DNA of 64,000 nt from Luteimicrobium subarcticum (GTDB lineage: Bacteria; Actinomycetota; Actinomycetes; Actinomycetales; Cellulomonadaceae). The stretch spans positions 576,222 to 640,221 of the forward strand of contig NZ_PGTZ01000007.1 of NCBI RefSeq assembly GCF_002798015.1, in the 5' to 3' direction. The notes below the pieces were generated by a model. That model saw nothing but the letters and a program-made list of their open reading frames with translations. It was not told the origin of the DNA and did not search any database. Position numbers and translations under genes: made by a program. This document shows, one piece after another, positions 1 through 64,000 of the stretch (the first letter of the stretch is position 1; each line of letters opens with the position of its first letter).

Positions 1-933
1 TTCGGCGTGACCCTCGACCCCGAGACCGAGATCATCTCGACGATCGGCGCGAAGGAGGGGTTCAGCCACCTCATGTGGGTGCTGCTCCAGCCGGGCGACG
101 CCGCGATCGTCCCGACGCCCTCGTACCCGATCCACATCTGGGGCCCGTACTTCGCGGGCGCGGACGCACGACAGGTCGACATCGGCGACGGCACCGACGC
201 CGCCGGGTACATCGACCGCGTCATGGAGGCGTGGGAGTACGGCTGGCCCAAGCCGCGCGTCGTCGTCCTGTCGTTCCCGCACAACCCCACGACGACGATC
301 GCGACCAAGGACGACCTGCAGCGGCTCGTCGACTGGGCGCGCGAGCGCGACGTCGTCCTGGTGCACGACCTCGCGTACGCCGACATGACGTTCGACGGGT
401 TCCGTCCGCCGTCGATCATGGAGTGCGAGGGGGCCAAGGAGGTCGCCGTCGAGCTGTACTCGATGACGAAGTCGTACTCGATGGCCGGCTGGCGGGTCGC
501 GTTCCTCGTGGGGCGCCCCGACGTCGTGGGCGCGCTCGCCAAGCTCAAGTCGTACCTCGACTACGGGACGTTCCAGCCGATCCAGATCGCCGCGACCGTC
601 ACCCTCAACGAGGCCGTGGACTTCCCGGTCGAGGTGTCGTCCGTCTACGAGTCGCGCCGCGACGCCCTGTACGACGGGCTGCAGCGCATCGGGTGGGACA
701 TCCACAAGCCCGCCGGGACCATGTTCGCGTGGGCGCGCATCCCCGAGCCGTACCGCGACATGGGATCGATCGAGTTCGCGACGCACGTCGTCGAGCGCTG
801 CGACGTCGCCGTGTCGCCCGGGGTGGGGTTCGGGCCCGGGGGCGACGGGTTCGTGCGGTTCGCGCTCATCGAGAACGAGCAGCGCATCGCGCAGGCCGTC
901 CGCGGGCTCAAGCGCGGGCTCGAGCGGCTCTAG
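1..933 (+). CDS. Alanine aminotransferase (AlaC-like), 5'-truncated by window edge
   Basis: Class I/II PLP-dependent aminotransferase in the cytoplasm, probably interconverting pyruvate and alanine with glutamate as amino donor. The reading frame is open from base 1, so the N-terminal part (roughly 90-100 residues of a normal 400) lies outside the window; a GTG at base 7 is in frame but is unlikely to be the start. Visible family marks are the ISTIGAKEGF cofactor-phosphate region, FPHNPTTT, HDLAYAD (PLP-ring aspartate and tyrosine) and SMTKSYSMAGWR, whose lysine (codon 469-471) forms the Schiff base. The C-terminal substrate arginine lies in GGDGFVRFALIENEQR. It resembles AlaC/AlaA more than AspC; the exact substrate is inferred from family resemblance. 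Confidence 0.88.
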   Translation, partial: FGVTLDPETEIISTIGAKEGFSHLMWVLLQPGDAAIVPTPSYPIHIWGPYFAGADARQVDIGDGTDAAGYIDRVMEAWEYGWPKPRVVVLSFPHNPTTTIATKDDLQRLVDWARERDVVLVHDLAYADMTFDGFRPPSIMECEGAKEVAVELYSMTKSYSMAGWRVAFLVGRPDVVGALAKLKSYLDYGTFQPIQIAATVTLNEAVDFPVEVSSVYESRRDALYDGLQRIGWDIHKPAGTMFAWARIPEPYRDMGSIEFATHVVERCDVAVSPGVGFGPGGDGFVRFALIENEQRIAQAVRGLKRGLERL

Positions 934-966
934 GACCTGCGGGCGCCCGGGCGCGGTCGGGTCGCG

Positions 967-1220
967 GGTCAGCCACGACCATGCCGGGTCAGCCACGACC
1001 TGCGCCGATCAGCGACGACCGGCGGGAGCCCGCTGGTCGTCGGTGCCCGACAGCGAGGGGTGGCGGTATCGGCCCGCAACACTCCCGCGACGCAGCGTGT
1101 CGCGCCGCCGGCGAGCCCGGGACACACCGGCCGCTGCCGGCCCGCGGGTCGTGGCTGACCCGGCATGGTCGTGGCTGACCGTGAGCCGGTCGTGGCTGAC
1201 TACCGCGGGTCGTGGCTGAC
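967..1220. repeat. Repeat A, left array (head-to-head 13-bp units)
   Basis: Three forward units of GTCAGCCACGACC start at 968, 988 and 1008 (the last with two mismatches). Four inverted units, GGTCGTGGCTGAC, start at 1147, 1167, 1188 and 1208. The period is 20-21 bp, about two helical turns. Bases 967-1000 and 1147-1180 form a perfect 34-bp inverted repeat around a 146-nt loop. The array fills most of the gap upstream of the DUF559 gene; no convincing ORF was seen in it. Confidence 0.9.
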
Positions 1221-1318
1221 GGGAAGCCGCGGCGCAGAGCCCGACGTTCCGCCGCGTGGCCGTCCACAGGACCGGCGAGTTGTCGCGGTCGCGGGCCAGC
1301 GCGTGGCATCCCTGGACC

Positions 1319-2263
1319 ATGACTCCGCAACCACCCGTCCCGCCCGTCCCACCCGCCCCGCCTGTCCCGAGCGTCCCCCGGTACCGGTCCGTCGGCGGAG
1401 ACACAGGCAGCGTCCTGACGCGCCTGCAGCAGCACCGTGTGCTGCGGCTCGGCTCCCTCGTGTCGGACGCCTCCGGTCTCGCAGCTCTGCGCGCGCTCGT
1501 CCGGACCGGCCAGGTCGACAGGGTCGGCCACGGGACGTACGCCATGCCCGGCACCCCGGACGAGCTCGTGCTCGCCGCCCGCTTCCGCGGGCTGGTGACG
1601 TGCGCGAGCGCGGTGCGGCTCCATCGCCTCGCGACCCACGGACCACCCGACCACGAATCACCCGAGAGGGTTCACCTCGCCGTCGCGGGCGGGAGCAGCG
1701 GTGGCTCCCACCCTGCGAGGGATCGGGCACGGGTCCGTCTGTACCGCGGTGAACCGGTCGAGGTCTCGTCCGTGCACGTGCCCGGCCCGGTCGTCCCGGT
1801 CGCCGTGGCGCTCGTGACGTGCGCGGTCCGGGACTCGGCGGTGGTGTCGGTCGACAGCGCGGTGCAGCGCGGCTTCGTCACGGTCGAGGAGGTGGCAGCC
1901 CGCGTCGCCCCGCACGCGGCGGCGCGAGCGGCAGTCGTCCTCGGGCTCGTCGACGGCCGGTCGGAGTCGGTCATCGAGACCCTGGCGCGGCTCGCGCTCG
2001 TCGACGCGGGGTTCGCGGTGGTTCCACAGGTCGTCGTCCCCGGTGTGGGCCGGGTGGACCTGCTCGTGGAGGGGACCGTGGTCGTCGAGCTCGACGGCTT
2101 CGCGTACCACGGCGATCGCTCGGCGTACCGCGAGGACCGACGACGGGACCGCGAGCTCGTGGCCCGAGGGCTGACGGTCCTCCGGTTCACCTACGAGGAC
2201 GTCGTGCAGGGGCCGGCCCGAGTGGTCGACGCGGTCCGCGCGGCGCTGGTCGCACGGGCCTGA
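1319..2263 (+). CDS. AbiEi-like N-terminus plus DUF559 (Vsr-like nuclease fold) protein 1
   Basis: A 314-residue cytoplasmic protein of the actinobacterial DUF559 group. The N-terminal part (about residues 15-80) looks like the winged-helix AbiEi-type antitoxin domain (RALVRTGQVDRVGHGTYAMPG). The C-terminal 100 residues carry the DUF559 pattern, related to very-short-patch-repair endonucleases: GRVDLLVEG, VVVELDGFAYHGDRSAYRED and RDRELVARGLTVLRFTYEDV. Candidate metal ligands are the aspartate in VDLL and the E/D of ELDG. ATG at 1319 is chosen over an upstream GTG at 1256 because the family domain begins shortly after it. The gene sits alone between two arrays of repeat A, and the right array begins 2 bp after its stop. 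Substrate and role are unknown. It is paralogous to the gene at 23478-24413. Confidence 0.85.
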   Translation: MTPQPPVPPVPPAPPVPSVPRYRSVGGDTGSVLTRLQQHRVLRLGSLVSDASGLAALRALVRTGQVDRVGHGTYAMPGTPDELVLAARFRGLVTCASAVRLHRLATHGPPDHESPERVHLAVAGGSSGGSHPARDRARVRLYRGEPVEVSSVHVPGPVVPVAVALVTCAVRDSAVVSVDSAVQRGFVTVEEVAARVAPHAAARAAVVLGLVDGRSESVIETLARLALVDAGFAVVPQVVVPGVGRVDLLVEGTVVVELDGFAYHGDRSAYREDRRRDRELVARGLTVLRFTYEDVVQGPARVVDAVRAALVARA

Positions 2264-2265
2264 CG

Positions 2266-2485
2266 GTCAACCACGACCGTGCTCGCGTCAGCCACGACCG
2301 CAGCCCGTCAGTCACGACCGACTTCCGTCAGCCACGACCGCCGACGCGGAGCGCGAGCGGCGGCGGATGTCCCGCGTCCGGCGCTCGGCGACCCGTTCGA
2401 CGGACCCGGAGCGGTCGTGGCTGACGGAAGTCGGTCGTGGTTGATCAGCGCGGGTCGTGGTTGACGGGCAGCGGTCGCGGCTGAC
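2266..2485. repeat. Repeat A, right array (head-to-head 13-bp units)
   Basis: Four forward units start at 2266, 2287, 2307 and 2327 (sequences GTCAACCACGACC, GTCAGCCACGACC, GTCAGTCACGACC, GTCAGCCACGACC). Four inverted units start at 2413, 2433, 2453 and 2473, again at 20-21-bp period. Bases 2313-2341 and 2411-2439 form a perfect 29-bp inverted repeat with a 69-nt loop. The array lies between the DUF559 stop and the convergent aldo/keto reductase, so it could also stop transcription from both sides. Confidence 0.9.
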
Positions 2486-2494
2486 AGCCGTCGC

Positions 2495-3376
2495 TCAGTG
2501 CCCGCCGGTGAACGTCTCCGGGTCTGCGGTGCCGGTGCGCCGGCCCGCGTCGAGGCCCGTGATCGCGGCCATCTCGTGCTCGCCGAGCGTGAAGTCGAGC
2601 ACGTCGGCGTTCTCGGCGAGGCGGTCGCGCGACGACGCCTTCGGGATGACGACGTCGCCCCGCTGCAGGTGCCACCGGACCACCACCTGCGCCGGGGTGC
2701 GCCCGTGGCTCGCCGCGACCTGGACGACCACGGGGTCGTCGAGGACCTGCCCGCGCGCGAGCGGCGACCAGGCCTCCGTGACGATGCCGTGCCGGGCGTG
2801 GAACGACCGCAGCTCGTCCTGGACGAGGTACGGCTGCACCTCGATCTGGTTGACCGCGGGCGGCACGTCGGCCTCGGCGAGCAGCCGCTCGAGGTGGCGC
2901 ACGGTGAAGTTGGAGACCCCGATCGCTTTCGCACGCCCGGAGGCGTACGCCTCCTCGAGGACCCGCCACCGGGCCACGTAGTCCGACACGGTCGGCAGCG
3001 GCCAGTGGACGAGGAACAGGTCCACGTACCCGAGGTCGAGGTCGGCGAGCGTCCTCTCGAACGCCGCCCGGGCGTCGTCGGGCTCGAGGTACGGGTTGTC
3101 GAGCTTGCTCGTCACGAACACGTCGGCCCGGTCGAGGCCGGACGCGCGCACGGCCTCGCCGACCTCGCGCTCGTTGCCGTACATCTCCGCGGTGTCGACG
3201 TGCCGGTACCCGACGTCGAGGGCGTCGCGCACGATGTCGCGCGTGCGCTCCGGCGGGATCTTGTACGTCCCTGCACCGATCTGGGGGACGGTCCCGCCCC
3301 CGCGGAGCGCGATGCGCGGCACCGGCGCGGTCGACGGCCCGGGGGCCGGGCCCTGCGCGGGGGGCGGGAGCGTCAT
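2495..3376 (-). CDS. Aldo/keto reductase 1 (AKR5-like)
   Basis: NADPH-dependent aldo/keto reductase, 293 residues, cytoplasmic TIM barrel that reduces aldehydes or ketones. It shows the family signature GYRHVDTAEMYGNEREVG (catalytic Asp and Tyr), the catalytic lysine in VFVTSKLDNPY, the catalytic histidine in DLFLVHWPLP, the IGVSNF strand, and the cofactor-binding segment VVIPKASSRDRLAEN. It resembles 2,5-diketo-D-gluconate reductases. An N-terminal Pro/Ala-rich stretch of about 20 residues precedes the barrel, so the true start could be slightly internal. It lies 14 bp after a second aldo/keto reductase on the same strand, suggesting a tandem duplication transcribed as a unit. The substrate cannot be read from the sequence. 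Confidence 0.92.
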   Translation of the reverse strand: MTLPPPAQGPAPGPSTAPVPRIALRGGGTVPQIGAGTYKIPPERTRDIVRDALDVGYRHVDTAEMYGNEREVGEAVRASGLDRADVFVTSKLDNPYLEPDDARAAFERTLADLDLGYVDLFLVHWPLPTVSDYVARWRVLEEAYASGRAKAIGVSNFTVRHLERLLAEADVPPAVNQIEVQPYLVQDELRSFHARHGIVTEAWSPLARGQVLDDPVVVQVAASHGRTPAQVVVRWHLQRGDVVIPKASSRDRLAENADVLDFTLGEHEMAAITGLDAGRRTGTADPETFTGGH

Positions 3377-3390
3377 GGTCGGTCAGCCCG

Positions 3391-4215
3391 TCAGTTGACG
3401 TCTTCCGGGTGGGGTCCGATGCGCCCGCCCTTGTCGAGCGCGCTCACGGCGGCCATGTCCTCGGCGGAGAGCTCGAAGTCGAACAGTGCGAAGTTCTCCT
3501 CGATGCGGGCCCGGGTCACCGACTTCGGGAACACGATGTCGCCGCGCTGCAGGTGCCAGCGGAGCACGACCTGGGCCGGCGTGCGGTCGTGCTCGGACGC
3601 GACGCGCACCAGGACCGGGTCGCCCAGCACGGTGCCCTGCCCGATCGGGGACCAGGCCTCGGTCGCGATGCCGTGCTCGCTGTCGAAGGCGCGCAGCGCG
3701 TCCTGGGCGAGGTACGGGTGCAGCTCGACCTGGTTCACGGCGGGGACCACCGTGGTCTCGGTGTGGAGCCGGCGCAGGTGGTGCTCCGTGAAGTTGGAGA
3801 CCCCGATCGCGCGGGCCCGCCCCGACCGGTAGATGTCCTCGAACGCGCGCCACACCTCGACGTAGTTCCGCGTCTCGGGCATCGGCCAGTGGACGAGGAA
3901 CAGGTCGAGGTAGTCGAAGCCGAGGGTGTCGAGGGAGGTCTCGAACGCCTCGAGGGTCTCCTCCGCGGTGTGCACGCCGTTGTTGAGCTTGCTGGTCACG
4001 AAGATCTCGCTGCGGTCGATCCCGGAGTCGCGGACCGCCTCGCCGACCTGCTTCTCGTTGCGGTACATCTGCGCGGTGTCGATGTGGCGGTAGCCGACCT
4101 CGAGGGCCGACAGCACGGTGTCGCGCGCGTCGTCGGGCTTGATCTGGAAGACCCCGAAGCCGAGCTGCGGGATCTCCACGCCGTTGTTCAGGGTGACGGT
4201 GGGGACATCAGTCAT
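3391..4215 (-). CDS. Aldo/keto reductase 2 (AKR5-like)
   Basis: Second aldo/keto reductase, 274 residues from the ATG at 4213-4215. A longer frame upstream exists, but its extra residues (GTRRARGRAYVGG) do not match the family, and the barrel begins immediately after MTDVPTVTLNNG. Catalytic tetrad regions are present: GYRHIDTAQMYRNE, IFVTSKLNNG, DLFLVHWPMP and IGVSNFTEHH; the coenzyme loop is IVFPKSVTRARIEEN. It is clearly paralogous to the downstream reductase at 2495-3376 and probably shares its transcript. It is divergent from the sugar dehydrogenase lipoprotein, with 77 bp between the two starts. Specific substrate unknown. Confidence 0.93.
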   Translation of the reverse strand: MTDVPTVTLNNGVEIPQLGFGVFQIKPDDARDTVLSALEVGYRHIDTAQMYRNEKQVGEAVRDSGIDRSEIFVTSKLNNGVHTAEETLEAFETSLDTLGFDYLDLFLVHWPMPETRNYVEVWRAFEDIYRSGRARAIGVSNFTEHHLRRLHTETTVVPAVNQVELHPYLAQDALRAFDSEHGIATEAWSPIGQGTVLGDPVLVRVASEHDRTPAQVVLRWHLQRGDIVFPKSVTRARIEENFALFDFELSAEDMAAVSALDKGGRIGPHPEDVN

Positions 4216-4292
4216 GCCCCCAACGTAGGCACGTCCGCGGGCCCGCCGCGTCCCCACGGGCGCGTTTGCGCCGAGAGGGAACAGGATGGGGC

Positions 4293-5507
4293 ATGACGTC
4301 CGTCACATCCCGTCGTCGCACGGCCGCGGTGCTCCTGGGGCTCGCGGCGGTCGTGCTCCCAGCGGGGTGCGGCGGGGACGGGGACGGGGACCGCGGCGGC
4401 GACAGCACGGAGCACGCCGAGCGGGCCGCCGCGTCACCGCGGGCGACCGTCGACGTCGTCGCCACGCGCCTCGACGCCCCGTGGGGGCTCGTGACGCTAC
4501 CGGACGGCCGCGTCCTGGTGACGCTGCGCGACCGCGCGGAGATGCTCCTGCTGGACCCGACGACGACGCCGGCGGCCCGGACGACGCTCACCGGTCCGGG
4601 CGCCGACGCGCTCGCATCCGGCACCGCGCACGGCGGGGAGGGGGGACTGCTCGGGGTCGCGGTGTCGCCGCGCTTCGCGACGGACCGGCGGGTGTTCCTC
4701 TACCGCACGACGGACGCGGGCAACGAGGTGGTGCGCGCCGAGCTCGACGGCACCACGCTGGGCGCGCTGACGACGGTCGTCGACGGGATCCCGGCGGCGT
4801 CGATCCACGACGGCGGGCGGCTCGCGTTCGGCCCGGACGACGACCTGTACGTCACGACGGGCGACGCGGTGGGTGGCGACGAGGCGCAGGACCTCGGCTC
4901 GCTCGGCGGCAAGATCCTGCGCGTCACCCAGGACGGCGACCCGGCACCCGGCAACCCGTTCGCGGGGTCGCGCGTGTGGTCGTGGGGGCACCGCAACGTG
5001 CAGGGGATCGGCTGGGCGGCGGACGGCACGATGTTCGCGTCCGAGTTCGGGCAGAACACGTACGACGAGCTGAACGTCGTGGTGCCGGGGGCGAACTACG
5101 GCTGGCCGGTGGTCGAGGGACGCCGCGCGGACGGCGCGGGGGACGACCCGGAGCACCCGCCCGAGGCCTACCGCGACCCGGTGGTGGTGTGGGCGACGTC
5201 GGACGCGAGCCCGAGCGGTCTGGCCGTCACGACTCGTGCCGTGTACCTGGCAGGGCTCCGCGGGGAGCGGCTGTGGCGCGTGCCGCTGACGTCGGGCGGC
5301 GTGGGCGAGCCGCAGGCCCTGCTCGCGGGGGAGCACGGCCGGCTGCGGGCGGTGCTCGAGGCGCCCGCGGACGACACGGCGCCCGCGGACGACACGGCGG
5401 GTGCGGGTGGCCGGGACGTCCTGTACGTCCTGACGAACGACACGGACGGCCGGGGTTCGCCGTCGGCGGACGACGATCGGTTGCTGCGCGTGGCCGTGGC
5501 GGACTGA
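4293..5507 (+). CDS. Lipoprotein PQQ-type sugar dehydrogenase (GSDH/YliI-like)
   Basis: Secreted, membrane-anchored six-bladed beta-propeller of the glucose/sorbosone dehydrogenase family, 404 residues. These enzymes oxidise sugars with PQQ, or are orphan homologues of YliI/Asd. ATG at 4293 gives a short basic n-region, a hydrophobic stretch and a lipobox ending in LPAGC, so Cys-27 or close by should be lipidated. Propeller marks include LDAPWGLVTLPDGRVLVTLRD, GGEGGLLGVAVSP, HDGGRLAFGPDDDLYVTTGD, GGKILRV and WSWGHRNVQGIGW with SEFGQNTYDELN. A nearly perfect 18-bp tandem duplication (APADDT twice, about 5367-5400) sits in a surface loop. Whether PQQ is made by this organism cannot be judged here. 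Confidence 0.88.
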   Translation: MTSVTSRRRTAAVLLGLAAVVLPAGCGGDGDGDRGGDSTEHAERAAASPRATVDVVATRLDAPWGLVTLPDGRVLVTLRDRAEMLLLDPTTTPAARTTLTGPGADALASGTAHGGEGGLLGVAVSPRFATDRRVFLYRTTDAGNEVVRAELDGTTLGALTTVVDGIPAASIHDGGRLAFGPDDDLYVTTGDAVGGDEAQDLGSLGGKILRVTQDGDPAPGNPFAGSRVWSWGHRNVQGIGWAADGTMFASEFGQNTYDELNVVVPGANYGWPVVEGRRADGAGDDPEHPPEAYRDPVVVWATSDASPSGLAVTTRAVYLAGLRGERLWRVPLTSGGVGEPQALLAGEHGRLRAVLEAPADDTAPADDTAGAGGRDVLYVLTNDTDGRGSPSADDDRLLRVAVAD

Positions 5508-5597
5508 CGGTGCCATGCTTGCGAGCGCAGGGACCCCGGTGCGGCGGCAGGACTCGCGCGGCCCGGTGTCCGACTTCCCGCACGGATTGGAGTGGGC

Positions 5598-6089
5598 ATG
5601 ACTGAGCAGGACCGACCGCGGTTCGGGGGCGTCGACCTCGTCGCGGTGGCGTTCCCGGAGGAGCGCATCCCGGACCGGGTCAAGGAGGAGATCGCTGCGG
5701 TCGTCGCGAGCGGCACGGTGACCCTGGTGGACCTGGTCGTGGTGCGCCGTGGTAACGACGGCGCGCTCACCGTCATCGAGCTCGAGGACCTGGGCGACGA
5801 GCTGGACATCGACACGATCGAGCTCCCCGGCGGCGGCCTCACGGGCCAGGAGGACATCGACGAGATCGCGGCCGGCCTGCCCGAGGGCACGTCGGCGATC
5901 GTGCTCCTGTTCGAGAACACGTGGGCGCGCGGGTTCGTCCAGGCGGCGAACGACGCGGACGGCGTCGTCCTCGCGCACGAGCGCATCCCGGGCGAGGTCG
6001 TCAACGCGGTCCTCGACCTCGCGGAGCTGGACGACGACGAGCTCGCCGAGGTCCTCGACGGGGCCGTCGACGACTCCCCGCAGGCCTGA
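5598..6089 (+). CDS. DUF6325/DUF1269-like acidic protein
   Basis: Small acidic cytoplasmic protein, 163 residues, of the family found beside SHOCT proteins in actinobacteria. Visible segments are DLVAVAFPEERIPDRVKEEI, a VTLVDLVVVRRGNDG strand and GTSAIVLLFENTWARGF. ATG at 5598 is preceded by the purine-rich TTGGAG; a GTG two codons earlier is possible. It is followed after 30 bp by a SHOCT protein, and the pair should be one transcript ending at the hairpin at 6516-6548. No catalytic motif is apparent. A role in stress or envelope homeostasis would be a guess from context. Confidence 0.75.
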   Translation: MTEQDRPRFGGVDLVAVAFPEERIPDRVKEEIAAVVASGTVTLVDLVVVRRGNDGALTVIELEDLGDELDIDTIELPGGGLTGQEDIDEIAAGLPEGTSAIVLLFENTWARGFVQAANDADGVVLAHERIPGEVVNAVLDLAELDDDELAEVLDGAVDDSPQA

Positions 6090-6119
6090 CACCCCACTCT
6101 CGGAACGAAGGAGAACAGC

Positions 6120-6500
6120 ATGCCTATCGGACGCATGGGACGCGTGGGTCGTCCCGGCCTCATCGGGGTCGCCGCACGGACCGCCGTGATCACGGGGACG
6201 GCGTCGGCCACGGCCGGCGCGATGGGCCGCCGTCAGCAGCGCAAGGCGGAGTCGAGCTGGGAGCAGCAGCAGTACGCGGCTCAGCAGCAGCAGGCGCAGG
6301 TCGACGCCGCGGCGCGCCAGGCGGCCGCCGAGCAGGCGGCGGCGGCTCCTGCCCCGGCTGCGGCCCCTGCGGCGGCGCCCGCGGCCGGCGGGATCAGCGA
6401 CGACGCGATGGCGAAGCTCGCCCAGCTCGGCCAGCTGCACGAGCAGGGCATCCTCGACGACGCCGAGTTCGCGTCGGCCAAGGCGAAGCTGCTCGGCTGA
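6120..6500 (+). CDS. SHOCT-domain small protein
   Basis: A 126-residue protein. Its N-terminus is a Gly/Arg-rich segment (MPIGRMGRVGRPGLIGVAAR) with a weakly hydrophobic stretch, its middle is Gln- and Ala/Pro-rich low complexity, and the last 30 residues match the SHOCT (short C-terminal) domain: MAKLAQLGQLHEQGILDDAE followed by FASAKAKLLG. SHOCT domains are thought to mediate oligomerisation or membrane-proximal interactions. The gene has a good ribosome site (GAAGGAGAA) and lies 30 bp behind the DUF6325 gene. The function of the pair is not known. Confidence 0.82.
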   Translation: MPIGRMGRVGRPGLIGVAARTAVITGTASATAGAMGRRQQRKAESSWEQQQYAAQQQQAQVDAAARQAAAEQAAAAPAPAAAPAAAPAAGGISDDAMAKLAQLGQLHEQGILDDAEFASAKAKLLG

Positions 6501-6515
6501 CCTGAGCCACGACGC

Positions 6516-6548
6516 CCCGGGTGCCCGACGACCGGTCGGGCGCCCGGG
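6516..6548 (+). terminator. Terminator-like hairpin after SHOCT gene
   Basis: CCCGGGTGCCCGAC at 6516-6529 pairs with GTCGGGCGCCCGGG at 6535-6548 (one G-T pair), leaving a 5-nt loop. There is no T-run. It separates the small operon from metG and may end transcription or attenuate read-through into it. Confidence 0.55.
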
Positions 6549-6571
6549 CCGGTCGCCCTAGGATGGGCGCC

Positions 6572-8368
6572 ATGACCCACATCCTCTCGGCCGTGGCGTG
6601 GCCGTACGCCAACGGTCCGCGCCACATCGGTCACGTCGCAGGCTTCGGAGTCCCGTCGGACGTCTTCAGCCGGCACATGCGGATGGCGGGTCACGACGTG
6701 CTCATGGTGTCGGGCACGGACGAGCACGGCACGCCGATCCTCGTCCAGGCCGAGCAGGAGGGCGTGACCCCGCAGGAGCTCGCGGACCGCTACAACCGGG
6801 TCATCACGAAGGACCTGGTCGACCTGGGCCTGTCGTACGACCTGTTCACCCGGACGACGACGCGCAACCACTACGCGGTCGTGCAGGAGATGTTCCGCAC
6901 CGTCCACAAGAACGGGTACATGGTCGAGAAGTCGACCATGGGCGCGATCTCGCCGTCGACGGGCCGCACCCTGCCGGACCGCTTCATCGAGGGCACGTGC
7001 CCGATCTGCGGCTACGACGGTGCGCGCGGCGACCAGTGCGACAACTGCGGCAACCAGCTCGACCCGATCGACCTCATCCATCCGAAGAGCCGCATCAACG
7101 GCGAGACGCCGAAGTTCGTCGAGTCGACGCACTTCTTCCTCGACCTGCCGGCGTTCGTGGACGCGCTCGACACGTGGCTGCGGTCGCGCCAGAACTGGCG
7201 TCCGAACGTCCTGAACTTCTCGCTGAACCTGCTCGAGGACGTGCGCCCGCGCGCCATGACGCGCGACATCGACTGGGGCATCCCGGTGCCGCTGCCGGGC
7301 TGGGAGGAGAACTCCCACAAGCGCCTGTACGTGTGGTTCGACGCCGTGATCGGCTACCTGTCGGCGTCGATCGAGTGGGCACGCCGCACGGGCGACCCGG
7401 ACGCGTGGCGGGCGTGGTGGAACGACCCCGAGGCCCTGTCGTACTACTTCATGGGCAAGGACAACATCACGTTCCACTCCCAGATCTGGCCGGCCGAGCT
7501 CCTCGCCTACGAGGGCAAGGGCAGCCGGGGCGGTGCGCCGGGCGTGTACGGCGACCTGAACCTGCCCACCGAGGTGGTCTCGAGCGAGTTCCTCACGATG
7601 GAGGGCAAGCAGTTCTCGTCGTCGCGCGGCGTCGTCATCTACGTGCGCGACATGCTGGCGCGCTACCAGCCCGACGCGCTGCGCTACTTCATCTCGGTCG
7701 CGGGCCCGGAGAACCAGGACAGCGACTTCACGTGGGCGGACTTCAAGCGCCGCACCAACGACGAGCTGGTCGCCGGCTGGGGCAACCTGGTGAACCGCAC
7801 GGCGAACCTCGTGCACAAGAACTTCGGGGTGATCCCGGCGCCCGTGGCCCGTGAGGCCGTGGACGACGCGATCCTCGCGCAGACGTCCGGCGCGTTCGAG
7901 ACGGTCGGCAAGCTCGTCGAGACGCACCGGCAGCGCGCGGGCATCGCCGAGGCGATGCGGGTCGTGGGCGAGGTCAACAAGTACGTGTCGGAGACCGAGC
8001 CGTGGAAGCTCAAGGCCGACCCGGACCGTCTCGCGACCGTCCTGCACACCGTCACGCAGGCCGTGAGCGACTGCAACACGCTGCTCGCGCCGTACCTGCC
8101 GCACTCGGCGCAGGCCGTGCACGAGACGTTCGGGGGCGTCGGGCACTTCTCGCCGCTGCCCCGGCTCGAGGAGGTCACCGACCTCGACGACGACTCGCGC
8201 CACTACCCGATCATCACGGGCGACTACGTCCACGGCGAGACGGTGCACCCGTGGGAGTCGAGGCCGGTCGTCCCCGGCACCGAGATCGCGAAGCCGAGCC
8301 CGGTGTTCACCAAGCTCGACGACTCGATCGTCGAGGAGGAGCTCGAGCGGCTGCGCGAGCGGGCGTGA
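6572..8368 (+). CDS. metG: Methionyl-tRNA synthetase
   Basis: Class I aminoacyl-tRNA synthetase charging tRNA-Met and initiator tRNA, 598 residues, cytoplasm. The ATG at 6572 opens the Rossmann fold directly ([22 protein letters not shown] motif at residues 18-21). A knuckle with two Cys pairs ([13 protein letters not shown]) should bind zinc. The KMSKS loop is the variant FSSSR at about residue 348, as seen in other actinobacterial MetG. The anticodon-binding helical domain follows and the C-terminal tRNA-binding module of some homologues is absent. It starts the conserved actinobacterial order metG-tatD-rpfB-ksgA-ispE, and tatD overlaps its stop codon. Confidence 0.97.
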
Positions 8369-9366
8369 GCGTCCCCGGCGACCGGCGGTCGGCGAAGGAG
8401 CGGCGCCGGGCCGAGCGGCACACCTGGCCACCCGCCCCGGAGCCCCTGCCCTCGCCGGTCGTCGACGACCACACGCACCTGGACTCGATCCACCACGTCC
8501 TCGGGGGCGTCGCGCCCGGCGGCACCTGGGAGCCGGGCGACGGCCTCGACGCCGTGCCCGTGCCCACGGTGGGCGAGCACCTGGCCCGCGCGGCCGCCGT
8601 GGGCGTGACCCGCATGGTCACGGTCGGCTGCGACCTCGACGCGGTCGCGTTCACCGACGCGGTCGTGCGGGAGCACGACGCCCTGGTCGGCGCCGTGGCG
8701 ATCCACCCGAACGAGGCGGTCCTGCACGCGGGCGTCCACGAGGTCGGTCCCGACGGGCTCGAGCCCGACCCGCAGGAGCGTCACGCCGTCTCCCTCGACG
8801 ACGCGATCGCCCGCGTCGCGGACGTCGCGCGGTCGAACCCGCGCGTGCGGGCGATCGGCGAGACCGGCATGGACCTGTTCCGGACGGGGGAGCGGGGGGC
8901 CGCCGCGCAGCGCGCGTCGTTCCGGGCCCACCTCGCGCTCGCCCGCGAGCTCGACCTGCCCGTCCAGATCCACGACCGCGACGCGCACGCCGAGGTCGTC
9001 GACGTGCTGCTGCGCGACGGCGCGCCCGAGCGGACCGTGTTCCACTGCTTCTCGGGGGACGCCGGTCTCGCGCGCCTCGCCGCGCAGCACGGGTGGTACC
9101 TGTCGTTCGCGGGACCGCTCACGTTCGGGGCGAACGACGCTCTGCGGGCCGCGCTCGCGGTGACGCCGCTCGACCACGTGCTCGTCGAGACGGACGCGCC
9201 GTACCTCACCCCGCACCCGTACCGTGGCCGCCCCAACGCGCCGTACCTCCTGCCGCACACGGTGCGCGCCGTGGCGGACGTCCTGGGCCCGGTGCTTGGC
9301 CTGTCGCTCGTCGACGTGTGCGAGGCGCTGTCCCGCACCGCGGACACGGTCTACGGGTCGTGGTGA
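8365..9366 (+). CDS. tatD: TatD-family metal-dependent DNase/hydrolase
   Basis: Cytoplasmic TIM-barrel metallohydrolase, 333 residues; family members are 3'-5' exonucleases and D-aminoacyl-tRNA deacylase-like enzymes. GTG at 8365 overlaps the metG stop (GTGA), indicating translational coupling. Metal-site residues are all visible: DDHTHLD, the glutamate of [11 protein letters not shown], histidines in [10 protein letters not shown] and [10 protein letters not shown], and the aspartate of [13 protein letters not shown]. An insert of about 60 residues between the first motif and the next strand (after [11 protein letters not shown]) is longer than in E. coli TatD (about 260 residues). The position between metG and rpfB is conserved in actinobacteria. 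Confidence 0.93.
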
Positions 9367-9418
9367 GGCGCAGACCGGCGGTTCGGGGCCTCCGCGACGA
9401 GATGTTCGCCGCCCGGGA

Positions 9419-9448
9419 TTGACGCGGTGCGTGACCTGTCCGTTATCT
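9419..9448 (+). promoter_or_regulatory. Candidate promoter for the first wall-lytic gene
   Basis: TTGACG at 9419-9424 and TTATCT at 9443-9448 are separated by 18 bp, a reasonable housekeeping-sigma arrangement in the gap between tatD and the gene starting at 9539. It implies a leader of about 80-90 nt. No other signal was recognised in this 172-bp gap. Confidence 0.5.
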
Positions 9449-9538
9449 TCGGACGGACGTCCCCACGTCCCGCACCGCGACGACGCACCCGGACCCCGGC
9501 AGACCGCCGACGGCCCCCGACCAGGAACGGACCACGAC

Positions 9539-11221
9539 GTGCCCGACGAGACTCCCGCCCGCCCGGCGACGCCGACGCGGCGAGAGCGTCGGGAGGCGCA
9601 GCTCCGCTCCGCCGCGGCGAGCGACGACGCCGACCTCGCCCGGGCGCTCGCGTTCGCCGCGTCCCTGCGTGAGGAGCCCGCCGCGTCCCCCCGGGAGGCC
9701 GGTCCGGCCGCCACCGGTCCGACGCCGCCCGCGCCGCCCGCCCCCGCGCCGTCGGCCCCGCCCGCGCCGAGGCCGCCCGTGCCCGCGCCTGCCTCTCGCC
9801 CGGCCGCCGCTCCTGCTCTCGCGCCCGCGCCCGCCGCCCCGCCGGTCCCTGCGGCACCCGCCGCGCCGCCGGTCACGGCACGGATCTCGCTGCCGACCTC
9901 GCTCGTCGCGTCGTCGTCCGCCGCGGGGCACACGCCCGACGTCGACCGGTCGCGCCCGGCCGACGCGCCCGCCCTCGGGTCCGGTACGGGGACGACCCGT
10001 CCGGCGGCCCGCACGGACGCCGTCGCGCCGCGCGGCCGCGGCATCCCGGACCACAAGCGCCGCAACCTCACCCGGCCGGTCCGCTGGACCGTGCAGGGCA
10101 TGGTGCTCGTGGGCGTGGTCGCGACGACCGGCGCGTTCACGGTCTACCACCGGGACATCACGCTCGACGTCGACGGCAAGGTCTCGACGGTCGACGCGTA
10201 CGGCTGGACGGTCGGCGACGTCCTCTCGCAGCAGCAGGTCCCGGTCGCGTCGGGCGACCTGGTCGTGCCGGCGGTGGGCACGTCCGCACGCGACGTGCAC
10301 GAGGTCGTCGTCCGCACGAGCAGGCAGGTCTCGGTCGAGATCAACGGCGAGACCCGGACGATCCGCACCACGGCGTCGACCGTCGGCGAGCTGCTGGACG
10401 CGCTCGGCGAGCGGGACGCCGTGGGCGTGTCCGCGGCCTCGCGCGACGAGCCCCTGGGTCGCGCCCCGGTGCGTCTCGTGACGTCCAAGGACGTCCACGT
10501 CATCGTCGACGGGCAGGACATCCCGATCACCACGACCGCCGCGACGGTGCAGGACGTCCTGACGGACGCCGGCGTCCGGCTCGGCGCGAAGGACACCACG
10601 TCGGCGCCGCTCGAGGCGGCGGCCGTCGACGGGCTCGTCCTGCTGGTCAACCGCGGTGCGTCGGCGTCGCGCAGCACGACCGAGGTCGTCGCGTTCAAGA
10701 GCGTCGAGACGAAGGACGCCACGCTGCCGAAGGGCCAGCGGATCGTGAAGACGGCCGGCAGGGTCGGCGAGATCCGTCGCACGTACACGGTGACGACCAA
10801 GGGCGGCGTGGAGGTGTCGCGCAAGCTCCTCAAGGAGGAGCTGGTGACCAAGCCGGTCGACGAGGTCGTGCTGGTCGGCACGATGGACCTGCCGGACCCG
10901 TCGACGACGGTCGTCGCGCCCGGGTCGGCGCGCGCGATCGGCAAGGCGCTCGCCGCGAAGCGCGGCTGGGGCGACGACCAGTTCCAGTGCCTCGACCTGC
11001 TGTGGACGCGCGAGAGCGGCTGGCGGGTCACGGCGGCGAACGCGAGCAGCGGCGCGTACGGCATCCCGCAGTCGCTGCCGGGGTCGAAGATGGCATCGGT
11101 CGGGCCGGACTGGCGGACGAACGCCGCGACGCAGATCACCTGGGGTCTCGGCTACATCGCGAACCGCTACGGCACGCCGTGCGCCGCGTGGGGCCACTCG
11201 CAGGCGACCGGCTGGTACTGA
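9539..11221 (+). CDS. RpfB-like protein with lysozyme-like (SLT/APF-type) C-terminus
   Basis: Membrane-anchored cell-wall enzyme of 560 residues. Order: Pro/Ala-rich cytoplasmic N-terminus (1-180), one transmembrane helix (about 182-203), three DUF348 ubiquitin-like repeats (each with a TVGDVL / TVGELL / TVQDVL helix; about 205-375), a G5 domain (about 380-452) and a C-terminal lysozyme-like domain (465-560) with LWTRESGWRVTAANASSGAYGIPQ and WGLGYIANRYGTPC. The first two modules are RpfB-like, but the catalytic domain is the aggregation-promoting-factor/SLT type, not RPF. The likely catalytic acid is the Glu of TRESGW. GTG at 9539 was chosen because it opens the charged cytoplasmic segment with GGAAC upstream. 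It is first of four related genes between tatD and ksgA and probably acts in peptidoglycan cleavage at growth or division. Confidence 0.87.
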   Translation: MPDETPARPATPTRRERREAQLRSAAASDDADLARALAFAASLREEPAASPREAGPAATGPTPPAPPAPAPSAPPAPRPPVPAPASRPAAAPALAPAPAAPPVPAAPAAPPVTARISLPTSLVASSSAAGHTPDVDRSRPADAPALGSGTGTTRPAARTDAVAPRGRGIPDHKRRNLTRPVRWTVQGMVLVGVVATTGAFTVYHRDITLDVDGKVSTVDAYGWTVGDVLSQQQVPVASGDLVVPAVGTSARDVHEVVVRTSRQVSVEINGETRTIRTTASTVGELLDALGERDAVGVSAASRDEPLGRAPVRLVTSKDVHVIVDGQDIPITTTAATVQDVLTDAGVRLGAKDTTSAPLEAAAVDGLVLLVNRGASASRSTTEVVAFKSVETKDATLPKGQRIVKTAGRVGEIRRTYTVTTKGGVEVSRKLLKEELVTKPVDEVVLVGTMDLPDPSTTVVAPGSARAIGKALAAKRGWGDDQFQCLDLLWTRESGWRVTAANASSGAYGIPQSLPGSKMASVGPDWRTNAATQITWGLGYIANRYGTPCAAWGHSQATGWY

Positions 11222-11379
11222 TCCCTCGTCGCGCGCCGGGTGCCGGGCGGTCCGGAGCCCACCTGGACACTCGTCCCACATGGGTGCCCGCAGCGCACGC
11301 CGTGTGACGCGCTGGTGAAGATCCGGGCCCGCGACGGCCGTCAACCCGGACAGAGCGGCCGATCCCTCGCACGAGCGGT

Positions 11380-11432
11380 TTGGACAGTCGTCCAACGGCA
11401 CCTAGCGTCGACCAAACGAACGCCGGATCGGC
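11380..11432 (+). promoter_or_regulatory. Promoter and 5'-leader motif before second wall-lytic gene
   Basis: TTGGAC (11380-11385) and TAGCGT (11403-11408) with a 17-bp spacer form a good promoter. Thirteen bases further is GCCGGATCGGC (11422-11432), a motif that also begins the leaders of the next two genes. The predicted leader to the ATG at 11588 is about 165 nt and contains strong hairpins: CAGGCGGCGC pairs with GCGCCGCCTG near 11445-11472, and GGGCGAGG with CCTCGCCC near 11483-11517. The rest of the 366-bp gap shows nothing recognisable. Confidence 0.55.
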
Positions 11433-11587
11433 GGACGGAGCCATCAGGCGGCGCCACCCTTGCGCCGCCTGACGCGAGCCGGGCGAGGTGTCCCCCACAT
11501 CGGGACGCCTCGCCCGCTGCTCGGCTGGGAGTGCGCACGACCGCCTTCGCCGCCCGCCGTGCCCGGGAGGCACCACGAAGGGCCAGC

Positions 11588-12670
11588 ATGACCTCCCCCC
11601 AGACCCGTGCCGAGCGCCACCGCGCCCAGCACGCCCGCCGCGTCCGCCGCAGACTCCAGCTCGCCGGCGCGTCCACCGCCGCTCTCGCGGTCGTCGCCAC
11701 CGTCGCCGTCGCGCAGGCGTCGTCGCTCCCGTCGGCCGAGGCCGAGAGCACGACCGCGCAGGCCTCGCCCGCGCTCGACCGCACGGAGCACGCCACGCGT
11801 GACCTCCAGCGCACCGCGCTGGGGACGCCCGTGAGCAAGAAGGTCAGCGCGTACCGCTCGACCGAGCTCCCCGCCGGCGCCGTGAAGGTCGTCGCACCCT
11901 CCTGGCACGTCAGCACCTCGGCCACCGCCGACAAGGGTGCGACCGTCGCCGACGTCCTCGACTCGGTCGACGTGACCCTCGACGCGAACGACCGCGTGGT
12001 GCTCACGCCGCCGACGTCCGCGCGCAAGAAGGTCGGGTTCACCGCGACCGTCACCGTGCAGCGGGTCACCGTCAAGGACGTCACCACGTGGCAGAAGGAC
12101 GCGGCCGACACCGTCGTGCGCACCGACGCGAACCGGTCGGCGAACGCGTCCGTGAAGCTGTTGCGCAGCGGCAAGGACGGTGTGCGGACGGTCGTGCAGC
12201 GCGTCACGACGGTCGACGGCGACGTGACCGCCCGCAAGACCCTCGACGACTCGTCGACCGCGGTCGACGAGATCGTCGTCAAGGGCACGAAGAAGCCGGC
12301 GGTCTCGTCGCGGTCCTCCTCGTCCTCCTCGTCCTCCTCCTCGTCGTCCTCGGCCGTCACCGTGACCGCCGGCGGGGCGAAGGGCATCGCGCAGCGCATG
12401 GTCGCCGCGCGCGGCTGGGGCTCCGAGCAGTACACGTGCCTCGTGAACCTGTGGAACCGCGAGTCGGGGTGGAACGTCTCGGCGGCCAACCCGTCGTCGG
12501 GCGCCTACGGCATCCCGCAGTCCCTCCCGGGCAGCAAGATGGCGTCGGCCGGGGCCGACTGGCGGACGAACGCCGCCACGCAGATCACGTGGGGCCTGGG
12601 CTACATCGCGTCGTCGTACGGCACGCCGTGCGGCGCCTGGGCGCACTCCGAGGCGACCGGCTGGTACTGA
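11588..12670 (+). CDS. Secreted G5/lysozyme-like wall hydrolase 2
   Basis: Exported wall-active protein of 360 residues. A basic n-region and hydrophobic segment (about residues 22-45, ending in alanine-rich sequence) form a signal peptide or anchor. One DUF348-like unit (TVADVLDSVDVTLDANDRVV) and a G5 domain follow (to about residue 238), then a pure serine linker of about 14 residues, then the same C-terminal lysozyme-like domain as its upstream neighbour (LWNRESGWNVSAANPSSGAYG, SLPGSKMAS, WGLGYIASSYGTPC). The ATG at 11588 is preceded by a purine-rich stretch (GAAGGG). Compared with the first gene it lacks the long cytoplasmic N-terminus and two DUF348 repeats. It appears to be a paralogue produced by duplication within the locus. 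Confidence 0.87.
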   Translation: MTSPQTRAERHRAQHARRVRRRLQLAGASTAALAVVATVAVAQASSLPSAEAESTTAQASPALDRTEHATRDLQRTALGTPVSKKVSAYRSTELPAGAVKVVAPSWHVSTSATADKGATVADVLDSVDVTLDANDRVVLTPPTSARKKVGFTATVTVQRVTVKDVTTWQKDAADTVVRTDANRSANASVKLLRSGKDGVRTVVQRVTTVDGDVTARKTLDDSSTAVDEIVVKGTKKPAVSSRSSSSSSSSSSSSSAVTVTAGGAKGIAQRMVAARGWGSEQYTCLVNLWNRESGWNVSAANPSSGAYGIPQSLPGSKMASAGADWRTNAATQITWGLGYIASSYGTPCGAWAHSEATGWY

Positions 12671-12692
12671 CGGCCGACCCCTCGACGCACGT

Positions 12693-12732
12693 CGGAGCGC
12701 CCCCGTGGACCTCGGTCCGCGGGGGCGCTCCG
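12693..12732 (+). terminator. Terminator-like hairpin after wall hydrolase 2
   Basis: CGGAGCGCCCCCG (12693-12705) pairs perfectly with CGGGGGCGCTCCG (12720-12732) around a 14-nt loop. No T-run follows. It lies 22 bp after the stop at 12670 and probably ends the upstream transcript. Confidence 0.6.
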
Positions 12733-12870
12733 TGCGTCTCCGCGGCTGTCGTGAGCGTCCGCGGACGTCCTCGGGCGTGTTGGTGACCTCGTGTGTGGAG
12801 GCGGTGAAAGGGTGCCCGTGGATATCGTCGGAAATGCACGCGGAATCGGACGTTCCGGGGCCCCCGTCAT

Positions 12871-12930
12871 TTGGGTCGAGGCATTTCGTCGTGGCACGGT
12901 GGAGGCACCGAGAACGACCGCCGGATCGGC
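12871..12930 (+). promoter_or_regulatory. Promoter and 5'-leader motif before third wall-lytic gene
   Basis: TTGGGT (12871-12876) and CACGGT (12895-12900) are spaced 18 bp. GCCGGATCGGC follows at 12920-12930 and matches the leader motif of the neighbouring genes. The implied leader is about 190-200 nt, GC-rich and able to fold heavily. The 434-bp gap between 12671 and 13104 otherwise holds only the terminator hairpin. Confidence 0.5.
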
Positions 12931-13104
12931 GGGACGGGACCAGCAGGTCCGCCGCCGGGAGCGGTCCCACGCCAGGGGCCACGGGCGGCGCTGCGCCGAC
13001 GAGACCGGGTGACCCGCGCCAGCGGGAGCCACGCGTCATCGGTGATCGAGCACCCAGGAGTGCCGCCGTCCGCCGTGCCCGGGTGCCACTACCTCAGGAC
13101 CCTC

Positions 13105-14046
13105 ATGACTTTCCTCCCTCGCGCCCTCGCGCGCCCCGGACGCCGCATCGCGGGTGTCGCGACCGCCGTCTCGCTCGCCGCGGCGGGCGGTGTCGCCGTC
13201 AGCGCCCCCTCCTTCGCCGGCACGACGACCGCAGCGAGCGCCACCACGTCGCCGCACCAGGTCGTGTCCCACACCGTGCGCACCTCGACGTCGCGCAGCC
13301 TGCCCTCCGGGGCGAAGGTCCGCCTCGTCGCCGCCGGGTGGAAGAAGAGCTACGTGACGTCGACCAGCTGGTCCGTCGGCGCCGTGCTCTCCGCGCACGG
13401 CGTGCACCGGGACTCGAACGATCTCGTGTACATCGGGCCGGCCACCTGGGCCGACCGTCGTGAGGGCGCGGTCGCGCAGATCACGGTCAAGCGGGTCACC
13501 GCGACCAAGAAGACGACGCGCAAGCTCGTCCACTACAAGACCGTCACGCGGCACGACGCGCACCGCTACGCCAGCCTGGGCAAGGTCCTCCAGCGCAGCG
13601 GCCGCAACGGCGTGCGCACGACCGTCCAGAGCGTGACGCTCGTGGACGGCAAGGTCTCGAAGCGCCGGACCGTCTCGGTGCGCAGCACCGCCCGGGACCG
13701 TGTGGTCGTGGTCGGGACGCGCAAGACGCCGCGCAAGGCGACCGTCGCGTACTCGCGCGCCGTGGGCCGTGAGATGGTCCGCCGCAAGGGATGGAGCACG
13801 CACCAGTACACGTGCCTCGTCTCGCTGTGGAACCGCGAGTCGGGCTGGCGCGTGTCGGCGCACAACGCCTCGAGCGGCGCGTGGGGCATCCCGCAGGCGC
13901 TGCCCGGCAACAAGATGTCGACCAAGGGCACGGACTGGAAGACGAACCCGAAGACGCAGATCTCGTGGGGCCTCGGCTACATCAAGGGCCGCTACGGCAG
14001 CCCCTGCGGGGCGCTCGCGCACTCGCACCGGTCGGGCTGGTACTGA
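13105..14046 (+). CDS. Secreted basic G5/lysozyme-like wall hydrolase 3
   Basis: Exported protein of 313 residues with a clear signal peptide (residues 1 to about 39, RRIAGVATAVSLAAAGGVAV then SAPSFAG). One DUF348-like unit and a G5-type region rich in Lys, Arg and Thr follow, then the family's C-terminal lysozyme-like domain (LWNRESGWRVSAHNASSGAWG, ALPGNKMSTKG, WGLGYIKGRYGSPC). There is no serine linker. It is much more basic than its paralogues, which may favour binding to wall polymers. ATG at 13105 was chosen because it immediately opens the signal peptide. The gene ends just before a strong intrinsic terminator. Confidence 0.87.
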   Translation: MTFLPRALARPGRRIAGVATAVSLAAAGGVAVSAPSFAGTTTAASATTSPHQVVSHTVRTSTSRSLPSGAKVRLVAAGWKKSYVTSTSWSVGAVLSAHGVHRDSNDLVYIGPATWADRREGAVAQITVKRVTATKKTTRKLVHYKTVTRHDAHRYASLGKVLQRSGRNGVRTTVQSVTLVDGKVSKRRTVSVRSTARDRVVVVGTRKTPRKATVAYSRAVGREMVRRKGWSTHQYTCLVSLWNRESGWRVSAHNASSGAWGIPQALPGNKMSTKGTDWKTNPKTQISWGLGYIKGRYGSPCGALAHSHRSGWY

Positions 14047-14071
14047 CCGGCGAGAGGCCGCTGACGAGAAG

Positions 14072-14102
14072 GGGAACGCGCCGCCCGGCGCGTTCCCTTT
14101 TT
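14072..14102 (+). terminator. Intrinsic terminator after wall hydrolase 3
   Basis: GGGAACGCGCCG (14072-14083) pairs with CGGCGCGTTCCC (14086-14097), followed by five T. It is the clearest rho-independent terminator in the window and shows that the next gene has its own promoter. Confidence 0.9.
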
Positions 14103-14172
14103 CGTGCGAGAACGCCGGAAAACACGGGAGAACGTCTTTTCGGGCATCGCCGACAGATTCTGCCGGGGGAGT

Positions 14173-14223
14173 TTGCGGACGATCACGAATCGGTTACGGT
14201 CGTCGAGCGACAGCCGGATCGGC
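14173..14223 (+). promoter_or_regulatory. Promoter and 5'-leader motif before rpfB-like gene
   Basis: TTGCGG (14173-14178) and TACGGT (14195-14200) with a 16-bp spacer, then GCCGGATCGGC at 14213-14223. The leader to the GTG at 14367 would be about 160 nt. The same motif at the same offset from the -10 element precedes two other genes of this locus, suggesting a shared regulator or leader RNA. Confidence 0.55.
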
Positions 14224-14366
14224 TGGGCGGTACGACGTCCGCAGCACCGCCCCCCGGGGCGGCCGCGGGGCCTCGTGACCTCGTCGGTGCGCACCGCACC
14301 GCGGCCCCTCTCTGGGGCCTGACGAGACCGTCCCCCGTGCCCGGACACCACCAGGACAGGACCCGC

Positions 14367-15677
14367 GTGACCACTCCGACCCTGCCGACGCCGGCCCAGC
14401 CCGACGCTCCGCGACCCACCGAGGCCACCCCTCCCGCCGCCACCGCGCCCGCCGGCCCGACGGGGGCGCGCCACCGCCGGTGGCCCTGGATCGCCGCCGG
14501 GACCGCGGCCGCCGTGCTCGTCAGCGGGGGCGCGGTCTACGCCGCCCAGCACAAGACCGTCCAGCTCGACCTCGCCGGCTCGACGGACGACGTCTCCACG
14601 TTCGCGGGCACCGTCCAGGACCTCCTCGACCAGCAGCACGTGACGCTCGGGGACCACGACGTGGTGTCGCCCGCCCCCGCCACGAAGCTGCGCGAGGGCA
14701 CCGACGTGGTGGTCCGCTACGGGCACCAGGTGACGATCGACGTCGACGGCGACAAGAGCGTCGTGTGGACGACCGCGCTCGACGCGGACGAGGCGCTCGG
14801 GGCGCTCGCGCACCGCGGCGACGACGTGTCCCTCGTGGCGAACCGCTCGCAGTCCGGCGGTCGCACCGCGCTCGGCATCCCGCTGGCCGCGGACGGCCCC
14901 GTCACGGTCGTCGCGGACGGCGTCACCCGTCACGTCGCCGACGCCTCCGCGGGCGCGCAGGCCGTGCTGCAGGACCTCGGCATCCAGGTCGGCACGCTCG
15001 ACCGGGTGACCGTCGAACCCGCGACGGGCGGCGACGGCAGCGTCCACCTGGTCGTCCAGCGCGTCGAGCGCACGACCCGGAAGGTCACGCGGCCGATCGC
15101 GTACGGCACCGTCCACCGCACCGACGCGGGCCGGTACGAGGACCTGCCCGCGGTCGTCACGCGCGCCGGCACGAAGGGCGTCTACACGACGACCTACCGC
15201 CTGGTCACCGTCGACGGGAAGGTCGAGTCCACGACCGTCGCGTCGAAGGGCGTGACGCGCAAGCCCGTCGCGAAGATCGTCACCACCGGGACCAAGGAGC
15301 GCCCGGTCGTCGTGGAGCAGCCCGCGGCGACGTCGTCGTCGTCCTCGTCCTCGTCGTCGTCCACGCGGTCCGGGTCGTCGAGCTCGTCGTCGTCCGGGTC
15401 GTCGTCGTCCTCGTCGTCGTCCGGCGGCGGCGCGTCCACCTCGGGCGTCTGGGCTGCGCTCGCGCGGTGCGAGTCCGGGGGCAACCCGAAGGCCGTGAAC
15501 CCGGCCGGGTACTACGGCCTCTACCAGTTCACGCCGCAGACGTGGCACTCGCTCGGCGGCTCCGGGCTGCCGACCGACGCGTCGGCCGCGGAGCAGACCG
15601 CGCTCGCCCAGAAGCTGCAGGCGCGCTCCGGCTGGGGCCAGTGGCCCGCCTGCGCCGCCAAGCTGGGCCTCCTCTGA
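14367..15677 (+). CDS. rpfB: Resuscitation-promoting factor, RpfB type
   Basis: Membrane-anchored peptidoglycan-cleaving growth factor, 436 residues. Pro/Ala-rich cytoplasmic start, transmembrane helix (about 38-58), two DUF348 units, a G5 domain ending near [11 protein letters not shown], a long Ser-rich linker (about 323-355), and a genuine RPF catalytic domain (about 358-436): [13 protein letters not shown] with the catalytic Glu, [17 protein letters not shown], and a conserved Cys pair (ARCES / PACAAK). GTG at 14367 is preceded by AGGACAGG. Of the four tandem genes this is the one with the standard RpfB end, and it sits directly before ksgA as in Mycobacterium. The C-terminal RPF module acts outside the membrane on glycan strands during regrowth. 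Confidence 0.92.
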
Positions 15678-15697
15678 CGCCGGTAGGCTCCGGTGTC

Positions 15698-16639
15698 ATG
15701 ACGACACCACCGAGCGCCCTGCTGGGACCCGCCGAGATCCGGGACCTGGCGGGGCGTCTCGGCGTCCGCCCCACGAAGACGCTCGGGCAGAACTTCGTGC
15801 ACGACGGCGGGACGGTCCGCAAGATCGTGCGCACCGCGGGCGTGCGCGAGGGGGAGCGCGTCGTCGAGGTCGGGCCAGGGCTCGGGTCGCTGACGCTCGG
15901 CCTGCTCGAGGCGGGCGCGGACGTCGTCGCCGTCGAGATCGACCCGGTGCTCGCGCGCCAGCTCCCCGACACCGTCGCAGGGCGCGGCGACGGCCTGTCC
16001 GAGCGCCTCACCGTGGTCCTGCAGGACGCCCTCCGGGTCGAGGAGCTGCCCGGCGAGCCGCCGACCGCGCTCGTCGCCAACCTGCCCTACAACGTGGCCG
16101 TGCCCGTGCTCCTGACGTTCCTCGAGCGGTTCGCGTCGCTCGAGCGCGTGCTCGTCATGGTGCAGGCCGAGGTCGCCGACCGCATCGCCGCCCCGCCCGG
16201 CAGCCGCACGTACGGCATCCCGTCCGTCAAGGCCGCCTGGTACGCCGAGGCGCACCGCGCCGGGACGGTCGGCCGCAGCGTCTTCTGGCCCGTGCCCAAC
16301 GTGGACTCCGCGCTCGTGGCCCTCGAACGGCGCGAGCCGCCGACCACGCGCGCCACGCGCGAGCAGGTGTTCGCGGTCGTCGACGCGGCCTTCGCGCAGC
16401 GCCGCAAGACGCTGCGCGCCGCCCTGTCACGGCACGCCGGCTCGAGCGCCGCCGCCGAGCGGGCGCTCGTGCGCGCCGGCATCGATCCGCAGGCGCGCGG
16501 GGAGACCGTGGACGTCCACGGTTTCGCCCGCATCGCCGAGGCGCTGCTCGACGCCGACGTCCCGACCGACGCCCCGGTCGACGCCCCGGCCGGCACCCCT
16601 GCAGGCACGCCCGCCGACGGACAGGACGGGGTCGCGTGA
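15698..16639 (+). CDS. rsmA: 16S rRNA dimethyladenosine transferase
   Basis: KsgA/RsmA, 313 residues, dimethylates the two adjacent adenines near the 3' end of 16S rRNA using S-adenosylmethionine. Motifs: [12 protein letters not shown], the SAM-binding [32 protein letters not shown], and the catalytic [13 protein letters not shown]. The C-terminal helical domain is complete, followed by a Pro/Ala/Asp tail of about 25 residues with an imperfect [16 protein letters not shown] repeat. ATG at 15698 lies 20 bp after rpfB. The gene overlaps ispE by four bases (GTGA), as in the conserved ksgA-ispE pair of actinobacteria. Confidence 0.96.
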
Positions 16640-17580
16640 ACGCGCACCTGTCCGCGGCGCCCGACCTCGCTGTCACGGTCCGCGCGCCCGGCAAGGTCAA
16701 CCTGTCGCTCCGCGTCGGCCCGGTGCAGCCCGACGGCTACCACCCGCTCGTCAACATCTTCCAGGCGCTGTCCGTCCACGAGGACGTCACCGCGAGCGCC
16801 GCGCCCGTCGGCGCGGGCATCAGCATCCAGGTGCGGGGCCAGCACGCCGAGCGGGTGCCCGTCGACGACACGAACCTCGCCTGGCGGGCTGCCGAGCTCG
16901 TGGCGGAGCGGGCAGGGGTCGACCCGGACGTCCGGCTCCGCCTCGACAAGGGCGTGCCCGTCGCGGGCGGCATGGCGGGCGGCTCCGCGGACGCCGCCGC
17001 CGCGCTCCTCGCGTGCAGCACCCTGTGGGACGCCGGTCTCGACCGGGACGACCTGCTCGACCTCGGTGGACGGCTCGGGGCGGACGTGCCGTTCGCGCTG
17101 CTCGGTCACACGGCCGTCGGTACCGGTCGTGGTGACCTGCTCACCCCGGCCCTCGTGCGGGGCGAGTACTGCTGGGCGCTCGCCGTGAACGACGACGGGC
17201 TGTCGACCGCCCGCGTGTTCCGTGCGTTCGACGACCGGGTGGCCGAGCGCGGCGAGGTCCCGCCGGAGCCCGAGCTCGACGACGAGGCGCCCCTCATGCA
17301 GGCCCTGCGCGCGGGCGACCCCGCGCGCCTGGGAGAGCTGCTGCACAACGACCTCCAGGAGCCGGCGCTCGCGCTCGCCCCGCACCTGCGGCTCACGATG
17401 GAGGTCGCCCGGGACGCGGGCGCGCTCGGCGTCGTCGTCTCCGGGTCGGGCCCGACCGTCGCCGCGCTCGCGCGCAGCCGGCAGCACGCGCTCGCGATCG
17501 CCGCGTCGTGGACCGCGTCCGGGACGGCCGACGCCGTGCTCACCGCGACGGGCAACGCCCCGGGGGCACGGGTCGTCTGA
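16636..17580 (+). CDS. ispE: 4-diphosphocytidyl-2-C-methyl-D-erythritol kinase
   Basis: GHMP-superfamily kinase of the non-mevalonate isoprenoid pathway, 314 residues; it phosphorylates CDP-methylerythritol at the 2-hydroxyl. Visible are [26 protein letters not shown], the ATP-binding glycine-rich loop [20 protein letters not shown], and the C-terminal [17 protein letters not shown] at 16636 overlaps the rsmA stop, implying coupling. It ends 25 bp from the convergent pullulanase gene, with no clear terminator between them. Confidence 0.96.
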
Positions 17581-17604
17581 CCGGGCCCCCGAGGCGTCCT
17601 GAGG

Positions 17605-21132
<3,528 letters not shown>

Positions 21133-21149
21133 CGGCTCTCCTTCGAGTC

Positions 21150-21190
21150 GGCTGCAAGTTGCACGTCATTGCGCAAGACTTCTGCAACCC
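21150..21190 (-). promoter_or_regulatory. MalR/LacI-type operator region upstream of pulA
   Basis: The pulA upstream region holds the perfect palindrome TGCAAGTTGCA (21153-21163), a second palindrome TTGCGCAA (21169-21176) and another TGCAA near 21182. Read toward pulA this includes CTTGCAG, the half-site described for Streptomyces MalR. Several TTGC(A/G) half-sites within 35 bp suggest binding by a LacI-family maltodextrin repressor and possible overlap with the promoter. Confidence 0.65.
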
Positions 21191-21223
21191 TAGGAGCGTC
21201 ACCCGGCCACGGCAACCCCCGGA

Positions 21224-23161
21224 TCAGCCCCCGACCTGCTCCGAGAGGTCCAGCCACCGCTCCTCGAGCGAGGCCACCTCCTCCTCGAGATCACGCAGCG
21301 CGCCCGTCTGCTCGCCCAGCCACACGAAGTCCGACTGGTCGTGCTCCGCCATCGACACGTGCAGCCCGTCGATGTCCTTCTGCAGCCGCGTCAGGCGCCG
21401 GTCGATCGACTCGATCTCCTTGCGCGCCGCATGGAGCGCGGCCCCCGACAGCGCGGGCGTGGACGGGCGGGCCGGGGTCCCCGCGTGCGGGTCTACCATC
21501 CGCTCGCTCGTACCTCGGTCGCTCCCGCCAGACCCGCCACGACCCGCACGCGAGGACCCCGGACCGCCCTCGACGTCCCCGCCACCGACACCCTCCGCCC
21601 CCGTGCGCACCGGGTCGGCGGCGCGCAGGCGGAGGTACTCGTCCACGCCGCCCGGCAGGTGGCGGAACCGTCCGCCGAAGATGGCGTACTGCTGGTCGGT
21701 GACGCGCTCGAGCAGGTAGCGGTCGTGCGACACCACGATGAGGGTGCCCGGCCACGAGTCGAGGAGGTCCTCGATCGCGGTGAGCATGTCGGTGTCCATG
21801 TCGTTCGTCGGCTCGTCGAGGACGAGGACGTTCGGCTCGTCGAGCAGGATCAGCAGCAGCTGCAGGCGGCGGCGCTGGCCGCCCGAGAGGTCCTGGACGG
21901 GCGTCTGGAGCTGCGCGCTCGTGAACCCGAGACGCTCGAGGAGCTGCCCCGGTGTGAGGTCGCGGGCGCTCGACCCCGTACCGACCTGGTACGTCGTCCG
22001 CTTGCGGCCCACGACGTCGGACACGCGCTCGCGGCCCACGTCCTTCAGCTCGGCGAGCTCCTGCGTGAGCGTCGCGACGTTGACGGTCTTGCCGCGCTTG
22101 ACCCGCCCGGACGTCGGGTCGAGCGCACCCGTGACCAGGCCCAGCAGCGTCGACTTGCCCGCGCCGTTCACGCCGAGGATGCCCGTCCGCTCGCCCGGCG
22201 CGATGCGCCACGTCACGTCGCGCAGGACCTCGCGGTCCGGCGTGGGGGAACCGTCCGCGGCCGGCGGCCCGGGGTACGAGACCGACACGTCGACGATGTC
22301 GACGACGTCCTTGCCGAGGCGGCTCGTCGCCAGGCGCGTCAGCTCGACCGCGTCGCGGATCGGGGGGACGTCCTCGATGAGCTGGTTCGCCGCGTCGATC
22401 CGGAACCGCGGCTTCGACGTGCGCGCCGGTGCGCCGCGGCGCAGCCACGCGAGCTCCTTGCGCATGAGGTTCTGACGCTTCTGCTCGACCACCGCGGCCT
22501 GCCGGTCGCGCTCGACGCGCTGCAGCACGTACGCCGCGTACCCGCCCTCGAACGGCTCCACGATCTGGTCGTGCACCTCCCACGTCGCGGTGCACACCTC
22601 GTCGAGGAACCAGCGGTCGTGCGTCACCACGAGCAGGCCACCCTGGTTCGACGACCAGCGACGCTTGAGGTGCTCCGCCAGCCACGTCACGCCCTCGACG
22701 TCCAGGTGGTTGGTCGGCTCGTCGAGGATCAGGACGTCCCAGTCGCCCACGAGCAGGTTCGCCAGGCCCACGCGACGACGCTGCCCACCGGACAGGTCAC
22801 CGACCCGCCCCTCCCAGGGGAGGTCCGCGACGAGCCCCGTCACGACGTCGCGCATGCGGGCGTCCGACGCCCACTCGTGCTCCTCGCGGTCGCCGACGAC
22901 GGCGTGGCGGACCGTCAGGTCGGGGTCGATCTCGCCCGACTGGTCGAGCATCCCGACGTGCACGTCCCGCCGGACCGTCACCCGGCCCGCGTCCGGCTCG
23001 GCGCGTCCGCCCAGCAGGTTGAGGAGGGTCGACTTGCCGTCACCGTTGCGTCCGACGATGCCGATCCGGTCGCCGTCCTCGACGCCCACGGTCACGGCGT
23101 CCAGGACGACCTTGGTCGGAAACTCGACGTGGAGGGACTCGCCCCCGAGTAGATGCGCCAC
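21224..23161 (-). CDS. ABC-F family ATPase (Uup-like) carrying a repeat-C insertion
   Basis: Soluble duplicated-ATPase ABC protein, 645 residues, with no membrane segments; ABC-F proteins act on ribosomes or translation quality control. Start is GTG at 23159-23161 (VAHLLGGESLHVEFPT), since all upstream residues of the longer frame look non-coding. Domain 1 has Walker A GRNGDGKST and signature LSGGQRRRVGLANLL; domain 2 has GVNGAGKST and LSGGQRRRLQLLL; DEPTN follows both. The C-terminal coiled coil (RKEIESIDRRLTRLQKDIDG) is of Uup type. Between domain 2 and the coil, residues about 534-564 are encoded by a complete copy of repeat C, in frame and without stops. That segment (Gly/Ser/Arg-rich) has no counterpart in the family. 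Confidence 0.9.
   Translation of the reverse strand: MAHLLGGESLHVEFPTKVVLDAVTVGVEDGDRIGIVGRNGDGKSTLLNLLGGRAEPDAGRVTVRRDVHVGMLDQSGEIDPDLTVRHAVVGDREEHEWASDARMRDVVTGLVADLPWEGRVGDLSGGQRRRVGLANLLVGDWDVLILDEPTNHLDVEGVTWLAEHLKRRWSSNQGGLLVVTHDRWFLDEVCTATWEVHDQIVEPFEGGYAAYVLQRVERDRQAAVVEQKRQNLMRKELAWLRRGAPARTSKPRFRIDAANQLIEDVPPIRDAVELTRLATSRLGKDVVDIVDVSVSYPGPPAADGSPTPDREVLRDVTWRIAPGERTGILGVNGAGKSTLLGLVTGALDPTSGRVKRGKTVNVATLTQELAELKDVGRERVSDVVGRKRTTYQVGTGSSARDLTPGQLLERLGFTSAQLQTPVQDLSGGQRRRLQLLLILLDEPNVLVLDEPTNDMDTDMLTAIEDLLDSWPGTLIVVSHDRYLLERVTDQQYAIFGGRFRHLPGGVDEYLRLRAADPVRTGAEGVGGGDVEGGPGSSRAGRGGSGGSDRGTSERMVDPHAGTPARPSTPALSGAALHAARKEIESIDRRLTRLQKDIDGLHVSMAEHDQSDFVWLGEQTGALRDLEEEVASLEERWLDLSEQVGG
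21472..21562. repeat. Repeat C copy 1, inside the ABC-F gene
   Basis: Arms 21472-21493 and 21541-21562 (22 nt each) are complementary with one mismatch. The core 21494-21540 (47 nt) begins TACCATCCGCTCGCTCG and ends CCCGCCAGACCCGCCAC. The core is shared with the copies at 29670 and 44604, while the arms are unrelated in sequence to theirs. It is translated as part of the ABC-F linker from the opposite strand. Confidence 0.9.
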
Positions 23162-23313
23162 CCCAGAAGGGTAGTCGCGACGTCGCGCCCGCCCGGCCGA
23201 CCGTGCACCGACCGCCCTGCTGCAGCCCCCGCCCGCTGGTGGCGCGCGCCCCGCGTCGCCCCGCTTGCGCCCGTCGCGCTCGCACCCGTCCCGCGCACGC
23301 CCGTGCGCGGTGT

Positions 23314-23485
23314 GTTCGTGACGCACACCGCCGGAGCCGCCACGCGGTCGCGCCGCGTTCGTGACGTGGAGCACCCGAGCTGCGGCGCGGTCGGCGTCCG
23401 TGGGAGGTCTTCGGGCGAGATGGCGCGGTCCCCACGCCGGCTGCGGGGGCGCTCGCCGGCTGCTGTGGTGCGTGGCGTCACGAAC
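23314..23485. repeat. Repeat B, copies at 3' side of DUF559 gene 2
   Basis: Forward units GTTCGTGACG start at 23314 and 23357 (43 bp apart). An inverted unit CGTCACGAAC lies at 23476-23485, preceded by GTGGTGCGTGG. The inverted unit supplies the TGA stop of the DUF559 gene. The rest of the 316-bp gap from 23162 to 23477 has no gene that I can support. Confidence 0.85.
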
Positions 23486-24413
23486 GCGCCGGGACGGGGA
23501 GCGTCGCCATGCGGGCCACCGCTGTGCGGTCGGGTGCGGCGAGAGCGGCCCGCACGGCCCGGGGCACGATCGTCGGGTCGCCCATGACGTCCTCGAACGT
23601 GAAGCGCAGGACCACGAACCCCCGTGCGACGAGCTCGCGGTCGCGCCGCCGGTCCTCGCGGTACTCACCGCGACGGGAGTGGTACTCGAAGCCGTCGCAC
23701 TCGACGATCACGTGCTCGACCTGCAGGTCCACCTCGCCCACGCCGACGTGGACGACGTGCGGCACCGGCGCGAAGCCGGCGTCGACCAGCGCGAGACGCG
23801 CGCGCGTCTCGAGGCCCGAGTCCACGCGTCCGTCCGCCAGGGCGAGCGCGGTCCACGCCGCACGGGGTGCGTTGGGCGCCAGGCACCGCGCGACGTCGGC
23901 CTTCGTCACGAGGTCGTCCTTCAGGGCGAGGTCGACCGCCTCGACGGCCTGGTCGCGCGGGCGGCACACGAGTGCCCGCGCGAGTGCGTGGGCGAGGGGT
24001 TGCACCGGGGCGAGCTGGTCGGGCGCCTGTGCGAGCAGGTGGGTGCGGTGGCGTCGGACGACGGCGAGCTCCGCCCGAGGCCAGCGGCTGCAGCTCTTGT
24101 CCAGGGGGACGGCGAGGTGCGTCTCTCGTGGCGCGTCGATGAGCTCGATCCCGTGGATCGCGACCGCGGTCACGCAGTCGACGTGGCCTCCGAACCGTGC
24201 CGCGGTGACGACGGCGGCGTGCGTCCCGGGCAGTGTGTACGTCGCGCGGGCCGCCCGGACGACGAGCCCGGCGCGGACGAGGTTGCGCAGCGTGTTCCGC
24301 TCGGCGTCGTCGCGGACCAGGTCGCGGTGCGCCGCCGCCCCGCCGAGGTCCCGGAGGCGGGCGAGGACGGTCGAGCTCAGCAGCGTCTGGAGAGTGGGCC
24401 GGCGGGGTGGCAT
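23478..24413 (-). CDS. AbiEi-like N-terminus plus DUF559 (Vsr-like nuclease fold) protein 2
   Basis: Paralogue of the protein at 1319-2263, 311 residues. ATG at 24411-24413 (MPPRRPTLQTLLSSTVLARL) is preferred over a longer frame. The N-terminal winged-helix-like region (RNLVRAGLVVRAARATYTLPG) aligns with RALVRTGQVDRVGHGTYAMPG of paralogue 1. The C-terminal DUF559 domain has GEVDLQVEHVIVECDGFEYH, YREDRRRDRELVARGFVVLR and FTFEDV. Here the presumed metal-site ELDG is ECDG. The block YREDRRRDRELVARG is identical in both paralogues. Repeat B units flank the gene on both sides, and one overlaps its stop codon. The biological role is unknown; a DNA-binding or nicking protein acting on its flanking repeats is a hypothesis only. 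Confidence 0.85.
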   Translation of the reverse strand: MPPRRPTLQTLLSSTVLARLRDLGGAAAHRDLVRDDAERNTLRNLVRAGLVVRAARATYTLPGTHAAVVTAARFGGHVDCVTAVAIHGIELIDAPRETHLAVPLDKSCSRWPRAELAVVRRHRTHLLAQAPDQLAPVQPLAHALARALVCRPRDQAVEAVDLALKDDLVTKADVARCLAPNAPRAAWTALALADGRVDSGLETRARLALVDAGFAPVPHVVHVGVGEVDLQVEHVIVECDGFEYHSRRGEYREDRRRDRELVARGFVVLRFTFEDVMGDPTIVPRAVRAALAAPDRTAVARMATLPVPARS

Positions 24414-24649
24414 CGCACCGTTGTGCCACGGGAGCGTCGTCCGCCGCCGCGCCCCGACGACCCGTTGGGGATGACCCCAGCGCGCGGGGGGTCTGTGCAC
24501 GGGCGTCGGACGTCGTCTCGCCGGGGGTCTGCGCCAGGAGTCCTGCCCGCGCTCTCGTGGCGATCGTGTCCCGGGACCCTCTCCCGCGACCCCTCGTGGG
24601 AGCGCGCGGCGCCGACGTGAATGCTCGGGCCCGCCGCGGTGACCGGCGC

Positions 24650-24894
24650 GTTCGTGACGCGGAGCACCAGAGCTCTGCCGTGTCGAGGGCCGTTCGTGAC
24701 GTCACGCAACACGACCCCCTCCGGCAGTCCCCGCAACACGGATCGCGCAGGAAGGCCGATCAGGAGGTGTCCGGACGACTCCGCGCCCACCCCCGGCTGA
24801 GGGCTGTGGTGCGTGGCGTCACGAACGCGAAGGGCGGGCGGTGGGTCGCGGGAGGGCTGTGGTGCGTGGCGTCACGAACGCGAAGGGCGGGCGG
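24650..24894. repeat. Repeat B, copies at 5' side of DUF559 gene 2
   Basis: Forward units GTTCGTGACG start at 24650 and 24692; the second contains the perfect palindrome CGTGACGTCACG (24695-24706). Inverted units CGTCACGAAC lie at 24817-24826 and 24870-24879. These two sit inside a perfect 43-bp direct duplication (24799-24841 and 24852-24894). The array occupies the gap between the DUF559 start and the end of the fdhF-like gene. The remainder of that 499-bp gap (24414-24649) shows no gene. Confidence 0.88.
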
Positions 24895-24912
24895 CGCCTT
24901 CGTGAGCGCGCG

Positions 24913-27288
24913 TCATGCCGGCGCCGGGACCACCGCGGGCTCGGGGGCGCGCTCGAGCCGCACGACGACGGCCTTCGACACGGGAGTATTCGACGTCTCC
25001 GCGACGGCGTCGAGCGGGACGAGCACGTTCGCCTCGGGGAAGTACGTGGCGGCGCACCCCCGCGCGCTCGGGTACGCGACGACGCGCAGCCCGGGCAGCA
25101 CGCGGTCGACGCCGTCGGTGTGCTCGCCGTGCAGGTCGACGCGGTCGCCGTCGGCGAGCCCGAGGTCGGCGAGGTCGTCGGGGTTGACGAACACGACAGC
25201 ACGCCCGTGCTTGATGCCGCGGTACCGGTCGTTCGGCGCGTAGACGGTGGTGTTGAACTGGTCGTGGGCGCGCACGGTCTGCAGGAGCAGGCGTCCGGCC
25301 GGCAGGTCGATGGCTTCGAGCGCGTTCACGGTGAGGTGCGCCTTGCCGTCGGACGTCGGGAAGGTGCGCGAGTCGCGCGGGCCGTGGGGCAGGACGAACC
25401 CGCTCTCGCGGCGGATCTTCGCGTTGTAGTCCTCGCACCCGGGCACGACGGCCGCGATGTGGTCGCGGATCGTGTCGTAGTCGCGCTCGAACGCGGCCCA
25501 GTCGACCGGACCGTCGCCCTGCGGCCGGCGTCCGAGCACCTCGCGGGCGAGCCGCGACACGATCGCCACCTCGGAGAGCAGGTTCGGTCCGACGGGCTCG
25601 ACGGCGCCGCGCGAGGCGTGCACGGCGCACACGGAGTCCTCGACGGACACGAACTGCTCGCCGGACCCCTGCCGGTCGATCTCGGTGCGGCCGAGGCACG
25701 GCAGGATCAGGGCGGCGTCGCCGGTGACGGCGTGGGACCGGTTGAGCTTGGTCGAGACCTGGACTGTCAGCGCGGCGCGGGAGACCGCGGCCTCGGCGGC
25801 GGTGGTGTCGGAGATCGCGCCGACGAGGTTCCCGCCGAGCGCGAACAGCACCTTGGCCCGCCCGTCGGCGAGCGCGCGGATCGAGTCGACGGCGTCGAGC
25901 CCGTGGTGCCGCGGGACGGTGATGCCGAACTCGGCGTCGAGCGCGTCGAGGAAGCTCGCGGGCATCTGCTCCCAGATGCCCATGGTGCGGTCGCCCTGGA
26001 CGTTGGAGTGCCCGCGGATGGGGGACGCCCCGGCCCCGGGCTTGCCGATGTTCCCGCGCAGCAGGAGGAGGTTGATGACCTCCTTGATGGTGGGGACGGC
26101 CTTCTTGTGCTGGGTGAGCCCCATGGCCCAGGTGATGATGACGCGGTCGGCGGCGAGGTACCGGTCCGCCAGCTCGTCGATCTCCTCGGTGCGTAGCCCC
26201 GTGGCGCGCAGGACCTCGTCCTCGTCGAGTGCGGCGAGGTGTGCGCGCAGGGCGTCGAGCCCCGTGGTGTGCTCGGCGAGGAACGCGTGGTCGAGGACGG
26301 TGCCGGGGGCGGCGTCCTCCGCGTCGAGCACCCGCTTCGAGACGGCTTGGAGGAGCGCCATGTCGCCGCCGAGGCGCACCTGGAGGAACTGGTCGGCGAG
26401 CTGGGTACCGCGTCCGAGGATCCCGCGAGGGCGCTGCGGGTTCTTGTACCGCAGGAGCCCGGCCTCGGGGAGCGGGTTGACGGCGACGATCTGCGCACCC
26501 TTGCCCTTGGCGTCCTCGAGCGCCGTGAGCATGCGGGGGTGGTTGGTGCCGGGGTTCTGCCCCATGATCACGATGAGGTCGGCCTGCTCGAAGTCGTCGT
26601 ACAGGACGGTGGACTTGCCGACGCCGATGGTGTCGCCCATCGCGGCGCCGGTGGACTCGTGGCACATGTTGGAGCAGTCGGGCAGGTTGTTGGTCCCGAA
26701 GGCGCGGACGAAGAGCTGGTAGGCGAACGCCGCCTCGTTGGACGCCCGGCCGGAGGTGTAGAAGACGGCCTGGTCGGGGGTGTCGAGCGCGGTGAGGTGG
26801 TCGGCGACGATCGAGAACGCCTGCTCCCACGTGACGGGCGTGTACAGATCGGACCCCGGTGCTTTGTACACGGGGTCGACGAGCCGTCCCTGCTGGCCGA
26901 GCCAGTGCTCGGTGCGCCCGCGCAGCGACGACACGGGGTTGTCGCGCCAGAACGCCGGGTGGATCGTCAGCGGCGTGGCCTCCCAGTTGACAGCCTTCGC
27001 GCCGTTCTCGCAGAACTCGGCGGCCTTGCGGCGGTCCGGGTCGGGCCAGGCGCAGCTCATGCAGTCGAACCCGTGCTGGTGGTTCATGCGCAGCAGCAGC
27101 TTGGCCGACCGGGCGACGCCCATGCCGTGCAGCGACGGGTCGAGCGCGTGCAGGATGCCGGGCACGCCGGCGGCCCACTGCCGCGGCGGACGCACCTCGG
27201 GGTCCGGCCCCTCCTCGGGGGCTCCCGCCGCGCGCGGGACGCCCGGCTCGGACGTGCCCTGCGGCGTGGGGTGCGTGTTCGTGCTCAT
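24913..27288 (-). CDS. FdhF/YdeP-family molybdopterin oxidoreductase
   Basis: Bis-MGD molybdenum oxidoreductase, 791 residues, of the YdeP (formate dehydrogenase H-related) family. It is cytoplasmic, with no Tat signal. Conserved blocks: FDCMSCAWPDPDRRKAAEFCENGAKAVN at the N-terminus (only part of the Cys set for a 4Fe-4S cluster), FYTSGRASNEAAFAYQLF, SNMCHESTG (the usual metal-ligand region), MGQNPGTNHPRML, a GHSNVQGDRTMGIWE block and the C-terminal cofactor-binding domain beginning TVRAHDQFNTTVY. It overlaps fdhD by four bases on the same strand, and FdhD is the sulfur-transfer chaperone for such enzymes, so the pair is functionally linked. With the divergent formaldehyde dehydrogenase it suggests formate oxidation to CO2; activity on formate itself is inferred. 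Confidence 0.9.
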   Translation of the reverse strand: MSTNTHPTPQGTSEPGVPRAAGAPEEGPDPEVRPPRQWAAGVPGILHALDPSLHGMGVARSAKLLLRMNHQHGFDCMSCAWPDPDRRKAAEFCENGAKAVNWEATPLTIHPAFWRDNPVSSLRGRTEHWLGQQGRLVDPVYKAPGSDLYTPVTWEQAFSIVADHLTALDTPDQAVFYTSGRASNEAAFAYQLFVRAFGTNNLPDCSNMCHESTGAAMGDTIGVGKSTVLYDDFEQADLIVIMGQNPGTNHPRMLTALEDAKGKGAQIVAVNPLPEAGLLRYKNPQRPRGILGRGTQLADQFLQVRLGGDMALLQAVSKRVLDAEDAAPGTVLDHAFLAEHTTGLDALRAHLAALDEDEVLRATGLRTEEIDELADRYLAADRVIITWAMGLTQHKKAVPTIKEVINLLLLRGNIGKPGAGASPIRGHSNVQGDRTMGIWEQMPASFLDALDAEFGITVPRHHGLDAVDSIRALADGRAKVLFALGGNLVGAISDTTAAEAAVSRAALTVQVSTKLNRSHAVTGDAALILPCLGRTEIDRQGSGEQFVSVEDSVCAVHASRGAVEPVGPNLLSEVAIVSRLAREVLGRRPQGDGPVDWAAFERDYDTIRDHIAAVVPGCEDYNAKIRRESGFVLPHGPRDSRTFPTSDGKAHLTVNALEAIDLPAGRLLLQTVRAHDQFNTTVYAPNDRYRGIKHGRAVVFVNPDDLADLGLADGDRVDLHGEHTDGVDRVLPGLRVVAYPSARGCAATYFPEANVLVPLDAVAETSNTPVSKAVVVRLERAPEPAVVPAPA

Positions 27289-28241
27289 GCGGCGGCTCCG
27301 GTGCGGGGGGTGCGCTCCGGGGGAGCGGCGGACGACGGGTCGGGCGGGTTGTCGTGCACGTGCACGCGCGCGTCGGCGCCGTCGTGCGACGGGTCGCCGG
27401 CGTCGTCGAGGACGCGCTGCTCGCCCGCGTACACCACCATCGACCCACCGCGCAGGAAGCCGACGAGCGTGACCCCGACGTCCTCGGCGAGCTCGACCGC
27501 GAGCGACGACGGCGCCGACACCGCGGCCAGCACGGGGATCCCGGCGGTGTACGCCTTCTGCGTCAGCTCGAAGCTCGCCCGCCCGGACACCATGAGGACC
27601 GTGCCGCGCAGCGGCAGCCGACCTGACGTCAGGGCCCAGCCGACCACCTTGTCGACGGCGTTGTGGCGGCCGACGTCCTCACGCACGACGAGCAGCTCGC
27701 CCGTCGCCGCGTCGAACAGGCCGGCGGCGTGCAGCCCGCCCGTCTTCTCGAAGACCGCCTGGGTGGCGCGCAGCCGGTCCGGGAACGTCACGAGCAGGTC
27801 GGGTGCCACGCGGACGTCGTCGTCCCGGACCTCGAACGCCGACCGGGTGCGGACCGCGTCGATGCTCGTCCGGCCGCACAGACCGCACGCCGACGTCGTC
27901 AGGACGTTGCGCTCGAGGCTCGCGGACGGCCCCGGCACACCGGCGGCCAGCCGGACGTCCACGACGTTGTACATGTTCGGCTCGCCCGGTGTACCGGCGC
28001 ACACCTGTGCCGTCGCGACGTCGGCAGCGCCGCCCACGACGCCCTCCGCCACGAGGTAACCCGTCGCGAGCTCGATGTCGTGCCCCGGCGTGCGCATCGT
28101 GACGGCGAGCCGGCGCCCGCCCACCCGGATCTCGAGCGGCTCCTCCGCCGCGAGGACGTCCTCGCGGCGCGACACGGACACCCCGTCCGGGGGATCGGTC
28201 CGCACCCTGACAACACGTCGACGAACGGTCACACGACTCAT
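27285..28241 (-). CDS. fdhD: Formate dehydrogenase sulfurtransferase FdhD
   Basis: FdhD passes sulfur from a cysteine desulfurase to the molybdenum cofactor of formate dehydrogenases; it is needed for their activity and acts in the cytoplasm. 318 residues from ATG at 28239-28241 (MSRVTVRRRVVRVR). The redox-active motif is CGLCGRTSID. Other family marks are TPGHDIELATGYLVAEGVV, VFEKTGGLHAAGLFD, REDVGRHNAVDKVVG and VSGRASFELTQKA. The C-terminus has a charged His/Asp/Pro-rich tail of about 45 residues beyond the normal domain. The stop overlaps the start of the fdhF-like gene (ATGA-type), so the two are translationally coupled, fdhD first. Confidence 0.96.
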   Translation of the reverse strand: MSRVTVRRRVVRVRTDPPDGVSVSRREDVLAAEEPLEIRVGGRRLAVTMRTPGHDIELATGYLVAEGVVGGAADVATAQVCAGTPGEPNMYNVVDVRLAAGVPGPSASLERNVLTTSACGLCGRTSIDAVRTRSAFEVRDDDVRVAPDLLVTFPDRLRATQAVFEKTGGLHAAGLFDAATGELLVVREDVGRHNAVDKVVGWALTSGRLPLRGTVLMVSGRASFELTQKAYTAGIPVLAAVSAPSSLAVELAEDVGVTLVGFLRGGSMVVYAGEQRVLDDAGDPSHDGADARVHVHDNPPDPSSAAPPERTPRTGAAA

Positions 28242-28396
28242 GACACCCAGGCCTAGCACCCCCGGTCGGCCGAGGCAACGACGAGCCGCCCTCCCGCACT
28301 GCGAGGGACGGCCCTCGGTGCCTATGGTCGAAGGACCGGAGCAGGGGACGAGGCAGCGCCTGGGCGAACCCCGGGCGCGTGGTCAAGGAGGATCAC

Positions 28397-29617
28397 ATGG
28401 CAGAGAAGAACCGCGCGGTCGCGTACAAGTCGGCCGGCACGGTCGAGGTCATCGACATCGACTACCCCACGTTCGAGCTCAAGGACGGCCCCGGCGTCAA
28501 CCCCGCGAACGTCGGACGCAAGGTCCCCCACGGCGCGATCGTCAAGACCGTCGCGACCAACATCTGCGGCTCCGACCAGCACATGGTCCGCGGACGCACC
28601 ACGGCACCGCCGGACCTCGTCCTCGGTCACGAGATCACCGGGGAGGTCGTCGAGGTCGGACCCGACGTCGAGTTCGTCAAGGTCGGCGACCTCGTGTCCG
28701 TGCCGTTCAACATTGCCTGCGGGCGCTGCAAGAACTGCAAGGAGCGCAAGACCGGCATCTGCCTCAACGTCAACCCCGACCGGCCCGGCAGCGCCTACGG
28801 GTACGTCGACATGGGTGGCTGGGTCGGTGGGCAGGCCAACTACGTCCTCGTCCCCTACGCGGACTTCAACGCCCTCGTGTTCCCCGACAAGGACCGCGCG
28901 ATGGAGAAGATCCTCGACCTCGCCATGCTCTCCGACATCTTCCCGACGGGGTTCCACGGCGCCGTCACCGCAGGCGTCGGCGTCGGGTCCACCGTGTACG
29001 TCGCCGGAGCCGGACCCGTCGGGCTCGCCGCCGCGACCGGCGCCCAGCTGCTCGGCGCGGCCGTCGTCATCGTCGGCGACATGAACGCCGACCGGCTCGC
29101 ACAGGCCCGCTCGTTCGGGTGCGAGACCGTCGACCTCACGAAGGGCGCCCCCGAGGACCAGATCGAACAGATCCTCGGCGTCCCCGAGGTCGACTGCGGC
29201 GTCGACGCCGTCGGCTTCGAGGCCAAGGGACACGGATCCGACTCCGACCACGAAGCACCCGCGACGGTCCTCAACTCCCTCATGGACATCACTGCCGCCG
29301 GCGGCGCGCTCGGCATCCCCGGCCTCTACGTCACCGGCGACCCCGGCGGCATCGACGAGGCCGCCCAGAAGGGTTCGCTGTCCCTCAGCCTCGGCACCGG
29401 GTGGGCCAAGTCGCTGTCGTTCACGACCGGGCAGTGTCCCGTCATGAAGTACAACTACGGGCTCATGCAGGCGATCCTGCACGACCGCGTCCACATCGCG
29501 AAGAACGTCAACGCGACCGCCATCGGGATCGAGGACGCACCGCGCGGGTACGCCGAGTTCGACTCCGGGGCAGCGCAGAAGTTCGTGATCGACGCGAACG
29601 GGTACCTGGGGTCGTAG
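28397..29617 (+). CDS. fdhA: Glutathione-independent formaldehyde dehydrogenase
   Basis: Zinc-dependent medium-chain dehydrogenase, 406 residues, oxidising formaldehyde to formate with NAD without added thiol. ATG at 28397 has a strong ribosome site (AAGGAGG, 28385-28391). Catalytic zinc region: NICGSDQHMVRGRT and LGHEITGEV. The structural zinc site is GRCKNCKERKTGIC. The Rossmann motif is VYVAGAGPVGLAAATGAQLLGA. The long insertion typical of Pseudomonas-type FdhA (EAKGHGSDSDHEAPATVLNS) is present. The gene is divergent from fdhD-fdhF with 155 bp between starts, so a shared control region is likely. Together the three genes form a formaldehyde-to-CO2 detoxification route. Confidence 0.95.
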   Translation: MAEKNRAVAYKSAGTVEVIDIDYPTFELKDGPGVNPANVGRKVPHGAIVKTVATNICGSDQHMVRGRTTAPPDLVLGHEITGEVVEVGPDVEFVKVGDLVSVPFNIACGRCKNCKERKTGICLNVNPDRPGSAYGYVDMGGWVGGQANYVLVPYADFNALVFPDKDRAMEKILDLAMLSDIFPTGFHGAVTAGVGVGSTVYVAGAGPVGLAAATGAQLLGAAVVIVGDMNADRLAQARSFGCETVDLTKGAPEDQIEQILGVPEVDCGVDAVGFEAKGHGSDSDHEAPATVLNSLMDITAAGGALGIPGLYVTGDPGGIDEAAQKGSLSLSLGTGWAKSLSFTTGQCPVMKYNYGLMQAILHDRVHIAKNVNATAIGIEDAPRGYAEFDSGAAQKFVIDANGYLGS

Positions 29618-29669
29618 GTCGGTGTCGTCCGGTCGTCGCCGGGCGTCGGGGCGTCGGCTTGGGGCGCGG

Positions 29670-29757
29670 GTGGGGAGGTCGCCCGGTCTCCGTCCGGCCC
29701 CTCGTGCCTCGGGGCCTCCCGCCAGACCCGCCACGACCGGGCGACACACCTCCCCAC
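29670..29757. repeat. Repeat C copy 2, intergenic
   Basis: Left arm 29670-29688 (GTGGGGAGGTCGCCCGGTC) and right arm 29735-29757 pair fully apart from a 4-nt bulge. The 46-nt core 29689-29734 ends CCTCCCGCCAGACCCGCCAC, as in copies 1 and 3. It lies 52 bp after fdhA and could act as its terminator. It also lies near a repeat B pair, so this 379-bp gap (29618-29996) is largely made of repeats. Confidence 0.9.
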
Positions 29758-29822
29758 TCCCGTCCGTGAGCGTCCGCGTACGTGCCTCGCGCGTCGCGGG
29801 CGGGCGGGCTCGGGGCGTCACG

Positions 29823-29985
29823 GTTCGTGACGCCAGCCACCACAGCGACCTCTTCTCGGGGTCGGTGACGGCGGCCCGGTGGTCGGGGCCGGCGTGATTC
29901 CGCGCGGGGCACTCACCGGGACGGTCGACGCGTCCTCGTCGGCGGCGGACGCGGCGAGAGGCTGTGGTGCTCCGCGTCACGAAGC
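29823..29985. repeat. Repeat B, solitary inverted pair
   Basis: A forward unit starts GTTCGTGACGCCAGCCACCA at 29823 and an inverted unit (GCTGTGGTGCTCCGCGTCAC then GAAGC) spans 29961-29985, with about 115 nt between them. No DUF559 gene is adjacent, so this copy pair is about 5 kb away from its presumed partner. It lies 12 bp from the end of the MFS gene. Confidence 0.82.
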
Positions 29986-29996
29986 AAGCCGTCAGG

Positions 29997-31220
29997 TCAG
30001 GCCGCGGTGGGGCGGCGGGTGGCGGTCGCGGTCAATCCGCACGCTGTCATGACGCTCAAGGAGCCGAGGACGACGAGCAGCGGAGTCGTCCAGCTGTCCG
30101 AGGCGGTGTGGACCGCGCCCACGACGGACGGTGCGGTCGCGGCGACGACGTACCCGAGGGTCTGGACGGTCGTCGACATGGTCCGGGCCTCGTGGTGGTC
30201 GGCGGTGCGGGTCGCGACGAGCGAGAAGATGACGGTGAAGTTCCCGCCCTGCGCGACGCCGGCGAGCGACACCCACACCACCCACGCGGACGGCGCGACG
30301 AGCAGCCCGACGGGCAGGGTGAGCCAGAACGCGCAGAGCACCGTGAGCACCGCGGTCGTGGGGACGCGTCGGCGTAGTGCGGCGGGCACGGCGAGCGCAC
30401 CGACGATGCCGAAGGCCTGGAACAGCGCGGCGGCGACGCCGGAGCCGCCGCCCGAGAGGTGCACGGACTCCTCGAGGATCGAGGGGAGCCACGCCGTCAC
30501 GCCGTAGTAGCCGAAGGACTGCCCGGCGAACGTGCCGACGAGCAGCCAGGTCAGCGGTCGGCGCAGCACGGACCGTTCGTCGGCGGCAGCGCCCGCGTGG
30601 CCGCCCGCCGACTTCCGGACGACGTCGGGGCGCTCGCCCAGCCGTCGGACGGCGGCCCGCCACGGGAACCACGCGACGGGGACGAACACGGCCCAGACGA
30701 CGAGCGCCCACCGCCACCCGACGAGCCCGGCGATCGGTGCGGTCAGGGCGGTCGTGGCGACGGACCCGAGGTTGAGCGCCGCGGTGTAGAGGCCGGTGAC
30801 GCGGGCCGCCGACCCGGGGAAGTCACGGGCGATGACGACCGGCACGGAGATGTTCCCGGCGGCGATCGCGACGCCGATGACGATGGTCCCGGCGACGGCG
30901 CTGGGGAAGCCGCCGACGGACCGCACGAGGGTGCCGACGAGCACGGTGACGAGCGCGCCGGACATGACGGTCTCGACTCCGAGCCGCCGGACCAGCGTCG
31001 ACGCGAGGGGCGACGCGACCGCGAAGCACAGGACGGGCAGACCGGTGAGGAGGCCGACCTGGGCGGCGGTCAGCCCGAGGGCCGACTCGACGTCGCGGAC
31101 GACGGGCGCGAGCGCCGTGATGGGGCTGCGGAGGTTGAGGGCGTACAGGAGGATCGCGACGAGCAGCAGCCCGCCCGCTCCACCCGCCGCTGCTGCGCGG
31201 GGTCGGGAGGGGGTGGTCAC
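29997..31220 (-). CDS. MFS transporter, CynX/NimT type
   Basis: Twelve-helix major facilitator, 407 residues, inner membrane. Hydrophobic segments begin at LLLVAILLYALNLRSPITALA and continue in two sets of six around a central cytoplasmic loop (VRRLGERPDVVRKSAGGHAG). The LRSPITALAPVV start is characteristic of the CynX/NimT (2-nitroimidazole and cyanate) group. The substrate is unknown. It lies 68 bp downstream of a MarR-family gene on the same strand, so the regulator probably controls it and the transporter may export the compound sensed by MarR. Confidence 0.9.
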   Translation of the reverse strand: MTTPSRPRAAAAGGAGGLLLVAILLYALNLRSPITALAPVVRDVESALGLTAAQVGLLTGLPVLCFAVASPLASTLVRRLGVETVMSGALVTVLVGTLVRSVGGFPSAVAGTIVIGVAIAAGNISVPVVIARDFPGSAARVTGLYTAALNLGSVATTALTAPIAGLVGWRWALVVWAVFVPVAWFPWRAAVRRLGERPDVVRKSAGGHAGAAADERSVLRRPLTWLLVGTFAGQSFGYYGVTAWLPSILEESVHLSGGGSGVAAALFQAFGIVGALAVPAALRRRVPTTAVLTVLCAFWLTLPVGLLVAPSAWVVWVSLAGVAQGGNFTVIFSLVATRTADHHEARTMSTTVQTLGYVVAATAPSVVGAVHTASDSWTTPLLVVLGSLSVMTACGLTATATRRPTAA

Positions 31221-31288
31221 CGTGCCATCTTCTCCCGAGCGGAGGAGTGCGGCGGACCGGAGCGCGGGACGCGGGACCCCGGGTCGGG

Positions 31289-31801
31289 TCAGGCGTCGAA
31301 GGGGGCGACGAGCGTGCGCAGCAGGTCGGCGAGCGCGGGGCGGTCGGCGGTGGGCAGCACGTCGAGGAGGCGGTGCTCGACGGCGAGCAGGTCGGTGAGC
31401 GCGCCGTCGACGGTGCGCAGCCCGTCGCCGGTGAGCTCGACGAGGATGCCGCGGCGGTCGTCGGGCGACCGGTGGCGTTCGACGAGGCCGCGCTGTTCGA
31501 GCCGGTCGATGCGGTTGGTCATGGTGCCGCTGGTCACGAGGGTCTGCTGGACGAGCGCGCCGGGGGAGAGACGGTAGGGCTCACCGGCGCGGCGGAGCGC
31601 GGACAGGACGTCGAACTCCCAGGTCTCGAGGTCCCAGGACGCGAAGGCGCTGCGGCGGGCGAGGTCGAGGTGGCGGGCGAGGCGGGAGACGCGGGACAGG
31701 ACGGTGAGCGGCTCGACGTCGAGGTCGGGTCGGACGCGCTGCCAGGCCTCGACGATGCGGTCGACCTCGTCGGGCCGCGTCGGGGTCTCGGGGCTGTCCA
31801 T
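31289..31801 (-). CDS. MarR-family transcriptional regulator
   Basis: Dimeric winged-helix repressor, 170 residues. The HTH region includes LSALRRAGEPYRLSPGALVQ (recognition helix around QQTLVTSGTMTNRIDRLEQR), and the wing is GLVERHRSPDDRRGILVELT. Flanking helices form the dimer. The start codon lies 16 bp from the palindrome TCTTGACGTCAAGA, a typical MarR-type operator, indicating autoregulation. The MFS gene follows in the same direction and is the most likely target. A small phenolic or antibiotic-like ligand is possible but not shown. Confidence 0.92.
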   Translation of the reverse strand: MDSPETPTRPDEVDRIVEAWQRVRPDLDVEPLTVLSRVSRLARHLDLARRSAFASWDLETWEFDVLSALRRAGEPYRLSPGALVQQTLVTSGTMTNRIDRLEQRGLVERHRSPDDRRGILVELTGDGLRTVDGALTDLLAVEHRLLDVLPTADRPALADLLRTLVAPFDA

Positions 31802-31817
31802 GCGCCGACTCTAGTCC

Positions 31818-31831
31818 TCTTGACGTCAAGA
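31818..31831. promoter_or_regulatory. MarR operator palindrome
   Basis: TCTTGACGTCAAGA is a perfect 14-bp palindrome, followed by a further half-site CTCTTGATG (31832-31840). It lies directly upstream of the MarR start and downstream of the ABC permease stop, so it most likely serves the marR-MFS transcript. Confidence 0.75.
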
Positions 31832-31869
31832 CTCTTGATGCCTCGCCGCCCCTCGAGGACAGCTGACGC

Positions 31870-33051
31870 TCAGGCCGCGCGGAGCGCGTCCCGCACGCGC
31901 ACCTTCGCGCCGGTGCGCAGGACGGCGTTGGAGTAGATCCGTGCGGCGAGCCACACCAGCGCGGGGACCAGCACGAGCGACAAGCCCAGTGAGACGAGCA
32001 CCTGCCACGTGTCGACGGTGCCGAGGGCGACCCGGATCGGCATGACGAGCGGTGCGCAGAACGGGATGTAGCTGAGCGCCACGACGATGGGGTTGTCGGG
32101 GTCCCACGGGGCGATCGAGATGCCGACGACGTAGGGGATCACCATGAACAGGATCATGGGCCCGACGACGGACCCGACGTCCTCCTGGCGCGAGACGAGG
32201 GATGCGAGCGCGGCGACCGCGAACGCGTACATGACGAACCCGACGACGAAGAACACGAGGGACCACAGCGCGCTCGCGCCGAGGTCGATGTCGCTCGTGT
32301 CGACCAGCCCGAACGCGCTGGCGCTCGCGACCCCGCCGACGACCACGACGGCGACCTGCACGAGCCCGACGACGCCGATGCCGAGGACCTTGCCGACCAT
32401 GAGCTGCCAGGGTCGGATGGTGGCGAGGAGCAGCTCGACGACGCGGCTCGACTTCTCCTCGACGACGCCCTGCGCGACCATCTGCGCGCACGTCTGGAGC
32501 GTGAGGAACAGCAGGATCCCGGCGACGTACCCGGCGACGACCTGCGCGCCGTCGCGGGCGGGCTCGGGGTTGAGGGCGTGCACGTCGAGGGTCGCGCCGG
32601 CGACTTCTTGCGAGACCTGTGCGGGGTCGCCGCCGAGGCGGGTGACGGCGTCGGCGAGCGCGGTCTGCTGCCGCAGCCCGGTGAGCACGGTGGTGGCCTG
32701 GGCGTCGAGGTCCTTCTCGACGACGACGGTGAACGCGGGCAGGTCGCCGGTGAGCGCGGCGTCGAGGGAGCCGTCCTCCACGCCCGCGGTCGCGGCGGCG
32801 TCGTCGGCGACCTGACGGGTGCTGACGTCCAGCCCGGCGGCCTCCGCGGTGGCCTCGAGGGGTGCAGCGAGCGACGCGGTCTGCGGCGTGAGGCCCACGA
32901 CCTGCGCGGACGACGAACCCTGCGCGAGGTGCAGGACGAGCCCTCCCGCGACGACCGCGGCGAGCAGGAGCGCGGTGGTGATGAGGTAGGCGCGGGACCG
33001 GAGGCGTGTGGTGATCTCGCGCCCGGCGACGAGGGCGACGGGCCCGTTCAT
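31870..33051 (-). CDS. ABC-2 type exporter permease (NatB-like)
   Basis: Membrane subunit, 393 residues. One N-terminal transmembrane helix (SRAYLITTALLLAAVVAGGL) is followed by a large extracytoplasmic domain of about 130 residues and then five to six C-terminal helices, the NatB/YhaP layout. VEEKSSRVVELLLATIRPWQL is the conserved ABC-2 motif. It overlaps the ATPase gene by four bases and is coupled to it. NatAB-type systems export sodium or drugs; the substrate here cannot be told. Confidence 0.9.
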   Translation of the reverse strand: MNGPVALVAGREITTRLRSRAYLITTALLLAAVVAGGLVLHLAQGSSSAQVVGLTPQTASLAAPLEATAEAAGLDVSTRQVADDAAATAGVEDGSLDAALTGDLPAFTVVVEKDLDAQATTVLTGLRQQTALADAVTRLGGDPAQVSQEVAGATLDVHALNPEPARDGAQVVAGYVAGILLFLTLQTCAQMVAQGVVEEKSSRVVELLLATIRPWQLMVGKVLGIGVVGLVQVAVVVVGGVASASAFGLVDTSDIDLGASALWSLVFFVVGFVMYAFAVAALASLVSRQEDVGSVVGPMILFMVIPYVVGISIAPWDPDNPIVVALSYIPFCAPLVMPIRVALGTVDTWQVLVSLGLSLVLVPALVWLAARIYSNAVLRTGAKVRVRDALRAA

Positions 33052-34097
33052 GCGGCCGCCCCCGTCCCGCCGGCCGCGTGGTCGGACGCGTCGCCCTCGT
33101 CGCCGGGCTCGTCGTCCGCACCCGTGGCCGCGACGACGTCGCGGTACAGGTCGACGAGCGAGGGCCGCACGCGGGTGAACTCCCGCACGGGCCCGGCGTC
33201 GAGCGCTGCGCGCAGGACAGCCTGCTCGGCACCGTCGGCCGCGTCGGGCGCGAGCTCGAGCACGGTCCGCGGGCCGTCCGTCGACACGACCGTGACGCCG
33301 GGCAGCGCGAGCGCCCAGCCCGGCGCCCGCTCACCGTCGCCGTCCGCACCCCCGGTTCCGCCGCCCTCGTCGACGCCGCCTCCGCCGCCGGACGGTGGCC
33401 CGTCGACGAGCCACCGCTGGGTGGGCGTGGTGCGCAGGTCGTCGATGGTCCCGACCGCGACCGTCGTCCCGTCGCGGATGATGCCGACGCGGTCGCAGAG
33501 CCGCTCGACGAGCTCGAGCTGGTGGGACGAGAAGATCACCGGCACGCCCGCCTCGGCACGCTCGCGCAGCACGCCGGACATGACGTCCACGGCGACGGGG
33601 TCGAGCCCGGAGAACGGCTCGTCGAGCACGAGGATCTCGGGGTGGGTGACGAGGGCGGCGGCGAGCTGGACGCGCTGCTGGTTGCCGAGGGACAGCTTCT
33701 GCACCTCGTCGTCGCGGCGCGCGGCCACGCCGAGGAGCTCGGTCCAGTGCTCGGTCGCGGCGCGCGCCTCCGACGTGCTCATGCCGTGCAGGCGCGCGAG
33801 GTAGACGAGCTGTTCGCCGACCTTCATCTTGGGGTAGAGCCCGCGCTCCTCGGGCATGTAGCCGATGCGCCGCCGGACGTCGAGGTCGACGGGGCGTCCG
33901 TCCCACCGGACCTCGCCGGCGTCGGCGGCGAGCACGCCGAGCGTGATGCGCATGGTGGTGGTCTTGCCGGCGCCGTTGGAGCCGACGAACCCGAAGATCT
34001 CCCCGCCGTGCACGTCGAACGTCATGTCGCGCAGCGCGCGCACGGAGCCGTAGGACTTGTCGAGGTGGTCGATCTCGAGAGTGGGCACGTCCGACAT
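33048..34097 (-). CDS. ABC exporter ATP-binding subunit (NatA-like)
   Basis: ATPase partner of the permease, 349 residues from ATG at 34095-34097 (MSDVPTLEIDHLDKSYG). Walker A is GSNGAGKTT, the signature is LSLGNQQRVQLAAALV (a common LSxGxxQ variant), Walker B is ILVLDEPFSGLD and the switch is IIFSSHQLELVERL or similar. After the ATPase domain comes a Gly-rich linker of about 25 residues (SGGGGGVDEGGGTGGADGDG), then a C-terminal regulatory segment and an acidic tail. The long reading frame upstream of 34097 is a shadow of the opposite gene content. Confidence 0.92.
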   Translation of the reverse strand: MSDVPTLEIDHLDKSYGSVRALRDMTFDVHGGEIFGFVGSNGAGKTTTMRITLGVLAADAGEVRWDGRPVDLDVRRRIGYMPEERGLYPKMKVGEQLVYLARLHGMSTSEARAATEHWTELLGVAARRDDEVQKLSLGNQQRVQLAAALVTHPEILVLDEPFSGLDPVAVDVMSGVLRERAEAGVPVIFSSHQLELVERLCDRVGIIRDGTTVAVGTIDDLRTTPTQRWLVDGPPSGGGGGVDEGGGTGGADGDGERAPGWALALPGVTVVSTDGPRTVLELAPDAADGAEQAVLRAALDAGPVREFTRVRPSLVDLYRDVVAATGADDEPGDEGDASDHAAGGTGAAA

Positions 34098-34189
34098 CTC
34101 AGCACGAACCACCGACGCCGTCGACCCTCCGGGGGTTCCCCGGCGGGTCGACGGCGGGTCGACGGCGGCAGGACGGTGCCGGGAGCGGG

Positions 34190-35635
34190 TCAGCGGGTCG
34201 CGATCCTCCGGCGCACGACGAGCAGGACGGCGCCTGCTGCGACGAGCACCGCGCCGACACCGAGCGGGGCGAGCGACGCGCCGGTCTCGGCGAGCCCGCC
34301 GGACGAGCCGCCGTCGGAACCCTCGCCCGTGCCGGGGGTGCCGGTGCCGGCGGACGCCGTCGGCACGACGAGCGGCAGATCGGTGTCCGTGGACGTGGGC
34401 GTGACGGGTGCGGTCGTGGTGGACGACCCGGTCGGGGTCGGGGTCACCGTGGGCGTGACGGGCGGCGTGGGCGTCACGGTCGGCGAGTCGGTCGGGGTCG
34501 CGGGCGTGGTGGTCGAGTCGGTCGGGGACGGTGCGGGCCGGCAGTCGGCGGCGGAGAGATACGTGTGGATCTCGCCGCCCGCGGTGACGAGCGCCTTCGC
34601 GACGACCTGGCCCTCGACGGGGCTGTTCGCGTCCAGGGTGAGGTCGACGTCGGGGGCGAGGACCGACCCGGTGACGAGGTCGCCCGTCACGACGGCGGAG
34701 CGTGCGCCCGTGAGGTTCCAGGTGACGTACGGGGCCCACGGGTTCGGGTGGTCCGCGTCGGGCTGGCCGGGCATGGCCTCGCCGCGCAGGGGCGGGATGC
34801 GGACGGACAGGTCGTCGGGACCGGTGACGTCGACGACGAAGGGCGTGTCGGCGCTCGGGGTCGTGCCGGCGAACTGCAGGCTGGTGGAGGCGTCGAGGTC
34901 GGCGGCGGAGACCCGCAGCACGTTGACGACGCCCGGGGTGAGCGTGACGACACCGCGGTCGCCGTCGGCGGCGAGGGTGGCGGTGCCGGCCGCGGTGTCG
35001 GTGCCCGTGCCGTCCTGCAGCGCGCGTCCCTGTGCGAGGAGCGCGGGGAAGAGGTCGGTGACGACGGACGCGGCGCCCGGGTCGGTGACGGCATGGTCGC
35101 CGTCGAGGGTCTGGCCGGCCGCTGGGTCGACGTCGATCCACGGCGCGGGGTCCTGGCCGCGGTCGGTGACGTACAGCCGGTCGAGGTCGGACCGCGCGGC
35201 GAGGGAGAGGCCGGTCGTGTCGCCCATCTTGACCGCGCCGACGTGGTCGTCGGCGCCGGTGACGTCGTCGCGCGACGTGACTTTCAGGGTGCCCGTCGAG
35301 CTCTGGACGAGCGTGCCGCCGACGAGCAGCCGCGTGGGGTCGCCGTCGACGACGGGCAGGTCGTAGCCCGGGGGCGTCAGGCCGGACGTGTGGATGAGGG
35401 CGTGCGCACCGGACAGCGTGAGGTCGCCGCCGACGCCGATCGAGCCCTCGGTCTCGGCGTTGCCGAACGTCATGTCGTCCTGCACGAGGACGGTGAAGCC
35501 GCCGGTGTCGAGGACGGGGCACACGGTGGTCGCGGCGCCCGCGGACGAGGCCACGGCGCCGATCACGAGCGGGACGACGAGCGCTGCCCCCGCTGTGGGG
35601 AGCAGCACGCGGACGACGGACGGGAAGGAACGCAC
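34190..35635 (-). CDS. Choice-of-anchor A surface protein with LAxTG sortase signal
   Basis: Cell-wall surface protein, 481 residues. Signal peptide (RVLLPTAGAALVVPLVIGAV, cut near AGA). The choice-of-anchor A domain runs from about residue 30 to 345 (DMTFGNAETEGSIGVGGDLT, VLRVSAADLDASTSLQF, VTGSVLAPDVDLTLDANSPV, VEGQVVAKAL). A Pro/Thr-rich stalk with TPTPPVTPTVTPTPTG follows, then LAETG at about 448, a hydrophobic helix and the tail VRRRIATR. LAxTG is the motif of class E sortases in high-GC Gram-positives, so covalent wall anchoring is likely. GTG at 35633-35635 gives a normal signal peptide; a longer start is possible. The ligand is unknown; some family members bind collagen or lie on aerial structures. 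Confidence 0.85.
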   Translation of the reverse strand: MRSFPSVVRVLLPTAGAALVVPLVIGAVASSAGAATTVCPVLDTGGFTVLVQDDMTFGNAETEGSIGVGGDLTLSGAHALIHTSGLTPPGYDLPVVDGDPTRLLVGGTLVQSSTGTLKVTSRDDVTGADDHVGAVKMGDTTGLSLAARSDLDRLYVTDRGQDPAPWIDVDPAAGQTLDGDHAVTDPGAASVVTDLFPALLAQGRALQDGTGTDTAAGTATLAADGDRGVVTLTPGVVNVLRVSAADLDASTSLQFAGTTPSADTPFVVDVTGPDDLSVRIPPLRGEAMPGQPDADHPNPWAPYVTWNLTGARSAVVTGDLVTGSVLAPDVDLTLDANSPVEGQVVAKALVTAGGEIHTYLSAADCRPAPSPTDSTTTPATPTDSPTVTPTPPVTPTVTPTPTGSSTTTAPVTPTSTDTDLPLVVPTASAGTGTPGTGEGSDGGSSGGLAETGASLAPLGVGAVLVAAGAVLLVVRRRIATR

Positions 35636-35800
35636 GGAGGCCCCATTCTGGAGTTGTCGGCGACGGGCGGCACGACCGGGTGCCGGGCGCACCATATCCG
35701 CCGGGCCTGGCGGTTCGCGGACAACCGTCCGGGTGAGTTGCCGGGAACGTGCGGTCTGTCAGCCTTCGTCACCGTGTGGTGTCGGCGACATCCGTGCGGA

Positions 35801-36439
35801 TCACGTCGGGGTGGTGAGGTGCGGTCGCTTCTCGAGCCCCGACAGCCCGTTCCAGGCGAGGTTCACGAGGTGCGCGGCGACGTCGGCCTTCTTGGGGCGT
35901 CGTGCGTCGAGCCAGTACTGCCCGGTGAGCGCCACCATGCCGACGAGCATCTGCGCGTACAGCGACGAGACGCGCGGGTCGAGGCCGCGGGACCGGAACT
36001 GGTCGGCGAGCAGGTGGTCGACCTGGGTCGCGACGTCGCCGATGAGGCTCGAGAACGTGCCGGTGGCCTGGGCGACGGGGGAGTCGCGCACGAGGATGCG
36101 GAACCCGTCCTCCGAGTTCTCGATGTAGGTCAGCAGCGCGAGCGAGGCCTGCTCGAGCAGCACCTTGGGGTGGCCGCGGGACGTGAGCGCGCCCGTCAGC
36201 GCCGCCGTGAGCGCCTGGACCTCGCGGTCGACGACGACGGCGTAGATGCCCTCCTTGCCACCGAAGTGCTCGTACACCACGGGCTTGGACACCTCGGCGC
36301 GCTGCGCGATCTCCTCGACGCTCGTCCCGTCGAAGCCCTTCTCGGCGAACAGGCCACGGCTGACGGCCACGAGCTGCTCGCGTCGCTGGCTGGCCGTCAT
36401 GCGCGAGCGGGGGGCGCGACGGGACTCGGAGGAGGGCAC
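35801..36439 (-). CDS. TetR-family transcriptional regulator
   Basis: 212-residue TetR-type repressor. The N-terminal HTH is SRGLFAEKGFDGTSVEEIAQ followed by RAEVSKPVVYEHFGGKEGIY. The C-terminal ligand/dimer domain matches the group with VALTGQYWLDARRPKKADVA near the end. GTG at 36437-36439 was chosen from position; an ATG 13 codons further in (MTASQRREQL) is an alternative. It is adjacent to and divergent from tRNA-Gln and glmU. The target is unknown. No operator was recognised in the 100 bp upstream. Confidence 0.9.
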   Translation of the reverse strand: MPSSESRRAPRSRMTASQRREQLVAVSRGLFAEKGFDGTSVEEIAQRAEVSKPVVYEHFGGKEGIYAVVVDREVQALTAALTGALTSRGHPKVLLEQASLALLTYIENSEDGFRILVRDSPVAQATGTFSSLIGDVATQVDHLLADQFRSRGLDPRVSSLYAQMLVGMVALTGQYWLDARRPKKADVAAHLVNLAWNGLSGLEKRPHLTTPT

Positions 36440-36539
36440 CTGCCCATTCTGCCGTGTCTGCGCACGGACGCGCCGGTGCGGGACCGGCGGCGGCACCTGG
36501 CAGACTAGGGGCGACGAGCCCGCCGTGAGCCGTCGACCA

Positions 36540-36611
36540 TCCGCCTTGGTGTAATCGGCAGCACAAGGGTTTTTGGTGCCCTTGGTCCAGGTTCGAGTCC
36601 TGGGGGCGGAG
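36540..36611 (+). tRNA. tRNA-Gln (anticodon TTG)
   Basis: Cloverleaf folds by hand. Acceptor TCCGCCT pairs with GGGCGGA (one G-T). The D-stem is GTG/CAC, and the anticodon stem is AGGGT/GCCCT with the seven-base loop TTTTGGT, giving anticodon TTG. The T-arm is CCAGG-TTCGAGT-CCTGG. Discriminator G is at 36611, and CCA is not encoded. It lies 24 bp before the glmU start, a neighbourhood common in actinobacteria. Confidence 0.96.
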
Positions 36612-36635
36612 CGTTCACACATGATGGGAGCCAGC

Positions 36636-38399
36636 GTGACCCAGACCAGCGAAACGACCGCGACCGGGACGACCGCCGACGGGACCGACGAGTCGGGGGC
36701 GCCCTCGCTCGCCGCGGTCGTCGTGCTCGCCGCAGGGCAGGGCACCCGGATGCGGTCGACGACCCCGAAGATGCTGCACGAGGTGGGCGGTCGCTCGCTG
36801 CTCGGGCACGTGCTGACCGCGACGACGAGCCTCGACGCGCGGCGGACGGCGGTCGTCGTGCGTCACCAGGCCGCGGTGGTGGCCGAGCACGCGCGCGGCT
36901 TCCTGCCGGACGCCCTCATCGCCGAGCAGGGCGACGTCATGGGGACGGGGTCCGCGGTCCGGGCGGCGCTGTCCGTGCTGGACGCCGCCGCGCACGCGGA
37001 GCAGGCGGCCCGCGGCGTCGTGCCGAACGGTCACGAGGGTCAGGTGCTGGACGACGGCGTCGACGGCGCCGTGCTGGTCGTGGCCGGCGACCTGCCGCTG
37101 CTCGACGGCGGGACGCTCACGCAGCTCGTCGCGGCGCACACGGCCGACGGCAACGCGGTGACGGTCCTCACGACCGTCCTGGACGACGCGACAGGCTACG
37201 GCCGGGTCGTGCGAGAGCCCGGGACGGGCGACGTGCTGCGCATCGTCGAGCACCGTGACGCGTCCGAGGACGAGCGGGCCATCGGCGAGATCAACTCGTC
37301 GGTCTACGTGTTCGACGCCGCCGTGCTGCGGCGCGGCCTGGCGGCGATCACGACGGACAACGCGCAGGGCGAGCTCTACCTGACGGACGTGGTGGCGCAC
37401 GCGCGGTCCGGCGGCGGCACCGTGCGCGCCGTCATCGTCGACGACCCGTCGACGGTCGAGGGCGTCAACGACCGGGCGCAGCTCGCGGTCCTGGGAGCCG
37501 AGCTGAACCGTCGGACGCTGGAGCGCTGGATGGCGGACGGCGTGACGGTCGTCGACCCGCGCACGACGTGGGTCGACGTGGACGTCGAGCTCGCCGAGGA
37601 CGTCACGATCCTGCCGGGCACGCAGCTCCACGGTGCGACGACGGTCGCGCGCGGTGCGACGGTCGGTCCGGACACCACGCTGCGCGACGTCGAGGTCGGC
37701 GAGGACGCGTCGGTCGTCCGCACGCACGCTCTGCTGTCCGTGATCGGGGCGCGCGCGAGCGTCGGCCCGTTCGCGTACCTGCGGCCGGGGTCCGTCCTCG
37801 GGGAGGGCGGCAAGATCGGCACGTTCGTCGAGACGAAGAACGCGGACATCGGTGCGGGCGCCAAGGTGCCGCACCTGTCGTACGTGGGTGACGCGACGAT
37901 CGGCGAGGAGACCAACATCGGCGCCGCGTCGGTGTTCGTGAACTACGACGGAGTCCGCAAGCAGCGGTCGACCATCGGGGCGCACGCGCGCACCGGGGCG
38001 GACAACCTGTTCGTCGCGCCGGTGCACGTGGGCGACGGCGCGTACACCGCCGCGGGCTCCGTGATCCGCCAGGACGTGCCCGCGGGCGCGCTCGGCGTGA
38101 GCGCGGGGGCGCAGCGCAACATCGAGGGCTGGGTCCAGCGGCGTCGTCCGGGCACCGCGGCCGCCGAGGCCGCGGCGCGGGCCGCCGGGGGCGCGGCGCG
38201 GGCCGCCGAGACCGAGCCGGCGGACGGTGCGCCGCGCGCGTCCGTGGCGACGGGCACCCTGCCGGCGCTCGGCGCCCAGGCGATGCGCGAGCTGGACCGG
38301 CATGCTGTGGCTGCACAGACTCCGCCGCCGACGTCACCGCACTCGGAGGCGTTGCGCGAGGAGATCACCACCCGCACCGAAGGGGGCACCGACCGATGA
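36636..38399 (+). CDS. glmU: Bifunctional GlmU (uridyltransferase / acetyltransferase)
   Basis: Makes UDP-GlcNAc from glucosamine-1-phosphate, for peptidoglycan and surface glycans; 587 residues, cytoplasm. GTG at 36636 has GGGAG five bases upstream; ATGs at 36621 and 36624 are possible. The N-terminal pyrophosphorylase has AAVVVLAAGQGTRMRSTTPK, QGDVMGTGSAVRAA and AGDLPLLDGGT. The C-terminal left-handed beta helix has hexapeptide repeats and GPFAYLRPGSVLGEGGKIG, FVETKNADIGAGAKVPHLSY and the catalytic segment of NYDGVRKQRSTIG. It is longer than E. coli GlmU (456): a Thr/Asp-rich N-terminal lead of about 25 residues and an Ala-rich C-terminal tail of about 100 residues are extra. It overlaps prs by four bases. 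Confidence 0.96.
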   Translation: MTQTSETTATGTTADGTDESGAPSLAAVVVLAAGQGTRMRSTTPKMLHEVGGRSLLGHVLTATTSLDARRTAVVVRHQAAVVAEHARGFLPDALIAEQGDVMGTGSAVRAALSVLDAAAHAEQAARGVVPNGHEGQVLDDGVDGAVLVVAGDLPLLDGGTLTQLVAAHTADGNAVTVLTTVLDDATGYGRVVREPGTGDVLRIVEHRDASEDERAIGEINSSVYVFDAAVLRRGLAAITTDNAQGELYLTDVVAHARSGGGTVRAVIVDDPSTVEGVNDRAQLAVLGAELNRRTLERWMADGVTVVDPRTTWVDVDVELAEDVTILPGTQLHGATTVARGATVGPDTTLRDVEVGEDASVVRTHALLSVIGARASVGPFAYLRPGSVLGEGGKIGTFVETKNADIGAGAKVPHLSYVGDATIGEETNIGAASVFVNYDGVRKQRSTIGAHARTGADNLFVAPVHVGDGAYTAAGSVIRQDVPAGALGVSAGAQRNIEGWVQRRRPGTAAAEAAARAAGGAARAAETEPADGAPRASVATGTLPALGAQAMRELDRHAVAAQTPPPTSPHSEALREEITTRTEGGTDR

Positions 38400-39382
38400 G
38401 CACGCTGCTGACCGGCGAGAAGAACGGGAAGACGCTGGCTTTCGCGTCGGGGCGGGCGCACCCGAGCCTCGCGCAGGACGTCGCGCGCGAGCTGGGTGTC
38501 GACGTGCTCCCGACGACCGCGTACGACTTCGCGAACGGCGAGATCTACGTGCGCTTCGGCGAGTCGGTGCGCGGCGCCGACATGTTCCTCCTGCAGAGCC
38601 ACACGGCGCCGATCAACCAGTGGATCATGGAGCACCTGCTCATGGTCGACGCCGCGAAGCGCGCCTCGGCGCGCACGATCACGGTCATCATCCCGTTCTA
38701 CGGGTACGCCCGGCAGGACAAGAAGCACCGTGGTCGTGAGCCGATCTCGGCCCGCCTCGTCGCCGACCTGTTCAAGACCGCCGGTGCGGACCGCATCATG
38801 GGCGTCGACCTGCACACCGCGCAGATCCAGGGCTTCTTCGACGGCCCGGTCGACCACCTGTGGGCCATGCCGATCCTCACGGACTACGTGCGCACCCGCG
38901 TGGACGTCTCGAACGTCACCGTCGTGTCGCCTGACGCCGGCCGCATCCGCGTCGCGGAGCAGTGGGCCGCGAAGCTCGGCGGCGGCCCCCTCGCGTTCGT
39001 GCACAAGACGCGCGACATCTCCCGGCCCAACCAGGCCGTCGCGAACCGCGTCGTCGGTGACGTCGAGGGCAAGGACTGCGTGCTCGTCGACGACCTCATC
39101 GACACGGGCGGCACGATCGCGGAGGCCGTCAAGGTCGTCACCGCGGCCGGCGCGAAGTCCGTCATCGTGGCCGCGACGCACGGCGTGCTGTCCGACCCGG
39201 CGGCGCAGCGCCTGTCCGAGTGCGGCGCGCGCGAGGTCGTCGTGACCGACACCCTGCCGATCAGCGCGGAGAAGAAGTTCTCCAACCTGACCGTCCTGTC
39301 GATCGCCCCCGTGATCGCCCGCGCGATCCGTGAGGTGTTCGACGACGGCTCGGTCACGAGCCTGTTCGACGGCAACTCCTGA
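38396..39382 (+). CDS. prs: Ribose-phosphate pyrophosphokinase
   Basis: Forms PRPP from ribose-5-phosphate and ATP for nucleotides, histidine and tryptophan; 328 residues, cytoplasmic hexamer. Motifs: YDFANGEIYVRFGESVRGAD, the ATP loop IPFYGYARQDKKHRGREPIS, the flexible loop, and the PRPP-binding VLVDDLIDTGGTI. ATG at 38396 overlaps the glmU stop (ATGA). In most actinobacteria rplY and pth follow directly; here they are 7.5 kb away. A hairpin follows the stop. Confidence 0.97.
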   Translation: MSTLLTGEKNGKTLAFASGRAHPSLAQDVARELGVDVLPTTAYDFANGEIYVRFGESVRGADMFLLQSHTAPINQWIMEHLLMVDAAKRASARTITVIIPFYGYARQDKKHRGREPISARLVADLFKTAGADRIMGVDLHTAQIQGFFDGPVDHLWAMPILTDYVRTRVDVSNVTVVSPDAGRIRVAEQWAAKLGGGPLAFVHKTRDISRPNQAVANRVVGDVEGKDCVLVDDLIDTGGTIAEAVKVVTAAGAKSVIVAATHGVLSDPAAQRLSECGAREVVVTDTLPISAEKKFSNLTVLSIAPVIARAIREVFDDGSVTSLFDGNS

Positions 39383-39391
39383 CCGTCGGAG

Positions 39392-39413
39392 CGATGGGGA
39401 GTAGTCCCCATCG
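39392..39413 (+). terminator. Terminator-like hairpin after prs
   Basis: CGATGGGGA (39392-39400) pairs with TCCCCATCG (39405-39413) around GTAG. There is no long T-run. It marks the end of the glmU-prs transcript and the left edge of the accessory segment. Confidence 0.65.
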
Positions 39414-39515
39414 GTCACTGTGTGCTCCCCCGGTACGGTTGCGGGTCATGGGCTGCAGCAGGGGGTTGTGGGTGCGGATGGCGTCGGCTGGAGCGGCCGC
39501 GAGGAGTGATCTGCG

Positions 39516-40664
39516 GTGAGTCGTCCGTCTGATTGGTCGCCGGTGGGTCTGGATATCGATCCGACTCCGGGTGATCCGGTGCTGGTGCTGGCGGGTGGGC
39601 GGGACTACCTGGATGTCGCGTCGGCTATTGATGATGCGGCGTCGGCTCTGGACCGGTTGTCGGTCGACGGGACGGTGTCGGCGGCGGTGGATGCGGTGAT
39701 GGACCGCAAGGAAGATGTCATCGCTGACATCCGCAAGGCGCACTGCCGGTACGAGGCGGCGGGGAACGCGTTGGTGTCGTATGCGGGGGTGCTGGACCGG
39801 GTCCAGTCGGACACCCTGGCGGCGTTGAACACGGCGATCACCGCGTTGGACGACTCTGCGGCCGCGACCGGGACCAAGTCGCGGTGGCAGCAGCTCGCGG
39901 ACGACGCCACCGACCCGCACGAGAAGACCGTTTACCAGCACAAGGCCGATCTTGCGGGCGACCGGGTCTCCGCGGCGCACGGTGCGGTCAACGCGGCGAA
40001 GGGCGACATCGACACCGCCGTCCACGATCGTGACCGGGCGGCGGACAACGCGATCTCCCAGATCGAGGAGATCACCTCTCATGATGATCTGAACGACTCC
40101 TGGTGGGACAACTGGGGTTCCAAGGTCGTCGCCGCCATCGCGGACATCGCCGATGTCATCTCCCTGGTCACCGCCGCAGACGGTGACTCACCGGCGGGCA
40201 CGACTCGTCTCGCCGCCATCGACCTCGATGACCGCCACGAGACCGTCTACAACATCCACGTCCACACCCACCACACCTACTACGTCCTCGCCGGCACCAT
40301 CCCGGTCCTCGTCCACAACGCCGCCGGGCACGACGAGGCAGCTCGGGAGGCAGCCAAGAAGGCGGCCAACGACGTCATTACCAACGTCAAGGGCGCGAGC
40401 GGCAAGGACATCGATGAGGTCCGCGGGATGATCCCCGCTGACTGGTCTGCCACGACGCCGAAGAAGGTTCCGCCAGGAGGCACTGCGACGAAGTACGAAC
40501 CACCGATCAAGAACACCGGACAGCAGATCATCTACGAGAGCGGCTGGCCGGGGCATCCTGACCCGCTTCACACAGGGCCCTACCTGCGGGTCAGCGACGG
40601 CCGTGGGGCGCCGGTCCGTGTCCCCTTGGCAGGGAATCCAACGCTGGCAGGAGGTTCACAGTGA
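39516..40664 (+). CDS. Polymorphic toxin with truncated HINT module
   Basis: Predicted secreted toxin, 382 residues. GTG at 39516 follows GAGGAG. Residues 1-200 are helical and WXG/LXG-like (long Ala/Asp-rich helices, no signal peptide), as in type VII substrates. Residues about 243-268, VYNIHVHTHHTYYVLAGTIP then VLVHNA, match the C-terminal end of a pretoxin HINT (intein-like) domain with its terminal His-Asn, but the N-terminal half of HINT is missing. The final 114 residues after Asn-268 form a small toxin domain with EPPIKNTGQQIIYESGWPGH and DPLHTGPYLRVSDGRG, possibly a nuclease; I do not recognise the exact family. The gene overlaps the next by four bases. It is less biased in codon use than its neighbours. 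Confidence 0.8.
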   Translation: MSRPSDWSPVGLDIDPTPGDPVLVLAGGRDYLDVASAIDDAASALDRLSVDGTVSAAVDAVMDRKEDVIADIRKAHCRYEAAGNALVSYAGVLDRVQSDTLAALNTAITALDDSAAATGTKSRWQQLADDATDPHEKTVYQHKADLAGDRVSAAHGAVNAAKGDIDTAVHDRDRAADNAISQIEEITSHDDLNDSWWDNWGSKVVAAIADIADVISLVTAADGDSPAGTTRLAAIDLDDRHETVYNIHVHTHHTYYVLAGTIPVLVHNAAGHDEAAREAAKKAANDVITNVKGASGKDIDEVRGMIPADWSATTPKKVPPGGTATKYEPPIKNTGQQIIYESGWPGHPDPLHTGPYLRVSDGRGAPVRVPLAGNPTLAGGSQ

Positions 40665-41032
40665 ACGCAGCGGAGATCGACATCCTGTGGCTCGGGTACG
40701 AGGACGTCTCGGGTCTCTGGGAGGTGACGTGGGGGGACGACGACGGTACCGAACCGTCTCGCACAGCGCGTCGTGGCGACCTGTTCGTGACCCTCCTCTC
40801 CGACGGCCTGATCGACGTGACCACCGGGCCGCCATCCGCCGACTTCGACGCGGCGCACCACCTGGCCCCTGACGAAGTCCGTGAGCTCCTGCGCGATCCT
40901 CGCTCGTGGCGTGGCCCACAGCTGGACGACGACGGACAGCACGTGCTGCTCTTCCGGACCACCGAGGCGGGACTCGCCGCCTACCGTGCGGCGACGGGGT
41001 GGAGAGCTGGCGGCGCGGAACCTCGGGGCTGA
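40661..41032 (+). CDS. Probable immunity protein of the polymorphic toxin
   Basis: Small acidic protein, 123 residues, starting at a GTG that overlaps the toxin stop (GTGA). Coupled translation with the toxin is the main evidence for an immunity role. It has Trp/Asp-rich beta segments (ILWLGYEDVSGLWEVTWGDD) and helices near LAPDEVRELLRDPRSWRG; no signal peptide or membrane segment. Family not recognised. It would act in the cytoplasm by binding the toxin domain. Confidence 0.7.
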   Translation: MNAAEIDILWLGYEDVSGLWEVTWGDDDGTEPSRTARRGDLFVTLLSDGLIDVTTGPPSADFDAAHHLAPDEVRELLRDPRSWRGPQLDDDGQHVLLFRTTEAGLAAYRAATGWRAGGAEPRG

Positions 41033-41231
41033 GGTCAGGCGTGTGAAGAGCTGCAGTAGACGGCGTTGTAGCTGTGCATCGCGGGGTCATCCGTTGCGTC
41101 GAATCGCTGGGTGCCCTTGCGCCGGATGACGAGCGACGACAGATTGTCAGTGGCGCGTCATCACGCCGGCAGCTCGATCGTCAGGGCCCACTGAACCTCC
41201 CGCCCCGTAGGGCGTCGTCGAGGCGTTCTGC

Positions 41232-41420
41232 GTGAACGAGACCGCGGAGACTGTCGTGGGGCTCCGGTCCGGCGTCGCCGAGCTGCTGTCGAGCGGTTCC
41301 GACCAGGCGCGGATGCGGGAGATCTGGCTCCGCCGCGGACGTGCGGACTGGAATCCGACGACTGACGGCTGGGCGAGCGTCCGCGCCTGGTTCGAAGCCG
41401 TCGAGCAGGTGGTGTCGTGA
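41232..41420 (+). CDS. Hypothetical short ORF, possibly a gene remnant
   Basis: A 62-codon frame (VNETAETVVGLRSGVAELLS, then a segment with DQARMREIWLRRGRADW) has natural-looking composition but a weak ribosome site. It is open a further eight codons upstream to a TAG. On the other strand a 38-codon piece ending at 41035 (ATDNLSSLVIRRKGTQRFDA onward) also looks like protein but has no start. The 433-bp stretch 41033-41465 therefore seems to hold decayed fragments, as is usual behind toxin-immunity loci. Confidence 0.35.
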   Translation: MNETAETVVGLRSGVAELLSSGSDQARMREIWLRRGRADWNPTTDGWASVRAWFEAVEQVVS

Positions 41421-41465
41421 TGCGTCCCGAGCGCTTCGCCCCAGCCGCCTGAGCCTGGGGATCCT

Positions 41466-43613
41466 TCACGCCAGCCCCTGGACCACTTCCGGCACCCGGG
41501 CGTCACGAGCGGCCACCTCGGGATGGAGGACGGCGACCCGGTGCGTCCACCGGTCGAGCCTGTCCGCGAGGTGGACGGCGTCGTGCTCGCCGTACGGGGT
41601 GGTGCGTCCCGTGACCACGTCGACGAGGGTGGCGACGAGGTCCGACCTCCCGGTCTCGTCCGCGACCGCTGCGGCGAGCGCCGCCGTCGACAGGATCGTG
41701 GTGGGCGTGAGCGCGTGCAGGACCTCGACCGCCCAGGGGACGAGGGCGTCGTCGTCCGTGAGCGACGCGGCCAGCACCGCCACGTCCTGGATCGCGACCA
41801 CCTCTGCGGTCGCGGCGCCGAGCAGCATGCCCAGGTCGCGGGCGGACGTGCGGCGGAGCGCGACGGCCGACGTGAGCGCCGCGCCACGCAGCCGGTCGGC
41901 GAACGGCGCGAGGAGTGGCAGACCCAGCAGGTCCGTCCGACGGTCCGCACCGAACGCCGTGCGGAACTCGTCCGTGGACCGCAGCCCCTCGAGCTGCGGG
42001 TCGTGCCACATCCAGGCGTCCAACGACGGCGCGGCCTGGGCGAGCCGCAGCGCGCCGACGGCACGGTCGACCATCGACGTCGACGGCTCGTCGCAGTACG
42101 TCGCGATGGCGCACGCGAGCGTGTAGTAGCCCTTGGGGCTGCGCGCCAGCCCGTCCGCCGCCGACTCGGGGTCGAGGTCGGGCAGGGTCCCGTCCCGCTG
42201 CGACCTCCCCAGCCCGCTGCGTCGCTTCATCGCCTTCAGGGTGCGACGGTCGTCCGGGTCGTCCGGGTCGTCCGGTCGGTACCGGGCGCGGTCCACGACG
42301 AGCCGGACGAGCGGTGCGGCGCACCCTCGAAGGTCGTCGAAGAGGGCGGGCGCGGGCATCCCGGACGACCGTGGCGGCCGGGAACCCCACCAGGCGTGCC
42401 TGCTCGTGGCCTCCGCCTCGATCTCGGCGAGCCGGCGGACCAGGTCCATGGCGTCCTCGGAGTCCTGCGGCGTGAACGCGACGCCGCTCAGCGTGCCGTC
42501 GACGCCGACCGACGACCTCGCGAAGGCCGCGTTCACGTCGACGCTCAGTCGCGTGTACATCGCCCGGAGCGCCAGCGAGCGGTACTCGTCCCCGTCGAGC
42601 CGGTGCGCGAGCACCTCGGTGAGCCACCCCCGGTACGCGCGCAACACGGCCGGGTCCTGCGTGTAGCGCATGGTGACGTTGTGGTAGGCGAGCTGCGCGA
42701 GCCAGTTCCCGGGGTCGCGCTCGAGGGCACGGGCGAGGATCCGTGCCTGCTCGTCGCGGTCGTCCTGGAAATCGGTCGTGGCGACGTAGTGCAGGCCGAG
42801 GCTGCGCCAGTCCGTCGTGCCGCACAACCCGCGGAACTTGTCCGGGTACGACCGGGCCATCGCCGTCATGACCGCCGCGGCGGCGAACCGCTGCAGGTCG
42901 CCCCCGACGTCGAGCACCTTGCGGTCGACGACGGCTGCGCCCTTCTGGCGCCCGTTGCGCGTCACGGTCACGGCCAGGGTGTCCTCGTCCACGATGTCCA
43001 CCAGCGCGCGCCAGGGCGACGACCCGAGGACCGCCTGCACCAGGCCGAGCGCGAGCTGCGCCAGCTTGCCCTGGGGCAGGTCGCCGATCACGCCGGCGAG
43101 GCTGCTGACGTCGGAGCCGCGGGGGACCTCGAGGCCGCGGGGCGCGCTCGCACCGAGGTCGGCCAGGAGGGCCGTGATGTGCGCGGACGACGTGGACGCG
43201 TCCGACCCGTCGGGCGCGGTCACCGTGACCGTGAGGCGCAGCCGGGTCGCGAGCCACCAGGCACCGAGGACGATCGCCCCGGCGGCCAGCACGATCCCCG
43301 CCAGGACGACCTGTCCGCCGCGCGCCGCCGTCCCGAACGTCAGGAGCGCGGCCGAGCCGAGCGCGAGGACGGCGGCGGACGTCGCGGTGCGGCTGCGCTC
43401 CTGCAGCGGGGGCCAGTCCGGTGCCACGATCACGAGCAGGCGGGCCAGGCCCGCGATCACCGCCAGGACGACGAGCGCCGCGAGAGCCACCTGACCCAGC
43501 GGCTGCAGGTCGTGCGTCAGGAAGGACTGCCACTGGGCGTACAACGACTCGGGTGTCGTTCCCGTCGCGGCACCCGGGATCGGGTCGCGCAGACGGTCAG
43601 GGGCGAGCTGCAT
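41466..43613 (-). CDS. Large membrane protein of unknown function
   Basis: 715 residues with no family that I recognise. Residues about 40-125 contain three hydrophobic helices (LGQVALAALVVLAVIAGLAR; ATSAAVLALGSAALLTFGTA; VVLAGIVLAAGAIVLGAWWL). The rest is a large cytoplasmic region: first a mixed alpha/beta part (RLRLTVTVTAPDGSDASTSS), then helical, TPR-like sequence (ARILARALERDPGNWLAQLA). An acidic DDPDDPDD stretch lies near residue 443. It is a single gene, convergent with the toxin locus. The TPR-like part suggests a scaffold or signalling role, but this is inference. Confidence 0.75.
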   Translation of the reverse strand: MQLAPDRLRDPIPGAATGTTPESLYAQWQSFLTHDLQPLGQVALAALVVLAVIAGLARLLVIVAPDWPPLQERSRTATSAAVLALGSAALLTFGTAARGGQVVLAGIVLAAGAIVLGAWWLATRLRLTVTVTAPDGSDASTSSAHITALLADLGASAPRGLEVPRGSDVSSLAGVIGDLPQGKLAQLALGLVQAVLGSSPWRALVDIVDEDTLAVTVTRNGRQKGAAVVDRKVLDVGGDLQRFAAAAVMTAMARSYPDKFRGLCGTTDWRSLGLHYVATTDFQDDRDEQARILARALERDPGNWLAQLAYHNVTMRYTQDPAVLRAYRGWLTEVLAHRLDGDEYRSLALRAMYTRLSVDVNAAFARSSVGVDGTLSGVAFTPQDSEDAMDLVRRLAEIEAEATSRHAWWGSRPPRSSGMPAPALFDDLRGCAAPLVRLVVDRARYRPDDPDDPDDRRTLKAMKRRSGLGRSQRDGTLPDLDPESAADGLARSPKGYYTLACAIATYCDEPSTSMVDRAVGALRLAQAAPSLDAWMWHDPQLEGLRSTDEFRTAFGADRRTDLLGLPLLAPFADRLRGAALTSAVALRRTSARDLGMLLGAATAEVVAIQDVAVLAASLTDDDALVPWAVEVLHALTPTTILSTAALAAAVADETGRSDLVATLVDVVTGRTTPYGEHDAVHLADRLDRWTHRVAVLHPEVAARDARVPEVVQGLA

Positions 43614-43739
43614 CGGAACCTCCGGGCACCGAGCGGCAGCGGCAGGGGGCGTCGCTGCTCACCTGGACGGAGGGCAGCCGGCGGCGGCGTGATACGCGTT
43701 CGCCGCGCCGGAGCCCGGACAGGCTCCTAGCCTCGGAGC

Positions 43740-44339
43740 ATGGGCGTCGTCACCCCCGGGTTCCACGGCCGGCCGCGACCGCACGGCGTCGCGCTCCCGC
43801 CCGGCCAGTACGTCGAGCAGGGCTTTCCCGTGCTGTCCGCCGGTCCCACCCCGAACGTGCACCTCGACCGGTGGAGGTTCGAGGTCGTCACCGAGCGCGG
43901 CGACCGGCAGGGGTGGACCTGGGACGAGTTCCTCGCCCTCCCGCAGGAGACGTTCACCACCGACATCCACTGCGTCACCCGGTGGTCGAAGTTCGGGACC
44001 CGGTGGACCGGGGTGTCGCTCGACACCCTGCTCGCCGACGTCGAGTCCATGGCCGATTACGCCATGGCGGGCTCCTACGGCGGGTACACCACCAACGTGC
44101 CCGTGCAGGACCTCCTCGGGGGCAAGGCGTGGGTCGTCCACGCGTACGACGACAAGCCGCTCCCCGCCGAGCACGGCGGACCGGCGCGCCTGCTCGTCCC
44201 GCACCTCTACCTCTGGAAGTCCGCGAAGTGGGTCCGGTCGCTTGAGCTGATGCTCACCGACCGGCACGGGTTCTGGGAAGGCCTCGGCTACCACGACCAC
44301 GGCGACCCGTGGCACGAGCAGCGCTACCAAGGCGACTGA
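43740..44339 (+). CDS. Sulfite-oxidase-like molybdopterin protein
   Basis: Small protein of the sulfite oxidase/YedY Moco-binding fold, 199 residues, without a Tat signal. The metal-ligand cysteine is in TTDIHCVTRWSKFGTRWTGV. Other conserved parts are PNVHLDRWRFEV, GGYTTNVPVQDLLGGKAWVV, EHGGPARLLVPHLYLWKSAK and the C-terminal GFWEGLGYHDHGDPW. Only 16 bp separate it from a flavin reductase, so the two should form a two-protein oxidoreductase, electrons passing between NAD(P)H, flavin and Moco. The substrate is unknown; sulfite or oxidised methionine are the known ones for the superfamily. Confidence 0.9.
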   Translation: MGVVTPGFHGRPRPHGVALPPGQYVEQGFPVLSAGPTPNVHLDRWRFEVVTERGDRQGWTWDEFLALPQETFTTDIHCVTRWSKFGTRWTGVSLDTLLADVESMADYAMAGSYGGYTTNVPVQDLLGGKAWVVHAYDDKPLPAEHGGPARLLVPHLYLWKSAKWVRSLELMLTDRHGFWEGLGYHDHGDPWHEQRYQGD

Positions 44340-44355
44340 CGGGGCGACGGACCAG

Positions 44356-45288
44356 ATGACGGAGACGGCACTGCGCCTCGGGGCGCGCGTCGGGCCCCTG
44401 CCCGGGTGGCAGCTCGCGACGCTCGTCGACGCGTGGGACGAGAGCCCGTCCGCGCGCACGCTCGTGCTCGAGGTGCCGACGTGGCCCGGGCACCTGGCCG
44501 GGCAGCACCTCGACGTCCGGCTCACGGCGGAGGACGGGTACCGGGCGGAGCGGTCGTACTCGATCGGGGCCGGGGCCGGGGCCGGGATCGCAACGGTGGT
44601 TGAGGGGTCGGGGTCGTCGCGCGCGGGCTACCATCCGGCGCCTCGTTCCTCGGCGCCTCCCGCCAGCCCCGCCACGCCCGCGCGCGACGACCCCGACCCC
44701 GCCCTCTCGACGGACGTGCCGCGGGTCGAGATCACCGTGCAGCGGGTGCCCGGCGGGGAGGTGTCCGGGTACCTGACCGACCCGGTGGAAGGGTTCCGGG
44801 TGGGGTACCCCGTCGAGGTGCGAGGACCGGTGGGCGGCTGGTTCGTGTGGGACCCCGACGACACGGACCCGATGGTCGCCGGGCGGCCCGTGCTGCTCGT
44901 CGCGGGCGGGTCCGGGGTCGTGCCGCTCATGGCGATGGTGCGCGCCCGGCGGGCGGCCCGGTCGCGCGTGCCGTTCCGGCTCGTCTACTCGGTGCGCACA
45001 CCTGACGACCGTCTCTACGTCGACGAGCTCACGCGGCCGCGGGCGGGGGACCAGGGACTCGACATCACCGTCGTCCACACGCGGGCGGCGCCGCTCGACG
45101 CGCGCCGCGGCCCCGGACGCCTGACGCCCGCCGAGCTCGCGGCGCACGGGTGGCCCGCCGACCTCGAGCCCGTCTGCTACGTGTGCGGGCCGACGCCGTT
45201 CGTCGAGGTCGTCGCGCGCATGCTCTTGTTGCAGGGGCACGCGCCCGAAAGGATCCGCACCGAGCGCTTCGGCCCGGCGGGGGACTGA
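44356..45288 (+). CDS. FAD-binding ferredoxin-reductase-type protein with repeat-C insertion
   Basis: Flavoprotein of the ferredoxin-NADP reductase fold, 310 residues. The FAD motif RSYSI lies at about 73-77, and the isoalloxazine/phosphate region is VTVQRVPGGEVSGYLTDPVE or similar. The NAD(P)-binding glycine loop is LLVAGGSGVVPLMAMVRARR, and VCYVCGPTPFVEVVARMLL closes the C-terminus. There is no 2Fe-2S domain. Between the RSYSI strand and the next strand (VEITVQRV), residues about 83-115 are encoded by a complete repeat C element; normal members have only a short loop here. The gene is cotranscribed with the Moco protein upstream and probably feeds it electrons. Confidence 0.88.
   Translation: MTETALRLGARVGPLPGWQLATLVDAWDESPSARTLVLEVPTWPGHLAGQHLDVRLTAEDGYRAERSYSIGAGAGAGIATVVEGSGSSRAGYHPAPRSSAPPASPATPARDDPDPALSTDVPRVEITVQRVPGGEVSGYLTDPVEGFRVGYPVEVRGPVGGWFVWDPDDTDPMVAGRPVLLVAGGSGVVPLMAMVRARRAARSRVPFRLVYSVRTPDDRLYVDELTRPRAGDQGLDITVVHTRAAPLDARRGPGRLTPAELAAHGWPADLEPVCYVCGPTPFVEVVARMLLLQGHAPERIRTERFGPAGD
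44604..44700. repeat. Repeat C copy 3, inside the flavin reductase gene
   Basis: Arms 44604-44628 and 44676-44700 are perfectly complementary over 25 bp. The core 44629-44675 (47 nt) starts TACCATCCGGCGCCTCG and ends CCTCCCGCCAGCCCCGCCAC. The core matches copies 1 and 2, while the arms do not. Here the element is read in the opposite orientation relative to its host gene compared with copy 1. Confidence 0.92.
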
Positions 45289-45375
45289 GTGCACCGAGCC
45301 GTCACCGACGGAATTCGCCCATCGATTCCCCCCCCGGCCCTATCCGCACCGCCCGGTCGTCTCTAGTCTCGAGGC

Positions 45376-46602
45376 ATGCCCGCGCGCGCCTTCCGAGACA
45401 TCGCGGTGGTAGCCCTCTGGACGCTCGCGCTTCTTGCCGCGGGCATTCTGTCGGCGGTGCGATTTCACGCGACCGTGGTGGATCCGACGTCCGGGATCGA
45501 TCTTCATGTGTTCCTGACCGCAGCGCAGCAGGTGGCTTCCGGCGGAGATCCCTACGACGCGAAGGACTATGTCTATTCGCCTCTGCTGGCGGTGCTGCTT
45601 GCTCCGTTCTCGGGGAGCACTCTCACGCGGGTGATCCCCGCGTGGACCGCGATCAGCATCGCCGCATCGATCGGCACCGTCGCGGTCGTGCTTGCCCTCG
45701 TCTGGTCACGGATCGGCCGTGTCATGCGTCCGACGCTGGCTCTTGTGGGCGTCGTGACCACGCTGTGGAGCTATCCGGCGACGTTCGTCCTGTGGTTCGG
45801 CCAGGTCGACTTCATCGTCTCTCTGATCATCGCGGTGTCGGTTGCTTCGGGTGTTGCCGGTCGGGCGGCGTGGTCAGGGGTCATGGCGGGTGTGGCTGCC
45901 GCTGCCAAGTCATGGCCAGGGGCTGAGGTCCTCTGGTATCTCAGGCGAGGCGCGCAGGGGCGGCGGCGCTCTCTCGTCGGATTTGTCGTGGTGGTCGCGG
46001 CCGTTGCCGTGCTCACCTGTGTCGGGCTCGGAACGAGCGCACTTCGGGAGTGGATCGCTGTCACGGTGGGTGCGCGGTCGCAGCCCCTCTCGTCCTTCTC
46101 GGCATGGGGTGTGGGGCGCGATCTCTTCTCTGACTCGGGTGTGCTCGCCACACCGGTCGCTGTGTCGCCGGCCATGCGGCTGGGGGCGACGCTCGTCGTG
46201 ACCGCAGGCGTCGTCGCGCTGCTGGTTCTTGCGATGCGGAGGCCCGGTGACGCTGCGCTCGCCGCGTGGAACATTCTGGGCTGCGTGCTGCTCCTGATGC
46301 CCGTGTCTCACTTGACGTATCGGGTCTACCTGCTTCCGATGATCTGGCTGTGGCTGGTGCAGCGTGACCGGCTCCCGCGTGCGGAGTGGCTGACAGCGCT
46401 CGGCATCGTGGGAGTGTCCTGGTTGGTCGGCTACAGGACCGCGACCGGCGATCCGGGGCACGTCACGGTGGGGCCGTTCGTGACGGTGCTTGCGGCTAAC
46501 CTGCTGATGGTCACGGCGTCCGTCATCGGAGCGTCCCGCATGGTGGATATGCGTTGCTCGGACACGCGGGTTTCGTCGGACGGGGCCGGACGGGTAGGCT
46601 AG
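45376..46602 (+). CDS. GT87-type membrane glycosyltransferase (DUF2029)
   Basis: Polytopic membrane protein, 408 residues, with about 10-11 hydrophobic helices. The family mark is the extracytoplasmic region DLHVFLTAAQQVASGGDPYD after helix 1, where the aspartate of GIDLHVF is the GT-C type catalytic residue, and YVYSPLLAVLLAPF. GT87 enzymes use polyprenyl-phosphate mannose or similar donors. Codon usage is visibly less GC3-biased than in metG or glmU, suggesting later acquisition. It ends with TAG at 46600-46602 shortly before the rplY leader and may contribute to the glycan locus further right. Confidence 0.82.
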   Translation: MPARAFRDIAVVALWTLALLAAGILSAVRFHATVVDPTSGIDLHVFLTAAQQVASGGDPYDAKDYVYSPLLAVLLAPFSGSTLTRVIPAWTAISIAASIGTVAVVLALVWSRIGRVMRPTLALVGVVTTLWSYPATFVLWFGQVDFIVSLIIAVSVASGVAGRAAWSGVMAGVAAAAKSWPGAEVLWYLRRGAQGRRRSLVGFVVVVAAVAVLTCVGLGTSALREWIAVTVGARSQPLSSFSAWGVGRDLFSDSGVLATPVAVSPAMRLGATLVVTAGVVALLVLAMRRPGDAALAAWNILGCVLLLMPVSHLTYRVYLLPMIWLWLVQRDRLPRAEWLTALGIVGVSWLVGYRTATGDPGHVTVGPFVTVLAANLLMVTASVIGASRMVDMRCSDTRVSSDGAGRVG

Positions 46603-46627
46603 TGGGGTTGCCTCGGCGAGGGACGTC

Positions 46628-46657
46628 TGACGGGCCGGGTTGAACCAGGGCCCGTCA
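46628..46657 (+). promoter_or_regulatory. Hairpin in the leader of rplY
   Basis: TGACGGGCC (46628-46636) pairs with GGCCCGTCA (46649-46657). A second, smaller hairpin (CCCGGA with TCCGGG) follows at about 46676-46698. The 284-bp gap before rplY is non-coding as far as I can see and could hold a long structured leader. A terminator for the GT87 gene is the alternative. Confidence 0.45.
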
Positions 46658-46886
46658 ATCACCACAAGATCGAACACCCGGACGTGTTTCCGGGCGTTCG
46701 GCGTCCGTGATCGACACAGGCGGCGTGCCCGCGCGCGTCCGTCATGCGTCCCGCGCCGATGCAGCCGCCGTCCGGACGGACGACCACGGCAGCACCCTCT
46801 CTGCGCGCCGCGGACCACCGCCCACCGGACGAAGCCGTCCGTACCCCACTGTCGGTCGGCCCGCACAGAACTGCTGGAGACTGCAC

Positions 46887-47498
46887 ATGTCCGAGACCAA
46901 GCTCACCGCCGAGACCCGCACCGAGTTCGGCAAGGGTGCCGCCCGCCGTCTGCGCCGCGCGCACCAGATCCCCGCGGTCGTCTACGGCCACGGCTCCGCG
47001 CCGCTCCACGTCGCCCTCCCGGGCCACGAGACGATGCTCGCGCTCAAGCACCACAGCAACGCGCTGCTCGAGCTCGACGTCGACGGCAAGGACATCCTCG
47101 CGATCGCGAAGGACGTCCAGGTCGAGCCGGTCCGCAACGTCATCGAGCACATCGACCTCATCATCGTGAAGAAGGGCGAGAAGATCGTCGTCGACGTCCC
47201 CGTCGTCGTCGAGGGCGAGGCCGCCCCGGGCACCACGACCCTGCAGGACGCCAACACCCTCTCCGTCGAGGCCGAGGCGACCCACCTGCCCGAGTCGCTC
47301 TCCGTCTCCGTCGAGGGCCTCGAGGCGGGCGCGAAGGTCACCGCCGGCGAGCTCGAGCTCCCGAAGGGCGTCACCCTGCTGTCCGACGCCGAGACCCTCG
47401 TCGTCGCCGTCAACGAGGCGTTCGTCGAGCCCGCCGAGGACGAGGCCGCCGACGCCGCCGAGGCCGCTCCCGCCGCCGAGGAGACCGAGGAGGCCTGA
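46887..47498 (+). CDS. rplY: 50S ribosomal protein L25 / general stress protein Ctc
   Basis: Ribosomal protein binding 5S rRNA, 203 residues, two-domain Ctc (TL5) type. ATG at 46887 after TGGAGA; the longer upstream frame is not coding. N-terminal L25 domain ([53 protein letters not shown]) and C-terminal TL5-type beta domain ([40 protein letters not shown]). An acidic Ala/Glu tail ends the protein. It is followed by a terminator-like hairpin and pth. In relatives it lies directly behind prs. Confidence 0.95.
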
Positions 47499-47533
47499 GC
47501 CTCCCCGCTCCGCCGCACGGCGCAGCACCCGCA

Positions 47534-47568
47534 CGAGCGCCCGGTACCCTCGCGGTACCGGGCGCTCG
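47534..47568 (+). terminator. Hairpin between rplY and pth
   Basis: CGAGCGCCCGGTACC (47534-47548) pairs perfectly with GGTACCGGGCGCTCG (47554-47568), leaving a 5-nt loop. There is no T-run. It may partly terminate rplY transcription and reduce pth expression. Confidence 0.65.
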
Positions 47569-47611
47569 GCGCGTCACGACCCTTCCACGAACACCGAAGA
47601 GAGGTGCGAGC

Positions 47612-48217
47612 ATGGCGGACCGCTGGCTCGTCGTCGGGCTCGGCAACCCGGGCACGAAGTACGCCGGGAACCGGCACAACGTCGGGCAGATGGTGCTCGA
47701 CGAGCTCGCCCGCCGCGTCGGCGCGCCGTTCAAGGCGCACTCCGGCGCGCACGGCCTCGCCGTCGCCGCGGAGGGACGCCTCGGGACGCTGCCCGGCGGC
47801 GCCCCCGGCCCGCGCGTCGTCCTCGCCAAGCCCACCTCGTACATGAACACGTCGGGCGGCGCCGTGAGCGCCCTCGCGAAGTACTACGACGTCGCACCCG
47901 AGAACGTCGTCATGGTGCACGACGAGCTCGACATCCCGTTCGGCGACGTCAAGCTCAAGATCGGCGGCGGCGAAGGCGGCCACAACGGGCTCCGCGACAC
48001 CACGAAGGCACTCGGCACCAAGGACTACGTGCGGGTGAGAGTTGGCGTCGGACGCCCCCCGGGGCGCATGGACGCGGCAGACTACGTGCTCAAGGACTTC
48101 GCCGCGGTCGAGAAGAAGGAACTCCCGTTCCTCCTCGACGACGCCGCCGACGCCGTCGAGATGCTCGTCACGCAGGGGTTGCTCGCGGCGCAGGGGAAGT
48201 TCCACACGAAGGCCTGA
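47612..48217 (+). CDS. pth: Peptidyl-tRNA hydrolase
   Basis: Releases peptides from stalled peptidyl-tRNA; 201 residues, cytoplasm. ATG at 47612, ribosome site GAAGAGAGG. Motifs: [20 protein letters not shown] (catalytic His in RHNVG), [33 protein letters not shown] and GGHNGLRDT, and [11 protein letters not shown] short insert ([15 protein letters not shown]) lies between the first two motifs. It closes the conserved glmU-prs-rplY-pth block before the glycan locus. Confidence 0.96.
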
Positions 48218-48254
48218 CAGGTCGCAGCCGCGGCCCGACACCGACAGGAGCCGC

Positions 48255-49457
48255 ATGACCGACGGGGTGGCGCTCGCCCACGACTACGCGACGCAGCGTG
48301 GGGGAGCGGAACGCGTCGCCCTGCTGCTCGCGCAGGCGTTCCCCGGCTCACCGCTGTACACGACGCTGTACGACCCGGCGGGGACGTTCCCGGAGTTCGG
48401 GTCGCTCGACGTGCGGCCCGGGCCCCTGAACCGTGTCGCCCCGCTGCGGCACCACCACCGTGCCGCGCTGCCGTTCCTCGCCCCCGCCGTGTCCACCCAG
48501 AAGGTCGACGCCGACGTGCTCGTCGCGAGCTCCACCGGCTGGGCCCACGGCTACCGCGGCGCCCGGCGCACCGTCGTGTACTGCCACGCGCCCGCCCGCT
48601 GGCTCTACCAGCGCGACAAGTACCTCTCGGGAGACGCCGGGGCGCGCGTCGCCGACCGCGCCCGGCACGCCGTCGCCGGCGCCGCGCTCGGGGTGCTCGC
48701 CTCACCGCTGCGCGCCTGGGACCGCCGCGCCGCCGCGCACGCCGACGTCTACCTCGTGAACTCGACCGTCACGCAGCGCGCGGTGCGGGCCGCGTACGGC
48801 ATCGAGGCCGAGGTGCTCGCGCCGCCGCCCGCGCTGCTCCCCACCGGCGACGGCGCCGCGCCCGCCCGCGCGGTCGACGGCATCGCGCCCGGCTACGTCC
48901 TCTGCGTCGCCAGGCTGCTCCCGTACAAGAACGTCGACCTCGTCCTCGACGCCGTGGGACGGCTCGGCGACCGGCGGCTCGTCGTCGTCGGCGACGGACC
49001 GGACCGCGCCCGGCTCGAGGGCCTCGCCCGCGCCGCCGGGAACGTGCCCGCCACGTCCGACGGGTCCGGCGGCGGGGCGCTGCCCGGGGCCGGCGAGCCG
49101 CGCGTCCGACTCCTCGGACGGGTCGACGACGCCGAGCTGCGGTGGCTCTACGAGAACGCCGGCCTGCTCGCCGCCGCGTCCTACGAGGACTACGGGCTCT
49201 CACCGCTCGAAGCCGGCGCCTTCGGCGTCCCCACCGTGGCCCTCCGGGACGGCGGCTACCTCGACACCGTCGCCGACGGCGTCAACGGGGTGTTCTTCGA
49301 CGCGCCGGATCCTGTGGAGATCGCGTCGGCACTCGACCGGGCCACCACGGTCGCGTGGGATGATCAGGCGCTCGCGGCGCACGTCGCACGATTCGGGACC
49401 GGGCGATTTCTGGACAAGATCCGCGCGGTCGTCGAACAGCAGCGTCATGATGGGTGA
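48255..49457 (+). CDS. Glycosyltransferase family 4, first of the glycan locus
   Basis: GT-B fold glycosyltransferase, 400 residues, cytoplasmic face of the membrane. ATG at 48255 with ACAGGAG upstream. N-terminal domain: LAHDYATQRGGAERVALLLA. C-terminal nucleotide-sugar domain: YVLCVARLLPYKNVDLVLDA, VVVGDGPDRARLEGLARAAG and the EX7E-type signature around ASYEDYGLSPLEAGAFGVPT. It resembles mannosyl- or GlcNAc-transferases of exopolysaccharide loci. Donor and acceptor are not predictable. It lies 37 bp after pth and 40 bp before the Wzc-like gene. Confidence 0.9.
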   Translation: MTDGVALAHDYATQRGGAERVALLLAQAFPGSPLYTTLYDPAGTFPEFGSLDVRPGPLNRVAPLRHHHRAALPFLAPAVSTQKVDADVLVASSTGWAHGYRGARRTVVYCHAPARWLYQRDKYLSGDAGARVADRARHAVAGAALGVLASPLRAWDRRAAAHADVYLVNSTVTQRAVRAAYGIEAEVLAPPPALLPTGDGAAPARAVDGIAPGYVLCVARLLPYKNVDLVLDAVGRLGDRRLVVVGDGPDRARLEGLARAAGNVPATSDGSGGGALPGAGEPRVRLLGRVDDAELRWLYENAGLLAAASYEDYGLSPLEAGAFGVPTVALRDGGYLDTVADGVNGVFFDAPDPVEIASALDRATTVAWDDQALAAHVARFGTGRFLDKIRAVVEQQRHDG

Positions 49458-49497
49458 GCGGGACAACCCGCGAACGGTCTCGGGAGGCAGGTAGCGC

Positions 49498-51384
49498 GTG
49501 ACGGTTCGGGAGTTCCTCCGCACGGTGTGGGACGGCAAGTGGTACGTCCTCGCGGCGGTGGTGATCGTGGTGTTCGCGGCGCTGGTGTACCTCAACCGTC
49601 AGGTGACGACGTACCAGGCCACCGCCACGGTGACACTGGCGACCTCGGACTCCGGGTCGGGAGAGAGCGACACGACCGTCAGCGTGAACAGCGACCCGAC
49701 GATCGTGACGTCGCCCGAGGTGTCCCAGGCAGCTGCCAAGAAGCTTGGCGTGTCCGACCCGTCGCAGATCGACGCCACCGTCTCGGCGTCCTCGGACGGC
49801 ACCACGACCACGATCCAGGCGGAGTCGGGCGACCCGGCGACGGCGACTGCGGTGGCGAACGCCTTCGCCTCCGCCTACGTCGGATACCTCCCCAAGGTCG
49901 TCGACGAGCAGGTCGCCACCATCGACCAGCGGCTGGACGTCCTGAGCGCCCAGCTCGACGACGCCAACTCCACTCTCAAGAGCCACCCGAACGACCCGAT
50001 CGCAGGGCCGACCAAGACGGCGATCACGAAGCAGATTTCCGCCTACACCGGGCAGAAGGTGTCGTACGCGTCACTCGATCCGGCGGGCCAAGTCACCGGG
50101 CCTGCGGGCGGCGCGATGCCACTCGGCCTCGGAACGCCGACGGTGCTCGCGCTCTCGTTGCTCGCCGGTCTGGCTGCCGGCGTGGGGCTGGCGCTGGCGC
50201 GACGTGCGGTTGACTTCCGACTTCGTGACTCCGCCCAGGCCGGCGAGGTCGCACACGCTCCCGTGCTCGCGGAGCTCGACGGAGTCCGTCGGGCGCTCAG
50301 GCAGGCCGAGCACCACGGTCGGCTGCCCGTCGCAACTCGATTCGCCACGCCGTACACCGAGTCGATTCGTGAGCTGCGGACCGCAGTCCAGGTGGGTATC
50401 GGCCATCCGGAGAGCATGGTCGTCGTCGTCACCGCGTCGGACCCGAGCGTCCCGAAGGCGTTCGTCGCGGCCAACCTGGCAGCGTCGTGGGCGTTGTCGG
50501 GGCGTTCCACGATCGCGGTGTCCGCCGATCTCCGACGGCCCGAGCTGGACGACATCCTGCCTGCCCCGGGGGAAGCAGAAGAGAAGAGTGCGGGACTGCG
50601 CTCCACTCAGGTGGCCGGTCTCCAGCTGTTCGCCCTGCCGGACCAAGGGCTCGACCCCGCGGACTATCTCGCGACCTCGCAGGTCCGAGACCTGATCGAG
50701 TCGCTACGCGACGACGCCGACGTCGTCGTGATCGACGCTCCACCCGTACTCGCTGCGGCGGACGCCGCGATCCTGGGGAACTACGCCGACGGTGTGGTCC
50801 TCGTGACGAACGTCGGCAGGACCGACGAGGCGGTGCTCGCAGCGGCTGCTCAGCGTCTGCGCGTCAACAACGTGCCTCTGACAGGTCTCGCTGTCGCCGG
50901 CGTGACGAGCTCGCGCCGGATGACTTATGCGGCTACCTACGGGACGCTGAACGAGGCCGACCACGACGCCGAGACGCCAGAGGCTCCGGCAGCGCGCCAC
51001 CAGGGCCCAGGGGATGTCGCCAACACCGTCGCCACCCTCGTCCCGTCCGAGGGAGAGACAGAGGTGGAGAACACCACTGACGCCGAGACGCCGCCCGAGC
51101 GCGTGACGGTTCGCCAGCCGGTCAACCCGAGCGAAGCGGTCGAGAGTGGGTCGCGGAAGCTGCCCGACGGCCGAGTCGGGGACGCCACGCGTGATGGGGA
51201 CGCAGGCCCGCCCGGGATCCATCCCTCGGCGCCCCGCGCGCGGCCCGCAGTCACGTCGATACGCACGGTGGCGCCGACCACGATGCGCGCCCCGAACCGC
51301 ATCCGACCGGCGTGGAGCCCCGTGCAGAGCCCAGTCCCTGGGGGGCCCGACCCTGCGGGCGCCTCCTCGCCAGGTGAGGAGTGA
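49498..51384 (+). CDS. Wzz/Wzc-like protein with degenerate P-loop
   Basis: Polysaccharide copolymerase and BY-kinase-type protein, 628 residues. The N-terminal Wzz domain has one transmembrane helix (YVLAAVVIVVFAALVYLNRQ), an extracytoplasmic coil region and a second helix (VLALSLLAGLAAGVGLALAR, about 214-233). The cytoplasmic kinase-like domain (about 285-495) keeps Walker A' VSADLRRPELDD (Asp-344) and Walker B ADVVVIDAPPVLAA. In Walker A, TASDPSVPKAFVAANLAASW, the GK(T/S) is replaced by PKA (Lys-320). No tyrosine cluster is seen in the 130-residue Pro/Glu-rich tail. It probably controls chain length without normal kinase activity. GTG at 49498 was chosen on fit to the first helix; the next gene overlaps it by four bases. 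Confidence 0.87.
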   Translation: MTVREFLRTVWDGKWYVLAAVVIVVFAALVYLNRQVTTYQATATVTLATSDSGSGESDTTVSVNSDPTIVTSPEVSQAAAKKLGVSDPSQIDATVSASSDGTTTTIQAESGDPATATAVANAFASAYVGYLPKVVDEQVATIDQRLDVLSAQLDDANSTLKSHPNDPIAGPTKTAITKQISAYTGQKVSYASLDPAGQVTGPAGGAMPLGLGTPTVLALSLLAGLAAGVGLALARRAVDFRLRDSAQAGEVAHAPVLAELDGVRRALRQAEHHGRLPVATRFATPYTESIRELRTAVQVGIGHPESMVVVVTASDPSVPKAFVAANLAASWALSGRSTIAVSADLRRPELDDILPAPGEAEEKSAGLRSTQVAGLQLFALPDQGLDPADYLATSQVRDLIESLRDDADVVVIDAPPVLAAADAAILGNYADGVVLVTNVGRTDEAVLAAAAQRLRVNNVPLTGLAVAGVTSSRRMTYAATYGTLNEADHDAETPEAPAARHQGPGDVANTVATLVPSEGETEVENTTDAETPPERVTVRQPVNPSEAVESGSRKLPDGRVGDATRDGDAGPPGIHPSAPRARPAVTSIRTVAPTTMRAPNRIRPAWSPVQSPVPGGPDPAGASSPGEE

Positions 51385-52553
51385 GCGCGCCGTCCGAGCC
51401 GCGTCCCCTTCGTGTGGTCGTGATCGACCACACGGCGAAGCCCGGGGGAGCGGAGCTGGCACTCGTGCGCCTCTGTCGTCATCTGGACAGCAGGGAGTTC
51501 CAAGTCCGCGCCGTCCTGTTCGAGGAGGGCCCGCTCATCGGGCTCCTGGATGCCGCGGGCGTCCCGGTCGATGTCGTCCACCTCGACGCGGCAGTCCGGA
51601 AGCGCTCCCGAGGCGACCTTGGATCCGTCGCGGCGCTTCGCGCGTCGCTCGACCTCCCGGCCTTCGTCGTGAGATTGTCACGCGTCGTGCGTGAGCTCGA
51701 TCCCGACGTCGTGCACACGACGTCGCTCAAGGCGGACGTCCTGGGCGGTGCTGCGGGACGGCTCGCCGGCCGTCCGGTGGTCTGGTACCTGCACGACCGG
51801 ATCGCGGACGACTACCTTCCTCGCCCCGTGGTCAGGATCCTTCGCGTGCTGGCGCGCCACGTCCCGCGGCGCCTGATCGTGAACTCCCGGGCGACGTCGG
51901 ACACGGTGGGACGGCGCGACGCGGTGGTGGCATATCCGGGCCTCGAACCGTCGCAGGTCGCTGCGCTCGCGCCCGCTCGCGCTGGGACACCTCTGGTGGG
52001 CATCGTCGGGCGAATCGGACCCACGAAGGGCCAGCTGGAGTTCGTCCGAGCTGCCCAGCGGGTGCTCGACGCGGCCCCTGCGGCGCGCTTCGTGATCGCG
52101 GGTGCGCCGCTGTTCGGGGCCGAGGACTACGCGCGTGCCGTGGAGGAGGAGATCAACGTCCTCGGCTTGTCGGATCGGATCGAGCTGCTGGGACATGTCG
52201 ACGCCGTGTCCGTGCTGCTCGACCGACTCGCGGTGCTGGTGCACGCCTCACCCGTCCCGGAGCCCTTCGGGCAGGTGGTGGTCGAGGCGATGGCCCGATC
52301 CGTCCCGGTGGTCGCTACCGACCGTGGGGGCGTGCCCGAGATCCTCCGCGACGGAGCGGAGCTTCTCGGGGAGCTCGTCGAGCCTGGGGACGTTGACGCG
52401 ATCGCGGCGGCCGTCGTCCGTATCCTCGGCGACCCGGACGGTGCGGCGAAGCGCGCGGACCGAGCCCGCGAATCAGTGGTCCGGCGGTTCTCCGTCGCCC
52501 AGACCGCGCGGGTCGTCGAGCGCGTCTGGGAGGACGCAGCCCGAGGCCGCTAG
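51381..52553 (+). CDS. Glycosyltransferase family 4, second
   Basis: GT-B glycosyltransferase, 390 residues. GTG at 51381 overlaps the Wzc-like stop (GTGA). N-terminal domain: VVIDHTAKPGGAELALVRLC. Middle: DVVHTTSLKADVLGGAAGRL and VVWYLHDRIADDYLP. C-terminal donor domain: VGIVGRIGPTKGQLEFVRAA, FVIAGAPLFGAEDYARAVEE, VHASPVPEPFGQVVVEAMAR (EX7E motif) and VPVVATDRGGVPEILRDGAE. It is part of the same transcript as the Wzc-like gene. The sugar is unknown. Confidence 0.92.
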   Translation: MSAPSEPRPLRVVVIDHTAKPGGAELALVRLCRHLDSREFQVRAVLFEEGPLIGLLDAAGVPVDVVHLDAAVRKRSRGDLGSVAALRASLDLPAFVVRLSRVVRELDPDVVHTTSLKADVLGGAAGRLAGRPVVWYLHDRIADDYLPRPVVRILRVLARHVPRRLIVNSRATSDTVGRRDAVVAYPGLEPSQVAALAPARAGTPLVGIVGRIGPTKGQLEFVRAAQRVLDAAPAARFVIAGAPLFGAEDYARAVEEEINVLGLSDRIELLGHVDAVSVLLDRLAVLVHASPVPEPFGQVVVEAMARSVPVVATDRGGVPEILRDGAELLGELVEPGDVDAIAAAVVRILGDPDGAAKRADRARESVVRRFSVAQTARVVERVWEDAARGR

Positions 52554-52679
52554 GTTCCCGGGCGAGCCGGGCGAGAGCGACCCCGGACGTGATTCACCCG
52601 GACGCGCGTGCCTGCCGCCCCCGATCCGGCCCTAGGCTATGTCGCATCTCTCGCAGTGCGCCGTTCCATGGAGGTCATC

Positions 52680-55600
52680 GTGTCGCCGAGGTCGGCCTCC
52701 CGCCGCATCACAACTAGAACCCATGTCGTCGCGTCGGCCCGACACGTGCGGAACACGTACCGACGGCAGAGCCGAGTCGCCCGGCGGCTGATCGCAGCAG
52801 GAGCGACCCTGCTGACCCTCGGTGCCTTGCTGCCGATCCTCCCTGCGGCCGCGTCTGACGACCCGTGCGGGCCGAGCTCCAATGCGATTGTCTGCGAGAA
52901 CTCGAAGCCCGGCACGCCGGAGGACCAGTGGGACATCTCGGGCGCGGGCGACTCGAGCATCCAGGGCTTCGCCGACCAGGTCAGCGTTCAAGACGGCGAC
53001 ACGATCAACTTCAAGGTCGACACGGACGCGTCCGCCTACAGCATCACGATCTTCCGTACGGGGTACTACGGCGGAGACGGGGCGCGGAAGATCGCGACCG
53101 TCCAGCCGTCGGCAACGCTGCCGCAGGAGCAGCCCGCCTGCCTGTGGGACCAGACGACCGAGCTCACGGACTGCGGCGACTGGTCCGTGTCGGCGTCGTG
53201 GAAGGTTCCCGCCGACGCGGTGTCCGGCGTGTACGTCGCGCGGCTCCAGCGCACGGACACGGGCGGTGCCAGCCACATCATCTTCGACGTGCGGGACAAC
53301 TCGAGCCACGCCGACATCGTGGTCCAGACGTCGGACACGACGTGGCAGGCCTACAACTCGTACGGAGGGTCCGACTTCTACGAGGGCGCGGCGAACGGCC
53401 GTGCCTACAAGATCAGCTACAACAGGCCGATCATCACCCGTGGGACCGTGGAGGACCGAAGCTTCTACTTCTCGGCGGAGTACCCGATGGTCCGGTTCCT
53501 CGAGCAGAACGGCTATGACGTCACGTACCAGTCCGACGTCGACACCGACCGGTACGGCAGCCTGCTCACGAACCACAAGGTGTTCCTGTCGTCCGGGCAC
53601 GACGAGTACTGGTCCGGCCAGCAGCGCAAGAACGTCGAGGCTGCACGAGACGCCGGGGTGAACCTGGCGTTCTTCAGCGGGAACCAGACGTACTGGCGGA
53701 CGCGGTACGAACCGGGATCCGACTACCGCACACTGGTCTCCTACAAGGAGACGTGGTCCTACGGCAAGATCGACCCCGCGAACGAGTGGACCGGCACCTA
53801 CCGCGACCCGGAGTACGCGCCGCAGTCCGAGGGGGCAGGGATCCCCGAGAACGCACTCGCAGGCACGCTGTACGTCTCGGACGTCACCGACCTCCCGGTG
53901 ACCGTGTCCGCCACCGAGGGCAAGCAACGGTTCTGGCGAGGAACGGGCCTGGACACGATGACTGCCGGGCAGTCGGTCACCCTCGCTCCGCACACGATCG
54001 GCTACGAGTCGAACGAGGACCAGGACAACGGCTTCCGCCCTGATGGCATCATCCATCTGTCCACGACGGAGGGTGACCTCACCCACTACATCCAGGACTT
54101 CGGCATGGTGACCGGCTTGGGTCACACCGTGCACAACACGACGCTCTACAAGGCGCCGAGCGGGGCCCTCGTCTTCTCGACAGGATCGATCCAGTGGGCA
54201 TGGGGGCTCGACGCCGACCACGACGGTGCGACGGCGCCGGCCGATCCCCGGATGCGCCAGGCCACGGTCAACATCTTCGCCGACATGGGCGCGCAGCCGG
54301 TCACGATCGCCTCGGGCCTCGTCCGGGCGACAGGCTCGACGGACACGACTGGGCCCACCGTCACGATCACCAGCCCGACGACCGGCAAGAACATCGCCAA
54401 CGGAACGGTCGTCACGGCGACGGGGACGGCTACGGACAGCGGGGGCGGGGTGGTCGCTGGTGTCGAGGCCTCAACCGACGGCGGCAAGACCTGGCACCCG
54501 GCGTCGGGCGGCGCCGCCTGGACCTACACGTACACGCAGTCCGGTTCGTCGACCGCGTCGCTCCGCGTTCGCGCCGTCGACGACAGCGCCAACATCGGGG
54601 CCGCCGCGTCCGTGTCGCTCCAGACCTCCTGCCCGTGCAGCGTCTACGGCGACGTGACCCCGCCCGACGTCGACAACTCGGACAACTCCGCCCTTGAGCT
54701 CGGGCTGCGCTTCACACCGGACTCCGACGGCTACGTCACTGGCGTCCGGTTCTACAAGAGTCGCTTCAACCTGGGCACCCACGTGGGCTCGCTCTGGTCG
54801 TCCGACGGCCAGCTGATCGCGCGGGCGACCTTCGCGGACGAGTCCGACACGGGCTGGCAGACCGTGGCGTTCAGCTCGCCTGCAGCCGTCACGGCAGGCA
54901 CGTCCTACGTGGTGTCGTACTCGGACCCCCGCGGCCAGTACTCGTCGAAGACGTGGGAGTACTCCCTCGTGGGTCGAGACGCGCCGCCCCTGTCGGTGAA
55001 GGGGGGCTATGGGGCCGCCAAGGCAGGGACGTTCGGGTCGATCGGCACGTTCCCGGCGCAGTCGTACAACGACTCCACCTACTACGTCGACCCCGTGTTC
55101 GAGCTGTCCGACGCTTCGCCGGTGACGGTGACCGACCAGTGGCCCGTCGCCGACTCGACCAGTGCGGGAACCGGCTCCACGGTGACCGCCACGTTCTCCA
55201 AGCCCGTCGACGCGTCAACGGTCTCCGTCGCCGTGAGCGACTCGGCCGGCAACGCCGTCGCCGGCTCGACCTCTTACGCAGCTGCGAGTCGGATCGCGAC
55301 CTTCACGCCGTCCTCTGCGCTCACGCCGGGGGTGACCTACACCGTGGCGGTGAAGGCGACCTCCGTGGACGGCACCACCCTCACGACGGGAAGGACGTGG
55401 AGCTTCACCACGGCCAAGCCGGACAGTTCGGGCGCCGACTGCCCGTGCTCGCTCTTCACGCCGGACACCGTCCCCGACGTCGTCGAGGACCCTGACCGAG
55501 GACCTGTCGTGCTGGGTGTCGAGCTCTCACCGACGCAGGACGGCACGATCACGGGAGTCAAGTTTTACAAGGGCCCCGACAACACCGGGACGCACGTCGG

Positions 55601-57449
55601 GTCGTTCTATGCCGCGGACGGATCATTGCTCGCGTCTGCGACCTTCACCGACGAGTCCAGCTCGGGATGGCAGACGGTCACGTTCGCCACACCGGTACCG
55701 GTGCGCGCGGGCGAACGGTACGTCGCGGCCTACAGTGCCCCCCGTGGCATGTACTCAGTCACCGTCGGAGGCCTCGCGAGCGCGACCTCGGCGCCCCCGT
55801 TGGTGACGCGTGCCTCCGCGGGCCGCTATACGTACGGGTCTGGGATGCCTGACACGTCGTCGACTGCGAACTACTTCGTCGACGTCGTCTTCCAGCGACC
55901 GCTTGCTGCTCAGGTCGTGTCGACGACCCCGGGGAGCGACGCCTACGACGTGGCGGCGGGAACCACTGTCGCGGCGACGGCATCCGAGCCGCTCGCCGGC
56001 GGGACCGAGCTCACAGTCGTCGACGCGGCAGGCGGCACCGTGGCGGGCACGTCGTCGCTGTCGTCGGACGCCCTGACGGTGGCCTTCGTCCCCGCCGCGC
56101 GCCTCGCGGCAGGTGCGACCTATACGGCGTCCCTCCACGGCGCGAAGACCGTCGACGGCGTGGTCGTCCCCGACGTGACCTGGTCCTTTACGGTGAAGGC
56201 TGCGGCCTCGGCGGGAGACTGCCCGTGCTCGCTCTTCGCAGCGGCCGTCCCGGACGTGGCGGGCGTCGGTGACGACCACTCCACCGTCGAGCTCGGCACG
56301 AGGTTCACACCGCAGGTCGACGGTTGGGTCTCCGCGATCCGGTTCTACAAGGGCCCGGGCAACGGCGGCACACATGTGGGGACGCTGTGGACCTCCGACG
56401 GTACGAAGCTGGCGAGCGTCACCTTCACGGACGAGACCGAAACAGGGTGGCAGACCGCTGCCCTCGACGAGCCGGTGAAGGTCACGGCCGGGACGACGTA
56501 CGTCGCGTCGTACCTCGCGCCGCAGGGTGGCTACGCTGCGACGTCCGGTTACTTCTCGGCCGCACGCACGGTAGGCCCGCTCACGGCGCCCGGCGGTGAG
56601 AACGGCGTCTACGTCTACGGAGGCGGTTTCCCCCAGTACTCCTGGAGCTCCACCAGCTATTTCGTCGACGTGGTCTTCGACGACGACCCGGCGCCCAGCC
56701 TGACGTCAATGACGCCCGCGGCCGGCGCGGCCGGCGTCAGCACGTCGTCGACGGTCACGGCTGTGCTGTCCGCGGCGCCCGTCGGCGCCACCCCCGCCCT
56801 CGCGCTGTCGAGCGCGTCCGGGGGCGTGGACGGAGTGAGCACGTTCGAGACGTCATCGCGAACTGTGACGTTCACTCCCGCGGGCGAGCTGTCGCCGGCC
56901 ACGAAGTACACGGCGAAGGTCACGACGGAAGACGGCACCGTGGTCGGGAGCTGGACCTTCACGACGGCAGCGGCAGTCGTCACCGGGCCGCAAAGTCTCT
57001 GGGCGACGACCGACGAGCCCGCTTCGGCGAGCTGGCCGGACAACGGTCCGGTGCAGGTCGGCGTCAGGGTGACCGTCGGATCGGCCGGAACGGTCACCGG
57101 TGTCCGTTTCTACAAGGGCCTGGGCAACGGAGGAGCGCACGTCGGGTACGTCTGGTCCGCATCAGGAGCCCGACTCGGGTCGGGGACGATCGCGAACGAG
57201 ACGGCCATGGGGTGGCAGACCATCACGCTCGACACCCCGGTCCACGTGACCGCGGGCACCAGCCTGGTGATCTCGTACTACGCGCCACAGGGGCACTACG
57301 GGGTGACGGTCGGTGGGCTCGCGCAGCCGCGGTCCCAGGGCGACCTCACGACGTCGGCGACGGGCGGCGCGTACACGTACGGCACAGGCTTCCCCGACGG
57401 CACCTCTGCGGCGAACTACTGGGTCGACCTCGTCTTCGAGAAGGAGTGA
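52680..57449 (+). CDS. Giant secreted DmfA2-like protein with four DUF4082 modules
   Basis: Secreted protein, 1589 residues. GTG at 52680 has a perfect ribosome site (GGAGG, 52670-52674); upstream ATG and GTG codons lack one. Signal peptide around LIAAGATLLTLGALLPILPA (about 37-56). Residues about 65-545 resemble the large subunit of N,N-dimethylformamidase (SYGGSDFYEGAANGRAYKIS, SSGHDEYWSGQQRKNVEAAR, NLAFFSGNQTYWRTRYEP). An Ig-like domain follows, then four DUF4082 modules at about 652-810, 917-1073, 1178-1333 and 1437-1589. Each has a VTGVRFYK-type strand and a GWQT(V/I/A) block, three open with CPCS(L/V)(F/Y), and they are separated by three Big_5-type domains. The architecture suggests a surface carbohydrate-binding or matrix protein; enzymatic activity is unproven. 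It sits inside the glycan locus. Confidence 0.87.
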   Translation: MSPRSASRRITTRTHVVASARHVRNTYRRQSRVARRLIAAGATLLTLGALLPILPAAASDDPCGPSSNAIVCENSKPGTPEDQWDISGAGDSSIQGFADQVSVQDGDTINFKVDTDASAYSITIFRTGYYGGDGARKIATVQPSATLPQEQPACLWDQTTELTDCGDWSVSASWKVPADAVSGVYVARLQRTDTGGASHIIFDVRDNSSHADIVVQTSDTTWQAYNSYGGSDFYEGAANGRAYKISYNRPIITRGTVEDRSFYFSAEYPMVRFLEQNGYDVTYQSDVDTDRYGSLLTNHKVFLSSGHDEYWSGQQRKNVEAARDAGVNLAFFSGNQTYWRTRYEPGSDYRTLVSYKETWSYGKIDPANEWTGTYRDPEYAPQSEGAGIPENALAGTLYVSDVTDLPVTVSATEGKQRFWRGTGLDTMTAGQSVTLAPHTIGYESNEDQDNGFRPDGIIHLSTTEGDLTHYIQDFGMVTGLGHTVHNTTLYKAPSGALVFSTGSIQWAWGLDADHDGATAPADPRMRQATVNIFADMGAQPVTIASGLVRATGSTDTTGPTVTITSPTTGKNIANGTVVTATGTATDSGGGVVAGVEASTDGGKTWHPASGGAAWTYTYTQSGSSTASLRVRAVDDSANIGAAASVSLQTSCPCSVYGDVTPPDVDNSDNSALELGLRFTPDSDGYVTGVRFYKSRFNLGTHVGSLWSSDGQLIARATFADESDTGWQTVAFSSPAAVTAGTSYVVSYSDPRGQYSSKTWEYSLVGRDAPPLSVKGGYGAAKAGTFGSIGTFPAQSYNDSTYYVDPVFELSDASPVTVTDQWPVADSTSAGTGSTVTATFSKPVDASTVSVAVSDSAGNAVAGSTSYAAASRIATFTPSSALTPGVTYTVAVKATSVDGTTLTTGRTWSFTTAKPDSSGADCPCSLFTPDTVPDVVEDPDRGPVVLGVELSPTQDGTITGVKFYKGPDNTGTHVGSFYAADGSLLASATFTDESSSGWQTVTFATPVPVRAGERYVAAYSAPRGMYSVTVGGLASATSAPPLVTRASAGRYTYGSGMPDTSSTANYFVDVVFQRPLAAQVVSTTPGSDAYDVAAGTTVAATASEPLAGGTELTVVDAAGGTVAGTSSLSSDALTVAFVPAARLAAGATYTASLHGAKTVDGVVVPDVTWSFTVKAAASAGDCPCSLFAAAVPDVAGVGDDHSTVELGTRFTPQVDGWVSAIRFYKGPGNGGTHVGTLWTSDGTKLASVTFTDETETGWQTAALDEPVKVTAGTTYVASYLAPQGGYAATSGYFSAARTVGPLTAPGGENGVYVYGGGFPQYSWSSTSYFVDVVFDDDPAPSLTSMTPAAGAAGVSTSSTVTAVLSAAPVGATPALALSSASGGVDGVSTFETSSRTVTFTPAGELSPATKYTAKVTTEDGTVVGSWTFTTAAAVVTGPQSLWATTDEPASASWPDNGPVQVGVRVTVGSAGTVTGVRFYKGLGNGGAHVGYVWSASGARLGSGTIANETAMGWQTITLDTPVHVTAGTSLVISYYAPQGHYGVTVGGLAQPRSQGDLTTSATGGAYTYGTGFPDGTSAANYWVDLVFEKE

Positions 57450-57451
57450 AC

Positions 57452-58543
57452 GTGCCCGGTCACGGCAACGGCACGGGCGACGACGCCGCGCCCCGGCTCG
57501 GCGTCGCCGTGGTCGGCGCGGGGTACTGGGGTCCGAATCTCGCCCGCAACTTCGCAGCGAGCGGCGCGTGGGACCTGGTCGCGCTCTGTGACCTCGACCT
57601 GGACCGCGCGTCGCGTCTGGCGCGGTCGGTGGGACGCGTGGACGTCGTGGGATCGGTCGACGACCTGCTGGCGCGTGACGACGTGGACGCTGTGGCGATC
57701 GCCACCCCTGCTCGCACCCATCACGGCATCGTGATGTCCGCGCTCCGGGCCGGCAAGCACGTCGTGGTCGAGAAGCCACTCGCGGAGAGCGGCGTCCAGG
57801 CGCGCGAGATGGTCGACCTCGCGCAGGAGCAAGGTCTCGTGCTCATGACCGACCACACCTACTGCTACACGCCCGCCGTACAGCGCATCCGTGAGCTCGT
57901 GCACGACGGAGTCCTGGGCGACATCCTCTATATCGACTCGGTCCGCATCAACCTCGGCATCGTCCAGCCGGACGTCGACGTCCTCTGGGACCTGGCCCCG
58001 CACGATCTCTCGATCCTCGACTTCATCCTCCCCGGTGGGCTCCGACCGGTCGGCGTCGCTGCGCACGGCGCGGACCCGCTGGGTGCGGGGAAGGCATGCA
58101 TGGCATACCTGACGCTGCCGCTGCCGGACGGGGCGATCGCACACGTCCACGTCAACTGGATGAGCCCGACGAAGATCCGACAGATGGTGGTCGGTGGGAG
58201 CGAACGCACGTTGGTGTGGGACGACCTGAACCCGCAGCAGCGCCTCAGCGTCTACGACCGTGGCGTCGACCTCGCGCGGCGTGGCGGAGACGAGCGGGCC
58301 GCGGCGACCGTGTCGTACCGGCTCGGCGACACGTGGTCGCCTGCGCTGCCCGAACGCGAAGCGCTCGCTGCGATGGTCGACGAGTTCGCGGCGAGCATCC
58401 GAGAGCGGCGGGCGGCGAGGACCGACGGTCATGCCGGCGCGCGCGTCCTCGGGATCCTCGAGGCCGGCTCGACGAGCCTGCTGCAGGCGGGCACGTTGGT
58501 GAAGATGCAACAGTCAGACGACAAGGTGGGGATGGTGGCGTGA
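57452..58543 (+). CDS. Gfo/Idh/MocA-family sugar dehydrogenase
   Basis: NAD(P)-dependent sugar oxidoreductase, 363 residues. GTG at 57452 lies six bases after GAAGGAG; a GTG at 57446 overlapping the previous stop is too close to that site. The Rossmann motif is VAVVGAGYWGPNLARNFAAS, the catalytic lysine is in VVEKPLAESG, and the substrate domain has DHTYCYTPAVQRIRELVHDG and WDLAPHDLSILDFILPGG. Homologues (WbpB/WlbA type) oxidise UDP-GlcNAcA at C3 before amination. The genes after it (epimerase, DegT, acyltransferase, DegT) fit biosynthesis of an N-acylated amino sugar. The stop overlaps the next start. Confidence 0.92.
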   Translation: MPGHGNGTGDDAAPRLGVAVVGAGYWGPNLARNFAASGAWDLVALCDLDLDRASRLARSVGRVDVVGSVDDLLARDDVDAVAIATPARTHHGIVMSALRAGKHVVVEKPLAESGVQAREMVDLAQEQGLVLMTDHTYCYTPAVQRIRELVHDGVLGDILYIDSVRINLGIVQPDVDVLWDLAPHDLSILDFILPGGLRPVGVAAHGADPLGAGKACMAYLTLPLPDGAIAHVHVNWMSPTKIRQMVVGGSERTLVWDDLNPQQRLSVYDRGVDLARRGGDERAAATVSYRLGDTWSPALPEREALAAMVDEFAASIRERRAARTDGHAGARVLGILEAGSTSLLQAGTLVKMQQSDDKVGMVA

Positions 58544-59532
58544 CGAGTCTCGAGGGTGCTTCGGTGCTGGTGACCGGTGGTGCAGGGACGATCGGTTCGA
58601 CCCTGGTAGACCATCTGCTCGCGGCGGGTGTCGGTCACGTCGACGTGCTCGACAACCTCGTGCGGGGGCGGCGCGAGAACCTGACGGACGCGCTCGTCTC
58701 GGGCCGAGCCGACCTGGTCGAGGGAGACCTCGCGGACCGTGACCTCGTCCACGACCTCACGCGCGGCAAGGACGTCGTCTTCCATCAGGCCGCGATCCGG
58801 ATCACACAGTGCGCGGAGGAACCGAGACTCGCGCTGGAGGTGCTTGTCGACGGCACGTTCACCGTCCTGGAGGCCGCTGCGGCGCACGGTGTCGACAAGG
58901 TGGTTGCCGCGTCGAGCGCGTCGGTCTACGGTCTCGCGGAAGAGTTCCCGACGGGCGAGCGACACCATCACCACAACAACGACACCTTCTACGGTGCCGC
59001 CAAGTCCTTCAACGAAGGAATGTTGCGGAGCTTCAAGGCGATGTACGGGCTCGACTACGTGACGTTGAGGTACTTCAACGTCTACGGCCCTCGTATGGAC
59101 GTCCACGGGCTGTACACCGAGGTCCTGGTGCGGTGGATGGAGCGGATCGCCGACGGTCTGCCCCCGCTCATCTTCGGTGACGGGAGCCAGACGATGGACT
59201 TCGTGTACGTCCCCGACATCGCACGGGCCAACGTGCTCGCTGCGCAGAGCGGAGTCACGGAGGGCGTCTACAACATCGCGAGCGGGACCGAGACCTCCTT
59301 GCTCGAGCTGGCGCAGGCCCTGCTCCGCGCCATGGACTCCGACCTGCCCGTCGAGTTCGGCCCGGAGCGGGCCGTGAACGGCGTGACTCGTCGCCTCGCA
59401 GACACGGACTCCGCCCGCCGAGACCTCGGTTTCGAGGCCACGACCGATCTCGAGACGGGGCTGCGCGGCCTGGTCGAGTGGTGGCGTCCGCAACGCGCGG
59501 CGATCGCCGCCGGGCGCACGCTCAAGAGCTGA
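58540..59532 (+). CDS. NAD-dependent sugar-nucleotide epimerase/dehydratase
   Basis: Extended short-chain dehydrogenase, 330 residues, acting on a UDP- or dTDP-sugar. GTG at 58540 overlaps the previous stop (GTGA). Nucleotide motif VLVTGGAGTIGSTLVDHLLA; VVAASSASVYGLAEEFPTGE; catalytic Tyr-Lys in FYGAAKSFNEG; substrate part LRYFNVYGPRMDVHGLYTEV. A histidine run (HHHHNND) sits just before the active tyrosine. It resembles UDP-glucose/GlcNAc(A) 4-epimerases of surface glycan loci. The exact substrate follows only from the cassette context. Confidence 0.92.
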   Translation: MTSLEGASVLVTGGAGTIGSTLVDHLLAAGVGHVDVLDNLVRGRRENLTDALVSGRADLVEGDLADRDLVHDLTRGKDVVFHQAAIRITQCAEEPRLALEVLVDGTFTVLEAAAAHGVDKVVAASSASVYGLAEEFPTGERHHHHNNDTFYGAAKSFNEGMLRSFKAMYGLDYVTLRYFNVYGPRMDVHGLYTEVLVRWMERIADGLPPLIFGDGSQTMDFVYVPDIARANVLAAQSGVTEGVYNIASGTETSLLELAQALLRAMDSDLPVEFGPERAVNGVTRRLADTDSARRDLGFEATTDLETGLRGLVEWWRPQRAAIAAGRTLKS

Positions 59533-59545
59533 CCAGGAGGCCGGG

Positions 59546-60697
59546 ATGAGCCGCATCAACGTCATGAAGCCGTGGCTCGGTCCTGAGGAGATCGATGCGG
59601 TGTCTGCCGTCATCGCCTCGGGGTGGGTCGCACAGGGGCCACGCGTGGCCGAGTTCGAGGACGCGTTCGCGCGTGCGCAGGGGATCGAGCACGCCGTGGC
59701 GACGTCGTCGTGCACGACGGCGCTGCATCTCGCGCTCGTCGTCGCCGGGGTGGGCCGCGGCGACGACGTGGTCGTCCCGTCGTTCTCCTTTGTCGCGACG
59801 GCCAACGCTCCCGTCTACGTGGGGGCCCGTCCCGTCTTCGCCGACGTGGACGCGACGACCGGTAACGTCACGGCAGAGACCGTCGCCGCGGCGCTCACCG
59901 AACGCACCAGGGCAGTGGTCGTCGTGGACCAGGGTGGGGTGCCCGCGGACCTCGACGCGATCCGCGCGGTCACAGCTCCGCGAGACATCGTCCTCGTCGA
60001 AGACGCTGCGTGCGCTGCCGGATCGACGTACCGCGGGGCACCTGTAGGACGTCGGTCGGACGTGACGGCCTGGTCGTTCCACCCTCGCAAGATCCTCACG
60101 ACGGGGGAGGGGGGCATGATCACGACGAGCGAGACGAGCTGGGCAGACCGCGCGCGGCGACTGCGGGAGCACGCGATGAGCGTGTCGGCCGCGGACCGGC
60201 ACTCGAGCACGCTCGCAGTCGCGGAGCAGTACCTGGAGGTCGGGTACAACTACCGCATGACAGACCTCCAGGCCGCGCTCGGGATCGTCCAGCTCGGGCG
60301 GCTCCCCGCAGCCGTCGCGCGGCGGCGTGAGATCGCCGCAGGCTACGCCGAAGGGTTGGCGGGAGTCTCCGGGCTGCGCCCCGTCAGGGACCCCGCGTGG
60401 GGCACCTCGAACTTCCAGTCCTACTGGGTCGAGATCGAGCCGGAGTATCCGCTGACCCGTGACGAGGTGCTCGCCCACCTCGCGGAGCGCGACATCTCGG
60501 CCCGCCGCGGGATCATGGCTGCCCACCGGGAACCGGCGCACGCTGGTCGTGACACGGGCTCGGCGCCGTTGCCCGTCACCGAGCGTCTCAGCGACTCGAC
60601 CCTGATCCTCCCGCTGTTCCACGAGATGACCGCGGACGAGCAAGGTCGGGTGCTTGAGGCGCTCACGGACCCGACGCGCCCCACCGCGCATGGCTGA
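59546..60697 (+). CDS. DegT/DnrJ/EryC1/StrS sugar aminotransferase 1
   Basis: PLP-dependent aminotransferase that aminates a keto-sugar nucleotide, 383 residues. ATG at 59546 with CAGGAGG upstream. Motifs: GPEEIDAVSAVIASGWVAQG, TSSCTTALHLALVVAG, VVVPSFSFVATANAPVYVGA, VLVEDAACAAGSTYRG and the Schiff-base lysine in WSFHPRKILTTGEGGMI. YNYRMTDLQAALGIVQLGRL is the substrate/dimer region. It overlaps the acyltransferase by 8 bp. It differs clearly from the second DegT gene, so the two are not a recent duplication. Confidence 0.94.
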   Translation: MSRINVMKPWLGPEEIDAVSAVIASGWVAQGPRVAEFEDAFARAQGIEHAVATSSCTTALHLALVVAGVGRGDDVVVPSFSFVATANAPVYVGARPVFADVDATTGNVTAETVAAALTERTRAVVVVDQGGVPADLDAIRAVTAPRDIVLVEDAACAAGSTYRGAPVGRRSDVTAWSFHPRKILTTGEGGMITTSETSWADRARRLREHAMSVSAADRHSSTLAVAEQYLEVGYNYRMTDLQAALGIVQLGRLPAAVARRREIAAGYAEGLAGVSGLRPVRDPAWGTSNFQSYWVEIEPEYPLTRDEVLAHLAERDISARRGIMAAHREPAHAGRDTGSAPLPVTERLSDSTLILPLFHEMTADEQGRVLEALTDPTRPTAHG

Positions 60698-61349
60698 GAT
60701 CGTCCTCGTCGCCGCCGGAGGGCTTGCGCGCGAAACGATTGCAGCCGTGCGCGCAGCGGGGGACGACCGCGTCGTCGCGCTCCTCGACGACGATCCGTCA
60801 TCGTGGGGGAGCGAGGTCGGGGGTCTGCCGGTCGTCGGACCGGTGGAGTCGGCGGTGACCTGGGGTGGCGACACGACGTTCGTGGTGTGTGCGGGGCGGG
60901 GCACTGTCCGCGAGCGCCTCGTCGCGCGGCTGTCCGCGGTCGGCATCGAGCGCGAGCGCTTCGCCGCGGTCTTCCACCCCGCCGCGTCCGTCGCCGACGG
61001 GTGCCTCGTCGGCGCAGGCTCGATCCTCCTCGCGAACGTCGTGCTGACGGCCGACGTCGTCGTCGGCGAGCACGTCGTCGCCATGCCGGGGGCCGTGCTC
61101 ACGCACGACGACGTGCTGCACGACTTCACGACCGTCTGTGCGGGTGTGGTGCTCGGCGGAGGGGTGGTCGTCGGGGAGCGCGCGTACCTCGGGATGGCCG
61201 CGTCCGTCCGGCAGGGTCTGACGATCGGCCGTGACGCAGTCCTTGGCATGGGCGCTGTGCTGCTCCAGGACCTACCCCCGGGCGAGACGTGGGCCGGAGC
61301 TCCCGCCCGCGCACTCGACACTGCGCGATCCACCAGGAGGCCGCTGTGA
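60690..61349 (+). CDS. NeuD/PglD-type sugar O/N-acyltransferase
   Basis: Left-handed beta-helix acyltransferase, 219 residues, transferring acetyl (or another acyl) to an amino sugar. ATG at 60690 overlaps the aminotransferase by 8 bp. The N-terminal Rossmann-like part (VLVAAGGLARETIAAVRAAG, VALLDDDPSSWG) is typical of PglD/NeuD. Hexapeptide repeats follow (HPAASVADGCLVGAGSILLA, ADVVVGEHVVAMPGAVLTHD, VVVGERAYLGMAASVRQGLT). The catalytic His is probably in LTHDD. It directly follows the aminotransferase that would make its amino-sugar substrate. Confidence 0.9.
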   Translation: MAEIVLVAAGGLARETIAAVRAAGDDRVVALLDDDPSSWGSEVGGLPVVGPVESAVTWGGDTTFVVCAGRGTVRERLVARLSAVGIERERFAAVFHPAASVADGCLVGAGSILLANVVLTADVVVGEHVVAMPGAVLTHDDVLHDFTTVCAGVVLGGGVVVGERAYLGMAASVRQGLTIGRDAVLGMGAVLLQDLPPGETWAGAPARALDTARSTRRPL

Positions 61350-62449
61350 ACATCCCTTTCGTTGACCTCGCCGCCCAGTTCGCCGAGGTGGCCGACGAGG
61401 TCCTGCCGGGTGTCGAGGAGGTTCTCCGGACCGCCGGCTACGTCGGCGGTCCGCACGTGGCGACGTTCGAGGCGGCCTATGCGCAGTTCGTCGGGGTGAG
61501 TCATTGCGTCGGCGTCGGCAACGGCACGGACGCCATCGAGCTGGCGCTGCGAGCGGTCGGCGTCCGAGCGGGGAGCGAGGTCGTCGTACCCGCGAACACG
61601 TTCATCGCGACTGCCGAGGCGGTCTCGCGCATCGGTGCGACGCCCGTCCTCGTGGACGTGGACGACGACTACCTGTTGATCGATCCCGAGGCCTGCGCCG
61701 CGGCGATCGGCCCGCGCACGGCTGCGGTGGTTCCTGTCCATCTCTTCGGTCAGGTGGCCCCCGTCGAGGAGGTCTTGATGCGGACGCGCGACGCGGGGAT
61801 CCCGGTCGTCGAGGATGCCGCACAGTCTCAGGGGGCTCGGCGTCACGGACGTGCAGCGGGGACCCTGGGGGCGGCGGCGGCCACGAGCTTCTACCCGGGC
61901 AAGAACCTCGGGGCTGCGGGTGACGCAGGAGCCGTATTCACCGACGACTCCCGGGTTGCACGGGACGTGCGTGTGCTCGCGCAGCACGGTAGCGAGCAGA
62001 AGTACGACCACGAGGTCGTCGGCATGAACTCGCGGCTCGACGCGATCCAGTCCGTGGTCCTGTCGGCGAAGCTGGCACGACTCGAGACGTGGAACGCTGC
62101 GCGCCGAGCCGCAGCCGCCCGCTACGCCGAGCTGCTCGCCGACCTTCCGGTCCGCGTGCCGACGACCAGGGAGGGCAACGACGACGCCTGGCACCTGTAC
62201 GTCGTCCGCGTCGAGGGCCGCGACCGGGTGCTGGCAGACCTGGCCGGCGCGGGGATCGGCACCGGTGTCCACTACCCGACGCCGCTGCACCTGACGCAGG
62301 CGTACGCAGGGCTGGGTCTGCGCCGCGGGGCATTCCCGGTCGCCGAAGCGGCGTCGGCACAGATCCTGTCGCTGCCGATGCATCCCCACCTGACGGAGGA
62401 CCAGCAGGTACGGGTCGTCGATGCCTTAAGGCGCGCGCTCGGCGCCTGA
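61346..62449 (+). CDS. DegT/DnrJ/EryC1/StrS sugar aminotransferase 2
   Basis: Second PLP sugar aminotransferase, 367 residues. GTG at 61346 overlaps the acyltransferase stop and is preceded by CAGGAGG. NIPFVDLAAQFAEVADEVLP is the typical start of the WlbC/WbpE (3-keto to 3-amino UDP-GlcNAcA) group. Others: VGVGNGTDAIELALRAVGVR, VVVPANTFIATAEAVSRIGA, PVVEDAAQSQGARRHG, lysine in FYPGKNLGAAGDAG, and NSRLDAIQSVVLSAKL. The WlbC resemblance fits the WlbA-like dehydrogenase upstream. Its 3' end overlaps the convergent glycosyltransferase by 24 bp. Confidence 0.94.
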   Translation: MNIPFVDLAAQFAEVADEVLPGVEEVLRTAGYVGGPHVATFEAAYAQFVGVSHCVGVGNGTDAIELALRAVGVRAGSEVVVPANTFIATAEAVSRIGATPVLVDVDDDYLLIDPEACAAAIGPRTAAVVPVHLFGQVAPVEEVLMRTRDAGIPVVEDAAQSQGARRHGRAAGTLGAAAATSFYPGKNLGAAGDAGAVFTDDSRVARDVRVLAQHGSEQKYDHEVVGMNSRLDAIQSVVLSAKLARLETWNAARRAAAARYAELLADLPVRVPTTREGNDDAWHLYVVRVEGRDRVLADLAGAGIGTGVHYPTPLHLTQAYAGLGLRRGAFPVAEAASAQILSLPMHPHLTEDQQVRVVDALRRALGA

Positions 62450-63574
62450 CAAAGCGACGCGAGCCACCACCTCCGCCATGAGCCGCGACTGACGGTCCCA
62501 GGTCGCGAGCCCGTCCGGTGGCACGAGGCGGGGAGCATCCTGCTCCAGGGCCGCCAGGACAGCGTCGGCGAACCGGGCCCGGTCGGCGATCGTGGCACGG
62601 TCTGGGTCGAGGTCACGGAAGCCTGCCACGGGCGTCGCGACGACGTGCCGTCCCGCAGCGAGGTATTCGTAGAGCTTGATGGGATCGAGCGACTCCGTGA
62701 AGGCGTCCACGACGTGCGGGACGACGAGGACGTCGGCCTGCTGGAGATATGCCGGGACCGCCAAGTGCGGGCGCCGCCCAAGGAGGACGACCCCGGCGTC
62801 GACGAGCGCGGAACGTGACGACTCCTCGAGCGCGTCGGGCCCCAGGAGCACGAGGGAGCCGCTGCCGCCGATCTGTCGAGCGGTCCGGCACACGAGCTCG
62901 ACGTCCAGCCGGTCCTCGTGCAGGGTGCCGACGTAGAGGGCGACGGGTCCTGGGGGCAGATCTCTGGGGCGAGGCTGATCGGCCTCGTAGGCGGCGAGGT
63001 CCACGCCGTTCGTCACCAGGTGGACGGCCCGGGTCCGCCCTTTGAGGGACGCGAGGTGGGGGGAGCAGACCACGACCTCGGCCGCCCGCTCGAGCAGGGT
63101 TTCCTCATAGGCGATCGTCTTCGTCAGCTCGTTCTTCGAGCGCGAGGCCGCGGTCCAGTCGTCCGTGATGTCGTACAGCGTGGGGAGCCCTGCGTCGAGC
63201 AGCGCGGCGGTGCTCGGGTCGTTGATCCATATGACTGGGCGCCGCGCACCCACCGCTTCGGCTGCACGCAGGATGGCTCGCGCCCTGCGCGCGTCGTATC
63301 CCGGGTCCACCCGGCGGGGGAGCAGCTTGGTGGGCTGGTACAGCCAGAGCCGGCTTCCGGCGACACCCTTGAGCATCGGGCCGTTGCGGAGCCCTGCGCC
63401 GCGACGGATCCGCCGTTCCCGACGCATCTCGTGCGTCGCGTCCACAGCGGGCTCGACGAACAGGACGGTCAGCTCGGGGTCGTGGCGCAGCAGGCGGGCC
63501 ACGAGGTGCTGGTTGCGGCGCCAGACATCGTCCCAAGCCTCGAGCGACGTGACGACGAGCGCGCGCGGAGTCAT
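62426..63574 (-). CDS. Glycosyltransferase family 1/4, third
   Basis: GT-B glycosyltransferase, 382 residues. The N-terminal half has WDDVWRRNQHLVARLLRHDP and LYDITDDWTAASRSKNELTK; the donor half has VALYVGTLHEDRLDVELVCR, VVLLGRRPHLAVPAYLQQAD and DPIKLYEYLAAGRHVVATPV. The layout (TDDW motif, PIKLYEYLA) matches TuaH-like transferases of teichuronic-acid or exopolysaccharide loci. The ATG overlaps the stop of the next upstream gene (ATGA), so the two are coupled. It ends inside the convergent aminotransferase gene. Confidence 0.92.
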   Translation of the reverse strand: MTPRALVVTSLEAWDDVWRRNQHLVARLLRHDPELTVLFVEPAVDATHEMRRERRIRRGAGLRNGPMLKGVAGSRLWLYQPTKLLPRRVDPGYDARRARAILRAAEAVGARRPVIWINDPSTAALLDAGLPTLYDITDDWTAASRSKNELTKTIAYEETLLERAAEVVVCSPHLASLKGRTRAVHLVTNGVDLAAYEADQPRPRDLPPGPVALYVGTLHEDRLDVELVCRTARQIGGSGSLVLLGPDALEESSRSALVDAGVVLLGRRPHLAVPAYLQQADVLVVPHVVDAFTESLDPIKLYEYLAAGRHVVATPVAGFRDLDPDRATIADRARFADAVLAALEQDAPRLVPPDGLATWDRQSRLMAEVVARVALSGAERAP

Positions 63575-64000
63575 CGCGCGACCACCTGACGATAGACGGC
63601 GTCGGTCGCCGTGACCTGACGCTCGACCGTGAACATCTCCCGCTGGCGTGCCTGCAGCCCGGCACCGAGCAGGTCGCGGTCGGACTCGGAGTCGGCCAGC
63701 TGTCGCAGTCGGGCGGCTGCGGCCTCGGCGTCCCGCGACGCGAAGAGGCCGGCACTCCCCACCGTCCCGAGCGACTCGAGATGGCCTCCCGACCCGTCGG
63801 CCACCACCGGGGTGCCCGCCGCCATCGCCTCGATCACGCTCAGGCCGAAGTGCTCGCCTGGCGTGGGTGCGAGGAAGATTGCCGCCTGCCCGAGGCGATC
63901 CGGAAGATCGGAGACGCGCCCGACGAACTCGGTCGAACCGTCCACGCCGAGGCGCGACGCCTGGTGTTCGAGGCTCGCTCGCTCCGTCCCGTCGCCGGCG
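63571..64000 (-). CDS. Glycosyltransferase family 4, fourth, 5'-truncated by window edge
   Basis: C-terminal part of a GT-B glycosyltransferase; the frame is open to base 64000 (AGDGTERASLEHQASRLGVD precedes the first internal GTG), so the start lies outside. About 142 residues are visible: donor-domain strands, then VSDLPDRLGQAAIFLAPTPG and the EX7E motif in EHFGLSVIEAMAAGTPVVAD. It is translationally coupled to the following glycosyltransferase. It shows that the glycan locus continues to the right. Confidence 0.9.
   Translation of the reverse strand, partial: AGDGTERASLEHQASRLGVDGSTEFVGRVSDLPDRLGQAAIFLAPTPGEHFGLSVIEAMAAGTPVVADGSGGHLESLGTVGSAGLFASRDAEAAAARLRQLADSESDRDLLGAGLQARQREMFTVERQVTATDAVYRQVVAR

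Follow-up and report, generated by a model that had tools for sequence, protein, structure and literature searches.

In a 64,000-nucleotide stretch of the Luteimicrobium subarcticum genome (the window; contig NZ_PGTZ01000007.1, positions 576,222 to 640,221, of a 3.63-Mb draft assembly), a DUF559 gene is bracketed by two arrays of a short repeat with the consensus GTCARCCACGACC (unit U1; coordinates are those of the window). Array A1 comprises a forward half of three units at 968..1020 (starts at 968, 988 and 1008, step 20 bp) and an inverted half of four units at 1147..1220 on the minus strand (1147, 1167, 1188 and 1208, steps 20, 21 and 20 bp). The gene follows as an open reading frame of 335 codons at 1256..2263 on the plus strand, opening with GTG at 1256 but likely starting at ATG 1319. 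Array A2 begins 3 nt after its stop codon, with a forward half of four units at 2266..2339 (2266, 2287, 2307 and 2327, steps 21, 20 and 20 bp) and an inverted half of four units at 2413..2485 on the minus strand (2413, 2433, 2453 and 2473, steps of 20 bp), ending before the stop of a convergent aldo/keto reductase gene (2495-3376, minus strand). Nine of these 15 units are exact and six have 1-2 mismatches to GTCAGCCACGACC. The inverted arms are 967-1004 with 1143-1180 (38 nt, 97% identical, 34 of them perfect around a 146-nt loop) and 2286-2341 with 2411-2466 (56 nt, 84%, 69-nt loop). The original prediction of 15 copies in two forward-then-inverted arrays around a DUF559 gene was thus confirmed as an observation. 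With up to 3 mismatches, the window holds 106 matches against 70 ± 8.6 in shuffled sequence, with 0 of 100 shuffles reaching 106; genome-wide, with up to 1 mismatch, 87 matches were found against 14 for the reversed pattern.

The genome holds seven arrays of this unit, the two in the window and five others near C1:807064, C2:147557, C2:383668, C5:12372 and C5:190376 (C1, C2 and C5 are contigs of the draft, C2 being that of the window), none of the five next to a DUF559 gene. In 7 of 7 arrays all forward units precede all inverted ones, with 3 to 6 units per half if units with up to 3 mismatches are counted. Five arrays step by 20-21 bp and two by 31-32 bp, three helical turns. Over 53 units in these arrays (up to 2 mismatches), the core is near-invariant, with G or A at position 5 and a G favoured after the unit (39 of 53). 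The surroundings vary and include convergent genes (A2; TrkA/isochorismatase; 2-oxoacid dehydrogenase acyltransferase/cation ATPase), tandem genes (A1; histidine kinase/glycosyltransferase; MFS/HlyD) and divergent genes (dnaX/ppk2, array E), the kinase and MFS names resting on our reading of the sequence. Within an array, each half tends to keep its own variant, as if halves grow by tandem duplication, although this is an inference. A repeat coding for peptides was ruled out because steps of 20 and 31 bp break the frame, and a known RNA family was ruled out because an Rfam search returned only three sub-threshold microRNA matches.

The unit itself is private. A two-unit pattern was found in 1 of 221 genomes of the family, its own, and in none of the GTDB species set, which may leave out the window's own genome; a widespread conserved motif was therefore rejected. 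The relatives nevertheless carry arrays of the same build with other units and steps of 21-22 or 30-32 bp: U2 (GCCGAGTGCGACG) and U3 (CCGAVCATGCGAT) in L. xylanilyticum HY-24, U3 and a further unit CGAGTCAGCGCG in L. album NBRC 106348, and U2 also in a species of another genus (G178). A U2-type pair was found in six genomes, four of them being those we label G030, G084, G088 and G089, and L. xylanilyticum has at least nine U2 places remote from the gene. A first de novo scan allowing 3 mismatches was swamped by GC-rich noise and was replaced by stricter scans. In G178 (loci L156 and L177), the U2 array alternates forward and inverted units with steps of 48 and 49-54 bp instead of forming two blocks.

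Comparison of orthologous sites indicates turnover of these elements. At the kinase/glycosyltransferase site, all three Luteimicrobium species have arrays, each with a different unit. Array E has no counterpart between dnaX and ppk2 in the relatives, where the spacer is about 95 and 108 bp by our count against 366 bp. Further, at an orthologous DUF559 locus, L. xylanilyticum (L172) has a 56-bp element (18-bp arms, 20-nt loop) upstream of the gene that L. album (L171) lacks. One intergenic gap of L. album (L147, about 1400-1991) is a mosaic of a U3 element, a GGTCA-GACCGGCA-type inverted pair, a CGAGTCAGCGCG array and a further palindromic block, whereas the orthologous gap of L. xylanilyticum has U2 instead. 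An 871-bp segment, 98.4% identical and holding a U3 element, occurs at two places of the L. album chromosome (L144 1503-2371 and L145 1237-2104). In addition, the loops of U2 arrays at several L. xylanilyticum loci (L085, L138, L135) share a conserved block of about 100-160 bp, also present in L. album L144, L145 and L147, so larger composite elements exist. An empty site for the whole U1 cassette could not be defined, because roughly 8-13 kb of other DNA lies between the two flanking genes in the relatives.

What lies between paired arrays is a DUF559-like gene. In L. xylanilyticum, two U2 arrays bracket a 319-codon gene with the IEYDGEYH motif, whose Pfam matches to MTES_1575 and DUF559 are below threshold, and two U3 arrays bracket another. 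L. album has the U3 pair around a copy that is frameshifted relative to its L. xylanilyticum ortholog while its arrays remain (L170 1046-2242), and in G178 two U2 arrays bracket a DUF559 gene. The second DUF559 gene of the window (23535..24329, minus strand, matched part only, 50% identical to the first) has its own unit, GCGTTCGTGACGY, on both sides, with an array on its 3' side at 23312..23487 (+ 23312, + 23355, - 23475) and one on its 5' side at 24648..24881 (+ 24648, + 24690, - 24816, - 24869). The genome's third DUF559 gene lies between copies of CTCCCGCCGAGGCGCAC, so that all three clear DUF559 genes of this genome are bracketed, each by a different unit. Of the 16 PF04480 matches in five genomes, 9 are bracketed by one or other of the tests below or by known arrays, while the 7 others include the weakest matches, some in long frames of other proteins. 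Beside another DUF559 gene (L047 1270-1440) lies a run of GGCTGTCGC-type repeats with a 12-bp step.

To test this association, we asked for the same 11-mer (1 mismatch allowed) as an inverted pair with the same distance (within 2 bp) on both sides of the gene. This strict test was positive for 17 of 46 loci from genome searches (three loci occur twice in that set) against 0 of 184 shuffles, and for 18 of 78 named loci from a GTDB scan (2 of 80 being left out as too short) against 0 of 152 positions of the same size elsewhere in the same loci and 0 of 234 shuffles. In the non-redundant set (126 loci, 109 after removal of duplicates, 107 after length filtering), 31 of 107 were positive, in Cellulomonas, Pengzhenrongella, Georgenia, Oceanitalea, Demequina, Actinomyces, Mobiluncus, Paenarthrobacter, Leifsonia, Gulosibacter and Luteimicrobium, with Cellulomonas and Pengzhenrongella represented through the duplicate loci L191, L194, L200 and L208 of the named set. 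The remaining 76 of 107 were negative, among them the window's own U1 gene, whose two loops differ in length; a DUF559 gene of L. xylanilyticum shows no arrays at all, and both matches of a further genome (G163) are negative. The control flanks are mostly coding and were not matched for intergenic length. A looser test that also catches arrays of unequal loop was positive for 26 of 98 loci against 0 of 61; it left out 12 of the 46 first-set loci (3 with frame or contig-edge trouble, 3 duplicates, 6 weak or in other domain contexts), so its 98 is not the same set as the 107. Among 33 testable genes of the window it flagged 1, the U1-bracketed DUF559 gene, while the second DUF559 gene was flagged as locus L158 but not in that window run.

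The geometry is constant inside a family. In the third family (CTCCCGCCGAGGCGCAC), all six remote loci looked at (L265-L269, L271) and both copies beside the gene have the inverted unit 52 bp after the forward one, and extra units lie 32-34 bp away. Over 45 half-array means, the best common period is 10.5 bp (resultant 0.95), with classes of two, three, four and five turns. These spacings were transcribed by hand, the means partly rounded, and copies within one class are not independent; a single class would fit some period by itself, and the weight comes from several classes agreeing. The unit follows the protein: for 32 bracketed genes, unit similarity and protein similarity correlate (Mantel r 0.306, p 0.0002), also without the 4 closest pairs (r 0.173, p 0.0034), whereas with one unit reverse-complemented there is no positive correlation (r -0.13). 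This analysis dropped L047 and L056 (frame broken), replaced L164 by the full gene, and used four typed units plus one altered by hand; the correlation is modest and does not remove shared descent. The two U2 proteins of different genera are kin (38% identity, the best match of the L. xylanilyticum protein in this set).

The protein encoded between the U1 arrays is predicted to join an AbiEi-like DNA-binding N-terminal half to a Vsr/homing-type PD-(D/E)XK nuclease half. A Pfam scan up to E 1 lists only MTES_1575 and DUF559 above threshold and AbiEi_4 just below its cut-off, and AbiEi profiles match weakly, to E 2e-07. The structural model (mean pLDDT 88.5, pTM 0.82) aligns over residues 25-212 with AbiEi of Streptococcus agalactiae (6y8q, Z 9.5 over 174 residues) and over 213-314 with the nuclease domains of I-Bth0305I (3r3p, Z 11.5), Vsr (1cw0, Z 9.8) and a Neisseria endonuclease-like protein, although Foldseek alone gives no PDB match below E 0.001. 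The catalytic-type residues E220, D247, E257, D259, H264 and D273 are invariant in 35 sequences, and the E-x-D-G core is seen in nearly all bracketed proteins.

These observations suggest that each AbiEi-DUF559 protein is the partner of one private family of short inverted-repeat elements, in a REPIN/RAYT-like system on an unrelated nuclease, a reading we consider somewhat more likely than not. The basic element would be a non-palindromic unit of about 11-20 bp, a loop and the inverted unit; in some lineages, as here, the units are multiplied into half-arrays whose steps are whole helical turns, with two copies bracketing the gene and others in intergenic sites elsewhere. The bracketing, the dispersed copies in Luteimicrobium, the constant geometry inside a family, the turnover of units between species and the correlation of unit with protein are demonstrated by the sequences, and the two-part protein architecture is a prediction. 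It is by inference only that the AbiEi half would bind the unit, that several proteins would stack on one face of the DNA, and that the nuclease half would nick or cut at the element so that repair or replication copies it to new sites, much as RAYT proteins are thought to spread REPINs. The strong single-strand folding of the arrays (A2 as RNA z -10.8 and as DNA z -9.5; A1 as DNA z -8.8) would suit a replication-linked step, again by inference. The bracketing we regard as almost certainly real; binding of the cognate unit, the firmest inferred step, is likely, given that AbiEi proteins bind inverted repeats (PMC7319586); spread of the elements by the protein, the least certain step, is only somewhat more likely than not, resting on presence and absence between species, with no target duplication or exact insertion point defined.

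The interpretation in the original prediction was partly supported. Its tie to DUF559, its phasing by whole helical turns and its binding array rather than chance GC bias are all supported and hold far beyond this locus, with binding itself inferred. However, five of the seven U1 arrays are not next to a DUF559 gene, so the link lies in the bracketing pair and not in every copy; the period is not only 20-21 bp; and, as the unit is absent from relatives that carry the same architecture with other units, the refutation test proposed in advance, run on this unit alone, would have misled.

Other readings are less well supported. The strongest of them, though unlikely, is that the AbiEi-like half is an autorepressor, the units its operators and the remote arrays its regulon, the nuclease half being incidental or acting elsewhere. 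AbiEi proteins do autoregulate by binding inverted repeats in their promoter (PMC7319586), one inverted half-array lies just upstream of the gene, and phased units suit cooperative binding; however, copies with the same geometry lie behind the gene as well, often between convergent gene ends, and remote arrays occur in convergent, tandem and divergent settings alike and come and go between species. Still less likely, the protein may sit on its arrays as an architectural, insulating or self-protecting (addiction or immunity) system, the arrays being kept for that use rather than as mobile elements. Helical phasing fits this view, as do arrays at the same site in three species with three different units, as if the site rather than the unit were kept, but few copies per genome, absence at other orthologous sites and mosaics of several families in one intergenic gap look more like repeated insertion.

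We consider it very unlikely that the inverted half-arrays act in transcripts as terminators or stabilisers: the arrays fold strongly and several lie between convergent genes, yet the steps are quantised in DNA helical turns, no Rfam family was found, the tie to one protein family is not explained, and array E lies between divergent genes, which led us to reject simple terminators. Equally unlikely are ordinary miniature transposons moved by an unrelated transposase that happen to collect beside DUF559 genes. Elements do occur far from DUF559 genes, and the repeated 871-bp segment of L. album holds a U3 element, but 0 of 152 control positions in the same loci are bracketed, each gene has a different unit, and unit correlates with protein. 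A bolder possibility, tentative and rather less likely than not, is that AbiEi-DUF559 proteins, an actinobacterial family of unknown function, form a separate class of repeat-spreading nuclease systems that arose independently of HUH transposases, each protein recognising a private, fast-diverging, often helically phased inverted repeat, spreading it through intergenic DNA and keeping itself bracketed by it, with repeated swaps of specificity at the same chromosomal sites.

The bracketing gives a testable role to DUF559, a domain of unknown function, by naming its likely DNA target gene by gene, since the target can be read off the flanks. If the mechanism holds, the REPIN/RAYT way of life arose a second time on an unrelated nuclease, and the about thirty units identified would supply natural protein-target pairs for learning how an AbiEi-type domain reads DNA. 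Among papers mentioning DUF559, none links it to dispersed repeats by title or abstract start, and searches on palindromic, flanking inverted and intergenic repeats, on REP with Vsr, on EDxHD or AbiEi, and on Luteimicrobium repeats listed no such report in a literature collection that excludes most subscription journals.

Several known systems resemble parts of this arrangement. The predicted C-terminal fold and the conserved acidic and His residues are shared with Vsr endonuclease, with the homing endonuclease I-Bth0305I and with VsrA of Caulobacter, a DUF559 protein with a Vsr-like predicted fold that is responsible for an SOS response in cells lacking a methyltransferase (PMC12907096). None of these is known to be bracketed by a private dispersed repeat, and Vsr is not known to have the AbiEi-like half. 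AbiEi antitoxins of type IV toxin-antitoxin systems share the predicted fold of the N-terminal half and bind inverted repeats as monomers (PMC7319586), but here that half is fused to a nuclease domain, the neighbours are an aminotransferase and, downstream, an aldo/keto reductase rather than a nucleotidyltransferase toxin, and the putative target repeats lie on both sides and are dispersed. BIMEs and other REP clusters are likewise clusters of inverted repeats in intergenic gaps, sometimes mosaics (PMC2817692); BIMEs alternate orientation, as the G178 array does, whereas in the U1 arrays all forward units precede all inverted ones. The closest parallel is with REPINs and their RAYT/TnpA_REP proteins (REPtrons), in which a single-copy nuclease gene is bordered by copies of an inverted doublet, with other copies dispersed in extragenic space, several families per genome each with its own protein, and long co-divergence of repeat and protein (PMC3116915; PMC8266576). 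RAYT genes are bordered by palindromes (PMC8266576). Bordering of the gene by inverted doublets was found here, as were further copies in extragenic DNA, the latter for families of three Luteimicrobium genomes and G178 only. In contrast to REPtrons, the protein matches AbiEi and Vsr-type folds and no Y1/HUH transposase domain was detected in it, the unit is not itself palindromic (4 of 13 positions self-complementary for U1), U1 lacks the GTAG tag although two other families (L043, L044) do begin with GTAG, the copy numbers found are low, and the units can form helically phased arrays.

What the first reader, a model, noticed from the sequence alone, without database searches (positions are those of the whole stretch)
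44604..44700. Family C: constant 47-nt core with copy-specific complementary arms
Three elements (21472-21562, 29670-29757, 44604-44700) share a core of 46-47 nt, yet their arms of 19-25 nt differ in sequence while staying self-complementary within each copy. At 44604 the arms pair perfectly over 25 bp. Conserved loop with compensatory stems points to selection on structure, or to insertion that copies the neighbouring sequence in inverted form. I know no such element in actinobacteria.
Basis: seen in the sequence. Interest (0 to 1): 0.85.

Follow-up and report, generated by a model that had tools for sequence, protein, structure and literature searches.

The report
Mobile hairpin repeat with drifting arms
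A 105-letter DNA hairpin with a nearly unchanging 47-letter cap is scattered through the genomes of a whole order of actinobacteria, mostly just after genes and sometimes inside them, while its two arms change freely yet stay complementary, so it looks like an undescribed small repeat that spreads as a unit and is kept as a structure.

Summary
The three window copies (21465-21569, 29664-29763, 44600-44704) belong to a family with 13 copies in this genome and over 116 in public genomes, reaching other families of the order. Each is a ~105-nt hairpin: two ~29-bp arms around a 46-47-nt cap with a 5-bp inner stem, constant loop (CTCGTNCCTCG) and constant strand (CTCCCGCCAGNCCCGCCAC). Covariation is overwhelming (640 double-change cells vs 194±11 shuffled); orthologous copies show compensatory changes. 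Two same-genome pairs at unrelated loci have identical arms and different flanks, so the whole hairpin disperses; 'copies its neighbourhood' is not supported, and arm-only sites are best read as deletions. Copies sit mostly 10-100 nt after stop codons; about one in six lies inside genes, including window copies in an oxidoreductase (44356-45288) and an ABC-F ATPase (21224-23668). Arm mismatches are C·A far more than G·T on the core strand (47 vs 15), against the local mutation spectrum: pairing on the opposite strand is what is kept. No Rfam match; Y1 transposases essentially absent. Best reading: an undescribed, non-autonomous palindromic repeat of the REP/ERIC/RPE kind, with cap-only sequence conservation. 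Mobiliser and function unknown.

The parts
44600..44704 (+). Hairpin element, copy 3 (the finding), inside the oxidoreductase ORF
   Evidence: R1 model match 90.9 bits; 25/25 complementary arms; fold -76.2 kcal/mol, z -8.8
44604..44628 (+). 5' arm of copy 3 (perfectly paired part)
44676..44700 (+). 3' arm of copy 3 (perfectly paired part)
44629..44675 (+). 47-nt cap (core) of copy 3: TACCATCC joint, inner stem, loop, C-rich joining strand
   Evidence: invariant columns in alignment A2
44637..44641 (+). inner 5-bp stem, 5' side (pairs with 44653-44657)
   Evidence: covarying helix 2
44653..44657 (+). inner 5-bp stem, 3' side
   Evidence: covarying helix 2
44642..44652 (+). constant 11-nt loop CTCGTNCCTCG
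   Evidence: partly by selection: the search pattern required it
44356..45288 (+). FAD/NAD(P)-binding oxidoreductase ORF; the element adds roughly 40 codons in frame between 'RSYSIG' and 'VEITVQRV'
   Evidence: Pfam PF00970 and PF00175; 29 homologues lack the insert
21465..21569 (+). Hairpin element, copy 1, inside the ABC-F ATPase gene (gene on the - strand)
   Evidence: R1 model match 85.5 bits; arms 29 nt, 93% complementary
21224..23668 (-). ABC-F ATPase ORF; copy 1 lies upstream of its C-terminal domain
   Evidence: two ABC_tran domains plus ABC_tran_CTD
29664..29763 (+). Hairpin element, copy 2, about 50 nt after the stop codon of the ADH gene
   Evidence: R1 model match 70.5 bits
28379..29617 (+). 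Zinc-type alcohol dehydrogenase gene just upstream of copy 2
   Evidence: Pfam ADH_N

Best explanation
This is an old, non-autonomous palindromic repeat family that disperses as an intact ~105-112-nt hairpin (shown by same-genome pairs of identical hairpins at unrelated loci). What is recognised is most likely the near-invariant cap held at the tip of a long stem (inferred). The arms only need to pair, so they drift by compensatory substitutions until each locus has its own pair (shown between orthologues). The folded form that matters is on the strand opposite to the one carrying CTCCCGCCAG, i.e. usually the strand antisense to the gene just upstream (shown statistically, by which mismatches are tolerated); whether that is single-stranded DNA or an RNA is not known. 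Copies persist where a 105-nt insert does little harm: shortly after stop codons, in operon gaps, and in frame in protein loops. The enzyme that moves it, and any benefit to the host, are inferred or unknown.
For: Dispersal as a unit: L320/L322 (one genome) and L048/L294 (one genome) have identical 29-nt arms and near-identical cores with different flanks; 37 non-orthologous pairs share 16 or more of 19 inner-arm bases versus about 2.4 expected (a few of these pairs may be unrecognised orthologues). Structure kept: 91.2% of cells paired vs 56.2% shuffled, 640 vs 194 double changes, slid controls 120-174; fixed arm length, pairing falling to background beyond about 29 bp. Strand: isolated arm mismatches C·A 47 vs G·T 15 over 77 loci, p 6e-5; one-sided changes between orthologues C·A 51 vs G·T 12; while flanks show more C/T than A/G differences, 183 vs 105, the opposite of what mutation alone would give. 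Placement: codirectional gaps 27 with vs 10 against the element's orientation, nearer the stop codon in 29 of 37, only 3 in divergent gaps, 12 of 75 loci inside predicted genes. Copy number from about 0 to 30 between species of one genus.
Against: No transposase is linked to it: Y1 HUH transposases occur in 1 of 150 family genomes. No clean insertion with target-site duplication was found; sites without it mostly look like deletions or other hairpins. Many copies are at the same locus across species and genera, so transposition is infrequent or the copies are useful. The two same-genome pairs could be rearrangement or conversion between copies rather than transposition; L320 and L322 both lie where gene order differs from relatives.
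Confidence: 0.55

Rival explanations
1. It is primarily a functional structured RNA element at the 3' end of genes and in operon gaps (mRNA stabiliser, processing site or attenuator), spread by occasional duplication and kept by host selection, as malE-malF REPs or neisserial NEMIS are.
For: Sits 10-100 nt after stop codons, oriented with the upstream gene; retained between nrdE and nrdF in several genera and between a binding-protein gene and its permease gene. Some relatives without it carry a different long hairpin in the same gap (L146-L152, L240), as if a hairpin is wanted there. Strong compensatory evolution.
Against: In the mRNA-sense strand G·U should be tolerated and C·A should not; the opposite is seen. 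No promoter signal for an opposite-strand RNA. About one in six loci lies inside genes. Two copies follow an ordinary terminator-like hairpin.
Confidence: 0.25
2. The arms stay complementary by mutation rather than selection: hairpins extruded in single-stranded DNA are corrected by template switching (quasipalindrome correction), and the strand bias comes from the actinobacterial mismatch endonuclease NucS/EndoMS removing G·T and G·G mispairs but not A·C or C·C.
For: Isolated mismatches on the core strand: C·A 48, C·C 16, C·T 19 against G·T 14, G·G 2, T·T 0, matching the NucS preference known from the literature (own knowledge, not tested here). Complementarity holds even inside protein genes.
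Against: Does not explain why the cap is nearly invariant over several families, or why arms have a fixed length of about 29 bp. A G-keeping bias on the opposite strand also follows simply from hairpin stability.
Confidence: 0.12
3. Insertion of the core copies one flank in inverted form at each event.
For: At the L315 locus four close relatives have the 26-nt 5' arm but no core or 3' arm; L219 also has only a 5' arm. Outer arm bases of non-orthologous copies are unrelated.
Against: The full element is at the L315 locus in the more distant G137 (L064) and at the L219 locus in other Cellulosimicrobium genomes, so deletion is simpler. Identical arms at unrelated loci of one genome. Compensatory drift alone makes copy-specific arms.
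Confidence: 0.05

Closest known systems
Rickettsia palindromic elements (RPE)
   Same: About 105-150 bp palindromes, present between genes and in frame inside protein genes (PMC2229807, PMC10969869). Here too 12 of 75 loci lie inside genes, 7 of the 9 in sense in one reading frame giving a YHPxPR-like stretch.
   Different: The reviews define RPEs by family sequence and terminal inverted repeats; here only the cap is conserved and arms differ per locus. Different phylum, no sequence link tested.
ERIC / RU-1 repeats of enterobacteria
   Same: About 127-bp palindromes in transcribed gaps near gene ends, with orientation-dependent effects on mRNA (PMC2229807); copy number varies strongly between taxa (PMC10969869).
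   Different: ERIC has a consensus over its whole length including short terminal repeats and target duplications; here arm sequence is not conserved and no target duplication was found.
REP/BIME with TnpA-REP (RAYT)
   Same: Many short extragenic hairpins near stop codons; REPs are recognised as single-stranded hairpins (REP: PMC8266576 and own knowledge; for this family the strand is inferred).
   Different: Y1 transposase in only 1 of 150 family genomes; no conserved tetranucleotide at the base of the hairpin; the conserved part is at the tip.
Double-hairpin elements of fungal and algal mitochondria
   Same: Mobile hairpins conserved more in structure than in sequence (own knowledge; only located papers that name them).
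   Different: Organellar, two hairpins, no equivalent conserved cap.
Intrinsic transcription terminators
   Same: GC-rich hairpin after stop codons; weak T enrichment just after the 3' arm (26% vs about 14%).
   Different: No T-run, 29-bp arms, a conserved 47-nt loop; also found inside genes and after other terminator-like hairpins.

Membership tests
REP/RAYT system | Y1 (HUH) transposase of the TnpA-REP kind in the genome | tested here: not met
   PF01797 in 1 of 150 family genomes, none in this genome; the search rings in control genomes
REP/RAYT system | GTAG-type tetranucleotide at the foot of the hairpin | tested here: not met
   No conserved base next to the outer arm ends
Rickettsia palindromic elements | In-frame insertion in protein-coding genes | tested here: met
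   Oxidoreductase and ABC-F copies in the window; 12 of 75 loci
Rickettsia palindromic elements | Sequence relationship to an RPE family | not tested
   No RPE sequence was compared
MITE | Conserved terminal inverted repeats shared by copies | tested here: not met
   Outer 10 nt of arms at background similarity between loci
MITE | Target-site duplication | tested here: inconclusive
   No clean insertion found; one precise absence between TGCG repeats (L208 vs L207)
MITE | Dispersal of near-identical copies to unrelated sites | tested here: met
   L320/L322 and L048/L294
Known structured RNA (Rfam 15) | Match to a curated covariance model | tested here: not met
   No match above a gathering score in six loci; two weak miRNA-precursor hits far below
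Intrinsic terminator | T-run directly after the hairpin | tested here: not met
   Only 26% T in the first five bases
Integron attC site | Integrase gene and conserved outer recombination boxes | not tested
   Integrase not searched; no conserved outer box at fixed position

The most novel reading that the evidence does not exclude
A mobile DNA hairpin recognised as a single strand through its tip alone, with arms that any sequence can serve as long as they pair, moved by an enzyme that is not a known HUH transposase; its resident copies would then be a natural record of compensatory evolution in DNA hairpins and of strand-specific mismatch repair in actinobacteria.
Probability: 0.3. Interest if true: 0.85.

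Novelty: new variant of a known kind. Interest (0 to 1): 0.62.

Why it matters
Short bacterial repeats are usually defined by sequence at their ends. Here the ends are free to change and only the cap is fixed, over several families of one order, which suggests a different recognition logic. More than a hundred loci with orthologues at graded distances also give an unusually clean natural test of how paired DNA or RNA strands co-evolve, including which strand is folded. Copies inside enzymes add to the few known cases of mobile palindromes that become part of proteins.

Tried and rejected
Known RNA family: rejected, no Rfam match. REP/RAYT: rejected, no Y1 transposase. Core inserted into the loop of pre-existing hairpins: not supported, since whole hairpins with arms disperse. 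Inverted copying of the flank: considered seriously because four relatives have the 5' arm alone at the L315 locus, set aside because a more distant species has the full element there. Opposite-strand small RNA with its own promoter: no promoter motif enriched on either side. Plain intrinsic terminator: no T-run, and found inside genes. Strand bias as plain mutation bias: rejected, flanks are biased the other way. Two Zoogloea hits are chance matches without arms. Motif search in flanks gave only loose motifs at variable distance (GTCGGGTCCGG before, GTCRCCTYCG after), not fixed ends. Attempts to find a clean empty site gave deletions, other hairpins, or regions too diverged to align.

Full report
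What is in the window. The finding is confirmed. At 44604-44628 and 44676-44700 the arms are 25/25 complementary around 47 nt, and the RNA fold of this stretch has z = -8.8 against dinucleotide shuffles. With the family model the three copies are 44600-44704, 21465-21569 and 29664-29763, all on the + strand. Copy 3 lies in frame inside an oxidoreductase gene with FAD- and NAD-binding domains; 29 homologues have only a shorter, variable loop there. Copy 1 lies inside an ABC-F ATPase gene before its C-terminal domain. Copy 2 lies about 50 nt after the stop codon of an alcohol dehydrogenase gene. Relatives at the same loci are Luteimicrobium (for example L013 with L043 and L055), so the window probably comes from that genus (inference).

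The family. A core pattern gave 6 close copies in this genome; a covariance model gave 13, three of them in this one 64-kb window. Within the GTDB family 35 of 200 sampled genomes have the strict core; in one genus (the Cellulosimicrobium genomes, g8) counts run from about 1 to 30, while the large genus g20 has almost none. The model search over the order found it in 15 of 248 genomes, including five other families, with the same cap and copy-specific arms in most; the weakest of those hits (for example L396, L397) are doubtful.

Anatomy. Over 102 copies the arms pair at about 95% for positions 1-19 from the cap, dip at 20-22 (an internal TCC/TCC loop in many copies), pair at about 70-87% for positions 23-29, and fall to background beyond. 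The cap is TNCCATCC, a 5-bp inner stem, loop CTCGTNCCTCG, the inner stem's partner, then TCCCGCCAGNCCCGCCAC. On 61 copies, one per locus, 91.2% of paired cells are standard pairs (56.2% after shuffling), with 640 double-change cells (194 +/- 11 shuffled, 120-174 when partners are slid), and both the outer and the inner helix covary. The loop's constancy is partly by construction, because the search pattern required it; distant variants without it exist (L384, L398).

Arms drift but pair. Orthologous loci across species and genera were found by flank comparison. Between orthologues 68 base pairs changed on both sides and stayed Watson-Crick, against 112 one-sided changes among about 1000 pairs, far more double changes than independent change would give (estimate). 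In the nrdE-nrdF gap the element is present in Cellulosimicrobium, Luteimicrobium and Oerskovia with arms that differ strongly between species.

Arms travel with the element. Between different loci, inner arms are alike far above chance (37 pairs with 16 or more of 19 identical, about 2.4 expected), whereas the outer 10 nt are not; a few of those pairs may be orthologues that the flank clustering missed. In one genome L320 and L322 have identical 29-nt arms at different loci; in another L048 and L294 do. Their similarity ends within a few to about a dozen bases of the arm ends, with CTC after the 3' arm. This argues against arms being copied from each new neighbourhood. Sites with only the 5' arm (L219; L338-L340 and L343) are best read as deletions, because more distant relatives have the full element there.

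Which strand folds. Isolated arm mismatches on the strand carrying the core pattern are C·A in 47 and G·T in 15 cases over 77 loci (p 6e-5); the model alignment that includes other families gives 49 to 19. One-sided changes between orthologues are C·A 51, G·T 12. Mutation alone would push the other way: in flanks C/T differences exceed A/G, 183 to 105. On the opposite strand these mismatches are G·T wobbles, so folding of that strand is what is preserved. It may be single-stranded DNA or RNA; no promoter motif is enriched on either side. The alternative that mismatch repair (NucS) shapes the spectrum is kept as a rival.

Placement. Per locus: 27 between codirectional genes in the element's orientation, 10 against it, 18 in convergent gaps, 3 in divergent gaps, 12 inside predicted genes (gene calls from a simple codon-composition script, so approximate). 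In codirectional gaps 29 of 37 are nearer the stop codon. Some relatives lacking the element in the nrdE-nrdF gap and in the liv-like operon gap carry a different hairpin there (L146-L152, L240), which hints at a use for a hairpin at these places and supports the RNA rival.

Conclusion. Best reading: an undescribed, old, non-autonomous palindromic repeat that moves as a whole hairpin and is recognised by its cap. It works like REP, ERIC or Rickettsia palindromic elements, but fails the defining tests of REP/RAYT (no Y1 transposase) and of sequence-defined MITEs (no conserved ends). Mobiliser, target duplication and host function remain unproven.

Noticed in passing
L241, L242, L243 (liv-like operon gap): A second small hairpin element of roughly 50-60 nt (CTCCGTTCGCAAGCTCACTACGGAG) is inserted inside the cap of this element in three genomes.
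   Followed up: no
L146-L152 after the nrdE stop codon; L240: Genomes lacking the element in the nrdE-nrdF and liv-like gaps have unrelated long hairpins in the same place.
   Followed up: partly
L137, L143 (TGTCAG...CTGACA hairpins); L064, L101, L126, L135 (GAGGTAGAACC-type repeats): Other palindromic or tandem short repeat families with variable arms occur near these elements in the same genomes.
   Followed up: no
L317 3' flank: Tandem ~70-nt repeats that include the outer part of the 3' arm follow the element; similar partial repeats follow the L037 copy.
   Followed up: no
window 21465-44704: 3 of the 13 copies in this 3.63-Mb genome lie within 24 kb, all in the same orientation.
   Followed up: no
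L005 3' flank: A long imperfect inverted repeat built of GTCAGCCACGACCG units (59-nt arms) next to a copy.
   Followed up: no
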